Source: Bacillota bacterium
GTDB lineage: Bacteria; Bacillota; Clostridia; Peptostreptococcales; Anaerovoracaceae
Reading direction: 5' to 3'
NCBI GenBank assembly: GCA_017557505.1
Contig: JAFYYP010000015.1
Location: 1-43,505 of the forward strand
Length of the DNA: 43,505 nucleotides
In this document: positions 1-43,505 of the stretch, one piece after another
Layout of the letters: each line of letters opens with the position of its first letter
Position numbering within the stretch: the stretch's first letter is position 1
The notes under the pieces: generated by a model
What the model was told of the DNA's origin: nothing
What the model saw: only the letters and a program-made list of their open reading frames with translations
Databases searched by the model: none
Translations under genes and position numbers: made by a program

Positions 1-770
1 ACTTACACCTACACGGTAACGCAGGCAGACGTCAACGCAGGAAGCATCGTGAACACCGTCAAGGCGAACGCGACGGCAGCCCGCGGAGACGATCCTGAAG
101 AAGTTGAGGCAACAGCGACAGTTACGGCCGAAGCAGCCGCGGCAGAGCTGAGCATCAGCAAGAGCGCAAGTCCGACGAGCGACGTGGCAGTGGGCGATGA
201 GATCACCTACACGGTGGTCGTAACGAACACCGGCAACGTAAGCGTAAGCGCAGGTACTCTGGAAGACGACCACGCTGACCTGAGCGACAAGACGTTCGCT
301 CTGGCACCGGATGCAAGCGCGACCATCACTTACACCTACACGGTAACGCAGGCAGACGTCAACGCAGGAAGCATCGTGAACACCGTCAAGGCGAACGCGA
401 CGGCAGCCCGCGGAGACGATCCTGAAGAAGTTGAGGCAACAGCGACGGTAACGGCTGAAGATGCTGAGGCTAAACTGAGCATCACGAAGAGCTCAGATCC
501 GACTGAAGGTGTTGCGGTAGGCGATGAGATCACTTACACGGTAGTCGTTACGAATACCGGTAATGTGAGCGTAAAGGACGGCAAACTGGTCGATGACCAT
601 GCTGACCTGAGCGATAAGACGTTTGCTCTGGCTCCCAGAGCGAGCGCGACATTTACCTACACCTATACGGTAACGCAGGCTGACGTGGATGCCGGCAGCA
701 TCGTGAACGTCGTTAAGGCGAACGCGACAGCGGCCCGTGGAAGCAATCCTGCGGAGGTAAATGCAACTGC
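1..770 (+). repeat. Tandem 327-bp coding repeat
   Basis: Units begin at 1, 328 and 655, spaced 327 bp (109 codons). Bases 1-119 and 328-446 are identical by eye, including all third codon positions. The unit at 655 is diverged. The first unit may extend left of the window. Confidence 0.85.
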
Positions 771-2184
771 AACAGTAACAGCTACTCAGAGCGGTCATGT
801 GACCATCGAAAAGGTCACGACCAGCACGCCGGAAAACGGCAAGTCTTATGCGCTGGGCGAAGAGATCACTTACAAGATCACCGCGAAGAACGACGGTAAT
901 CTGACGGTCACCAATATCACCGTAACAGATGAATTGACTGATGCTGAATGGACGATCACGAGCTTAGCGCCGGGCGCCACCGAAGAATTCACGACTGCAT
1001 ACACAGTAACTGAGGAAGACATCCTGGCAGGTGAAGTCCTGAACGTGGCAACAGCTAAGGGTACCAGCCCGGATCCGGATGAACCGGAAGTTCCGGTAGA
1101 ACCCGGTGAGGATCCTGAACCCACAGATGCCCCGAATGGCCACCTCACGATCACAAAGACGATTACCTCCACTCCGAGCAGCCGCAATGCGTATGCTGCT
1201 GGTGAAGTGATCACCTACAAGATCACAGTGACCAACGACGGTAACCTGACGATCTCCAACATCGTCGTAACAGATGAACTGACTGGAGATACGTGGCCTG
1301 GTGAAAATGAGTCTCTGACTCTGGCACCGGGAGAATCTGCAGAATTTGATGCAGAGTACGAGGTAACTTCCGATGATGTAAAGGCGACGAAGGTCACTAA
1401 CGTGGCTACGGCTGAAGGTACCAGCCCACAGGTCGATGAACAGGGCAACCCGGTCGACCCGACGGTTGAACCTGGCGAAGTCGATGCCCCGACCAGAACA
1501 TCTGGTGGTGGCAAGCCGCCTAGGCAGCCGGATCCCGAACCCGAACCCGAGCCAGAACCAGAACCTGAACCTCAGCCCGAGCCCGAACCTCAGCCTGAAC
1601 CCGAACCCGAGCCCATCGATGAGCCTGAGCCCATCAATGAGCCTGTGGATCCGAACGCTGGCATCGAGATCGACGAAGAGGATACTCCGCTGGCACCGTT
1701 CGCACCCGCGCCTTACGCGCCTGCAACGGTCACGCCGGGAGAGCCGGAGGAAGAGATCGAAGAGAACGAGACTCCGGAAGGCACCTTCACTCCGAACGAG
1801 ACCGAGGTGGCTGAAATCACCCCGATCGCACCGGTCGAACCGGCAACGCCGGCAACTGGTGGCGGTTGGGCCCTGATCAACCTGATCCTGGGCGGACTCT
1901 CCGCAGTACTTGCGATCTTCGCACTCACCGCTAAGAAGGATGAGGACGGAGACGGCGAGGAAGACGAAGAGAAGGGCAAGAAGCACAGAATGGCCAAGGC
2001 TGGCGCGGCGGCAGTTGCAGTAGCAGCGATCGTCACGTTCCTCCTCACCGAGGATATGAGCCAGAACATGGTCATGGTGGACAAGTGGACGCTGCTGATG
2101 GGCCTCTACGCCCTTGGCGACGGAGCCTTCACCTACAGCGCCCGCAAGGGTAAGGAAGAGGAAGAAGAAAAGGCAAACGCATAA
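1..2184 (+). CDS. Repetitive surface protein with DUF11-type repeats (5' end missing)
   Basis: The frame is open from base 1, so the N-terminus and signal peptide lie outside the window; the first ATG at 49 is internal. The visible part begins with about 109-residue modules containing the phrases GDEITYTVVVTNTGN and TYTYTVTQADV, typical of the DUF11/DUF7507 extracellular beta-sandwich repeat family. Two more divergent modules follow to about base 1490. A Pro-Glu-rich spacer (about 1530-1650) comes next, then an acidic stretch. The C-terminus has a Gly-rich hydrophobic segment (about 1858-1935), a charged loop, and two more hydrophobic segments (about 1990-2055 and 2086-2140). There is no LPXTG sorting motif, so I infer anchoring by membrane helices. 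A stalk-like cell-surface or adhesin role is likely, but the ligand cannot be told. A strong terminator follows. Confidence 0.8.
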   Translation, partial: TYTYTVTQADVNAGSIVNTVKANATAARGDDPEEVEATATVTAEAAAAELSISKSASPTSDVAVGDEITYTVVVTNTGNVSVSAGTLEDDHADLSDKTFALAPDASATITYTYTVTQADVNAGSIVNTVKANATAARGDDPEEVEATATVTAEDAEAKLSITKSSDPTEGVAVGDEITYTVVVTNTGNVSVKDGKLVDDHADLSDKTFALAPRASATFTYTYTVTQADVDAGSIVNVVKANATAARGSNPAEVNATATVTATQSGHVTIEKVTTSTPENGKSYALGEEITYKITAKNDGNLTVTNITVTDELTDAEWTITSLAPGATEEFTTAYTVTEEDILAGEVLNVATAKGTSPDPDEPEVPVEPGEDPEPTDAPNGHLTITKTITSTPSSRNAYAAGEVITYKITVTNDGNLTISNIVVTDELTGDTWPGENESLTLAPGESAEFDAEYEVTSDDVKATKVTNVATAEGTSPQVDEQGNPVDPTVEPGEVDAPTRTSGGGKPPRQPDPEPEPEPEPEPEPQPEPEPQPEPEPEPIDEPEPINEPVDPNAGIEIDEEDTPLAPFAPAPYAPATVTPGEPEEEIEENETPEGTFTPNETEVAEITPIAPVEPATPATGGGWALINLILGGLSAVLAIFALTAKKDEDGDGEEDEEKGKKHRMAKAGAAAVAVAAIVTFLLTEDMSQNMVMVDKWTLLMGLYALGDGAFTYSARKGKEEEEEKANA

Positions 2185-2230
2185 TGCGGAAGTCTGATCG
2201 GAACTGAATCCGAAGCAAAACAAAAATGAA

Positions 2231-2263
2231 CCGGGGGCCGGCACAAGCCGGCCCCCGGTTTTT
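2231..2263 (+). terminator. Intrinsic terminator of the surface-protein gene
   Basis: A perfect 12-bp GC-rich stem (2231-2242 with 2247-2258), a four-base loop ACAA, then five T. Confidence 0.95.
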
Positions 2264-2330
2264 CCATATTTCTCCTCCACAAAAAAATCACAATATGTTG
2301 TATTTGAGTGGTGCAAAATGACGCAAACTG

Positions 2331-2339
2331 TGCTACACT
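2331..2339 (+). promoter_or_regulatory. Possible extended -10 promoter of ftsZ
   Basis: TGcTACACT lies 40 bases upstream of the ftsZ start, after the terminator of the preceding gene. No good -35 is seen at 17 bp spacing. Proposed from motif and position only. Confidence 0.4.
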
Positions 2340-2378
2340 TATGACGTATACAACTGTGTTTTGTCAGGAGGATTAACT

Positions 2379-3500
2379 ATGTCCCCAATGTTACAATTTG
2401 AGGCGCCGCCCGAAACGACGGCAAATATTAAAGTCATAGGCGTAGGCGGCGCAGGCTGCAACGCCGTAAACAGAATGATCGAGTCCAACCTGAAGGGCGT
2501 CACGTTCATCGCGGTCAACACGGATCGCCAGGCTCTCAACAATAACAGAGCCGAGACGAAGATCCAGATCGGCGAAAAACTGACGAAGGGCCTGGGCGCG
2601 GGCGGCAATCCCGAAGTGGGTCAGAAGTCCGCGGAAGAGAGCCTGGAAGCGCTCGAGAAGATCATCGCAGGCAGCGACATGGTGTTCATCACCGCCGGCA
2701 TGGGCGGCGGCACCGGTACCGGCGCTGCGCCGATCATCGCGAAGGCTGCGAAGTCCATGGGCGCGCTTACCGTAGGCGTGGTCACCAAGCCGTTCACCTT
2801 CGAAGGACGCAAGAGAAAAGAACACGCCGAGCTCGGCATCAAGTTCCTGAAGAACTACGTCGATTCCCTGGTCGTCGTTCCGAACGACAGACTGCTGCAG
2901 GTCTCCGAAGTCAACACCAGCATGCTCGACGCCTTCAAGATGGCGGACGACGTGCTGAAGAACGGCGTCGAAGGCATCTCGAGCCTCATCGCCGAAGACG
3001 GACTCATCAACCTCGACTTCGCGGACGTCAAGACGGTCATGACCGACAAGGGCATCGCCCACATGGGTATCGGCCGCGCCAGCGGAGAGGGCAGAGTGGA
3101 TCAGGCCATCAAGATGGCTGTCGACAGCCCGCTGCTCGAGACGAGCATCAAGGGCGCGAAGGCAGTCCTGCTCAACATCATGGGCGGCTACGATCTGGGC
3201 ATGCTCGAAGTCTCCGGCGCATCCGACGCGATCGCCAGAGAAGTGGCGGAAGACGCGTTCATCATCTTCGGCGCATCCATCCGCGAGGATATGAAGGACG
3301 AGATCCGGGTCACCGTGATCGCGACCGGCTTCGAAGATCCGGATAAGGAATCGATGGGCCTGGCCGAACCGGTTGCAGAACCGGCACCGGCAGCACCCGC
3401 TGTCGAGGCTCCCGTTGAAGAAGAGCCTGTCCCCGCGACCGAAGAGACGGGAAGCTTCCCCATTCCCGACTTCCTGAAGAAGGGCAACTTCGGCATCTAA
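2379..3500 (+). CDS. ftsZ: Cell division GTPase FtsZ
   Basis: Tubulin-like GTPase that polymerises into the Z ring at midcell. The 373-residue protein shows the N-terminal [18 protein letters not shown] segment, the tubulin signature GGGTGTG at about residues 102-108, the T7 synergy loop [11 protein letters not shown], and a C-terminal tail ending in [12 protein letters not shown], which matches the conserved peptide that binds FtsA/SepF-type partners. The acidic, Pro/Ala-rich linker before the tail is short. ATG 2379 is chosen because AGGAGG at 2366-2371 sits 7 bases upstream; a TTG at 2361 in frame would precede that site. A gene for another division protein, zapA, lies 4.4 kb downstream. 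Confidence 0.97.
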
Positions 3501-3518
3501 GGTACAGTAGGATCATAC

Positions 3519-3550
3519 AGGGACGGTCTGCCCGCGGGCCGGCCGTCCCT
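3519..3550 (+). terminator. Possible weak terminator hairpin after ftsZ
   Basis: An 8-bp stem pairs 3519-3526 with 3543-3550 around a GC-rich loop, and is followed by only two T before GG. It may end ftsZ transcripts partially; it also lies directly upstream of the next start codon. Confidence 0.45.
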
Positions 3551-3562
3551 TTGGCGACATTT

Positions 3563-4372
3563 ATGAACCGCATAGAGATCCATTCAAAAGACAACAGAAC
3601 GGTAAAACTTGCGGCATCACTTTCCGAGAAGAAATACCGGGATGCCTTGGGGGCTTACCTGATCGAAGGGCCGAACCTCGTGCGCGAGGCCCTGCAGCAG
3701 GGAGTCAACGTCAAGTTCATCTTTACGGGGGCCGGAGCGCTGGACCAGCAGACGGAACGATCAGAGATCCTGGAACTGGCAGAAAACAGCGGTTCGGCCG
3801 TATTCGTTCTATCGGAAGATTGCTTTGAGAAAGTGACCGCGACCAGCACCTCGCAGGGCATCGCCGCCGTCGCGGAGAAACGCGGCTGGCAGGCGGGCGA
3901 CGTCTTCACGGACCGCGCCAACGTCCTCGTGCTGGACCGCATCCAGGACCCCGGCAATCTCGGCACGCTGCTGCGCACAGCGGAGGCGGCCGGGTTTTCC
4001 GGCGCGCTGCTGATCAAAGGAGGCGCGGATCCGTACGGCCCGAAAGCCGTGCGGGCGGGCGCAGGATGCATCTTCCGATTTCCGTTGCTGCTTTGCGAAA
4101 GCGCAGGGGAGGCCCTGGCCATGCTCGCGGAGCAGCGGAAAAAGGTCTGGACGGCTCACATGAGCGGAACGCCTTGCTGGCAAGCACCTCTGGCGAACGA
4201 CATCGCCCTGGTGATCGGCAACGAAGGCAACGGTGCAGACCCGTTATTCTTGAAAGAAACAGAGGCGGTCACGGTTCCCATGGCGGGACGGACCGAATCT
4301 CTGAACGCTGCGGCAGCAGCGGCCATCCTGATGTACGAATCCATGCGTCAGAGGGCCGCCTGCGCAGAATAG
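3563..4372 (+). CDS. SpoU/TrmH-family RNA 2'-O-ribose methyltransferase
   Basis: Knotted SPOUT-fold enzyme expected to transfer methyl from SAM to a ribose 2'-OH in rRNA or tRNA. About residues 1-100 form the N-terminal substrate-binding region (YLIEGPNLVREAL). The three SpoU motifs follow: motif 1 LDRIQDPGNLGTLLRTAEA, motif 2 ALVIGNEGNG and motif 3 PMAGRTESLNAAAAAAI, carrying the catalytic Arg/Asn and the knot. It is the counterpart of B. subtilis ysgA, which also precedes pheS. The exact modified nucleotide cannot be told. The start is uncertain: ATG 3563 gives an MNRIEIHSKDN start usual for the family, but TTG 3551 is in frame and no convincing ribosome-binding site supports either. Confidence 0.9.
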   Translation: MNRIEIHSKDNRTVKLAASLSEKKYRDALGAYLIEGPNLVREALQQGVNVKFIFTGAGALDQQTERSEILELAENSGSAVFVLSEDCFEKVTATSTSQGIAAVAEKRGWQAGDVFTDRANVLVLDRIQDPGNLGTLLRTAEAAGFSGALLIKGGADPYGPKAVRAGAGCIFRFPLLLCESAGEALAMLAEQRKKVWTAHMSGTPCWQAPLANDIALVIGNEGNGADPLFLKETEAVTVPMAGRTESLNAAAAAAILMYESMRQRAACAE

Positions 4373-4401
4373 ATCAAAATCAATAGCGATGGAGGCTATA
4401 C

Positions 4402-5424
4402 ATGAAAGAAAGACTGAAACAACTGATGCTCGAAGCGGAAGCGAAGATGGAAAGCATCTCCTCTCTGCAGGAAGCTGAAGAACTCCGCATCAAGTTGCTG
4501 GGCAAGAAGGGCGAACTTACCGACCTGCTCAAGGGCATGAAGGACCTCGCGCCCGAGGATAGAAAATCCTTCGGCCAGGCGGCGAACGAAGCGAGAGCAA
4601 AGATCGAAAATACGCTGAACGAGCGCATGGACTATTTCCGCAACGCGCAGAAAGAACTGGCGCTGGCGGCGGAGAAGGTGGACGTCACTGAACCCGCTAT
4701 TCCGCACGAACTCGGCAGCAGACACCTGCTGTCCGTTACGATCGACGAGATCACGAGCTGCTTTCGCAGCATGGGCTTCTCGGTCGTGGAAGGTCCGGAA
4801 GTCGAGACTGTGTTCAACAATTTCGACGCGCTGAACGCGGGACCGAACCATCCTGCCAGAGACATCACCGACACGTTCTACATCACGGACGACGTGCTGC
4901 TGCGCACGCAGACCTCTCCGGTGCAGGTGCGCACGCTGCTTAGCCAGAAGCCGCCCATCAAGGTCATCGCGCCGGGCAGATGCTTCCGCTGCGATACGCC
5001 GGACGCCACGCACTCCCCGATGTTCCACCAGGTCGAAGGCCTGGTCGTGGACGAGGGCATCACGATGGCGGATCTGAAGGGCGTGCTCGACCAGTTCGCG
5101 AAGCAGATGTTCGGGTCATCCACCCGCACGAAGTTCCGCCCGCACCACTTCCCGTTCACCGAACCCTCCGCGGAGATGGACGTCTCCTGCTTCAAGTGCG
5201 GCGGCAAGGGCTGCAAGGTGTGCAAGGGCTCCGGCTGGATCGAGATCCTCGGCTGCGGCATGGTGCACCCGAATGTCCTGAAAGTCGGCGGCATCGACAC
5301 CGAGAAGTACACGGGCTTTGCCTTCGGCATGGGCGTCGAACGTACGGCCATGCTCAAGTACGAAGTGGACGATATCCGTCTGCTGTACGAGAACGACATC
5401 CGTTTCGTCAAGCAGTTCAGATAA
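4402..5424 (+). CDS. pheS: Phenylalanyl-tRNA synthetase alpha subunit
   Basis: Catalytic alpha subunit of the alpha2-beta2 class II enzyme that charges tRNA-Phe. An N-terminal coiled-coil (about residues 1-90) is followed by the class II core: PNHPARDITDTF, motif 2 (PGRCFRCDTPDATHSPMFHQ) and motif 3 (GFAFGMGVERTAML). A segment with four cysteines (CFKCGGKGCKVCKGSGW, about 254-270) precedes the WIEILGCGMVHP sequence. The 340-residue length is normal. GGAGG at 4391-4395 fits ATG 4402. It is 29 bases after the methylase gene and 12 bases before pheT, so cotranscribed. No T-box leader fits in this gap. Confidence 0.97.
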   Translation: MKERLKQLMLEAEAKMESISSLQEAEELRIKLLGKKGELTDLLKGMKDLAPEDRKSFGQAANEARAKIENTLNERMDYFRNAQKELALAAEKVDVTEPAIPHELGSRHLLSVTIDEITSCFRSMGFSVVEGPEVETVFNNFDALNAGPNHPARDITDTFYITDDVLLRTQTSPVQVRTLLSQKPPIKVIAPGRCFRCDTPDATHSPMFHQVEGLVVDEGITMADLKGVLDQFAKQMFGSSTRTKFRPHHFPFTEPSAEMDVSCFKCGGKGCKVCKGSGWIEILGCGMVHPNVLKVGGIDTEKYTGFAFGMGVERTAMLKYEVDDIRLLYENDIRFVKQFR

Positions 5425-5436
5425 GGAGGCACGCAC

Positions 5437-7878
5437 ATGTTAGCACCGATCAAATGGTTAGAAGAATATACAGACATCAACGTCGGCGTGCAGGAATTCT
5501 GTGACCGCCTCATCCTGAGCGGCTCCAACCTCGAGACCGTCGACTATTATAACAAAGACATCGAGAACGTCGTCATCGGCAAAGTCCTCTCCGTCGAGCC
5601 TCATCCCAACGCGGACAAGCTCACCGTCTGCATGGTGGACGTCGGCAAGGGTGAACCCATTCAGATCTGCACAGGCGCTCCGAACATCGTGCCCGGCATG
5701 AAGGACTTCTTCGTGCCCGTAGCCGTGGACGGCGCCAAGGTGCCCGGTCCGCTGCACGGCAAGCCCAAGCAGGAGGGCGGCGAGTACATCTATGCCGGCG
5801 AGCTGAGAGGCGTCGCCTCCATGGGCATGATGTGCAACTGCTCCGAACTGGGCTTCCCCGATAAGATCGTTCCCTACAGAGACAAGGACGGCATCTGGAT
5901 CCTGGACGGCGAATACACGCCGGGCATGGACATTCTGGAGGCCCTGCAGCTGAACGACCCCTCCATCGACTTCGAGATCACGCCGAACCGCCCGGACTGC
6001 CTGTCCATGATCGGCATGGCGAGAGAAGCTGCCGCTACGTTCGGCACGAAGCTCAGATATCCCGAGACCGAATGCAAAAAGTGCTCTCCTGAAAAGAGCG
6101 AAGACTATATCAGCGTCGAGATCAAGCGCCCGGACCTCTGCAAGCGGTTCACCTGCAGAGTCGTCAAGGACATCAAGGTGGAGCAGTCCCCCTGGTGGAT
6201 GCAGAAGTATCTGATGCAGGCCGGCATGCGCCCGATCAACAACATCGTCGATATCACGAACTTCGTCATGCTGGAATACGGCCAGCCCATCCACGCCTAC
6301 GATATCAACACCGTCAAGGGCGGTAAGATCATTGTGGACGCCGCGAAGGACGGCGATAAGTTCGTCACGCTGGACGGCAATGAAAGAACGCTGCAGGACA
6401 ACATGCTGACGATCCGCGACTGCGAAGGCGCGCTGGGCATCGCCGGCATCATGGGCGGCCTGGATTCCGACATCAAGCCGGATACGAAGACCGTTCTCGT
6501 GGAATCCGCCAATTTCCTGGGCGATTCCGTCCGCACCACGTCCAAGAAGTTGAACCTGCGCACCGAGGCTTCCGGCCGCTTCGAGAAGGGCATCGACCCG
6601 AATCTGGCCAAGGACGCCTGCGACAGAGTCTGCTACCTGATCGAACTGCTGGGAGCCGGCACGGTCCTCAGCACCGGCGTGGACGTCTATCCGGTCCCCG
6701 AAAAGGCGAAGACCATGGACGTGCGCGTGTCCCGCATCAACAAGGTGCTGGGCATCGAGATCCCGGGCGAGCAGATGGTGGAATACTTCAAGAGCCTCGA
6801 GATGGAAGCGGAGCTCAACGGAGACATCATTACGGTCACCCCGCCGACCGTCCGCCAGGATCTGGAGATCGAGGAAGACTATATCGAAGAAGTCGCCCGT
6901 ATGTACGGCTACGATAAGCTGCCGACGACGCTGCCCAGGAGTGAGACCGAAAGCACCATCACTGAGAAGCAGGCTCTGCGCAATGTCGCGAAAGCTGCGC
7001 TCAGAGGCATGGGCATCTCGGAGTTCCAGACCTACAGCTTCGTTTCGCCGAAGGCGAGCGACAAGGTCCGCATCCCGGCGGACAGCTACAGACGCAAGTT
7101 CGTCAAGCTCATCAACCCGCTCGGCGAAGACACGTCCGTCATGCGCACCATGATCCTGCCGAACCTGCTCGACGTGCTGGCGCTCAACTACGCCAGAAGC
7201 AACGTGAACGTCCGCGGCTTCGAGCTCGGCAACACGTTCTACAACAACGGCAAGGGCGAAGGCATCCTGCCGGAAGAGAAGGACGCGCTGTGCATCGCGA
7301 TGTACGCGGAAGGCGAGACGTTCTTCACGCTGAAAGGCTACGTCGAAGAACTGCTGGCGGCCCTGGGCATCCGCGGCGCGGAATACGAAGCGGAGAGCAA
7401 GGATCCGACGTTCCACCCGGGCAGATGCGCGAAGGTGAGCGTCGACGGCAAGCAGATCGCGGTCATCGGCCAGGTGCATCCGGCGGTCACGGAAACCTAC
7501 GGCATCGGCACCGAAGTCTACGCGGCGGAGATCGATTTCGATCTGCTGTACGGACTGGCGAAGACGGAGATCAAATATGCGCCGCTTCCTAAGTATCCGG
7601 CCATGGTACGCGACTTCGCGATGGTCGTGAAGGAAGACGTCGCGGCAGGTGAACTCGAGAAGGCCATCAAGGCCAACGCGGGTCCGCTGCTCGAGAGCGT
7701 CAAGCTGTTCGACGTCTACAGAGGCGCACCGGTGCTGCCGGGCTGCAAGAGTTTGGCTTATTCCCTCACTTACAGGGCGGCGGACCGCACCCTGAAAGAA
7801 GCAGAGGTCAACGAGATCAACCAGAAGGTGCTGGTTGCACTGAAGGATGCATACAACGCGGTCTTAAGAGAAATGTAG
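5437..7878 (+). CDS. pheT: Phenylalanyl-tRNA synthetase beta subunit
   Basis: Structural, editing and tRNA-binding subunit, 813 residues, full length. Visible order: an N-terminal EMAP/OB-fold tRNA-binding domain (about 40-150, VIGKVLSVEPHPNADKLTVC), the B3/B4 editing domain (about 210-390), B5 (about 410-480), the catalytic-like core (about 485-690), and a C-terminal ferredoxin-fold anticodon-binding domain (about 720-813, PKYPAMVRDFAMVV). Start ATG 5437 has AAGGAGG about 7 bases upstream. It forms one transcription unit with pheS. Confidence 0.97.
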   Translation: MLAPIKWLEEYTDINVGVQEFCDRLILSGSNLETVDYYNKDIENVVIGKVLSVEPHPNADKLTVCMVDVGKGEPIQICTGAPNIVPGMKDFFVPVAVDGAKVPGPLHGKPKQEGGEYIYAGELRGVASMGMMCNCSELGFPDKIVPYRDKDGIWILDGEYTPGMDILEALQLNDPSIDFEITPNRPDCLSMIGMAREAAATFGTKLRYPETECKKCSPEKSEDYISVEIKRPDLCKRFTCRVVKDIKVEQSPWWMQKYLMQAGMRPINNIVDITNFVMLEYGQPIHAYDINTVKGGKIIVDAAKDGDKFVTLDGNERTLQDNMLTIRDCEGALGIAGIMGGLDSDIKPDTKTVLVESANFLGDSVRTTSKKLNLRTEASGRFEKGIDPNLAKDACDRVCYLIELLGAGTVLSTGVDVYPVPEKAKTMDVRVSRINKVLGIEIPGEQMVEYFKSLEMEAELNGDIITVTPPTVRQDLEIEEDYIEEVARMYGYDKLPTTLPRSETESTITEKQALRNVAKAALRGMGISEFQTYSFVSPKASDKVRIPADSYRRKFVKLINPLGEDTSVMRTMILPNLLDVLALNYARSNVNVRGFELGNTFYNNGKGEGILPEEKDALCIAMYAEGETFFTLKGYVEELLAALGIRGAEYEAESKDPTFHPGRCAKVSVDGKQIAVIGQVHPAVTETYGIGTEVYAAEIDFDLLYGLAKTEIKYAPLPKYPAMVRDFAMVVKEDVAAGELEKAIKANAGPLLESVKLFDVYRGAPVLPGCKSLAYSLTYRAADRTLKEAEVNEINQKVLVALKDAYNAVLREM

Positions 7879-7893
7879 CGGAAAGGATACCCC

Positions 7894-8514
7894 ATGAGCG
7901 AAAGAAACACAGTCGCCGTAAAGATCTACGGCCAGGAGTACAACATCTCCGGAGAAACTTCCAGAGACCATATCATGAGAGTCGCCGACTATGTGGATAA
8001 CAAAATGCAGGAGATCGGCGAAGCCGTGAGCGCCAGCAACAGCGGCGTTGCGGTGCTGGCGGCGGTCAACATCGCGGACGAATACTTCGGCAGAGAATTT
8101 GAGATCGAAGAGCTGAAGGAAAAGAACGACCAGCTGGTGAGCGACACGCAGCGCTATGCGCTTCTGTGGGAAGAGGCGAAGCAGAGCCTCGCCCAGTACA
8201 AGGAAGAGATGCAGGGCACCCGCGCGCAGCAGGAAGAAAACCTGCGCACGCTGAACGACAAGAACGCCCGCATCGCAGAGCTCACCCAGCAGCTGCAGGA
8301 GATCTCGGGTCACAACGACGTGCTGAGAGCCAGATGCGAAGAGCTGACCCACAGAGCGGAATCCGCAGAGGCCGCTCCGGAAGAGGCCCAGCGCACGATC
8401 CGCGAGCTCGAAGCCAAGAGCCGCGACATCGAGAGCAGCTTCTTCGACATCCAGATGGAGAACATCCACCTGAAGAACGAGCTGGAGAACCTGCGCAAGC
8501 AGCTGAACCGGTAA
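7894..8514 (+). CDS. zapA: ZapA-like cell division protein with long coiled-coil tail
   Basis: Residues 1-85 (VAVKIYGQEYNISG, HIMRVADYVDNKM, VAVLAAVNIADEYF) match the ZapA domain that bundles FtsZ filaments. Unlike the roughly 85-residue B. subtilis protein, this one has 206 residues: from about residue 75 to the end it is an almost uninterrupted charged coiled-coil with heptad-like Leu spacing. It lies 15 bases after pheT and 21 before mutS2, a neighbourhood shared with B. subtilis. The tail might dimerise, lengthen the cross-bridge, or recruit a partner; that is inference. Confidence 0.85.
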   Translation: MSERNTVAVKIYGQEYNISGETSRDHIMRVADYVDNKMQEIGEAVSASNSGVAVLAAVNIADEYFGREFEIEELKEKNDQLVSDTQRYALLWEEAKQSLAQYKEEMQGTRAQQEENLRTLNDKNARIAELTQQLQEISGHNDVLRARCEELTHRAESAEAAPEEAQRTIRELEAKSRDIESSFFDIQMENIHLKNELENLRKQLNR

Positions 8515-8535
8515 TTTATCGAAAAGGAAAAAACC

Positions 8536-10926
8536 ATGAACGAAAAAGCGCTGCGCGTGCTGGAGTATGAAAAGATAATAGAGATGCTGGCCGCCCAGTG
8601 CTGTTCGGGTATGACGAGAGACGCCGTCCGCAGCCTGAAGCCTTCGCGCAAGATCCGCTGGATCGAGGACGAGCTTCAGGCTACCGACGAGGCGATGCAG
8701 GTCGTGCTGAAAAAGGGCACGCCCCCGCTGGGCGGGTTTTACGATATCAAGGGTATCGTGCACCTTGCCTCCAAAGAGGGCAGCCTGACCCCCAAGCAGC
8801 TGCTGGAAGTCTCGTACAATCTGGCGTCTGCGCGTAAGACCGAACGGTTCCTGAATACGGAAGAACTGCGGCCGCTGGCCACCATCCAAGGGCTGGCGAC
8901 CGCAATTACTGTCCTGGAGGGCCTCGAGAACGAGATCCAGCGCTGCATCCTGTCGGAAGACGAGATCGCGGACGGAGCGAGTTCCGAACTGCGGCGCATC
9001 CGCAGGGCCATCCTCAAGAAGAATGAGGACATTCGCAGCAAGATCAACCAGATCGTGAACTCGGCCGAGAACAAGGCCTACCTGCAGGATTCCATCGTGA
9101 CGATGCGGCAGGGCAGATACGTCGTGCCCGTGAAGGCGGAGCACAAAGCGAGGCTTTCCGGCATCGTCCATGACGAGAGCGCTTCGGGCGCCACGCTGTT
9201 CGTGGAGCCGCAGGCCATCGTCACCATGAACAACGAACTGCGCGAACTAGAGCTCGCGGAGAAGCAGGAGATCCTGCGCATCCTCAAGGAGCTGTCCGCG
9301 GAGGTCGGAAACGAGGAAATGGCCATCCAGGCGAACCAGGACATCCTGTTCAAGCTGGATTACATGTTCGCGAAGGGCCGTCTGGCCTGCGACATGAACG
9401 CCTCGCGGCCGGTTGTCAATAAAGAGGGTTACGTAAACCTCCACAGAGCGCGCCATCCGCTGATCGACCGCAAAAAAGTCGTGCCGATCGACGTGGAGAT
9501 CGGCCAGACCTGCGATACATTGGTCATCACGGGACCCAATACGGGCGGCAAGACCGTTACGCTGAAGACCGTCGGGCTGCTGTGCCTGATGGCGCAGGCC
9601 GGCCTGTTCATCCCCGCAGGGGACAACAGCAGCGTGCCGGTGTTCGAAAACATCTTCGCCGACATCGGCGACGAGCAGAGCATCGAGCAGAGCCTGTCCA
9701 CGTTCAGTTCGCACATGCGCAATATCGTGGATATCGTCAAGAATTCCAAGGAAGGCAGCCTGGTGCTCGTCGACGAGCTCGGCGCAGGCACGGACCCGAC
9801 CGAAGGCGCGGCGCTGGCCATGGCCATCCTGGACACGCTGAGGAGACAGGGCGCCCGCACCGTCGCGACGACGCACTATACGGAGCTGAAGAAATACGCT
9901 ATTTCGACTGACGGCGTACAGAACGCTTCCATGCAGTTCGACGTGGAGACGCTGTCGCCGACGTTTAAGCTCATTACCGGCGTGCCGGGCAAATCCAACG
10001 CGTTCGAGATCTCCAGAAAGCTCGGGCTTCCCGAGGAGGTCATCCACGAGGCGAAGGACCTGCTCGAAACAGGCGACATCGCATTCGAAGACGTCCTCAG
10101 TTCCATCGAGCGCGACAAGCAGACGGCTGAAGCCGAGCGCATCGCTTCCGAGAATCTGCGCCGCGAGATGCAGAAGAACAAGGAGCGTATGGAAAAGCTC
10201 GAGGAGAAGCTGCGCGTTCAGAAAGAAGAGATCCTCGAAGAGGCGAGGGAGGAAGCCCGCGCCATCCTCGAAGAGGCCAAGCAGACCGTCGCGGACATCC
10301 AGCAGGATATCGAAGACGCCCGCATCGAGGCGGAAAGCTCCGCCGCAAAGAATCTCAACCGCAGCATCGAAGAGGGCAAGCGCAAGCTCAGAGAGCAGAA
10401 GAAGCGCTACGCTTCGAAGGCAAAGGCGGAGGAAGAGGACAATCCCGAACCGCCTGCCGCGGACGAGATCAAGATCGGCGCAAGGGTCAACGTGCTTTCC
10501 GCGGGCCAGAAGGGCACTGTCGTCACGCTGCCCGATTCAAAGGGCGACTTCCTGGTGCAGGTCGGCAGCCTGAAGCTCGGCGTCAACCTGTCCGGGGTCA
10601 CGCTGGTACAGGAGAACGTGACCGAAAAGCAGCGCCAGAAGACCATGTACTCGCGGATGTACGCCAGCAAGTCCATGTCCGTACCCATGTCGGTGAACGT
10701 CGTGGGGCAGAACCTGGACGACGCCTGGATGACGGTCGACAAATACCTGGACGACGCCTTCATGGCGGGTCTGGAGACCGTGTCCATCATCCACGGCCGC
10801 GGCGCAGGCATCCTGAAGAACGGCATCCAGCAGGCGCTGAAGCGCCATAAACACGTTAAATCGTTCCGCAAGGGAGAATATAAAGAAGGCGGCGACGGCG
10901 TGACCATCGTAACGCTGAAGAGGTAA
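8536..10926 (+). CDS. mutS2: MutS2 ATPase with C-terminal Smr domain
   Basis: MutS2 family (796 residues), implicated in suppressing recombination and in rescue of collided ribosomes. The MutS-like core and lever lie in residues 1-310. The ABC-type ATPase has Walker A GPNTGGKT (about 331-338) and Walker B LVLVDELGAGTDPTEGAAL. A long coiled-coil (about 510-640) leads to a KOW-like segment (GARVNVLSAGQKGTVV) and an Smr domain (about 715-796). The Smr HGRGAGIL motif is intact, but the position of the family LDxRG motif reads VNVVG, so the Asp and Arg of that motif are absent. It is 2 bases from argS, so cotranscribed. Confidence 0.95.
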   Translation: MNEKALRVLEYEKIIEMLAAQCCSGMTRDAVRSLKPSRKIRWIEDELQATDEAMQVVLKKGTPPLGGFYDIKGIVHLASKEGSLTPKQLLEVSYNLASARKTERFLNTEELRPLATIQGLATAITVLEGLENEIQRCILSEDEIADGASSELRRIRRAILKKNEDIRSKINQIVNSAENKAYLQDSIVTMRQGRYVVPVKAEHKARLSGIVHDESASGATLFVEPQAIVTMNNELRELELAEKQEILRILKELSAEVGNEEMAIQANQDILFKLDYMFAKGRLACDMNASRPVVNKEGYVNLHRARHPLIDRKKVVPIDVEIGQTCDTLVITGPNTGGKTVTLKTVGLLCLMAQAGLFIPAGDNSSVPVFENIFADIGDEQSIEQSLSTFSSHMRNIVDIVKNSKEGSLVLVDELGAGTDPTEGAALAMAILDTLRRQGARTVATTHYTELKKYAISTDGVQNASMQFDVETLSPTFKLITGVPGKSNAFEISRKLGLPEEVIHEAKDLLETGDIAFEDVLSSIERDKQTAEAERIASENLRREMQKNKERMEKLEEKLRVQKEEILEEAREEARAILEEAKQTVADIQQDIEDARIEAESSAAKNLNRSIEEGKRKLREQKKRYASKAKAEEEDNPEPPAADEIKIGARVNVLSAGQKGTVVTLPDSKGDFLVQVGSLKLGVNLSGVTLVQENVTEKQRQKTMYSRMYASKSMSVPMSVNVVGQNLDDAWMTVDKYLDDAFMAGLETVSIIHGRGAGILKNGIQQALKRHKHVKSFRKGEYKEGGDGVTIVTLKR

Positions 10927-10928
10927 TC

Positions 10929-12641
10929 ATGAAGAACGTTAAAAGAGAGATCGCAGAGATCCTGTCGCAGCAGGTCGAGAGCCTGACCGCGGACGAGATC
11001 GAAAAACTGGTCGAGATCCCCGCGGATCCGAAGATGGGCGACTACGCGTTTCCCTGCTTCCGTCTCGCGAAGGTGATGCGTAAGGCTCCGGCCATGATCG
11101 CAGCAGATATCGCGGCGGCCATCGCGGACAGCGCACTGTTCGAGAAGGTCGAACCGGTGAATGCGTACGTGAACATGTTCCTGTCCAAGGAGGAGTTCGC
11201 GCGCATCGTGCTCGGCGCGGTCAGCGAGCAGGGAGAAAAGTTTGGCCATACCGAAGGCGGCAAGGGCAAGAACGTCGTCGTGGAGTACAGCTCCCCGAAC
11301 ATCGCCAAGCCGTTTCATATCGGCCATATCCGCAGCACAGTCATCGGCGCGTCCATCGCGAAACTGTACGAAGCCATCGGCTGCCATGTCATCCGCCTGA
11401 ACCACCTGGGCGACTACGGCACGCAGTTCGGCAAGATGATCGTCGCGTACCGCCGCTGGGGCAACAAGGAAGACGTCGAGAGGGAACCGATCAAGACGCT
11501 GCTTTCCTACTACGTGAAGTTCCACGAAGAGGCCGAGAAGGATCCTTCTCTGGAGGACGAAGCCCGCGAGACGTTCGCGAAGCTCGAACACGGCGAGAAG
11601 GAAGAGACCGAACTGTGGCAGTGGTTCCGCAGCGAATCCCTGAAAGAGTTCAGCCGCGTGTACGACATGCTCGACATCCACTTCGATTCGTATAACGGCG
11701 AGTCGTTCTATTCGGATAAGATGCCTGCGGTCCTCGAAGAGTTGAAGGAGAAGGGCCTGCTGCAGGAATCCCAAGGCGCGCAGATCGTCGACCTGGAGCC
11801 GTATGGCATGACGCCTGCGCTCGTCACGAAGAGCGACGGGTCCTCGCTGTATATCACCAGAGACCTCGCGGCGGCCATGTACCGCAAGAAGACGTACCTG
11901 TTCGACAAGTGCATCTACGTCGTGGCTTCCCAGCAGAACCTGCATTTCCAGCAGTGGTTCAAGATCCTGGAGCTCATGGGTTACGAGTGGGCCAAGGACT
12001 GCGTGCACGTGCCGTTCGGCCTCGTGAGCCTCGAAGAGGGTACGATGTCCACGCGCAGCGGACGCGTCGTCTTCCTGGAAGACGTGCTGAAGGCGGCCGT
12101 GGAGAAGACCCGCGAGATCATCGAGGAAAAGGGCGTGAACACGGACAACATGGACGAGACCGCGAAGACCGTCGGCATCGGCGCCGTCATCTTCCAGGAA
12201 CTGTCCAATTACCGCATCAAGGACTACGTGTTCAGTTGGGACAAAGTTTTGAACTTCGACGGCGAGACCGGTCCGTACGTGCAGTATACGCACGCGAGAG
12301 CGGCTTCCGTGCTGCGCAACGCCGGCTGGGACGGCAAGGCGTTCGACGCGGAGAACATGGATCTAAGTTATATCTGCGGTGAAGCCGGCTACGAGCTGGT
12401 CAAGCTGCTGTACCGTCTGCCCGAAGTGGTCGCGGACGCTGCGGAGAAGTACGAACCCTCCGTCGTGACCCGCCACGTCGTCGACATCGCCCAGGCTTAC
12501 AACAAGTTCTATCACGACGAGCGCATCCTCGTGGACAACGAGGCCGAGAAGAACGCGAAGCTGCTGCTGACCTACGCTGCCAAGCAGGCCATCGCGAACG
12601 GTCTGGATCTGCTGATGATGAAAGCCCCGGAGAAGATGTGA
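10929..12641 (+). CDS. argS: Arginyl-tRNA synthetase
   Basis: Class I synthetase charging tRNA-Arg, 570 residues, complete. It has an N-terminal Arg-tRNA synthetase additional domain (about 1-110), the HIGH motif in KPFHIGHIRS (about 127-136), a KMSKS-equivalent MSTRSGR (about 372-378), and the C-terminal DALR anticodon-binding domain (VQYTHARAASVLR onward). The start ATG is 2 bases past the mutS2 stop. The stop overlaps the next start codon as TGATG. Confidence 0.97.
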   Translation: MKNVKREIAEILSQQVESLTADEIEKLVEIPADPKMGDYAFPCFRLAKVMRKAPAMIAADIAAAIADSALFEKVEPVNAYVNMFLSKEEFARIVLGAVSEQGEKFGHTEGGKGKNVVVEYSSPNIAKPFHIGHIRSTVIGASIAKLYEAIGCHVIRLNHLGDYGTQFGKMIVAYRRWGNKEDVEREPIKTLLSYYVKFHEEAEKDPSLEDEARETFAKLEHGEKEETELWQWFRSESLKEFSRVYDMLDIHFDSYNGESFYSDKMPAVLEELKEKGLLQESQGAQIVDLEPYGMTPALVTKSDGSSLYITRDLAAAMYRKKTYLFDKCIYVVASQQNLHFQQWFKILELMGYEWAKDCVHVPFGLVSLEEGTMSTRSGRVVFLEDVLKAAVEKTREIIEEKGVNTDNMDETAKTVGIGAVIFQELSNYRIKDYVFSWDKVLNFDGETGPYVQYTHARAASVLRNAGWDGKAFDAENMDLSYICGEAGYELVKLLYRLPEVVADAAEKYEPSVVTRHVVDIAQAYNKFYHDERILVDNEAEKNAKLLLTYAAKQAIANGLDLLMMKAPEKM

Positions 12642-13519
12642 TGCAGTACGAAGGCATGGTGTACCGGCCTCCCAGCGAGGCCTACAGCCTGATCATCCAG
12701 GTGACGGTCGGGTGCAGCCACAACAAGTGCCGCTTCTGCAGCATGTATAAGGACAAGAAATTCCACATCCGCCAGTTGGAGGACATCTTAGCGGACCTTC
12801 GCGAGTGCAGGGCGTATTACCGCCGCGTGAGGAGGATCTTCCTCGCAGACGGCGACGCGCTGTGCCTTTCGATGTCGAAACTGCTCGCCATCCTGAGCGC
12901 GATACGGGAGTTGTTCCCCGAATGCGAGCGGGTGGGCGTGTACGGGTCAGCGGCGGACATCCTCCGCAAGAGCCCGGACGAACTGAGAGAGCTCAGAGAC
13001 GCCGGCATCGGCATCGTGTACGTCGGCGCGGAGAGCGGCAACCCGCAGGTGCTCGCGAACATGCACAAGAGCGCGGGCAGGGAAGAGCTGATCGCAGCCG
13101 TGAGAAGGGCGGAAGACGCCGGCATCGCCGCGTCGGTCTCGTTCATCTCGGGACTCGGCGGCAGGGAGCTCTGGAAGGAGCACGCCATCGATTCGGCGAC
13201 GATGATCAGCGAGATGCATCCGTCGTACGCTTCGTGGCTCACGCTGATGCTGGACCCGGCTGCGCCGATCACGCAGGACATCGCGGAAGGCAGGTTCGAA
13301 CTGCTGAAGCCGCTCGAGGTCCTCGACGAGATGGAGCTGATGCTTTCGCACATCGACATGCCGGAAGATACGGTCTGCGTGTTCCGCAGCAACCATGCGT
13401 CGAACTACCTGTCCTTAAAGGGCGATCTGCCCCGGGATACGGAGAAAATGCTGGCCGTGGTGCGCCAGGCGAAGGAAAACAGCGATATGCTGCGGCCGGA
13501 ATACTGGAGGGCACTGTAA
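12641..13519 (+). CDS. Radical SAM enzyme of unknown substrate
   Basis: The 292-residue protein carries a radical SAM barrel. The [4Fe-4S] cysteines appear as C25, C30 and C33 (CSHNKCRFC), a C-x4-C-x2-C spacing rather than the canonical C-x3-C-x2-C. The motif and the following MYKDKKF resemble a group of Elp3/oxygen-independent coproporphyrinogen oxidase-like radical SAM proteins. GVYGSAADIL, GIGIVYVGAESG and SFISGLGG are likely barrel strands. ATG 12641 overlaps the argS stop by one base (TGATG), so translation is probably coupled; GTG 12638 is an alternative. No substrate can be inferred. A terminator follows. Confidence 0.85.
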   Translation: MQYEGMVYRPPSEAYSLIIQVTVGCSHNKCRFCSMYKDKKFHIRQLEDILADLRECRAYYRRVRRIFLADGDALCLSMSKLLAILSAIRELFPECERVGVYGSAADILRKSPDELRELRDAGIGIVYVGAESGNPQVLANMHKSAGREELIAAVRRAEDAGIAASVSFISGLGGRELWKEHAIDSATMISEMHPSYASWLTLMLDPAAPITQDIAEGRFELLKPLEVLDEMELMLSHIDMPEDTVCVFRSNHASNYLSLKGDLPRDTEKMLAVVRQAKENSDMLRPEYWRAL

Positions 13520-13524
13520 AAGAC

Positions 13525-13563
13525 GCCGCAGAAGGCCTTATATCGGCTCTCTGCGGCATTTTT
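13525..13563 (+). terminator. Intrinsic terminator after the radical SAM gene
   Basis: An 8-bp stem (13525-13532 with 13550-13557) is extended by an inner GCC/GGC pairing (13535-13537 with 13545-13547), and is followed by A and five T. Confidence 0.85.
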
Positions 13564-13572
13564 ATGAAGAAA

Positions 13573-13581
13573 TGGTACAAT
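13573..13581 (+). promoter_or_regulatory. Extended -10 promoter of the TPR gene
   Basis: TGgTACAAT lies between the preceding terminator and the start at 13600. No good -35 is visible. The expected transcript would have a leader of only about a dozen bases that still includes GGAGGG. Confidence 0.6.
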
Positions 13582-13599
13582 GATGCCATCGGAGGGATT

Positions 13600-14673
13600 A
13601 TGGAGCTGAAAGCGCCTGATTTCAGAAAAAGAGAAGACAAGCTGAGCGGCTGGCTGGACGGTGAGGTCCGCACGTTCCTGTTCGACAGTTTTTCAGACGA
13701 TTACTGCACCCGTACCGGCATGGAATTCCTGCGCGGCGTGCAGATTCCGATCAAGCCGGGCGACCTGGCGGCGTTCCACGGAGAGGGCGGCCTGCCCGTG
13801 ACCGATCTGGCCGACAACATGGCGCTCGTCATCGGCGCGAACACACAGTTCAAATACCGCGACGCTTACATCGCCTATCTGGCGCTGTACTTCAACGAAA
13901 AGCTCGTGACCGTGCTGGCGCAGAAAGGCGCAGACGAACTGAAGGCACAGCACTACCGCAAGGCGTGCATCTATTTCCGTGCGGCGCTGCTGCTCGATGA
14001 CCAGAGCAAGGAGGCCATGTTCGGCTACGCCTGCTGCTGCCGCGAGTGGTACCTGAGCATGGAAGGGGAAGACCAGCAGGAGCTGATCGCGATCCTGAAG
14101 AAGGAATCATCCGAATATTTCGAGCACCTGACGCGCGTGTATCCGGACGATGCAACCGCCTATTATTTCCTGGGCTACGTTTACGTGAACGCCGGTCAGT
14201 ACAAAAAGGCCGAACTGGCGTGGAAGAAGTTCGTCGAGCTGAGCGGTGCCGCTTTGGCAGACTCAGTGGCCGGAACGGACACCGAACCTGCCGAAGAAAC
14301 ATCCAAAGAGCGCGAGGAAATCAAGGAGATCCGCGAGCGCCTGGCTTCGCTCGAAGACCCCGTGAAGATCGAGGAAGGGGTCAACCTGCTGACTGCGGGA
14401 CACCTCGAGGATGGCCTGCGCATTTTGGAGCGTTACGTCGGCACCGACTACGATTCCTGGTGGCCTCTGCACTATTATCTGGGGTCTGCATACAGGGAAC
14501 TCGGTTTCTTCCCGGAGGCGATCGAGGGCTTCAAGCGCGTGCTGGCGCTGCAGCCCTCCCACGAGGAGAGCTGCGAGTGCCTGGCCGACCTGTACATGGC
14601 TGAAGGCGACGCCGAAAATGCTGAAAAGTACCGCAGGAAGGCAGAGATCATCCGGAAGAACCGGGAAGAATAA
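13600..14673 (+). CDS. Tetratricopeptide-repeat protein
   Basis: A 357-residue soluble protein without signal peptide or membrane segment. TPR-like helix pairs are visible at about residues 108-140 (YRKACIYFRAALLLDD), 185-215 (AYYFLGYVYVNAGQYKKAE) and 285-350 (YYLGSAYRELGFFPEAIEGF, then LADLYMAEGDAENAEKY). TPR proteins are protein-interaction scaffolds; the partner is unknown. The open frame extends upstream over the radical SAM gene, but ATG 13600 is chosen because GGAGGG at 13591-13596 and an extended -10 lie just before it. A shared bidirectional terminator separates it from the convergent peptidase gene. Confidence 0.82.
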   Translation: MELKAPDFRKREDKLSGWLDGEVRTFLFDSFSDDYCTRTGMEFLRGVQIPIKPGDLAAFHGEGGLPVTDLADNMALVIGANTQFKYRDAYIAYLALYFNEKLVTVLAQKGADELKAQHYRKACIYFRAALLLDDQSKEAMFGYACCCREWYLSMEGEDQQELIAILKKESSEYFEHLTRVYPDDATAYYFLGYVYVNAGQYKKAELAWKKFVELSGAALADSVAGTDTEPAEETSKEREEIKEIRERLASLEDPVKIEEGVNLLTAGHLEDGLRILERYVGTDYDSWWPLHYYLGSAYRELGFFPEAIEGFKRVLALQPSHEESCECLADLYMAEGDAENAEKYRRKAEIIRKNREE

Positions 14674-14690
14674 GATTGAAACATAAGAAA

Positions 14691-14719
14691 AAGAGGACCC
14701 GCTGAGCGGATCCTCTTTT
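14691..14719. terminator. Bidirectional terminator between convergent genes
   Basis: Arms 14691-14701 and 14707-14717 pair with one mismatch. Four T end the + strand copy, and an A-rich run (14686-14692) gives the T-run on the - strand. It serves the TPR gene and the M20 peptidase gene. Confidence 0.85.
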
Positions 14720-14731
14720 GTATTGTTTGCT

Positions 14732-15805
14732 TTACAGGCTTTCCAGGAACGTCACCAACACGTTGTAGAAGTCTTCGGCTCCCTTGATGCTGACCCATTC
14801 CTCATCGGTGCCGATGCCGCCGCCGACCAGGCCGAATTCCACGCCTTTCATGCCGCGCTCGGTGTAAAAACGGGCGTCGGACGTACCGTAGGCGCCGTAG
14901 CAGACGGAATCCTTGCCCGTCACCTTCTTCACCGCTTCCTTGATCTTCTGCAGGAAGTAATCGTCATCGTCCACGTAGAGCATGGAGCCGAACGTAAAGA
15001 TCTCCATGTCGAAATCCTCGGGGACGATGGCTTTGACCCGGTCGAGGATGGTATCTTTATCCTCCTCGGTGTAGCGGATATCCAGCATGCAGGATGCGAC
15101 GTCAGGCACCTTGTTGTAAGCCTTGTTCGGCACTTCGATGTTGGCTACGTTCACGCTGCTCTTCCACTCCTGCACCGTCGGATTAGGCACGAGTTCCTTC
15201 ACCTTGCCGATGAAGTCGATGATCTTCTCGGCCGCGTTCTCGCCTCGCCAGGGGTAGGCGCCGTGGGCCGTGACCCCGTGAGCTGTCACCTTGAACTCCA
15301 GGATGCCTCTCGACCGGCTGACGATATCGAACTGCGTGGTCTCGCCGGCGATGACGAAGTCCGCCTTGACGCCCTGTTCGACCTGATAGTTCGTGCCGTT
15401 GAAGCCCATTATCTCTTCGTCGGTCACGATTTGCAGCCCCAGCGGATAGGTGACTTTGTCGGCCATGTCCCGGAAGACCTCCAGCATGACGCAGTCGTTG
15501 GTCTTCATGTCCATGGAGCCCACGCCGTACATCCGGTCTCCCTCGATGCGGGCCTCGTACTGCCAGTCCTTGCCCGGGATGACGTCCAGATGGCCGTTCA
15601 GGATGACCTTGAAGCGCTCCGGCCGGGTCTCTCCGCGGTAGGCGAGGATGCTGGTGGCGCCGCTGCGCTCGAAGCATTCGACGGTGAATCCTTTGAGCTG
15701 GTCCTTGACATAATCCAGTGCTCTGTTAAGTTCCGGCCGGTTGTCCGGATCCGTGCGCATGGCGATGAGATTTCTGGCATTTGGAATAATATTGCTGATC
15801 GGCAT
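14732..15805 (-). CDS. M20-family metallopeptidase / amidohydrolase
   Basis: A dinuclear zinc exopeptidase or deacylase of the ArgE/DapE/ACY1 group, 357 residues. Metal-ligand motifs are present: NGHLDVIPG (His), GVGSMDMK (Asp), TDEEIMG (catalytic Glu then Glu) and AGETTQ, followed by a dimerisation domain (about 170-280) and GTSDARFYTERG. The substrate cannot be fixed; members release amino acids from peptides or acyl groups from amino acids. ATG at 15805 has GAAAGGAG about 8 bases upstream. It stands alone, with an extended -10 (15855-15863, - strand) about 50 bases upstream. Confidence 0.88.
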   Translation of the reverse strand: MPISNIIPNARNLIAMRTDPDNRPELNRALDYVKDQLKGFTVECFERSGATSILAYRGETRPERFKVILNGHLDVIPGKDWQYEARIEGDRMYGVGSMDMKTNDCVMLEVFRDMADKVTYPLGLQIVTDEEIMGFNGTNYQVEQGVKADFVIAGETTQFDIVSRSRGILEFKVTAHGVTAHGAYPWRGENAAEKIIDFIGKVKELVPNPTVQEWKSSVNVANIEVPNKAYNKVPDVASCMLDIRYTEEDKDTILDRVKAIVPEDFDMEIFTFGSMLYVDDDDYFLQKIKEAVKKVTGKDSVCYGAYGTSDARFYTERGMKGVEFGLVGGGIGTDEEWVSIKGAEDFYNVLVTFLESL

Positions 15806-15854
15806 GGGGTGTCTCCTTTCTGAAAATCTCTGTTAATACTTGCTGCTTTGCATT

Positions 15855-15863
15855 ATCATATCA
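15855..15863 (-). promoter_or_regulatory. Extended -10 of the M20 peptidase promoter
   Basis: On the - strand the sequence reads TGaTATGAT. No convincing -35 is visible. This element, the tRNA promoter and a 7-bp inverted repeat (15865-15871 with 15898-15904) are what I see in the gap 15806-15974. Confidence 0.5.
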
Positions 15864-15919
15864 CTTCGCCGCCGGGTTTTACACTTTCAAAAAGAAACGG
15901 CGAAATCTCTATCTTTGTG

Positions 15920-15949
15920 TTGACAAGTCCCGTTTTCTCAGCGTATAAT
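15920..15949 (+). promoter_or_regulatory. Near-consensus promoter of the tRNA cluster
   Basis: TTGACA at 15920-15925 and TATAAT at 15944-15949 with an 18-bp spacer. The first tRNA begins 26 bases further on. Both hexamers are perfect, as expected for stable RNA genes. Confidence 0.88.
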
Positions 15950-15974
15950 AACAAAGTCGCAAGTGCGGCGCTAT

Positions 15975-16049
<75 letters not shown>

Positions 16050-16098
16050 AATGGGAGAGGCTTTCAGCCTCTCCCAAACTAACTCAGCCGAAGAGTAT

Positions 16099-16185
16099 GC
16101 CGGGATGGCGGAATTGGCAGACGCACGGGACTTAAAATCCCGCGATAGCGATATCGTACCGGTTCGACCCCGGTTCTCGGCACCA
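16099..16185 (+). tRNA. tRNA-Leu (UAA)
   Basis: An 87-base class II tRNA with a long variable arm. Acceptor GCCGGGA pairs with TCTCGGC (one G-U). Anticodon loop CTTAAAA gives anticodon TAA. The T arm contains GGTTCGACC, and CCA is encoded at the end. Confidence 0.96.
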
Positions 16186-16194
16186 ACTTTACAT

Positions 16195-16270
<76 letters not shown>

Positions 16271-16275
16271 AAGAA

Positions 16276-16308
16276 AAAACAGCGGATCCAATGCGGATCT
16301 GCTGTTTT
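16276..16308. terminator. Bidirectional terminator of tRNA cluster and MATE gene
   Basis: A 14-bp stem with one G-T pair joins 16276-16289 to 16295-16308 around loop AATGC. The arms start with A and end with T, so the hairpin works in both directions between convergent units. Confidence 0.85.
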
Positions 16309-16316
16309 GTTATATC

Positions 16317-18080
16317 TTACACCTTGATCGTCACATTGTTCAGCCGCATGGCGGACGTGTACGTGACTTCCTTCGCCAGGTTCATGGTCAGGCGCAGACC
16401 GATGTTGGCCGTGGGGTCGTCGTCGGTGAGGTAGCGGAAGCGCTCCTTGGGATCGAACGGCCGGCAGTTGTCGCGAATGATGAGCGTGACCCCATCAGCC
16501 TCCTTGTACAGCGCGCGCAGGTCGATCGAATGCGGTTTGCCGTCTTTGAATCCGTGCTGGATGATGTTCGTGACCATTTCTTCCGCCGCAAGGCCGAGCC
16601 GGCTGGCCGTCTTGTGATCCACGCCTCTGCCTTCGCAGAACACGATGATCTCCTCGGACGCCGCGACTGCGCCTTCCAGATCTGTAACAGTTTGTGCGTA
16701 TTCGTTCTCCGGCGCGATGCCGAAACCCTCTTCGAGCATCAGCAGGTCGTCAGAACTGCTGATCTTTCTGCGGTTCACGGCCATGATGAAGACCGGGATG
16801 AGGCAGACTGTCAGGACGTGCGCGAGGGAGATCCCCGCGTACAGGCCGCCTGTGCTGAAACGTTCGGCCAGGATGGAGACCGCAGCGGCGGTGAGCACTA
16901 CGTCCTCGGCGACGTAGACCATGTTGGCCCAGAAGACCCTGCCGGTCACCTGCAGATAGTCCGCGAACAGGATGCAGAACCCCTGGAACAGTAAGCCCGC
17001 GGCGTACCAGCGCACGCTGAGCGTACCGGCCGGAAGCGCGTCGGCGTTGCTGCCCAGATACAGTTTCGCGACGAAAGGCGCCAGGGCGAGCAGGGCCAGC
17101 GAAAGCAGCCCGACGAACATCAGCTCGAGGCGGCAGGCGGTGCGCGTGACCCGCTTCAGCGCCTCCTTGTTCTCCTCGCCGTAATACAGCGACGTGACGA
17201 GCATGAAGGACTGCGCGAGCCCCATGACGACGGCGTTCGTCATGTAGTTGATGTTCGACTGCACGGAAAAACCAGCGACCGCGACGGCTGCGATCGCCGC
17301 GGCTGTCCGGTTGATGAAGATGCCGCGGATCGAAGACGTCACGCGGCTGACCCCCTTGGGCAGCCCTTTTCGAGTAATGTCGAACAGGCCTCTCCAGTCC
17401 AGCCCGCGGACGGAAAAGCGGAAAATGATGTCTTTCTTGATGAAATGGTGCATCAGGACGAGCGTGCCTGCATAGTAGCTGATCGTAGTCACGAGCGCGA
17501 TCTCCGCGAGTCCCGCGTGGAGTACGGAAACGCAGAAGAGGTCGCCCGCGATGTTGACAGCGGTCATGACAGCCGTTGCGGTGACGATGCGCCTGCGGTC
17601 GCTGTCGAGCGGCATGATGGAGGAGAGCAGTTTCGTCGCAGTGATGGCCGGAAGGCCCAGAACGTAGAACAGCAGATATTCCTTGGCGTTCACGAACATC
17701 TCCGTGCCGCTTTCGGCGCCGAGCAGGGTCGTGATCGGGTCGATGAACGCCACGATGAGGATCATGACGGCGATCGATAATCCGATGCCTACGATGCGGG
17801 TGACGGAGAAGAGCCGGCAGGCCTGCTCGCGGTCATTCCTGCCGAGCGCCCGGGCGCAGCCGTTCGACATGCCGCTGCCCAGGATGCTGCCTGTGATCGC
17901 GAAGATGAAGTTCAGCGGATTGACGAGCCCGAACGCCGCGACGCACTGCGTGTCCATGACGTTGCCGATGACCAGGCCGTCGACGAGCGTGCCGAGCGAG
18001 GACGTGAGCATGGAAAGGAAAAAAGCGCCGAACGAATTCAGCAGCAGATCCCTGATCAGTTTGTCTTCCTTTTGCCACAT
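16317..18080 (-). CDS. MATE-family transporter fused to a HATPase (RsbW/SpoIIAB-like) domain
   Basis: The 587-residue protein has two parts. Residues 1-445 form a MATE-type antiporter with about 12 membrane helices, beginning NSFGAFFLSMLTSSLGTLVDG. After a soluble linker, residues about 460-587 show a GHKL ATPase of the anti-sigma serine-kinase type: N-box EEMVTNIIQHGF with the E-x3-N pair at E501/N505 as in SpoIIAB E46/N50, G1-like RDNCRPFDP (D537), and G2-like NIGLRL. The usual Gly after the G1 Asp-Asn is Cys. MATE proteins export drugs or metabolites by Na+ or H+ antiport; the added domain suggests ATP- or partner-controlled activity (inference). GGAG precedes ATG 18080, and the promoter lies in the divergent region shared with the helicase gene. 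Confidence 0.9.
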   Translation of the reverse strand: MWQKEDKLIRDLLLNSFGAFFLSMLTSSLGTLVDGLVIGNVMDTQCVAAFGLVNPLNFIFAITGSILGSGMSNGCARALGRNDREQACRLFSVTRIVGIGLSIAVMILIVAFIDPITTLLGAESGTEMFVNAKEYLLFYVLGLPAITATKLLSSIMPLDSDRRRIVTATAVMTAVNIAGDLFCVSVLHAGLAEIALVTTISYYAGTLVLMHHFIKKDIIFRFSVRGLDWRGLFDITRKGLPKGVSRVTSSIRGIFINRTAAAIAAVAVAGFSVQSNINYMTNAVVMGLAQSFMLVTSLYYGEENKEALKRVTRTACRLELMFVGLLSLALLALAPFVAKLYLGSNADALPAGTLSVRWYAAGLLFQGFCILFADYLQVTGRVFWANMVYVAEDVVLTAAAVSILAERFSTGGLYAGISLAHVLTVCLIPVFIMAVNRRKISSSDDLLMLEEGFGIAPENEYAQTVTDLEGAVAASEEIIVFCEGRGVDHKTASRLGLAAEEMVTNIIQHGFKDGKPHSIDLRALYKEADGVTLIIRDNCRPFDPKERFRYLTDDDPTANIGLRLTMNLAKEVTYTSAMRLNNVTIKV

Positions 18081-18112
18081 GCCGTGCTCCTACTGTAAAA
18101 AGAATATATTTC

Positions 18113-18121
18113 ATTATATCA
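18113..18121 (-). promoter_or_regulatory. Extended -10 of the MATE-HATPase promoter
   Basis: On the - strand TGaTATAAT, a perfect -10 hexamer with TG extension, lies 33 bases upstream of the start. The -35 position (about 18136-18141) is poor and sits next to the LexA-type palindrome. Confidence 0.65.
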
Positions 18122-18141
18122 TCCGGCAGGACAGTTACCAT

Positions 18142-18170
18142 TTGAACATATGTTCTTTATATGCTATACT
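18142..18170 (+). promoter_or_regulatory. Promoter of the PcrA/UvrD-type helicase gene
   Basis: TTGAAC (18142-18147), a 17-bp spacer and an extended -10 TGcTATACT (18162-18170). The start codon is 25 bases downstream. Confidence 0.8.
18144..18155. promoter_or_regulatory. LexA (SOS) box
   Basis: A perfect 12-bp palindrome GAACATATGTTC matches the core of the Gram-positive LexA site (CGAAC-N4-GTTCG, established for B. subtilis); only the outermost C and G are T and T here. It overlaps the -35 and spacer of the helicase promoter and abuts the -35 region of the divergent MATE promoter, a position fit for repression. Confidence 0.75.
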
Positions 18171-18194
18171 GATGCCGGAAGGCAGGGAAAAAGC

Positions 18195-20348
18195 ATGCAG
18201 GAGTACTTACAACAGCTGAACGAAGCGCAAAGAGGAGCCGTACAGACGACGGAAGGGTATGTGCGGGTCATCGCGGGAGCGGGGAGCGGCAAGACGCGCG
18301 CGCTCACGTGCCGGTTCGCGTACCTGGTGAACGAACTTGGCATCATGCCGGGCAACATCCTGTGCGTCACGTTCACGAACAAGGCCGCGCAGGAAATGCG
18401 CCAGCGCATCCATAAGATGACCGGCGACAACGACACGGGCTACATCAACACGTTCCACGGGTTCTGCGTGTCGGTGCTCGACGAGGAGAGCTACGCGGTG
18501 CAGTATCCGAAGAGCTTCCTCGTGCTTGACAATTCCGATATCGATTCCATGCTGAAGATCATCTACGAGGAGAGGGGTCTTTCCCTGCGCGACATGAGCT
18601 TTTCCGACGCCCGCGAGATGATCGAGATCCAGAAGCTCTGGAAGAAGCCCGAGTACTATCTGGACCTGATTGCGCTGCCTTTGGAAGATCTGCAGGAAAA
18701 GTACCGGCTGGCCGCGGACGTGAAGGATATCATCTTCTACGGTTACTTAGTGCAGGAAAAGAAGTGCTTCGGCCTCGATTACAACGACCTGATCATCTTT
18801 ACCCTGTATATTTTCCGCGAGAACCCGGACATCCGCCTGAAGTGGCAGCAGCGGCTGGAATACATCATGATCGACGAGTTCCAGGATATCGACCAGCTGC
18901 AGTACGAGCTGATGGAGGCGCTGCAGGGGTATCACAGGAATCTGTTCATCGTCGGTGACCCGGACCAGACCATTTACACCTGGCGCGGCGCGAACACGAA
19001 GTTCCTGATGGATTTCGACCAGTCGCACGAGGGCACGAAGACCATCATGATGCTGAAGAATTACCGCTCGACGCCGCAGATCGTCGCCGCGGCCAATTCC
19101 CTGATCGGCAAGAATCACCACAGGATCGTGAAGGATCTGGAAGCCGTGCTGCCGGACGGTCCTCTGCCTGTCTACAACCATGCGGCGGCCCAGAAGAAAG
19201 AGGCGCAGTGGATGGCGGAAAAGATCCGCGCGCTGGCAGAAAAAGGCGTTCCTCTGGGCGATGTTGCGATCCTTTACCGGGCTCATTATGTGACCCGCAG
19301 CATCGAGGAAGTCTTCCTGAAAGAGAAGATCCCATACAAGATCTACAGCGGCGTACAGTTCTTCGACCGCATGGAGATCAAGGACACGCTGTCATACCTG
19401 CGCATGCTGGCGTATCAGGACGACTTAAGTTTCCGGCGCATCGCGAACGTGCCCAAGCGCAACCTCGGACAGAGGCGCATGCAGTTCCTGGAGGAAACGG
19501 CGGAACGGGAAGGGTGCAGCCTGTATCAGGCGCTGAAGAACCACCTGGACGAAGAGATCTTCAAGGGCACGAAGGCCGCGAAGTTCATCGAACTGATCGA
19601 AACGTTCGCGAAGCTGGCTGAAAGCATGCCCATTTCGGAACTTTTCGCCAAGCTGTGTGACAAGAGCGGCTACGAGGCGATGCTGCGCACCGAAGGCAGC
19701 CAGGAGAGGCTCGACAACCTTGCGGAGTTAAAACAGTCTATCCTCGAATACGAGATCAGTTGCGGGGAAGAGACGTCGCTGCAGCACTATCTCGAGCACG
19801 TGGCGCTGTTCTCCAACGCGGAGCAGCCGGTCGCGGACGGCAAGGTCAAGTTCATGACCATCCACGCGGCCAAAGGCCTGGAATTCCCTTACGTTTTCCT
19901 CTGCGCGCTGAACGAGGACGTCTTCCCGTCCAAGAAGACGAGCACGCTCGAGGCGATGGAAGAGGAGAGGCGGCTGGCGTTCGTCGCGGTCACGCGCGCG
20001 CAGAAAGCGCTGTACCTGTCCGACGCCGAAGGACGGACCCTGGAAGGCACGCAGCGCTATCCGTCGCGTTTCCTGTTCGATACCGGTTTCGAATTGATGG
20101 ACGTGGAGAATGCTCCGCCGGACGATCTGGTGCGGGACGCGAAGGAACTGATCGCGGTGCGTTTGAAACATATGCCGGAGAATCTGGCGAAGACTGCGCT
20201 GCCAGAAGGGACGCGGGTACGTCACGAAGTCTTCGGAGAGGGAACGATCCTGGAATTCGACGCCGGCGCGGGGGTGTATGTCATCCAGTTTGACATGCTG
20301 GATACGACCCGCCGTCTGAACGCGCGGCTGAAGCTGGAAGTCCTGTAG
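18195..20348 (+). CDS. PcrA/UvrD-like superfamily 1 DNA helicase
   Basis: A 717-residue ATP-dependent 3'-5' helicase for repair and replication-fork or transcription conflicts. Motifs in order: Q-motif LNEAQRGAV, Walker A AGAGSGKTRA, Ia FTNKAAQEM, II DEFQDID, III GDPDQTIYTWRGA, IV YRSTPQI, V TIHAAKGLEF and VI AVTRAQKALYLS. The C-terminus (VRHEVFGEGTILEF) resembles the PcrA Tudor-like RNA-polymerase-binding domain. ATG 18195 is preferred over the upstream TTG/ATG codons because it starts MQEYLQQLNEAQ and lies after the promoter. A LexA-type box overlaps the promoter, so SOS induction is expected. The nitrilase gene follows 12 bases later. Confidence 0.93.
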   Translation: MQEYLQQLNEAQRGAVQTTEGYVRVIAGAGSGKTRALTCRFAYLVNELGIMPGNILCVTFTNKAAQEMRQRIHKMTGDNDTGYINTFHGFCVSVLDEESYAVQYPKSFLVLDNSDIDSMLKIIYEERGLSLRDMSFSDAREMIEIQKLWKKPEYYLDLIALPLEDLQEKYRLAADVKDIIFYGYLVQEKKCFGLDYNDLIIFTLYIFRENPDIRLKWQQRLEYIMIDEFQDIDQLQYELMEALQGYHRNLFIVGDPDQTIYTWRGANTKFLMDFDQSHEGTKTIMMLKNYRSTPQIVAAANSLIGKNHHRIVKDLEAVLPDGPLPVYNHAAAQKKEAQWMAEKIRALAEKGVPLGDVAILYRAHYVTRSIEEVFLKEKIPYKIYSGVQFFDRMEIKDTLSYLRMLAYQDDLSFRRIANVPKRNLGQRRMQFLEETAEREGCSLYQALKNHLDEEIFKGTKAAKFIELIETFAKLAESMPISELFAKLCDKSGYEAMLRTEGSQERLDNLAELKQSILEYEISCGEETSLQHYLEHVALFSNAEQPVADGKVKFMTIHAAKGLEFPYVFLCALNEDVFPSKKTSTLEAMEEERRLAFVAVTRAQKALYLSDAEGRTLEGTQRYPSRFLFDTGFELMDVENAPPDDLVRDAKELIAVRLKHMPENLAKTALPEGTRVRHEVFGEGTILEFDAGAGVYVIQFDMLDTTRRLNARLKLEVL

Positions 20349-20360
20349 GAGGAGATCGCT

Positions 20361-21212
20361 ATGAATAAGACCGTTAACGTATCCTGCGTGCAGATGATGC
20401 CGCAGGCCGCGGACTATGAATACAATTTGGCGAAGATGGAGCGTTTTGTGCAGCAGATCTGCGATGCGCGGCCCGAGACTGATCTGATCGTCTTCCCGGA
20501 ACTGTGCACGACGGGCTACGTCTGCACGAATGAGGAGTTCGATCGCATGACCCGCACAGCTGCCGAAGATCCGTCCATCCGAAGGCTCGGCGCCCTGGCG
20601 AAACGGTACGGCGTGGTGATCGTCTACGGCTTCTCCGAGCGCGATCCGGACGATGCGGCCATCCTGTACAACGCGGCTGCGGTTATCGGCAAGGACGGCT
20701 CGCTGCAGGGCACGTACCGCAAGGTGCATCCCTTCGATACGGAGAAGAACTGGTGCGCAGCAGGAAGCGGGTATCCGCTGTTCGAGGCGGATTTCGGTAA
20801 ATTCGGGGTCATGATCTGCTGGGACACCGCGTTTCCGGAGGTCGCACGCACCTACGCGCTGAAAGGCGCGGAACTGCTCGTCGTCTGCACGAACTGGGAG
20901 ATCACGGAGTCAAACGACTGGCCCATGGATACGGCTGCGGACTGGGATCTCGTGACCCGCGCAAGGGCTTTCGATAACACGCTGCACCTGGTATCCGCCA
21001 ACCGCGTCGGCAGCGACAGGGGACTCGGTTTCTTCGGACATAGCAACATCATCGATCCCGTCGGAAACGTGATCGAAGCGCTGAACGATCCTGTCGAAGG
21101 CGTGATCTTTGCCTCTTTGGACCTCGGATTGACGGAAAAGAGAAGAAAAGAATACTACACGATCCTGGAAGACCGCCGGCCGGATACTTACGGCTTGCTC
21201 GTAAAGGAATAA
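20361..21212 (+). CDS. Carbon-nitrogen hydrolase (nitrilase superfamily)
   Basis: A 283-residue single-domain nitrilase-fold hydrolase. The catalytic triad is visible: E47 (FPELCTTGY), K121 (YRKVHPFD) and C153 (MICWDTAFPE). Such enzymes hydrolyse amides, carbamoyl groups or nitriles; the substrate is not determinable. AGGAGG lies 6-8 bases before ATG 20361, and only 12 bases separate it from the helicase gene, so it may share the SOS-type promoter. Its 3' end overlaps the convergent reverse transcriptase gene by 25 bases. Confidence 0.9.
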   Translation: MNKTVNVSCVQMMPQAADYEYNLAKMERFVQQICDARPETDLIVFPELCTTGYVCTNEEFDRMTRTAAEDPSIRRLGALAKRYGVVIVYGFSERDPDDAAILYNAAAVIGKDGSLQGTYRKVHPFDTEKNWCAAGSGYPLFEADFGKFGVMICWDTAFPEVARTYALKGAELLVVCTNWEITESNDWPMDTAADWDLVTRARAFDNTLHLVSANRVGSDRGLGFFGHSNIIDPVGNVIEALNDPVEGVIFASLDLGLTEKRRKEYYTILEDRRPDTYGLLVKE

Positions 21213-22393
21213 TATTCGTGCACGAGGCTGCGGTAGCCCAGTTTTTTCAGATCTTCATAGCGGACGTTATACCGCGCTTTCGTGCGCTTGCCGCTGATGA
21301 GGAAGCGGAGGCAGTCCTGCGCGTAGAGATCGATCTCATGCAGGCTGTCCGCCGTGTCGATGACGGAAAAGAACCAGTAACTCCAGGTCAGATCGCTGTC
21401 CGCAGAGTTTTCCAATAATTTGCGGTTGAAGATGCGGATGAAGGCCGCCGCGGCTTTTTCTCCGCTCAGGCCGTTCCTCTGACGCCAGCGCTGCAGGGCT
21501 CTCGCCTTGCGGCGCATTTTTTGTTTGAGTTTATGAACGGTCGCGGGCGCGATGTCGACGCGGCCTTCGCTGCAGAGGAAACCCAGGAACGTCCAGGCTT
21601 CGCCGGGGTCCGCCAGGCTTTCCTTCGAGGGGTTGATCGTAAGGCCTTGACTCTTCAGGAAGGCGTGCAGATACGCGACGTGCGCGTCCCGTTCCTCCTT
21701 CGTGTCCGCGAACAGGATGATATCGTCGGAATACCGCGCGTAGGGGATGCCGGCTTCGCAGAAATGCGCGTCCAGATCCTTTAAATACAGGTTGGCGTAG
21801 AAAGCGGAAAGGGGCGTACCGGCCATGATGCCCTTGCTTTCGCAGATCTCCGCGCTTTTTTCGAGCACGCAGGGTTCTTCCAGAAGACGCTTCAGGAAGG
21901 AGAACAGCTGCGGGTCATCCGCCAGGACCTCCTCCAGCATGGGGAGGAAGCGCTCCACCGGGATGGAGTTGAAATAGTCGTGGATGTCCGCCTTGTAGAC
22001 GAACTTCTGATAGATGCCGTGCGTGCGGGTCAGATACCGCACCGCGTCTTTGGCCGTGCGTCCCGGGCGGAACGAATACAGGGCAGGGGCATATACGCCA
22101 TCGTAGCGGCGCAGCAGCAGCCAGGTCAACATTTTCAGCACGGTGTTCTCTGTTTTCGGATAGATGTATACCGTGCGTTTTTTCTGCGAGCTCATCTTGC
22201 TGATGACTGCTTTTTTCGGCAGCGCAAAAGCGTCTCCCCGTTCGATTTCTTCACATATGGGCAGCCAGCGCTTTTCGTCGATAAACGTGCGCAGCTCCTT
22301 CGCGAAGTTCTTCGGGCAGACCAGAGACGTGCGGTAGGCATAGAAATCTTCCCAACAGCGTTCGTCCTTCAGTTGTTCGAGCAAAGACGGCAA
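21188..22393 (-). CDS. Stand-alone reverse transcriptase (YSDD class, undetermined type)
   Basis: A 401-residue RT. Visible blocks: RT1-2 region (YIYPKTENTVLKML, SFRPGRTAKDAVRYL), RT3 KADIHDYFNSI with catalytic D136, RT4 KGIMAGTPLSAFYANLYL, RT5 YARYSDDIILF with D223-D224, and RT7 FLGF (269-272), then a basic helical thumb-like region. There is no group II maturase or endonuclease domain. Retron hallmarks (NAxxH, VTG) and the DGR-type SQ in RT4 are absent, so it fits a group II-like or 'unknown group' RT, classes that include DRT defence systems (inference). The start is TTG 22393 with GAGGAG 8 bases upstream. A structured segment lies immediately 5', and a coiled-coil protein gene precedes that on the same strand. 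Confidence 0.88.
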   Translation of the reverse strand: MPSLLEQLKDERCWEDFYAYRTSLVCPKNFAKELRTFIDEKRWLPICEEIERGDAFALPKKAVISKMSSQKKRTVYIYPKTENTVLKMLTWLLLRRYDGVYAPALYSFRPGRTAKDAVRYLTRTHGIYQKFVYKADIHDYFNSIPVERFLPMLEEVLADDPQLFSFLKRLLEEPCVLEKSAEICESKGIMAGTPLSAFYANLYLKDLDAHFCEAGIPYARYSDDIILFADTKEERDAHVAYLHAFLKSQGLTINPSKESLADPGEAWTFLGFLCSEGRVDIAPATVHKLKQKMRRKARALQRWRQRNGLSGEKAAAAFIRIFNRKLLENSADSDLTWSYWFFSVIDTADSLHEIDLYAQDCLRFLISGKRTKARYNVRYEDLKKLGYRSLVHEYYSFTSKP

Positions 22394-22412
22394 GAAAAGT
22401 TCTCCTCAATAG

Positions 22413-22560
22413 AAAAAACAGAAAGAGAAGGCATTAAAGCCCGGAAAGTTCCGGGATGTACCGGGCCGTACAGAGACCGGCTGCCTGCGAAGCCGAAAGG
22501 ATTGATTCGAAAGGTCTCTGCCGGGTCCGCCGCAGGCGCAAAGGGCGTTCTCTTTCTGTC
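22413..22560 (-). ncRNA. Candidate structured RNA associated with the reverse transcriptase
   Basis: About 148 bases between the coiled-coil gene and the RT. A 12-bp closing stem pairs 22548-22559 with 22418-22429 (2 more pairs after one mismatch). Inside are an 8-bp stem (22513-22520 with 22471-22478) enclosing a 4-bp hairpin (22491-22494 with 22479-22482), and a 6-bp hairpin (22450-22455 with 22440-22445). A small GUAC hairpin (22468-22470 with 22459-22461) is also possible. The hairpin loop (22483-22489) is perfectly complementary to 22531-22537, a 7-bp pseudoknot. Six U follow the closing stem on the - strand, which supports that orientation; the + strand has only four T. Found by eye, not by folding software or covariation. 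Confidence 0.6.
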
Positions 22561-22578
22561 TTTTGCGGTTTTCGGGGG

Positions 22579-23181
22579 CTATTCGCCCAGGGCAGCTTTC
22601 GTGCGGTTGATGACGTAGCTGCGGGTGTTCCACCAACCCTCATAGTTAGTGTAATAACGCAGATAGGGCAGTCCCTGTTTTCTGCATCTCTCGCGGAGCT
22701 TGACCGCGCTGGAATTGGCGGGCAGCAGTTCGACGACCAGCTTGTCCTCGCCGCCTTTCCTGAAGCGGAAGACCCAGGAACGGTCCGGTCCGCCCCAACC
22801 TGCTTCTTCCGCCAGCTCGTAATCCGCGAACTCCTTGCGGTAGATATCTTCGAAGTAAGCTATAGGAGTCATACCGGAGTTGAACTGGTTGGGTTCGTCG
22901 GGCATTTCATCGCCCCAGGATACGCCGTAGGCGCCGGGCTTGGGTCTGTCCGCGTCTGCTGTGTTCTCGACGATCGTTCCGATGGCTTCTTTATTCTCCT
23001 CGGCGAACTGTTCCGCTTTGGTCTTCAGGGCGTCGATGGCGTCCTTGTTTTCTTCCGCGAACTTCTCCGCTTCGGTCTTCAGCGTCTCGACGGCGTCGGA
23101 CATGTTCTTTGCCAGTTCGTCCAGTTTCAGATCCGGCGCTTTCTCGCTGACTTCTTTCAAGATCTTATCAAAAAGGCCCAT
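22579..23181 (-). CDS. Small coiled-coil protein upstream of the RT, unknown function
   Basis: 200 residues, no signal peptide. Residues 1-75 are charged and helical, with an 18-residue direct repeat (LKTEAEKFAEENKDAID at 34-50 and LKTKAEQFAEENKEAIG at 52-68). A Pro/Gly linker leads to a C-terminal alpha/beta-like domain (about 85-200) rich in aromatics and ending GWWNTRSYVINRTKAAL. The pattern KLVVELL followed by a basic helix and LPYLRYY vaguely recalls Vsr-like nuclease cores, but no catalytic set is evident, so I assign no function. ATG 23181 has GGAAAGGAG 9 bases upstream. It is codirectional with the RT and the structured segment, whose 5' end is 18 bases past its stop. Confidence 0.75.
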   Translation of the reverse strand: MGLFDKILKEVSEKAPDLKLDELAKNMSDAVETLKTEAEKFAEENKDAIDALKTKAEQFAEENKEAIGTIVENTADADRPKPGAYGVSWGDEMPDEPNQFNSGMTPIAYFEDIYRKEFADYELAEEAGWGGPDRSWVFRFRKGGEDKLVVELLPANSSAVKLRERCRKQGLPYLRYYTNYEGWWNTRSYVINRTKAALGE

Positions 23182-23213
23182 AGTGAATGTCTCCTTTCCA
23201 TGGTGTTATCTGC

Positions 23214-23222
23214 AGTATATCA
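23214..23222 (-). promoter_or_regulatory. Extended -10 upstream of the coiled-coil/RT locus
   Basis: On the - strand TGaTATACT lies 33 bases before the start at 23181. No clear -35. It would drive the coiled-coil gene, the structured segment and the RT. Confidence 0.55.
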
Positions 23223-23293
23223 CGGAGTGCGCCGCCGCAAAGCCTTTCATTGAAAATATTTATAAAAATCATAAAAATAATTGATTCTTCTTA

Positions 23294-23322
23294 TTGAAAA
23301 GCGGGGGGCTATTCTGTAAACT
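23294..23322 (+). promoter_or_regulatory. Likely promoter of the LysR-family gene
   Basis: TTGAAA (23294-23299), 17-bp spacer, TAAACT (23317-23322), 21 bases before the start at 23344. Confidence 0.5.
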
Positions 23323-23343
23323 GTGTGTACGGAGGATATCAGT

Positions 23344-24240
23344 ATGGAGATCCGCAATCTGAAGACTTTTCTGAAAGTCGCGACCCTGAAAAACTTCACG
23401 TCCGCAGCGAAGGAGCTCGGTTATTCCCAGGCGAACGTCAGCGCGCAGATCAAGCAGCTGGAGCAGGAACTGGACGCGCCGCTGTTCAACCGTATCGGCC
23501 GCAAGGTGACCCTGACGCAATACGCCGAAGAACTGCTTCCCTATGCGCTGAATATCGTCTCCACGGCTGTGGAGATGGAGAATCTGCTGCACACGGACGA
23601 ATCGCTGGGAGGAACGGTACGCGTCGGCATGGTCGAATCGCTGTTCCACGCGGTCGGCGAAGACCTGATCCGCGAGTATCACAGGCAGTTTCCGCGGGTC
23701 ACGATGGACATCGTCGTGGACGGCACGTCGGTTCTGAAGGAACGGCTGCGCCAGGACACGCTGGATCTCGCGCTCCTGATCGACGACCCCCTGAACGCGG
23801 ACGAATGGCAGATCTTCTGCTCCGCGCGGGCGAAGGTCGTCGCAGTGGTCAACCCGTCCCATCCGTTCGCGCAGCGCAAAAAAATAAAGCCGGAGGATAT
23901 CTCCGGCCGCGAGCTGGTGATGATGGAGGATACGGCCCCCTACAGCATCGGTTTTATGAATTCCATGGCGAAGAAGCATCTGGATACGAAGCCCTTCCTG
24001 ACCATGCAGAGCGCGGATACTGCGGCAAGCATGGCGGAAAAAGACGAACTGATCGCGGTCATCCCGTACTATACCGCGGCGCAGGCCATCCGCGAGGGCA
24101 GGCTGTGCGCGCTGGACATTGCGGGTTTCGATCTGACGCAGGATCTGCAGGCCGTGCTGCACCGGGACAAAGTCCCCGTACCGCAGCTGCGCGGTTTCGC
24201 CGGCATCTTCCGCGAAATGGTCGAAACGCTCGAGCGTTAG
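23344..24240 (+). CDS. LysR-family transcriptional regulator
   Basis: 298 residues. An N-terminal winged helix-turn-helix (residues 1-60: MEIRNLKTFLKVATLKNFT, AAKELGYSQANVSAQIKQLE) is followed by a periplasmic-binding-like effector domain (about 90-295, GGTVRVGMVESL onward). It should bind DNA as a tetramer and respond to a small molecule; effector and targets are unknown. ATG 23344 with GGAGG at 23331-23335 is chosen over an upstream in-frame start. It diverges from the coiled-coil/RT locus, which is the usual position of a LysR target, so it might control that locus (inference). Its stop interleaves with the convergent RdgB stop. Confidence 0.93.
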   Translation: MEIRNLKTFLKVATLKNFTSAAKELGYSQANVSAQIKQLEQELDAPLFNRIGRKVTLTQYAEELLPYALNIVSTAVEMENLLHTDESLGGTVRVGMVESLFHAVGEDLIREYHRQFPRVTMDIVVDGTSVLKERLRQDTLDLALLIDDPLNADEWQIFCSARAKVVAVVNPSHPFAQRKKIKPEDISGRELVMMEDTAPYSIGFMNSMAKKHLDTKPFLTMQSADTAASMAEKDELIAVIPYYTAAQAIREGRLCALDIAGFDLTQDLQAVLHRDKVPVPQLRGFAGIFREMVETLER

Positions 24241-24836
24241 ATCTCCTCATCCAATAGTTTTTCCAACCGGGCCAGGGCTCTCGCTCTGTGCCCGATCTCG
24301 TTTTTGACTTCTACGCCCAGTTCGGCAAAGCTCTGCTCGTGCCCTTCCGGCATAAAGACCTTATCGTAGCCGAAGCCGCCTTCGCCGCGCTCTTCGAACG
24401 CGATGTGACCCGGACAGATTCCCTCAGCCACAAGCGTCTTGCCGTTCGGCCAGCACAGCGTGATGCAGCACGTGAAATGCGCCGTGCGCTCTTCTTCGGG
24501 CACGTCTTTCAGATCTTCGAGCAGCTTTTTCCGGTTGGCTGCGTCGTTTCCGTGTTCGCCGCTGTAACGGGCGGAATGGATGCCCGGCGCACCGTCGAGG
24601 AAATCGACGCAAAGGCCCGAATCGTCCGCGATGCATGGTTTGCCCGTCAGGACTGCCACCGTATGGGCCTTCTTATACGAATTCTCGGCAAACGTTTCGC
24701 CGTCTTCCACGACTTCGAGGTCGCCAAGGCCCGCTTCGGCCATGGAGATCAGCTGCTGTCCGTATTTCTCCGTGATCTGTCTGAGTTCCTTCAGCTTGCC
24801 CTTGTTCTGGGTCGCTGCGATCATAATATTATCCAC
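24237..24836 (-). CDS. rdgB: Non-canonical purine NTP pyrophosphatase (RdgB/HAM1)
   Basis: House-cleaning enzyme that hydrolyses dITP, ITP and XTP to monophosphates. The 199-residue protein has ATQNKGKLKEL at the N-terminus, the metal-binding ADDSGLCVDFLDGAPGIHSA segment, GGFGYDKVFMPEG and the C-terminal KNEIGHRARAL. The start is taken as GTG 24836 because GGAGAG lies about 8 bases upstream; ATG 24824 is possible. It shares the AT-rich intergenic region with the divergent carboxypeptidase gene. The 3' end overlaps the LysR gene by four bases (TTAG). Confidence 0.95.
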   Translation of the reverse strand: MDNIMIAATQNKGKLKELRQITEKYGQQLISMAEAGLGDLEVVEDGETFAENSYKKAHTVAVLTGKPCIADDSGLCVDFLDGAPGIHSARYSGEHGNDAANRKKLLEDLKDVPEEERTAHFTCCITLCWPNGKTLVAEGICPGHIAFEERGEGGFGYDKVFMPEGHEQSFAELGVEVKNEIGHRARALARLEKLLDEEI

Positions 24837-24863
24837 GTTGTTCTCTCCGTAATCTGTGTAATG

Positions 24864-24872
24864 TGCTATAAT
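24864..24872 (+). promoter_or_regulatory. Extended -10 promoter of the carboxypeptidase-uvrC unit
   Basis: TGcTATAAT, perfect hexamer with TG extension, 47 bases upstream of the start at 24920. The -35 region is weak. Confidence 0.65.
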
Positions 24873-24919
24873 AAATTATTATGTTGTTATTACTATAAAC
24901 GAGGGGCGGGAAAACTGCA

Positions 24920-26341
24920 ATGAGAACGAGAAAGAGATTGTTGATCCTACTGCTGGCTGCCGCGGTCATGCTGGGGGGCATGCCGCTGCGCGCGTACGCG
25001 CTGACGTCCGTGCCGAAACTGGAGGGGTCAGCGGCCATCCTGATCGACATGACCACGGGGGAAGTCCTGTATGAGAACAACGCAGACGCAAAGCATTATC
25101 CGGCCAGCACGACGAAAATGATGACGGGCCTTCTGGCTCTGGAAAATCTGAACCTCGAAAGCGATATCACGATCGACGCCGAGGCGGCTTCCACGCCCGG
25201 CAGCGGTATCAAACTGAAGGAAGGGGAGATCATCAACACGGACGTGCTGCTGCACGCCATGCTCATCCCCAGCTCCAACGACTGCGCCGTGGCCATCGCG
25301 AAAGCGGTCGCCGGCAGCGTGGACAGCTTCGCGGTCCTCATGAACGCCAGAGCGCGCGAACTGGGCTGCAAGGGAACGAATTTCGTCAATCCGAACGGCC
25401 TGCACGAGGACGATCACTATACGACGGCCCGCGACCTGTCCATCATCGCCATGGAATGCATGAAAAACGAGCATTTCCGCGAGATCGTGGGCAACGCGGA
25501 ATACACGGTGCCGGAGACGAACCGCAGCGAAGCGAGGGAACTCGTCTCTTCGAACCTGTTGCTGTGGGACGAGCAGGAACGCCACAAGATCTACGTCGGC
25601 AACGATTTGCGCTACCCGAAATACGAAGGAACGTTCGGCATCAAGACCGGCTATACGCCCCAGGCGGGCGGCTGTCTCGTCGCAGCCTGCGAACGCAACG
25701 GAACGAAGCTCCTGAGCGTCGTCATGGAATGTACGGACATGGGCCGCTTTGCGGATACCATCAAGCTCTTCAACTGGGGCTTCGAAAACTATAAGACCTA
25801 TACCGTCCTGCACGGCGGCTACAGTTTCGGCGACATCAAGGTGCGCCACGGCGAAGTCAACAAGGTCGAGGCTGTGCTTCTGACTGACGTCGCCTACACG
25901 CTGCCCGAGGACGAGACCGCGGATGTCATGAGTGCGCAGGCCGTGCTGGAAGAAAAACTGACGGCGCCCATCAAGAAGGGCGACGTGATCGGCCGGGTGA
26001 CCCTGTACAAGGGCGACGAATCGGTCGGCACCTACGACGTCGTCGCAGCGAAGAGCGTGCCGGAAGGCGGCATTCTGTCTTATTTCGGCATCGAGGATTC
26101 GACCGCGAAGGTCATCTGGACCATTGCGGGGATTCTCCTCGGCATCGCGTTCGTGGCGATGGTGATCTATATCCTGGTCATGCGGCGCAAGACGAAGATC
26201 CAGAAGGCCCGCAAAGCCAGGAAAATGAAGGAAAAGGAAAGAGAAGCGAAAGACGGGTCCGCGCGCAGGGCGGAGTGGGAGCACAACTATGAGGAAAGCA
26301 AACGCTCCGTCACCGAAGACGGATCCGGTGAGGACTATTAG
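24920..26341 (+). CDS. D-alanyl-D-alanine carboxypeptidase (S11, DacF/PBP5-like)
   Basis: Trims the terminal D-Ala from peptidoglycan pentapeptides outside the membrane. 473 residues: signal peptide (1-27, hydrophobic core LLILLLAAAVML, cleavage near AYA), catalytic S63-T-T-K66, S118-S-N120 and K242-T-G244, then the C-terminal beta domain (about 285-380). A membrane helix near residues 396-420 is followed by a highly basic, then acidic, cytoplasmic tail. The transmembrane anchor replaces the amphipathic helix of E. coli PBP5. The stop overlaps the GTG start of uvrC by one base (TAGTG), an unusual pairing of a wall enzyme with DNA repair. Confidence 0.93.
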   Translation: MRTRKRLLILLLAAAVMLGGMPLRAYALTSVPKLEGSAAILIDMTTGEVLYENNADAKHYPASTTKMMTGLLALENLNLESDITIDAEAASTPGSGIKLKEGEIINTDVLLHAMLIPSSNDCAVAIAKAVAGSVDSFAVLMNARARELGCKGTNFVNPNGLHEDDHYTTARDLSIIAMECMKNEHFREIVGNAEYTVPETNRSEARELVSSNLLLWDEQERHKIYVGNDLRYPKYEGTFGIKTGYTPQAGGCLVAACERNGTKLLSVVMECTDMGRFADTIKLFNWGFENYKTYTVLHGGYSFGDIKVRHGEVNKVEAVLLTDVAYTLPEDETADVMSAQAVLEEKLTAPIKKGDVIGRVTLYKGDESVGTYDVVAAKSVPEGGILSYFGIEDSTAKVIWTIAGILLGIAFVAMVIYILVMRRKTKIQKARKARKMKEKEREAKDGSARRAEWEHNYEESKRSVTEDGSGEDY

Positions 26342-28179
26342 TGTTTGATATCCAGGCGGAACTGAAGAAATTGCCCGATTGCCCCGGATGCTATTTGCAT
26401 AAGGACGCTTTCGGGCAAATTATCTATGTGGGAAAGGCTGTATCGCTGAAAAACCGGGTACGGCAATATTTCCAGTCGCCGAAAAACCAGCCGCCGAAGG
26501 TGCGGCGCATGGTGAAGGATATCGCCGAATTCGAGTACATCACGTGCGGCAGCGAGATGGAGGCGCTCATCCTCGAGTGCAACCTGATCAAGAAGCACAA
26601 GCCGAAGTATAACATCCTGCTGCGCGACGACAAGACGTATCCGTACATCAAGGTGACTTTGACGGAGGAATATCCGCGCATCCTGAAGACCCGCCGCATC
26701 GTGAACGACGGTTCCAAGTACTTCGGGCCGTACGCGGATGCCGGCGCGGTCAACGTCATCATCGATCTGCTGAATTCTGCCTATGCCCTGAAGCGCTGCA
26801 ACGCGCAGGAGTTCGGCAAGGACTTCTCTCCCTGCCTGAACTACCACATCCATCAGTGCCGGGGCGTGTGCCGCGGCGACGTTTCGAAGGAAGAGTACGC
26901 CAAGGCAGTCGAGAAAGCCGTGGACTTCCTGCAGGGCAGAGACCGCGACTTGCTTCGCATCTTCAAGGAGAAAATGAAGGACGCGTCCGAAGCCATGGAA
27001 TTCGAGCAGGCAGCGACGTACCGCGACAATATCGAGGCCATCAAGGCCATCACGGAAAAGCAGCGCGTCGTGCTGCAGCATCCCGAAGATCTGGATATCG
27101 TACTGCTGTCCGCAGGCTTGTCCGGCGCGCATGCCGTGCTGTTCACGGTGCGCGAGGGCAAATTGTCCGGCCGCGAGAGTTTCTTCCTCGGCGACATCCA
27201 CGAAGAAAAGCGCGAGGCGGTCGTCGCAGAGTTCATCAAACAGTACTATTTCGCTAACGTCATGATCCCCAAGGAGATCCTCGTGACGAAGCTGCCGGAC
27301 GACGCGGATCTGCTGTCGCAATGGCTGTCGGATCAGCGCGGTTCGAAAGTGACGCTCCTGGCGCCGGCCCGCGGCGAAAAACGCGCGCTATTGGAGCTGG
27401 TGCGCAAGGACGTCGACGAGATGGTCAAGGACCTGGACGAGCGCGCGAAGCGGCAGATGGAAAAGGAAGCTGCTGTGAAATCAGGCCTGGCGGACGTGTT
27501 CGGAGAGGAACTGGCTGAGAACATCCACCGCGTGGAGGCTTATGATATCTCGAACATCAACGGCGTGGATTCCGTGGGCGGCATGGTCGTCTTCGTGGAC
27601 GGCAGACCGTTCAAGAAGGCCTACCGGCGCTTTAAGATCAAGACCGTAGAGGGCGCAGACGACACTGCGAGCCTGCAGGAGGTGCTGTTCCGCAGATTCC
27701 GGGAAGCACTCGACGGAAATCCGGGTTTTGTCGACTTGCCGGATCTCATCCTCATGGACGGAGGACTCGGGCAGGTGCACGCGGCGCAGGCTGTTCTGAC
27801 CGCGCTGAAGCTCAGCATTCCCGTGGCCGGCATGGCCAAAGACGACAAGCACCGCACGAGAGCCTTGATCTATCAGGAGCAGGAGACGCCTCTGAAGGGT
27901 CACGCCCAGCTGTTCGCCTACGTCGGCGCCGTCCAGGAAGAAGTGCACCGCTTCGCGATCGAATACCACCGCAAGCTGCGCGGTAAGGAGCTGACCCGAT
28001 CGGTGCTCGACGGCATCCCCGGCATCGGCGAAAAGCGCAAACTGGCGCTGCTGTCCGAGCTGGGTTCCGTGGACGCGATCAAGGCCGCGACGGTCTATCA
28101 GCTGGCCGAAGTGCCCGGCATGAATCTGCGCGCAGCGGAGAGCGTGCACAAATACTTTGCAGATAAGTCAGATTCGTGA
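26341..28179 (+). CDS. uvrC: Excinuclease ABC subunit C
   Basis: Nuclease that makes both incisions in nucleotide-excision repair. 612 residues: N-terminal GIY-YIG domain (about 10-95, GCYLHKDAFGQIIYVGKAVS), a Cys-containing segment (CLNYHIHQCRGVC), a UVR domain binding UvrB (about 205-235, EQAATYRDNIEAI), the RNase H-like 5' nuclease (about 390-530, YDISNINGVDSVGGMVV and LILMDGGLGQVHAA), and C-terminal helix-hairpin-helix pair (IPGIGEKRKLALL, VPGMNLRAAESV). The GTG start overlaps the preceding stop; no ATG gives a complete GIY-YIG domain. Confidence 0.96.
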   Translation: MFDIQAELKKLPDCPGCYLHKDAFGQIIYVGKAVSLKNRVRQYFQSPKNQPPKVRRMVKDIAEFEYITCGSEMEALILECNLIKKHKPKYNILLRDDKTYPYIKVTLTEEYPRILKTRRIVNDGSKYFGPYADAGAVNVIIDLLNSAYALKRCNAQEFGKDFSPCLNYHIHQCRGVCRGDVSKEEYAKAVEKAVDFLQGRDRDLLRIFKEKMKDASEAMEFEQAATYRDNIEAIKAITEKQRVVLQHPEDLDIVLLSAGLSGAHAVLFTVREGKLSGRESFFLGDIHEEKREAVVAEFIKQYYFANVMIPKEILVTKLPDDADLLSQWLSDQRGSKVTLLAPARGEKRALLELVRKDVDEMVKDLDERAKRQMEKEAAVKSGLADVFGEELAENIHRVEAYDISNINGVDSVGGMVVFVDGRPFKKAYRRFKIKTVEGADDTASLQEVLFRRFREALDGNPGFVDLPDLILMDGGLGQVHAAQAVLTALKLSIPVAGMAKDDKHRTRALIYQEQETPLKGHAQLFAYVGAVQEEVHRFAIEYHRKLRGKELTRSVLDGIPGIGEKRKLALLSELGSVDAIKAATVYQLAEVPGMNLRAAESVHKYFADKSDS

Positions 28180-28188
28180 TAAAATACC

Positions 28189-28205
28189 TTGAAATATATT
28201 TTCAA
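28189..28205. promoter_or_regulatory. Inverted repeat upstream of the DUF1292 gene
   Basis: TTGAAA-5 bp-TTTCAA is a perfect inverted repeat. A possible extended -10 TGaTAAAAT ends 4 bases upstream at 28185. It could be an operator; no regulator is identified. Confidence 0.35.
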
Positions 28206-28248
28206 ACTTGTCTACTAAATAATCTTTACAATAACGGAGGAAAACACA

Positions 28249-28533
28249 ATGTCAGACGAAACCAAGCGCATCGAAGACGAAGAAATGGATATCATTACCC
28301 TTGAATTCGACGACGGTACGGAAGTAGAAGCGGAGATCATGGGCATTTTCGACGTGCCTGGCCTCGAAGGCAAGGAATACATCGCGCTGATCCCCGACGA
28401 CGACACCGATGACGTCTACATCTACGGATACAGGGAGATCTCCGAAGAAGAATTCGAACTGATCGACATCGAAGACGACGCCGAATTCGAAAAGGTCGTC
28501 GAGGAATTCGACAAGATCACCGCGGAAGAGTAA
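28249..28533 (+). CDS. DUF1292 family protein (YrzB-like)
   Basis: 94 residues, extremely acidic (runs of Asp/Glu throughout). The sequence DIITLEFDDGTEVEAEIMGIF followed by KEYIALIPDD and DVYIYGYRE matches the small DUF1292 family widespread in Firmicutes, whose function is unknown. CGGAGG about 9 bases upstream supports ATG 28249. A strong terminator follows. Confidence 0.9.
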   Translation: MSDETKRIEDEEMDIITLEFDDGTEVEAEIMGIFDVPGLEGKEYIALIPDDDTDDVYIYGYREISEEEFELIDIEDDAEFEKVVEEFDKITAEE

Positions 28534-28550
28534 AATCCCAGTACTTGCAG

Positions 28551-28577
28551 CCGGGCAGAGCGATCTGCCCGGTTTTT
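28551..28577 (+). terminator. Intrinsic terminator after the DUF1292 gene
   Basis: A perfect 9-bp stem (28551-28559 with 28564-28572) capped by a GCGA (GNRA) loop, then five T. The next start codon is only 21 bases further. Confidence 0.93.
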
Positions 28578-28597
28578 CTACTGAAAGGAGAAAAATC

Positions 28598-29218
28598 ATG
28601 TTAGACGCAAAAGGATTCGATTCCTGGGCCTATGAATACGACGAAGACGTCCGCAAGACCGACGAAAGAGGGGACTATCCGTTCGCGGGCTACGCGAAGG
28701 TGCTGAACCGTATCGAAGAGACCGTGCTGGCAAACGGCGCGTGCGACGTGTTCGACGCAGGCTTCGGTACGGCTGTGCTCACAAAGAGACTGTATGACGG
28801 CGGCTGCCGCATCTGGGGGCAGGACTATTCGAAGACCATGATCCAGATCGCGCAGGAGAAGATGCCGGGTGCCAAACTGTACGGGGGCGACCTGTCAGTG
28901 AGCCTGGCTTCGCCCATCCTGGCGCAGAAATACGACTTTGCGATCGCGACGTATGCGCTGCACCACTTTACGCTGGAACAGAAGTGCGTGCTGATCCGCA
29001 GACTTCTGCTGTGCTTAAAGCCCGGCGGTACCGTTCTGCTCGGCGATATCGCATTTGCGGACGCGGCGGACGAAGCGGCTTGCAGAGCGCGTTTCGCGGA
29101 CAAATGGGACGACGATGAGATCTACATGCATTACGATGAAATGAAGCAGTTCTTCCCGTCCATGACCTATGAGAAGATCTCGCACTGCTGCGGTCTGTTC
29201 ACGCTGAAAAATATTTAA
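28598..29218 (+). CDS. Class I SAM-dependent methyltransferase
   Basis: 206 residues with a Rossmann-type methyltransferase fold. Motif I is DVFDAGFGTAVLTKRL, motif II region has IWGQDYSKTMIQIA, and the DFAIATYALHHF and LKPGGTVLLGDI segments are typical of the Methyltransf_11/25 group. Its substrate is unknown. AAAGGAG 9 bases upstream supports ATG 28598. It follows a strong terminator, so it depends on readthrough or a promoter overlapping it. Confidence 0.85.
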   Translation: MLDAKGFDSWAYEYDEDVRKTDERGDYPFAGYAKVLNRIEETVLANGACDVFDAGFGTAVLTKRLYDGGCRIWGQDYSKTMIQIAQEKMPGAKLYGGDLSVSLASPILAQKYDFAIATYALHHFTLEQKCVLIRRLLLCLKPGGTVLLGDIAFADAADEAACRARFADKWDDDEIYMHYDEMKQFFPSMTYEKISHCCGLFTLKNI

Positions 29219-29289
29219 AAATACTTCTTTACTTTAGCACAGTAGAGTGATAGTATGATGAAGTAATTTCCGTTTCAAGGAGGTTTGCT

Positions 29290-30876
29290 TTGGATTCCAT
29301 TGCGGCAACGCTCAGCAGCGAAGAAAAGATCGTGTTCGAACTGCGGTCCCTGTACCGCAAGTTCGGCTATGAAAAATACAAGATGAGCAAGTTCGAGGAG
29401 TACGACCTGTATGCGAACAACAAGGACTTTCTCGTCTCAGACCACATCATCACGTTTACCGACACCAACGGCAAACTCATGGCGCTCAAACCGGACGTCA
29501 CGCTGTCCATCGTCCGCAGCAGCCGCGACAGCGACGGACTGCGCAAGGTGTATTACAACGAGAACGTGTACCGCGTATCGCCGCGCAGCAAGGGGTTCCA
29601 GGAGATCATGCAGACCGGCCTGGAATGCATCGGTCCCATCGACGACGCCTGCGTGCTGGAGGCGGTCACGCTGGCGAGAAAGAGCCTGCAGCTCATCTCG
29701 GACGATTTCGTCCTTACCATCTCCGACCTGGATCTGCTCGCGGCAGCGCTGGACGCGCTGCAGGTGACTCCGGAGAAGAGGGCGTCCGTCCTGTCGTGCA
29801 TCGCCGGCAAGAACCCGCACGAACTGAGGCGGGTCTGCGAGGAGAGCGGCGTGGATCCGCAGGCGGTTGCGTTCCTGGAGGAACTGACCGGGATCTGCGG
29901 GCCGCCTGCGAAGGCGCTGGCCCAGCTGAAGGAACTCGGCTTCAACGACGCGTCCCTCGAACCGCTGAAGAAACTGACGGAAGACATGGAAGCAGCGGGA
30001 GAAGGCGGGGGACTGCGCATCGACCTGTCGCTCACCGGCGACATGAACTACTACAACAGCATCATCTTCCAGGGCTACGTGAACAAGATCCCAACGGCCA
30101 TCCTGTCCGGCGGGCGCTACGACAGGCTGATGCGGCGCATGGGCAAACACGCCAACGCCATTGGCTTTGCGGTCTACATGGACATGCTGGAGCGGTATTA
30201 CGCTTCGCAGGAGAACAGCAGTGATGTCCCGGCAGCCGGCAAGCCCATGATCAACGTCGCTCTGCCGAAAGGACGTATGGGCGAGAAGGTCTACAGGTTC
30301 TTCGCGAAGGCCGGTCTGGAATGCCCGGACATCCTGGAGGACAACCGCAGGCTGATCTTCACGAATGAAGAAGCCGGTGTAAGGTATTTCTGGGTCAAGC
30401 CTTCGGACGTCGCGGTCTACGTGGAGCGCGGCGCCGCGGATATCGGCGTGTGCGGCAAGGACATTCTGCTGGAGTACGAGCCCGACGTGTACGAGCTGCT
30501 CGACCTGAAGACCGGCATCTGCCACATGTCTGTGGCGGGACCCGCTGATTTCAAAGACGATCCCCGCAGAACGCTGCGCGTCGCGACGAAATTCAGCAAT
30601 ATCGCGCAGGACTATTACGCCAAACTCGGCCGCGACATCGACATCATCCATCTGAACGGATCCATCGAACTGGCGCCCCTGCTGGAACTGTCGGACGTCA
30701 TCGTCGACCTCGTGGAGACCGGCACGACGCTGCGCGAGAACGGTCTGAAGGAGATCGAGACCATCCTGCCGGTCAGCTCGAGACTGATCGCCAACAAAGC
30801 GAGTTATGAATTCAAGTATCAGGCCATCGACCGCATCTGCGAAGCGCTGGCCGCACAGGTAGAAGACCATGATTAA
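29290..30876 (+). CDS. HisZ-HisG fusion: ATP phosphoribosyltransferase regulatory plus catalytic parts
   Basis: First step of histidine synthesis (ATP + PRPP to phosphoribosyl-ATP). Residues about 1-312 are HisZ, a class II synthetase-like regulatory subunit (LRSLYRKFGYEKYKMSKFEE, LKPDVTLSIVRSS, LSGGRYDRLMRRMGK). After a short linker (SSDVPAAGK), residues about 318-528 are a short-form HisG (INVALPKGRMGEKVYRFF, GVCGKDILLEY, and the PRPP loop DLVETGTTLRENGL). In B. subtilis and most species these are separate genes; here one uninterrupted frame encodes both. The start is TTG 29290, with a perfect AAGGAGG 6 bases upstream. It heads the his operon and overlaps hisD by 8 bases. Confidence 0.92.
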   Translation: MDSIAATLSSEEKIVFELRSLYRKFGYEKYKMSKFEEYDLYANNKDFLVSDHIITFTDTNGKLMALKPDVTLSIVRSSRDSDGLRKVYYNENVYRVSPRSKGFQEIMQTGLECIGPIDDACVLEAVTLARKSLQLISDDFVLTISDLDLLAAALDALQVTPEKRASVLSCIAGKNPHELRRVCEESGVDPQAVAFLEELTGICGPPAKALAQLKELGFNDASLEPLKKLTEDMEAAGEGGGLRIDLSLTGDMNYYNSIIFQGYVNKIPTAILSGGRYDRLMRRMGKHANAIGFAVYMDMLERYYASQENSSDVPAAGKPMINVALPKGRMGEKVYRFFAKAGLECPDILEDNRRLIFTNEEAGVRYFWVKPSDVAVYVERGAADIGVCGKDILLEYEPDVYELLDLKTGICHMSVAGPADFKDDPRRTLRVATKFSNIAQDYYAKLGRDIDIIHLNGSIELAPLLELSDVIVDLVETGTTLRENGLKEIETILPVSSRLIANKASYEFKYQAIDRICEALAAQVEDHD

Positions 30877-32155
30877 GATCATGAAGATCGGGGAAGTCGC
30901 CCCGGAAGAGATATTTGCAAGAGCGGAACCCAAGGTCGACGTCGAGAGCATCGTCGCAGGGATCATCGCGGACGTGAAGGCGAACGGAGACAAGGCGCTG
31001 TACGCCTATGCGAAAAAGTTCGACAAGGCAGACCTGAAGTCCCTGCGCGTGAGCGAGGAAGAACTGCAGGAAGCGTTCGAATCGGTGGAGCCCGAATTTC
31101 TTGACGTGCTGAAGGAGGCGGCGGAGAACATCCGCGCGTTCCACAGCAGACAGGTGAGGAGCAGCTTTCTTATCAACGATAAGCCCGGCATCGTCATGGG
31201 ACAGAAGATCATCCCGATGGACAGGGTCGGCATCTACGTGCCGGGCGGCACGGCGGCTTATCCGTCCACGGTGCTGATGGACTCCATCCCGGCGAAGATC
31301 GCGGGCTGCGGCGAAGTCGTCATGGTGACCCCTCCAGGTCCGGACGGCTGCGTGAACCCCGTCATCCTGGCCGCCGCAAAGCTGGCCGGTATAGACAAGA
31401 TCTTCAAAGTCGGAGGCGCGCAGGCTGTCGCAGCGCTGGCTTACGGTACAGAGAGCATCCCCAGAGTCGACAAGATCGTCGGCCCGGGCAACGCGTTCGT
31501 CGCGGAAGCCAAAAAGCAGGTGTTCGGCAAGGTCTCGATCGACATGATCGCGGGACCCTCCGAGATTCTCGTCGTCGCGGACGGCGCGTCGGATGCGGCC
31601 CACGTCGCTGCAGATCTGCTGTCGCAGGCCGAACACGACAAGCTCGCGAGCGCTGTGCTGGTCACGGATTCGGAAGAACTGGCGAAGGCTGTGCAGACCG
31701 AGATCGAAAAGCAGGCCGCAATGCTCGAAAGGGAAGAGATCGCAAGGGCTTCCATCGACAACAACGGAAAAATCATCGTCGCGAAAGACCTGAAGCAGGC
31801 CATCGACGTTGCAAACGAGATCGCGCCCGAGCATCTGGAGCTGTGCGTCGACAACCCGTTCGATTACCTGGATCAGATCCGGCATGCAGGATCCGTGTTC
31901 CTCGGCAGGAACTGCCCCGAGGCGCTGGGCGACTATCTGGGCGGTCCGAACCACACGCTGCCGACGAGCGGCGCGGCGAGATTCTCCAGCCCGCTGTCCG
32001 TCGACGATTTCATTAAGAAGACCCAGTACACGTATTACACGAAGGAAGCGTTCACAGCTGTCGCGGAAGACATCGCGCTGTTCGCCCGCAAGGAAGGGCT
32101 GACGGGTCACGCGAAGAGCGCGCTCATCCGCATCACCGAAGGCAAGGAAGAGTAG
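30869..32155 (+). CDS. hisD: Histidinol dehydrogenase
   Basis: Zinc enzyme oxidising histidinol to histidine with two NAD+, last step of the pathway. 428 residues with YVPGGTAAYPSTVLM, GPGNAFVAEAKKQVFG, GPSEILVVAD, SQAEHDKLASA and NHTLPTSGAARFSSPLS, the family signatures including zinc-ligand residues. ATG 30869 lies inside the end of the HisZG gene (8-base overlap). Confidence 0.96.
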   Translation: MIKIMKIGEVAPEEIFARAEPKVDVESIVAGIIADVKANGDKALYAYAKKFDKADLKSLRVSEEELQEAFESVEPEFLDVLKEAAENIRAFHSRQVRSSFLINDKPGIVMGQKIIPMDRVGIYVPGGTAAYPSTVLMDSIPAKIAGCGEVVMVTPPGPDGCVNPVILAAAKLAGIDKIFKVGGAQAVAALAYGTESIPRVDKIVGPGNAFVAEAKKQVFGKVSIDMIAGPSEILVVADGASDAAHVAADLLSQAEHDKLASAVLVTDSEELAKAVQTEIEKQAAMLEREEIARASIDNNGKIIVAKDLKQAIDVANEIAPEHLELCVDNPFDYLDQIRHAGSVFLGRNCPEALGDYLGGPNHTLPTSGAARFSSPLSVDDFIKKTQYTYYTKEAFTAVAEDIALFARKEGLTGHAKSALIRITEGKEE

Positions 32156-32158
32156 ACC

Positions 32159-33214
32159 ATGAGCAGATTTTTCAGCAAAAGATACGCAGAACTGACGCCG
32201 TACACGCCGGGCGAGCAGCCCCAGGACATGGCGTACACGAAACTGAACACGAACGAATCGCCGTTCCCGCCTTCTGAGAAGGCACTGGCTTATGCGGCAG
32301 AACATACGAAGCCGCTCAATCTGTACTGCGATCCGACCTGCCATCTTCTGACGGCGAAACTGGCGGAAGTATACGGGGTGACGGAAGACATGGTTCTGGT
32401 GACCAACGGATCCGACGAGACGCTGAACTTTGCGTTCATGGCGTTCTGCGACGAAGAGAACCCGGCGCTGTTCCCGGACGTCACGTACGGCTTTTATCCG
32501 GTGTACGCGCAGCTGAACCACGTTCCGTTCGAAGAGATCCCCCTGACAGAGGACTTTTCCATCGACCTGGACGAATACAAAAAGCGCAAGGGGACCGTCT
32601 TTCTGGCCAATCCCAACGCGCCAACGGGCAAGGCCATTCCCATGGCTGACATCGAAGCGCTCGTCGCGGCAGATCCGGACCGCGTCGTCGTCGTGGACGA
32701 GGCTTACGTGGATTTCGGCGCGGAGAGCTGCGTCCCGCTCGTAAAGAAGTACGATAACGTGCTGGTCATCCAGACGTATTCGAAGTCCCGTTCGCTGGCC
32801 GGCGCCCGCCTGGGCTACGCCGTCGCGTGTCCGGCGCTCATTGCGGATCTGAACACGATCAAATTTTCGACGAATCCGTACAACATCAACTCGTATTCCG
32901 CGGCCGTCGGGCTCGGCAGTCTGCTGGACGACGAAACGAACAAAGCGCACTGCAAAATCATCGCAGAGAACCGGGTATATACCGTCGCAAAGCTGAAGGA
33001 ACTCGGCTTCGACGTCGTCGATTCCAGCGCCAACTTCGTGTTCGCGAAGCACAAAACCGTCTCCGGGCAGGAAGTTTACGAAAAACTGAAGGCAAACGGC
33101 GTTCTCGTGCGTCATTTCACGAAGGAACGCATCAAGGACTATAACCGCATCACCATCGGAACGAAAGAGCAGATGGACGTTCTGTTCGAGACGTTCCGCA
33201 AGATCTGGGGGTAA
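32159..33214 (+). CDS. hisC: Histidinol-phosphate aminotransferase
   Basis: PLP enzyme converting imidazole-acetol phosphate to histidinol phosphate. 351 residues, fold type I. LNTNESPFPPS, VTNGSDETLN, LANPNAPTG, VVDEAYVDFG and the PLP-lysine loop TYSKSRSLAGARLGY are visible. Three bases after hisD, three before hisB. Confidence 0.95.
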   Translation: MSRFFSKRYAELTPYTPGEQPQDMAYTKLNTNESPFPPSEKALAYAAEHTKPLNLYCDPTCHLLTAKLAEVYGVTEDMVLVTNGSDETLNFAFMAFCDEENPALFPDVTYGFYPVYAQLNHVPFEEIPLTEDFSIDLDEYKKRKGTVFLANPNAPTGKAIPMADIEALVAADPDRVVVVDEAYVDFGAESCVPLVKKYDNVLVIQTYSKSRSLAGARLGYAVACPALIADLNTIKFSTNPYNINSYSAAVGLGSLLDDETNKAHCKIIAENRVYTVAKLKELGFDVVDSSANFVFAKHKTVSGQEVYEKLKANGVLVRHFTKERIKDYNRITIGTKEQMDVLFETFRKIWG

Positions 33215-33217
33215 ACC

Positions 33218-33805
33218 ATGCGCACATCAGAGATCAAACGCAAAACGGCAGAGACGGATATTGTTCTGAAGCTCGATCTGGACGGCACCGGCAAGTCTGA
33301 GATCGACAGCGGCGTGGGCTTTTTAGACCACATGCTGACGCTTTTCGCCAAGCACGGCCGCTTCGATTTGACGCTCACCTGTAAGGGCGACACCAACGTC
33401 GACGACCACCATTCCGTCGAGGACATCGGTATCTGCCTGGGCGAGGCATTCGCGAAAGCGCTGGGCGACAAAGCCGGCATCAAGCGTTACGGCAATATGC
33501 TGCTGCCCATGGACGAGGCGCTCATCCTGTCCGCGCTCGACATCTCCGGCCGCGCGCACTTAAGTTACGAAGCGAAGATCCGCGCGCGCAAGGTCGGCAC
33601 GTTCGACACCGAGCTGGCCGAAGAATTCTGGGAAGCGTTTACAAGAAGCGCGAAGATCACGCTGCACATCCGCCAGCTCGCGGGGCGCAACGCGCATCAC
33701 ATCATCGAAGGCATGTTCAAGTCCGTGGCAAGGGCTCTGCGCGAGGCGGTCAGCATCGACCCGGCTCTCGCGGGAGAGATCCCTTCCACCAAGGGCGTTT
33801 TATAG
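33218..33805 (+). CDS. hisB: Imidazoleglycerol-phosphate dehydratase
   Basis: Single-domain IGP dehydratase, 195 residues, without the phosphatase domain fused in E. coli HisB. Metal-binding motifs DHHSVED and NAHHIIEG and the VGFLDHML segment are present. The histidinol-phosphate phosphatase (HisN/HisJ) must be encoded elsewhere. Confidence 0.97.
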   Translation: MRTSEIKRKTAETDIVLKLDLDGTGKSEIDSGVGFLDHMLTLFAKHGRFDLTLTCKGDTNVDDHHSVEDIGICLGEAFAKALGDKAGIKRYGNMLLPMDEALILSALDISGRAHLSYEAKIRARKVGTFDTELAEEFWEAFTRSAKITLHIRQLAGRNAHHIIEGMFKSVARALREAVSIDPALAGEIPSTKGVL

Positions 33806-33818
33806 AAAGGGGACCGTT

Positions 33819-34430
33819 ATGATCGCGATCATCGATTACGGCGTAGGCAATCTGTTTTCACTGAAGAGTTCGCTGGAGAGCTGCGGCATCGAGGCAATCG
33901 TCACCGGTGACCCGGAGGAGATCCGTGCGGCAGACCGCATCATCCTGCCCGGCGTCGGCGCGTTCGAGGACGCCATCGCCAAGCTCAGAAAGGACGGACT
34001 CGACCAGGTGGTCATCGAACAGGCGCAGCAGGGCAAACCGCTCATGGGCATCTGCCTCGGCATGCAGCTGCTGTTCGACGTGTCCCACGAATTCGGCCTG
34101 CATAAGGGTCTGGGCCTCATTCCCGGCGACTGCGTTCCCATCGCAGACGTGATCCCGGCAGGACTGAAGATCCCGCACGTCGGCTGGAACGCGCTGCACT
34201 TTACCGCAAAGTACAGCCCGCTGTTCAAGGACGTGAAGGACGGTGATTCCGTCTACTTCGTGCATTCCTATTACTGCGCGAACTGCGAAAAGGACGTGAC
34301 GGCTGTGACCGAATACGGCGCGGACCTGACGGCCTCCGTCAAGCGCGGCAACGTGTACGGCTGCCAGTTCCACCCGGAAAAGAGCGGACCCGTCGGCATG
34401 AAGATCCTCAAGGCATTCAACGAGCTGTAG
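33819..34430 (+). CDS. hisH: Imidazole glycerol phosphate synthase, glutaminase subunit
   Basis: Class I glutamine amidotransferase giving ammonia to HisF. 203 residues. Nucleophile Cys in GICLGMQLLF, with His and Glu in FHPEKSG near the C-terminus. GAAAGGGG precedes ATG 33819. Confidence 0.96.
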   Translation: MIAIIDYGVGNLFSLKSSLESCGIEAIVTGDPEEIRAADRIILPGVGAFEDAIAKLRKDGLDQVVIEQAQQGKPLMGICLGMQLLFDVSHEFGLHKGLGLIPGDCVPIADVIPAGLKIPHVGWNALHFTAKYSPLFKDVKDGDSVYFVHSYYCANCEKDVTAVTEYGADLTASVKRGNVYGCQFHPEKSGPVGMKILKAFNEL

Positions 34431-34439
34431 GTGACGGAG

Positions 34440-35153
34440 ATGATCATCTTACCTGCGATCGATCTGTACGAAGGCAAGGCTGTGCGCCTGCTGAAGGGCG
34501 ACTACGCGCAGATGACCGTGTACAGCGAAAATCCGCTCGAAGTGGCGGAGGATTTCAAGAAATGCGGTGCCGGATGGATCCACATGGTGGATCTCGAAGG
34601 CGCGCGGGACGGCAGCACGCCGAATTTCAGGACCGTGGCGGACGTCTGCAAAAAGACCGGTCTTCACGTTGAGATCGGCGGCGGCATCCGCGATATCTAT
34701 ACCGTGGCGCGGTATCTGGATGCCGGCGTCAGCCGGGTCATCCTGGGAACGGCTGCGGTCAAAGATCCGGACTTTCTGATGGAGGCGGCGGACCGGTACG
34801 GCGAACACATCGCAGTCGGCGCGGACTTGAAGGACGGTTATGTAGCCATCCGAGGCTGGAGGGAAACGTCCGGCCTGACCGGCATGGACTTCTGCCGGCA
34901 GATGCAGCAGATGGGCATCCGCACGCTGATCTGCACGGACATCGACAAAGACGGCGCCATGAAGGGCACGAACCACGAGCTGTACAGGCAGCTGCAGCAG
35001 GAACTGGAACTCGATATCGTCGCGTCCGGCGGGGTCAGCTCGCTGGAAGCCGTGCGGCGGCTGAAGGCAGAGGGCCTGTACGGCGCAATCATCGGAAAGG
35101 CATATTATACGGGCGCAGTGGACCTGCGCGAAGCGATAGAGGTGGCAAAATGA
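34440..35153 (+). CDS. hisA: ProFAR isomerase
   Basis: (Beta-alpha)8 barrel isomerase, 237 residues. IILPAIDLYEGKAVRL, the IGGGIRD and VILGTAA phosphate-binding strands, and TDIDKDGAMKGTN are characteristic. ATG 34440 is chosen (AGGTGA 5 bases upstream, usual family N-terminus); GTG 34431 in frame is less likely. ATGA overlap with hisF. Confidence 0.95.
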   Translation: MIILPAIDLYEGKAVRLLKGDYAQMTVYSENPLEVAEDFKKCGAGWIHMVDLEGARDGSTPNFRTVADVCKKTGLHVEIGGGIRDIYTVARYLDAGVSRVILGTAAVKDPDFLMEAADRYGEHIAVGADLKDGYVAIRGWRETSGLTGMDFCRQMQQMGIRTLICTDIDKDGAMKGTNHELYRQLQQELELDIVASGGVSSLEAVRRLKAEGLYGAIIGKAYYTGAVDLREAIEVAK

Positions 35154-35917
35154 TAGCAAAACGCATCATCCCCTGCATGGACGTCAAGAACGGCAGGGTC
35201 GTAAAAGGTGTGAATTTCGAGGGTTTGAATGACGTGGCTTCCCCTGTGGATCTCGCGAAGTTCTACAGCGAGAACGGCGCGGATGAGCTCGTGTTCTACG
35301 ACATCACGGCGTCCGTCGAGGGCCGCAAGATCTTCACGGATATCCTCGTGGAAGCGGCGAAGCAGATCTTCATCCCGCTGACGGTCGGCGGCGGCATCTC
35401 GACGCTCGAGGACTTCGACCGCGTGCTGAAATGCGGCGCGGACAAGGTGAGCGTCAATTCCGGGGTCATCCGCGATCCGAACATCATCTATGACGCGGCC
35501 AAGCGCTACGGCAGCCAGTGCGTCGTGTTCTCCGCGGACGTCAAGCGCGTGGACGGCACGTTCCACGTGTTCAAGGGCGGCGGCAAGATCGATACCGGCA
35601 TGGACGCCTACGAGTGGATCCACCGCGGCGTAGAGCTCGGCGCAGGCGAGATCGTTCTGAATTCCATCGACACGGACGGCGTCAAAGGCGGCTTCGACCT
35701 CGAGATGCTCGACAAGATCTGCGGCGACCTGTCCATTCCCATCATCGCTTCGGGCGGCGCGGGCTGCATCGGGGATTTCGTAAAATTGTTCAAGGAACTG
35801 CCCTGCGTGGACGCGGGCCTTGCGGCTTCTGTGTTCCACTTTGGCGAGGTAAAGATCCCCGAACTGAAGAAAGTACTGAAGGAGAACGGGATCCCCGTGA
35901 GGGAGGTCGAAGTATGA
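35150..35917 (+). CDS. hisF: Imidazole glycerol phosphate synthase, cyclase subunit
   Basis: Barrel partner of HisH producing IGP and AICAR, 255 residues. RIIPCMDVKNGRVVKGVNF with the catalytic Asp, IPLTVGGGIST and NSIDTDGVKGGFD with the second catalytic Asp are present. Coupled by ATGA to both hisA and hisIE. Confidence 0.97.
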   Translation: MIAKRIIPCMDVKNGRVVKGVNFEGLNDVASPVDLAKFYSENGADELVFYDITASVEGRKIFTDILVEAAKQIFIPLTVGGGISTLEDFDRVLKCGADKVSVNSGVIRDPNIIYDAAKRYGSQCVVFSADVKRVDGTFHVFKGGGKIDTGMDAYEWIHRGVELGAGEIVLNSIDTDGVKGGFDLEMLDKICGDLSIPIIASGGAGCIGDFVKLFKELPCVDAGLAASVFHFGEVKIPELKKVLKENGIPVREVEV

Positions 35918-36561
35918 TCGATATCAACGAACTGAAATTCGACGAGAAGGGACTCATCCCCGCCATCGTCGTGGATGCGGTCAGCAAGAGAGTGCTGACG
36001 CTCGCCTACATGAACCGCGAATCGCTGCAGATCTCCATGGAGAAGGGTCTGACCTGTTTCTGGAGCCGTTCGCGGCAGGAACTGTGGCTGAAGGGCGACA
36101 CCAGCGGCAATTACCAGCACATCGTGTCCATCACAGCGGACTGCGACCGGGACGCGCTCGTCGTGCTGGTCGAAAAGGACGGGCCGGCCTGCCATCTCGG
36201 TACGGATTCGTGTTTCGAATATCCGCTGTGGCAGAGCGAAGAGCTGCACGAATTCTCGCTCGAAGGCCTGATGGAACTGCTGAAGGGCAGAAAAGAACTG
36301 AAACCGGAAGGTTCTTACACGACGTACCTGTTCGAAAAAGGCATCGACAAGATCCTGAAGAAGGTCGGCGAGGAATCTACGGAGGTCATCGTCGCGGCCA
36401 AAGGCGGCGATAAAAAAGAGACCGTCTACGAGATCGCGGATCTTGCGTATCACGTGATGGTCCTGATGACGGAGATGGGCATCTCCACGGAGGATATTCA
36501 GAAAGAACTGGCCTCCCGCCACATCATCGATCACAAGGTAAAACAGGAGAAGATGGTCTAA
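35914..36561 (+). CDS. hisI: Bifunctional PRA-CH / PRA-PH
   Basis: Steps 2 and 3 of histidine synthesis in one 215-residue protein (HisIE). The cyclohydrolase part (1-110) has LTLAYMNRESL, FWSRSRQELWLKGDTSGN and metal-binding DCDRDA and CHLGTDSC. The pyrophosphohydrolase part (about 120-205) has KILKKVGEESTEVIVAAK. The stop interleaves with the stop of the convergent gene (CTAA). Confidence 0.95.
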   Translation: MIDINELKFDEKGLIPAIVVDAVSKRVLTLAYMNRESLQISMEKGLTCFWSRSRQELWLKGDTSGNYQHIVSITADCDRDALVVLVEKDGPACHLGTDSCFEYPLWQSEELHEFSLEGLMELLKGRKELKPEGSYTTYLFEKGIDKILKKVGEESTEVIVAAKGGDKKETVYEIADLAYHVMVLMTEMGISTEDIQKELASRHIIDHKVKQEKMV

Positions 36562-37526
36562 CGCAGGGCGGCGAGCTGCTGTGAGTTCTTTTCCCTGCGG
36601 TCTTCAAGGCCGAGGGTGATGAGTTCAGCGGTCAGATAGTCCGGCGCGATGCGCTGCACGAGTTCTTTCACGCCGGGTACGGTAAAGGGCCTGTGCTGAT
36701 CGCGTTCGAACACGTGGAAAAACATTTGGGACGTGCGTTCCTGATAGGATCCGCTTAACACAGGCGGATTCTTTTTGATTTGCTCCGCGAAGTCGCCGGA
36801 AACGGAGGCGTTCAGATGGATGCCCCGGGCGGCTGCGCACAGGTCGAACCCTGTCTGTTCGTGCGCGTCGAGCACGGCATGGATATACGAAACCGCCTCC
36901 TCCTGGGAGCGCAGGCCGGTGTTCGTGTTCATCAGGTGACCCGTATCGAGCATGATGCCTTTGCTGGGATAGCGGACCGCTGCCAACATGTCGCGGGTGA
37001 TCTCCGGTCTGCGCAGATTCATCCCCGGCTGCCAGAGATTCTCCAGCAGAAGCAGGGGACCGTCCGTACGGCCTTCGAACAGGACGTTCAGCATGTCCGC
37101 GCTGGCGGCGCAGATCTCCTCGTCTGTGTGCAGGTAGTCTTCCGTAAAGGACTCGATGACGCGCGATTCGGCGATATGGAACACGAGATATTCCGCGCCG
37201 AACTGCTCCGCATAGAAAAGATCGCGGCGGAACTTGTCCAGCAGCGCGCTGCGGGTCAGACCGCCGTAATACTGTTCTGCCGTCGCCAGGTCGCCGAACT
37301 CGTCGGTCAGCGCTTTTTCGTCACCCGTCCAAAGCGCATACCAACAGGGGATGCACGTCATGTGCAGCCCTGTAACGAGTTTGGGATCGATCAGTCCCTC
37401 AGCCGGTTCGTCGATCACCTGCAGCTCGAGACCGTCGAAGCCTTCGAGCTGGCGTCTTGTTTCGTTTTCATCCGCAAGGAAACCGCAGTCGTCCCCGCAG
37501 GTCGTGACGTTGAAAGAGAGTTTCAT
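36558..37526 (-). CDS. Sugar phosphate isomerase/epimerase-like TIM barrel protein
   Basis: 322 residues of the xylose isomerase-like (AP endonuclease 2) superfamily. Barrel segments visible: MKLSFNVTTCGDD, GLELQVIDEP, AEYLVFHIAESRV, LLLLENLWQPG with Glu, IMLDTGHLMNT with Asp-His, and ARGIHLNASVSGD. These carry the metal-ligand type residues, but no specific substrate can be proposed. It is convergent to the his operon. There is no ribosome-binding site before ATG 37526; an extended -10 places the transcript start at the A of the ATG. Confidence 0.8.
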   Translation of the reverse strand: MKLSFNVTTCGDDCGFLADENETRRQLEGFDGLELQVIDEPAEGLIDPKLVTGLHMTCIPCWYALWTGDEKALTDEFGDLATAEQYYGGLTRSALLDKFRRDLFYAEQFGAEYLVFHIAESRVIESFTEDYLHTDEEICAASADMLNVLFEGRTDGPLLLLENLWQPGMNLRRPEITRDMLAAVRYPSKGIMLDTGHLMNTNTGLRSQEEAVSYIHAVLDAHEQTGFDLCAAARGIHLNASVSGDFAEQIKKNPPVLSGSYQERTSQMFFHVFERDQHRPFTVPGVKELVQRIAPDYLTAELITLGLEDRREKNSQQLAALR

Positions 37527-37532
37527 ATGCTT

Positions 37533-37541
37533 ATTTTACCA
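37533..37541 (-). promoter_or_regulatory. Extended -10 suggesting a leaderless transcript
   Basis: On the - strand TGgTAAAAT ends six bases before ATG 37526, so initiation 7 bases downstream would fall on the start codon itself. No Shine-Dalgarno sequence is seen in between. Confidence 0.5.
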
Positions 37542-37567
37542 TAGCCCGGGAGGAAGGGAGTTCTGTG

Positions 37568-37608
37568 TTTGATGCTTTGTTGTATCAAAGTGTCTGTTTT
37601 GATAGAAT
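37568..37608 (+). promoter_or_regulatory. Promoter with alternating TTTGAT/ATCAAA half-sites
   Basis: TTGTAT (37580-37585), 17 bp, then extended -10 TGaTAGAAT (37600-37608). Half-sites TTTGAT 37568-37573, ATCAAA 37584-37589 and TTTGAT 37598-37603 form inverted repeats overlapping both promoter elements, so an operator is plausible. Confidence 0.5.
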
Positions 37609-37634
37609 TACATATATTGTTCAGGAGTCCGGAT

Positions 37635-39158
37635 ATGAAGAAAGAAGAAACAGCAAAGCTTAAGACCTGTATCGAAAAAGCGCTTCGCTTTTGGAATGCG
37701 CCATCTGCCGTATACGGGATCGTCAAGGATGGAGAAACTGTTCTAAACGGTGCGTACGGAATGAGAGATGTCGAAGCAGATGCTCCGGCGGATACGGACA
37801 CGCTGTACATGATCGGAAGCTGCACAAAAGCTTTTACGGCTATGCTTGCGGCAAAACTTGTCGATGAAGGCAGGCTGGACTGGGATGTTCCCGTCAGGCT
37901 TTACATGCCGGAACTGCGTTTCTACGACAGTGAAACGACGGAAAACGTGACGATGCGCGATCTGCTTTGTCACAGGCTGGGGATGCCGCGGCACGAGTTT
38001 TCGTGGTACCGCACGGCCTATACGCGGCCCGAGATCGTGTACAATCTCCGTTATCTCGAACCGAACGCTCCGTTCCGCTCCGTCTGCCAGTATTTCAACC
38101 AGGGTTTTCTGGCAGCAGGGTGCGTGATCGAGAAGATCACCGGCCGCCCCTATGAAGAGAGCCTGAACGAATGGATCTTCAAGCCTCTCGGCATGACCCG
38201 GACGACGCTTCAGAAGTCCGTGTACGAAACGGACAGCAATGCTGCTGCCCCATACGAGGCAGATTCCGGCGGACAGGGCAGAAAGCGCAAAAGGGTAGAG
38301 ATCTACAGAAGCGGAGCGGAACGGAGCGGCCGCAGTACGGAAGATCCTCTTGCGCCTGCCGGCATGATCTCCTCGACGCTGACCGATATGATGAAATGGG
38401 TCAGGTTCCACCTCGATATGGGCACAGACGGTACGAAGCAGATCATCAGCAGAGAGAACATGGCTGCCATGCATGCGCTGCAGATCCTGTATCCGGAATC
38501 CGAAACGCCGGAGGCGGAGAAGGGGATCGCGTTGGATTACGGTTACTGTCTCGGCTGGGAATCGGATGTCTACCGCGGCCATTATCACGTACATCACAGC
38601 GGGCATATCGACGGATTTACCGCTGTGTGCAGCTTCGTCCCGGATCTTCGTCTCGGTTTTGTGATGCTTGTGAATTACGGGTATTTCCCGGGTCTTTACG
38701 ATATCGAACACAGAGTATTGGACGCGTTTCTGGGTGAAAGCGGAACAGATTGGACGGAACGGTACAAAGCCGAAGAGGCGAGCTCAGACGAACAGAGCAG
38801 CAGACGTGCAGCGGATGTGCTTGGTCCGGCTCCCCGGGAGTTGACCGGTGTGCGCGGTTTGCCGGACTATACAGGCGTCTACAGCCGCCCAGGCTACGAA
38901 GACATCCGCGTGGTCTTTACAGACGGGAGACTGTCCCTGCTGTTTGCCGGCTATACGTTCGCACTCAAACGCTATGGGCCGGAAAGTTTCGTTTTCAAGG
39001 GCCCGGATATGGATCTCCCGGGAGATCAGCCCGTTCTGTTCGAAACTGCCGGCAGCTGCATAAACAGCCTTTCCCTGTGGCTCAATACAGAATCCGGAAC
39101 AGGTCCTGTAACGTTTTTCAGGAGGTCGGAACATGAGGATAACGGATGTCAAATATGA
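37635..39158 (+). CDS. Serine hydrolase of the class C beta-lactamase / S12 family
   Basis: 507 residues. The catalytic motifs are SCTK (Ser-x-x-Lys, about residue 61), YFN (Tyr-x-Asn) and HSGHIDG in place of KTG. The C-terminal 120 residues (TGVYSRPGYEDIRVVF) resemble the DUF3471 beta domain common in these enzymes. No signal peptide is seen from ATG 37635 (AGGAG 7 bases upstream), so it may act in the cytoplasm on imported peptides. An upstream in-frame start at 37569 would overlap the promoter. It overlaps the epimerase gene by 26 bases; together with the transporter this suggests peptide scavenging. Confidence 0.88.
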   Translation: MKKEETAKLKTCIEKALRFWNAPSAVYGIVKDGETVLNGAYGMRDVEADAPADTDTLYMIGSCTKAFTAMLAAKLVDEGRLDWDVPVRLYMPELRFYDSETTENVTMRDLLCHRLGMPRHEFSWYRTAYTRPEIVYNLRYLEPNAPFRSVCQYFNQGFLAAGCVIEKITGRPYEESLNEWIFKPLGMTRTTLQKSVYETDSNAAAPYEADSGGQGRKRKRVEIYRSGAERSGRSTEDPLAPAGMISSTLTDMMKWVRFHLDMGTDGTKQIISRENMAAMHALQILYPESETPEAEKGIALDYGYCLGWESDVYRGHYHVHHSGHIDGFTAVCSFVPDLRLGFVMLVNYGYFPGLYDIEHRVLDAFLGESGTDWTERYKAEEASSDEQSSRRAADVLGPAPRELTGVRGLPDYTGVYSRPGYEDIRVVFTDGRLSLLFAGYTFALKRYGPESFVFKGPDMDLPGDQPVLFETAGSCINSLSLWLNTESGTGPVTFFRRSEHEDNGCQI

Positions 39159-40206
39159 AATGGTAAATCTGAAGATGGCCATTCCGCTCAAGATCACGTA
39201 CACGAGCATGGCGGATTGCCCGGCCGTATTCGTGAAGATCTCGACGGACGAGGGGATCTGCGGCTATGGAGAAGCGGCGCCTTTTGCTCCTGTCACAGGC
39301 GAGACGGAAGTCTCGGTCCTCAGCGTGCTGAAGATGTTCACACCGTTCCTTATCGGGGCGGATCCTCTCGATATTGCGGGAATACACGCGAAAATGGATT
39401 CGTGCATCTACGGGAACGGCAGCGCGAAATGCGCAGTCGACATCGCGCTCTATGACATCGCGTCGAAAGCGGCAGGACTGCCGCTCTACCGCTATTTGGG
39501 CGGCAGCAGCAGCACTATCGTCACCGACGTCACGATAGGCATGGACGAACCTGCCGTGATGGCCGAAAGGGCGATGGATTGGATCGGCAGGGGCTTTAAG
39601 ATCCTGAAGCTGAAGACCGGATCGGATCCTGCGGCAGATCTCGACGTGATCCGCCGGATCCGCCGCGCCGCAGGAGAAGACGTGCTCATCCGCATCGACG
39701 GCAATCAAGGCTATACAGAACAGACGCTTCTTGCGATCCTGCCGGAACTGGCAGCTCTGGGGGTCATGGCTGTAGAACAGCCGTTGCCGTATTGGGATAT
39801 AGACGGTCTGGCACGGCTCAAAGCGTCTTCCGGTACGGTCGCCATTATGGCAGACGAGAGCCTGCATGACCCGCACGACGCGCTGCGCCTCTGCCGGGCA
39901 AAGGCTGCGGACACGCTGAACATCAAGCTGATGAAATGCGGCGGCATATACCCGGCGCTTGCCATCAATGCCATCGCGGAGAGCTTTGGCGTAAACTGCA
40001 TGGTCGGATGTATGGCGGAATCGAAACTCGCGATCTCCGCGGCGCTGGCACTTGTTGCGGCAAAAGACAATATCAGCGAAGCGGATTGCGACAGTTTCCT
40101 CCTGATCGAGGACCAGGGCCTCGAGATGAAAGGCGGGTTTACGTATTCCGGGTGCAGTATTCAGCTTTCTGAAACGCCGGGGCTGGGGCTGGATATTGAT
40201 TTTTGA
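39133..40206 (+). CDS. Dipeptide epimerase (L-Ala-D/L-Glu epimerase type, enolase superfamily)
   Basis: 357 residues. An N-terminal capping domain (GYGEAAPF) is followed by the enolase-type barrel with general-base K-x-K (LKLKTG), metal ligands Asp/Glu/Asp in RIDGNQG, VEQPL and MADES, and the opposite Lys in IKLMKCGG. GCMAES near the C-terminus is typical of Ala-Glu epimerases that process murein peptides. Exact dipeptide specificity cannot be read. AGGAGG at 39120-39125 supports ATG 39133, inside the preceding gene. Confidence 0.9.
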   Translation: MRITDVKYEMVNLKMAIPLKITYTSMADCPAVFVKISTDEGICGYGEAAPFAPVTGETEVSVLSVLKMFTPFLIGADPLDIAGIHAKMDSCIYGNGSAKCAVDIALYDIASKAAGLPLYRYLGGSSSTIVTDVTIGMDEPAVMAERAMDWIGRGFKILKLKTGSDPAADLDVIRRIRRAAGEDVLIRIDGNQGYTEQTLLAILPELAALGVMAVEQPLPYWDIDGLARLKASSGTVAIMADESLHDPHDALRLCRAKAADTLNIKLMKCGGIYPALAINAIAESFGVNCMVGCMAESKLAISAALALVAAKDNISEADCDSFLLIEDQGLEMKGGFTYSGCSIQLSETPGLGLDIDF

Positions 40207-40237
40207 CAACTAATATCTGTCTTATTTATTTTGTCTT

Positions 40238-40246
40238 TGGTATAAT
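40238..40246 (+). promoter_or_regulatory. Extended -10 promoter of the peptide ABC transporter
   Basis: TGgTATAAT, perfect hexamer with TG extension. The -35 is poor. A 9-bp AT-only inverted repeat (40242-40250 with 40258-40266) overlaps it and the expected transcript start; it could be an operator or chance in AT-rich DNA. Confidence 0.65.
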
Positions 40247-40290
40247 TATTAAATATAAATAATTATCCATTTTTTATTCAGGAGCCCCTC

Positions 40291-41226
40291 ATGAGAGATT
40301 ACGTCATCAAACGCATATCGCAGGGCATACTGCTCGTGATCGTCGTTTCGATCCTGGTCTTCGCCATGCTGGATCTGATGCCGGGCGACCCCATCAACAT
40401 CATGACGGACCGCAAGGTTTCCGAAGAGGTCAAGGAACAGCTGCGCATCGAGTATCACCTGAACCTTCCGCTGCATCAACGGTACGTCATCTGGGTGAAG
40501 GACATGCTGCACGGCAACTTCGGAAAGTCCATCAAATCGAAACTCCCGGTGATGGACATGATGAAAGCCCGCCTGCCCGTGACGCTGAAACTCACGCTCA
40601 CGGCTCTGCTCGTCGAGCTCGTCATCGCCGTACCGATAGGTCTGCTGGCCGCGTATAAAAAGGACAGCATCTTCGACCGAATCGTCATGGACGTCTCGCT
40701 GTTCTTTACGGCCGTACCGTCGTACTGGATCGCGGTCGTCTTCATGCTGCTGTTCGCGGTCAAACTCCGCGTGCTGCCGCTGTCAGGCTTCAGTACACCG
40801 CTGCATTACGTCCTTCCCGTCGCGTCTCTGGTCGTATCAGGCATCGCCAGTACCATCCGCATGACGAAGACGGAAGTGCTGGACGTGCTGCGCGAGAAAT
40901 ACGTGCTGACGGCCTACGCCAAAGGTCTGAAAAAGAAGAGCGTGCTCGTGAAGCACGTGCTGCGCAACGCGCTCATCCTCGTTACGATCATGTTCTTCAT
41001 GAGCGTTCCCTGGGTCATCAGCGGGGCGGTCATCATCGAAAATATCTTCACGATCCCCGGCATGGGGCAGATGCTCACGTCGGGTATCCTCAACCAGGAT
41101 TTCCCCATCGTGCAGGCTTGCGTGTTCATCCTGGCCATCCTCACGGTGGTCTGCAATCTGATATGCGACATCATTACGGCTGTGCTTGACCCGCGCATCC
41201 GCATTTCGCTCGGAGGTGAGAACTGA
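40291..41226 (+). CDS. Peptide ABC transporter permease (DppB/OppB-like)
   Basis: 311 residues, about six membrane helices, binding-protein-dependent permease fold. The N-terminus YVIKRISQGILLVIVVSILV, the LMPGDP segment and the EAA-like loop around VLRNALILVT are typical of DppB. AGGAG precedes ATG 40291. The stop overlaps the next start as TGATG. Confidence 0.93.
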   Translation: MRDYVIKRISQGILLVIVVSILVFAMLDLMPGDPINIMTDRKVSEEVKEQLRIEYHLNLPLHQRYVIWVKDMLHGNFGKSIKSKLPVMDMMKARLPVTLKLTLTALLVELVIAVPIGLLAAYKKDSIFDRIVMDVSLFFTAVPSYWIAVVFMLLFAVKLRVLPLSGFSTPLHYVLPVASLVVSGIASTIRMTKTEVLDVLREKYVLTAYAKGLKKKSVLVKHVLRNALILVTIMFFMSVPWVISGAVIIENIFTIPGMGQMLTSGILNQDFPIVQACVFILAILTVVCNLICDIITAVLDPRIRISLGGEN

Positions 41227-42059
41227 TGAAGAAGTTCCTGTACAACCTCCGGCACAACAGAAATCTGGCGATCGGTACCGTCATGGTCCTGATCGTCATA
41301 TTGGTCGCGATCTTCGCCGACCAGATCGCTCCCTATGCTTTCGACGATTCCTATGTCGCCCCGAAGTTTACAAAACCGTGCAGCGACTTTCCGTTCGGCA
41401 CGGACGATTTCGGCCGCGACATGTTCAGCCGCGTCGTTTACGGCAGCCGCATCTCTTTGCGGGTGGCGCTTTTGGCCGCGATCATCGAGATCTGCCTCGG
41501 CGTCAGCATCGGTCTGCTCGCTGGCTATTACGGGGGCAATCTCGACCGTGTGCTGTCGTTCATCGGCGACCTGACGTGGTCCATGCCGCCCATCATCATG
41601 TCCATGGCTGTCATCACAGTGCTGGGCAAGGGCCTGACGAACGTGATCATCGCTATCGCGGTCGTCAGCTGGGCATCTTACGCCAGAACGGTCCGCGCAA
41701 AGACGCAATCGTTGAAGAATATGGCATTCGTGGAGACCGGCGCCGCCTTCAACGAGACGGACTTCTCGCTGATGGTGCGCTACATCCTGCCCAACATCGT
41801 TCCGACCATCATCGTCCTGGCTTCGCTGTCGATCCCCTCGACGATCATGAACACGACGGCGCTCTCGTTCCTGGGCCTCGGCTCTATGCCGCCGTCTCCG
41901 GACTGGGGCTTGCTGCTGTCTAATTCCATGAGCTACATCTCCATCGCGCCGTGGCTGGCGATCTTCCCGGGGGTGGCGCTCGTGTTCACCGTATTCGCAT
42001 TCAATCTGTTCGGCGAAGGCCTGCGCGACCTGCTCGATCCGCGGCTGCAGTCCAGATAG
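41226..42059 (+). CDS. Peptide ABC transporter permease (DppC/OppC-like)
   Basis: 277 residues, six membrane helices. The hallmark FGTDDFGRDMFSRVVYGSR follows the first helix and periplasmic loop. The EAA loop (FVETGAAFNETDFSLM) contacts the ATPases. Pairs with the preceding permease to form the membrane channel. Confidence 0.94.
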   Translation: MKKFLYNLRHNRNLAIGTVMVLIVILVAIFADQIAPYAFDDSYVAPKFTKPCSDFPFGTDDFGRDMFSRVVYGSRISLRVALLAAIIEICLGVSIGLLAGYYGGNLDRVLSFIGDLTWSMPPIIMSMAVITVLGKGLTNVIIAIAVVSWASYARTVRAKTQSLKNMAFVETGAAFNETDFSLMVRYILPNIVPTIIVLASLSIPSTIMNTTALSFLGLGSMPPSPDWGLLLSNSMSYISIAPWLAIFPGVALVFTVFAFNLFGEGLRDLLDPRLQSR

Positions 42060-42068
42060 GAGGGTCCT

Positions 42069-43028
42069 ATGGAAGATACGATCCTTCGGGTAGAACATTT
42101 AAGCGTAGATTACAAGATCAAGGCGGGGTATCTGTCGGCGGTCAACGACGTGTCGTTTTCCATCGACAGGGGCAAAGTCCTGGCTCTGGTCGGGGAATCC
42201 GGCTGCGGCAAATCGACCGTGGCCCATACCATCATGCGCCTGTCCATCGACCACAACGAGCGCATCGGCGGCAATATCTTTTTCGAAGGGCAGGACCTGA
42301 CGAAGATCTCCGAAGCTGAAATGGAGAAAGTCCGAGGCAAGCATATCGGCATGATCTTCCAGAATCCGCTCGATTCGCTCAACCCCGTGTACCGTTCCGG
42401 CTCACAGGTCGCGGAAGCGCTGCGTCTGGACGGTCTGTCGAAGCACGAGGCGAGAGAACGGGTCATCCAGCTGTACCGAGACGTGCAGATCCCCAATCCG
42501 GAAGAGCGCATCGAGGCGTTCCCGCACGAACTGTCCGGCGGCATGCGCCAGCGCGTCATGATCGCCATGATGCTGGCCCGCCATCCGCAGCTTCTGATCG
42601 CGGACGAGCCGACGACGGCACTGGACGTCACGGTCGAGGCGCAGGTGCTGAACATCATGAAGGAGATGTGCGACAAGGAAGGCGCGTCGGTATTGCTGAT
42701 CACGCACAACTTCGGCATCGTGGCCGAGATCGCCGACCGCATCGGTATCATGTATGCCGGCGAACTGGTGGAGGAGGGGGAGGTCCACGAGATCTTCCGC
42801 AATCCCGTGCATCCGTATTCGCAGGCTCTTCTGGCCGCGCTTCCCAAGATCAAGAAGAGCGAAGGCACGATACAGACCATCGAAGGCACCGTGCCGCGCA
42901 TCCTCGAGAAGAAGCCGGAGTGCCGCTTTGCGAACCGCTGCCCGTACGCTGACGAAACGTGCCGCTTCAGCAGTCCCGAAGCAAAGTTCATAGCGCCGGA
43001 TCACATGGTCCGCTGCCACAAGAGGTGA
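42069..43028 (+). CDS. Peptide ABC transporter ATP-binding protein (DppD/OppD-like)
   Basis: 319 residues. Walker A GESGCGKST, Q-loop MIFQNPLDSLNP, signature LSGGMRQR, Walker B LLIADEPTTALD and the switch His in LLITHNFG are intact. The C-terminal oligopeptide-transporter extension includes NPVHPYSQALL and the Cys-rich CRFANRCPYADETC. AGGAGG precedes ATG 42069. Confidence 0.95.
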   Translation: MEDTILRVEHLSVDYKIKAGYLSAVNDVSFSIDRGKVLALVGESGCGKSTVAHTIMRLSIDHNERIGGNIFFEGQDLTKISEAEMEKVRGKHIGMIFQNPLDSLNPVYRSGSQVAEALRLDGLSKHEARERVIQLYRDVQIPNPEERIEAFPHELSGGMRQRVMIAMMLARHPQLLIADEPTTALDVTVEAQVLNIMKEMCDKEGASVLLITHNFGIVAEIADRIGIMYAGELVEEGEVHEIFRNPVHPYSQALLAALPKIKKSEGTIQTIEGTVPRILEKKPECRFANRCPYADETCRFSSPEAKFIAPDHMVRCHKR

Positions 43029-43032
43029 TGCT

Positions 43033-43505
43033 ATGGAACCCATCATCAAGATCGAAGGCTTGAATAAGCAGTTCAGCTCTTCCAAAGGGCTGTTTTCCAG
43101 AAAGAAGACTTATGTAAACGCAGTGCAGGATTTCTCTCTGGACATCTACGAAGGCGAGATCCTGGGCCTGATCGGCGAATCCGGCTCCGGAAAGACCACG
43201 CTGGCCCGTGTTCTGCTCGGCCTGACCCGTTCCACAGGCGGCAGTCTCGAGATCGGCGGCGCACAGATGGTCGGCGCAGGCAAGGCGCAGATCAGGAAGG
43301 CCCGCGAGAATTTTGCAGTAGTATTCCAGGATCCCGCGTCGAACCTGAATCCGCGCCAGACCGTCGAAAGCTCTATCATAAGGCCGCTCATCATCCGCGG
43401 CATGAGCAAAGAGAAGGCGAAAGAGAAGGCCCGCCAGGCTCTGGCGAGCGTGCAGCTGGACGAGAGCTATCTCGAGAGCTATCCGCACCAGCTTTCCGGC
43501 GGCCA
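43033..43505 (+). CDS. Peptide ABC transporter ATP-binding protein (DppF/OppF-like), 3' end cut off
   Basis: 157 complete codons before the window ends. Walker A GESGSGKTT and Q-loop VVFQDPASNLNPRQ are present, and the sequence stops in the ABC signature (LSGG). AGGTGATG just upstream gives a ribosome-binding site for ATG 43033. It is the second ATPase of the heterodimer. No substrate-binding protein gene is in the window; it may lie downstream. Confidence 0.93.
   Translation, partial: MEPIIKIEGLNKQFSSSKGLFSRKKTYVNAVQDFSLDIYEGEILGLIGESGSGKTTLARVLLGLTRSTGGSLEIGGAQMVGAGKAQIRKARENFAVVFQDPASNLNPRQTVESSIIRPLIIRGMSKEKAKEKARQALASVQLDESYLESYPHQLSGG

Follow-up and report, generated by a model that had tools for sequence, protein, structure and literature searches.

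The window analysed here is the whole 43,505-nucleotide stretch of Bacillota contig JAFYYP010000015.1. Its open reading frame list and an Rfam scan place three codirectional elements on the minus strand in the order accessory protein gene, structured RNA and reverse transcriptase (RT) gene. A sequence-only reading had described the same trio, with a YSDD motif in the RT, and this layout was borne out by the two ORFs and by a match of the RNA between them to Rfam family RF03026 (RT-5), which lies within the 185-base gap separating the ORFs (22394-22578). The elements and the approximate extent of the inserted unit are as follows.

21188-22393, minus strand: UG26 RT ORF, 401 aa, TTG start with GAGGAG just 5′ of it, RYSDD at residues 220-224
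22413-22564, minus strand: 152-nt RT-5 ncRNA, closing stem included, with a U tract at its end; predicted transcript ends, from RF03026 and covariation among 100 RNAs
22579-23181, minus strand: accessory ORF (RTasCOG2852), 200 aa, ATG start, N-terminal MGLFDK motif, linker and C-terminal domain at ~85-200
21194-23252, no strand assigned: approximate extent of the inserted cassette from congener alignments, flanked by a nitrilase-like gene and a LysR-type gene

The boundaries of the insertion are derived from two congeners. The alignment of G271 to the window stops at 21193 and resumes at 23253 with 23 bases between, and that of G235 stops at 21194 and resumes at 23269 with 39 bases between; in both genomes the cassette is missing here but present at another place. 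For this reason, and because no flanking family or integrase is widely shared among the loci (the best flanking family occurs in 8 of 80, and flank lengths vary), the UG26 locus is, as judged by alignment, a movable three-part cassette with a minimal unit of ~2 kb. A search of the window's genome for the reciprocal empty site, at the position of the congeners' trio, aligned only ~475 bases around a neighbouring gene. The genes around the cassette in the window resemble housekeeping genes and provide no defence-island support. The nitrilase beside the RT, a marginal PADLOC RTasNitrilase match (24.7 bits), was rejected as a part of the system, as the two congeners keep it without a cassette there.

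The RT matches the PADLOC family RT_UG26 (PDLC03764) over residues 3-398 with an E-value of 1.8e-176, which is ~142 orders of magnitude ahead of the second-best family (3.4e-34); Pfam RVT_1 is matched at 1.1e-22. This nearly full-length match above every other RT family assigns the enzyme to the UG26 class by profile, the tree that was built having taken in UG26 relatives only. Both aspartates of YSDD are invariant in the 104 aligned UG26 RTs, the window included. PADLOC places both the RT and the accessory under DRT, and the two families presumably originate from Mestre et al. 2022. No functional study or experiment on UG26 was found in the literature searched.

The accessory protein matches PADLOC RTasCOG2852 (PDLC03793; E 1.5e-47, profile positions 13-166 of 167), as do 76 of the 84 aligned accessory proteins. 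Its earlier description as unrecognised thus stands for Pfam, NCBIfam and PHROGs, where, as in PDB sequence searches, no confident name or match was found, and falls with the PADLOC match. The protein was first described as a coiled coil; its repeated AEENK-type helix words are not a family feature, occurring at least twice in only 2 of the 84 relatives (window and L032). Conservation is instead concentrated in a short N-terminal motif and the C-terminal domain.

The RT-5 match itself spans 22426-22541 on the minus strand (94.2 bits, E 8.5e-18) and covers model positions 1-104 of 104, above the gathering score of 45.7. We take the family to originate from Weinberg et al. 2017. The structured segment had been estimated at roughly 148 bases, close to the 152 nt found, and the folding energy of 22407-22566 is -63.4 kcal/mol, well below the -45.1 averaged by shuffled sequences (z -4.36), of which not one in 200 folded as stably. 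In Rfam's 104-position model as printed, the P1 closing stem and the pseudoknot are both unpaired. The extended structure comprises the following elements.

22548-22564, minus strand: 5′ strand of the P1 closing stem, paired with 22413-22429 over 17 bp; both-side changes at 17/17 pairs, 95.0% of cells paired
22413-22429, minus strand: P1 closing stem, 3′ strand, from covariation; runs into a T tract in the manner of an intrinsic terminator
22531-22537, minus strand: pseudoknot strand GCCUGCG, pairs with 22483-22489; both-side changes at 7/7 pairs, 98.7-100% of cells paired
22483-22489, minus strand: pseudoknot strand CGCAGGC in the P4 loop, from covariation in 100 RNAs
22463-22528, minus strand: P2-P3-P4 arm (P2 22524-22528/22463-22467; P3 22513-22521/22470-22478; P4 22491-22494/22479-22482)
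22440-22455, minus strand: P5 hairpin; both-side changes at 5/5 pairs, 97.7-98.9% of cells paired
22430-22439, minus strand: unpaired joint J5/1 from P5 to P1, carrying a UUYAA motif; its position makes it a candidate template
22460-22471, minus strand: GU-N8-GU, second and weaker candidate template, overlapping P2 and P3

Across 100 aligned RNAs, 95.5% of 4529 cells in this structure are paired and 44 of 47 pairs show changes on both sides. The covariation score is 0.498, compared with 0.198 after shuffling and at most 0.120 when the structure is slid, and the pseudoknot was absent from the structure used to fit the alignment. These data indicate that RT-5 has a conserved pseudoknotted fold, in which the closing stem comprises 17 bp and the pseudoknot 7 bp, and that both elements are, by covariation, an addition to Rfam's printed structure model. 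All 100 RNAs share the same G-U and the same C-G pair at the P3 base, and the stretch between P3 and P4 varies in length. One P2 pair of the window RNA is A-C. A T run of at least five is present in the 3′ part of 77 RNAs; P1 and its T tract were not among the predictions of a simple terminator scan.

Recurrence of the trio was assessed at 115 loci selected by RT alone, or 108 after removal of near-copies. RT-5 is present at 108 of the 115 (81/85, five of which built the model, and 27/30) and at 101 of the 108, and the accessory at 100 (79/85 and 21/30) and 93, respectively. The trio therefore recurs in other genomes, and the outcome that would have spoken against it, namely homologous RTs consistently devoid of the RNA and the accessory gene, was not observed. 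At nine RT loci for which 1.3 kb or more of upstream sequence is available, no accessory could be recognised, which suggests that this protein is at times dispensable or replaced; two of the nine (L095 and L099) also lack the RNA. All 80 relatives with names belong to Clostridia or unplaced Bacillota. The system occurs in 32 of 299 genomes of one bacterial family and is thinly spread through the phylum (2 of 398 genomes, one being the window's own). No relatives were found in viral contigs, plasmids or phages at the limits used, and the occurrence of UG26 in cold-seep viruses, reported in passages of PMC10504277, was not reproduced.

Which segment of RT-5 might serve as a template? The J5/1 joint is unpaired and its UUYAA motif is nearly invariant (UU in 99, AA in 98-99 and the middle pyrimidine in 95 of 100 RNAs), and its position resembles that of the templates described for DRT9 and DRT10. 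Direct repeats across J5/1 and P1 have a mean length of 3.33; shuffles, which take no account of kinship, average 3.14 and reach the observed value in 8 of 2000 cases. Repeats of at least 3 nt occur in 80 RNAs against a shuffle mean of 74 and maximum of 84, and those of at least 4 nt in 35 against 28 (up to 40). For co-change of positions 140 and 148 on the tree, only three independent pairs on supported branches are listed, too few for a firm reading, of which one or two agree and mostly none are opposed. A-B-A′ repeat statistics, which would indicate tandem-repeat templating, are near shuffle values. The two GU dinucleotides of GU-N8-GU, at a spacing of 10, are invariant at both places in all 100 RNAs. 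Within this segment (RNA positions 108-121), the third base agrees in 81 RNAs, a number that none of 500 shuffles reached (mean 75, kinship ignored), and the fourth in 66 compared with 65 (169 of 500 as high). If the segment is taken to form a hairpin, the four pairs are kept in 77, 93, 90 and 98 of 100 RNAs. It overlaps the covarying P2 and P3 and was not accepted as a template.

A further question is whether RT-5 works with the RT or only governs its expression. One hypothesis is that the RNA is a cis-acting leader, such as an attenuator or riboswitch-like terminator, and neither template nor cofactor, as would fit its place in most loci, where it immediately precedes the RT gene, and its terminator-like final stem with the frequent T run. 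However, the RNA is retained in L177 despite an oppositely oriented ORF between it and the RT, and in L178 despite ~7.3 kb in which six of seven ORFs are oppositely oriented, with no second copy found beside the RT in either locus. L126 has the order RNA-accessory-RT, such that the RNA precedes the accessory gene instead, and a conserved pseudoknot and P5 exceed what termination needs. Because RT-5 stands apart from the RT across oppositely oriented ORFs in two genomes, it appears to be a unit of its own and hardly a mere leader, and we consider the leader hypothesis improbable. The idea that we are dealing with a retron or with an ordinary maturase of a group II intron draws on profile comparison with solved structures, in which group II intron RTs are the best match (2e-34) and, like a retron RT (4.7e-14), rank above Drt2 (9e-13). 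The chance of this being correct is negligible, given the lead of RT_UG26 and scores far under the model cut-offs, at 58.2 bits with a cut-off of 235 for retron St85 and 108.5 bits with a cut-off of 300 for the group II maturase. Moreover, at Rfam gathering thresholds the window contains RT-5 and three tRNAs only, and no retron or group II intron RNA family, whereas all four non-UG26 RT loci given to the same type of scan matched group II intron domains. The lack of retron fit noted from sequence is thereby upheld, and the group II intron that would have overturned the earlier proposal did not appear.

Two further alternatives concern the purpose of the system and the activity of the accessory. 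The cassette lies among housekeeping-like genes, is frequent in one bacterial family and has changed site between congeners, as might be expected of a housekeeping or stress function or of a selfish RT element. Against this, no integrase or other neighbour is widely shared, the thin phylum spread suits an optional system, and UG relatives of known function are antiviral according to passages of PMC12632851, PMC13174585 and PMC12483538; a purpose other than phage defence is unlikely, if still a serious contender, and the cassette is probably a phage-defence system by analogy with these relatives. As for the accessory, it could instead be a COG2852-type (very-short-patch-repair-like) nuclease that is active as an effector once the cDNA releases or guides it. 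Such an activity is suggested by the PADLOC family name and by a profile-profile alignment with ten DUF559 proteins (P 0.015), in which Glu151, kept in 72 of 84 relatives, aligns with DUF559 Glu65, in a register taken from a weak alignment that 2 of 100 column-shuffled controls score as high. In that same register, DUF559 Asp67 and His71 have no conserved counterpart, residues 134-150, the expected place of Asp54, contain no conserved acidic residue, and the best-kept residues of the C-terminal domain (Asn185, Tyr189 and Arg193, in 83-84 of 84) are not acidic. Pfam PF04480 (COG2852/DUF559) is absent from the six families returned at E up to 1 for the window accessory, and is not among the matches listed (25 of 70) for the 84 aligned proteins. 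An active nuclease is improbable. The C-terminal domain has a weak likeness to a nuclease fold, with the usual catalytic motif apparently missing, and for this reason it may bind nucleic acid rather than cut it.

We lean, with some reserve, towards a model in which the UG26 system uses RT-5 as its own ncRNA, bound in trans by the RT and copied in part, with the accessory sensing or executing and phage defence as the outcome. The rationale for templated copying is by analogy, since DRT2, DRT9 and DRT10 do so with their RNAs. RT-5 would be released as an ~150-nt RNA with a terminator-like closing stem and be bound by the RT, which would use a short unpaired stretch as template, the likeliest being the UUYAA joint that connects P5 with P1. 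The cDNA made would be single-stranded and probably repetitive; that a protein residue such as the invariant Tyr379 primes it is a guess. The accessory, as sensor or executor, would then respond to this cDNA or to its disappearance when a phage attacks, and phage defence would result, as it does with characterised DRT systems. A bolder proposal, possible though doubtful, is that UG26 and RT-5 form a bacterial telomerase-like enzyme, in which the RNA, folded with a pseudoknot and with a stable stem-loop as boundary immediately 5′ of its short template (UUYAA joint or GU-N8-GU), would direct self-primed short tandem DNA repeats, bound by a nuclease-fold protein without catalytic residues as sensor or effector. 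If so, template, boundary stem-loop and covarying pseudoknot would be combined in one RNA of ~150 nt.

UG26 is frequent in some gut Clostridia, and its link to RT-5 and a specific accessory, with a covariation-tested fold in a minimal movable unit of ~2 kb, offers a ready construct for testing. If a cDNA product were demonstrated, immune DNA synthesis on ncRNA templates would be known from one more RT class, and the question would arise of whether a telomerase-like RNA plan of template, boundary stem and pseudoknot arose or persisted in bacteria.

The proposal of a new RT-ncRNA system holds in that this is an RT-ncRNA system with an accessory. It is, by database comparison, not a new type or class, because UG26, RTasCOG2852 and RT-5 are all catalogued: the window RT and accessory match nearly whole profiles with no family-level difference found, and its RNA is a whole-model RF03026 match. 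Published passages on DRT2 (UG2) describe ncRNA-templated repetitive cDNA, akin to the mechanism proposed here, and the window RT is distantly similar to the PADLOC DRT2 family (E 2.3e-18). To our knowledge, DRT2 has no accessory protein. DRT9 (UG28), as far as passages of PMC12483538 describe it, likewise has its ncRNA immediately 5′ of the RT, with a U-rich template at residues 123-126 and a poly-dA product; it differs in this product, its RNA and its SLATT association, and Drt9 similarity to the window RT is distant (E 3e-23). DRT10 (UG17, a class among the next-best PADLOC families for the window RT) is similarly tripartite in passages of PMC12632851, with a 137-nt ncRNA, a small accessory protein and an RT. 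There, the place of RTasCOG2852 is taken by a SLATT protein for which membrane-pore formation is predicted, the RNA precedes the accessory gene rather than lying between accessory and RT, and the template loop is poorly conserved, whereas UUYAA in RT-5 is nearly invariant. According to passages of PMC13174585, the Class 2 DRTs studied to date make repeats by copying templates in their ncRNAs; UG26 may belong to this class, and has a conserved cis-encoded ncRNA near the RT at 108 of 115 loci.

The three elements of the trio follow one another on the minus strand, such that the accessory gene is followed by a 185-base gap and then by the RT gene, and the RNA lies inside that gap. They are listed here with two other genes of the window:

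22579-23181, minus strand, accessory gene (200 aa)
22426-22541, minus strand, RT-5 RNA (Rfam RF03026, 94.2 bits)
21188-22393, minus strand, RT gene, class UG26 (401 aa)
20361-21212, head-on to the RT gene and overlapping its end by 25 bases, nitrilase-like gene (PF00795)
16317-18080, fusion of a MatE-type transporter with a histidine-kinase-like ATPase domain (PF13581)

Among the PADLOC models, the RT is assigned to RT_UG26 (E 1.8e-176; runner-up 3.4e-34), with UG27, UG4, UG17 and Drt9 among the next-best classes, and the accessory protein to RTasCOG2852 (E 1.5e-47). Every part had therefore been catalogued already, and the locus belongs to a known kind; the proposal of the sequence-only reading that this might be a new type of RT-ncRNA system does not hold, and the locus is a further example of components that were each in databases beforehand. 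That reading had also named a group II maturase with an intron as one outcome that would speak against it, and the maturase model scores far below its cut-off. Compared with solved structures, the RT gives its strongest match to group II intron RTs (2e-34); a retron RT (4.7e-14) likewise scores above Drt2 (9e-13) and Drt3a (1.8e-10), and these two above DRT1, AbiK and UG15 (1.4e-7 to 3.8e-7). Group II maturase and retron identities were both considered and rejected, each model scoring far under its cut-off. Beyond the trio, Rfam at gathering thresholds returned nothing but three tRNAs in the whole window. A literature search, with most subscription journals outside its reach, found no functional study of UG26, RTasCOG2852 or RT-5. 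The present analysis contributes a joined description, which covers a covariation-tested, pseudoknotted fold, evidence for the RNA as a separate unit, an empty site and how far the accessory can be characterized.

Does the trio recur in other genomes, as the sequence-only reading had asked? A same-order search of 297 genomes, 124 of which had some match at E 0.001 or better, gave only five loci that passed 1e-100, one of them in the window, all with accessory, RT-5 and RT codirectional; the four weaker same-order loci examined each contained group II intron RNA. Scanning a species-genome collection with an alignment of the five RTs yielded at least 530 relatives, and the titles of the best 80 named Clostridia or unplaced Bacillota, with a ruminant compartment or host in 38 of the 80, or 65 when the isolate code RUG, which we take to be a rumen code, is counted. 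A sample of 398 genomes spanning the phylum held UG26 in two, of which one is the window's own; in one bacterial family it was found in 32 of 299 genomes (34 places). Thirty further loci from the phylum and family searches (30 of the 34 places, the distant L112 included) joined 85 others in an RT-selected set of 115. The trio does recur: RT-5 is present at 108 of these loci (81/85, five of which built the model, and 27/30) and the accessory at 100 (79/85 and 21/30, L112 being marginal). Removal of the seven near-copies (L033 and L005 are one contig) leaves 101/108 and 93/108, respectively. RT-5 is missing from L042, L104 and L119, where the sequence in front of the RT is very short or absent, and from L095, L099, L112 and L141. 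The accessory is missing from L042, L074, L104, L119 and L128, with fewer than 200 bases before the RT frame; from L086, L095, L099, L121, L122, L131, L132, L135 and L136 despite at least 1.3 kb upstream; and from L141, where the RT frame itself continues upstream. Accessory states are clustered on the RT tree (15 changes versus 29.9 in shuffles). On the basis of these frequencies and this clustering, the core is therefore RT plus RNA, and the accessory is usual yet dispensable.

Two of these loci, L095 and L099, carry UG26 RTs with open frames, have no detected RT-5 or accessory in nearly 6 kb upstream, and are nested among trio-bearing relatives on the RT tree. At L141 (1-2697), a long open frame ends in a UG26 RT (E 6.1e-114) and begins with a region similar to a radical-SAM protein (PF04055, E 9.3e-06, under the cut-off of that family), and no RT-5 RNA was found there; the long frame is either a fusion or an assembly artefact.

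The fold was hand-drawn on the window RNA and scored across 100 aligned RNAs out of 119 collected (108 + 11); the 19 omitted were mostly near-copies and included the weakest, L137, and the alignment model was built from five of the aligned RNAs. The structure has 47 pairs, with 95.5% of cells paired, both-side changes in 44 pairs and a covariation score of 0.498, versus 0.198 shuffled and at most 0.120 slid; the pairing figures for stems P1-P5 lean on the fit because these stems are wholly or largely in the fitted structure. A seven-pair pseudoknot joins GCCUGCG near the 5' side to CGCAGGC in the P4 loop, with both-side changes in 7/7 pairs and 98.7-100% of cells pairing, and its support is independent of the fit because it was absent from the structure used for fitting the alignment. 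P1, with 17 pairs, is the closing stem of the RNA and leads to a T tract (77/100 RNAs have five or more T), an arrangement absent from the output of a simple terminator scan. In the printed Rfam RF03026 model, P1 and the pseudoknot are both left unpaired. Unpaired residues are also conserved, namely GU at RNA positions 118-119 (100/100) and UUYAA at 141-145 (UU 99/100, Y 95/100, AA 98-99/100). At the base of P3, a G-U wobble at RNA positions 58/109 (window 22521/22470) is identical in 100/100 RNAs, which is more than pairing alone accounts for.

With the RNA model as the sole query, 12 genomes were found among 391 from the class, counting the window's own. The RT adjoins the RNA in nine of the 11 others, and the accessory is present at five of the 11 within short flanks. 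In L177 (3566-6119), RNA and RT are 1.2 kb apart with an oppositely oriented 326-codon ORF between them, and in L178 (3190-11816) they are 7.3 kb apart with seven intervening ORFs, six oppositely oriented; the same search found no second RT-5 copy beside either RT. The order in L126 (715-2691) is RNA-accessory-RT instead of accessory-RNA-RT, matching the order reported for DRT10. This separation and this order argue, at the level of gene arrangement, that RT-5 could have a transcript of its own and work in trans. Both split loci belong to one genus (g741) and represent a natural RNA/RT split, with the RNA between similar neighbor ORFs in each.

The trio is a movable cassette. Alignment of the window to one congener (G271) ends at 21193 and restarts at 23253 with 23 bases between, and to another (G235) ends at 21194 and restarts at 23269 with 39 bases between. 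The two genes that border the window trio, one nitrilase-like and one LysR-type, lie side by side in both congeners, which carry the trio elsewhere, next to a 164-aa membrane-protein gene. A third congener (G1342, locus L170) has an unbroken, window-like stretch from inside the RT into LysR. No flanking family is common to more than eight of 80 loci, and searches of viral contigs, plasmids and phages turned up no relative at the limits applied. The nitrilase-like gene, present in two congeners without the cassette beside it, matches the PADLOC RT-associated nitrilase family marginally (24.7 bits). The MatE transporter-ATPase fusion is not known to be a common combination.

An N-terminal motif (M-G/S-hydrophobic-hydrophobic) starts 72 of 84 aligned accessories by pattern count, and a variable linker comes next; the helix words repeated in the window's protein occur in 2/84. 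The C-terminal domain retains Arg193 in 84/84 and Asn185 and Tyr189 in 83/84. Profile comparison with ten DUF559 proteins covered 50 columns (P 0.015; 2/100 column-shuffled controls equal), and in that weakly supported register a single Glu of the DUF559 motif has an accessory counterpart; Pfam did not call DUF559 on the window accessory. Judged from its sequence, the accessory may, tentatively, bind rather than cut.

How might the RT use its RNA? In the Class 2 DRTs studied to date, cis-encoded ncRNAs serve as templates for repetitive cDNA (PMC13174585), and by analogy UG26, if it belongs to that class, would copy RT-5 in the same manner. All 104 aligned RTs have Tyr379, and 102 of them keep Tyr357; we would guess that one or the other could prime cDNA synthesis. 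By position, the best template candidate is the UUYAA joint, which has the stable P5 hairpin on its 5' side and is followed by P1; A-B-A' repeat statistics for the RNA lie near those of shuffles. The DRT9 template is U-rich, spans residues 123-126 and lies near the 3'-proximal SL6 (PMC12483538). The DRT9 ncRNA lies upstream of its RT (PMC12483538), and RT-5 likewise precedes the RT in the accessory-RNA-RT order.
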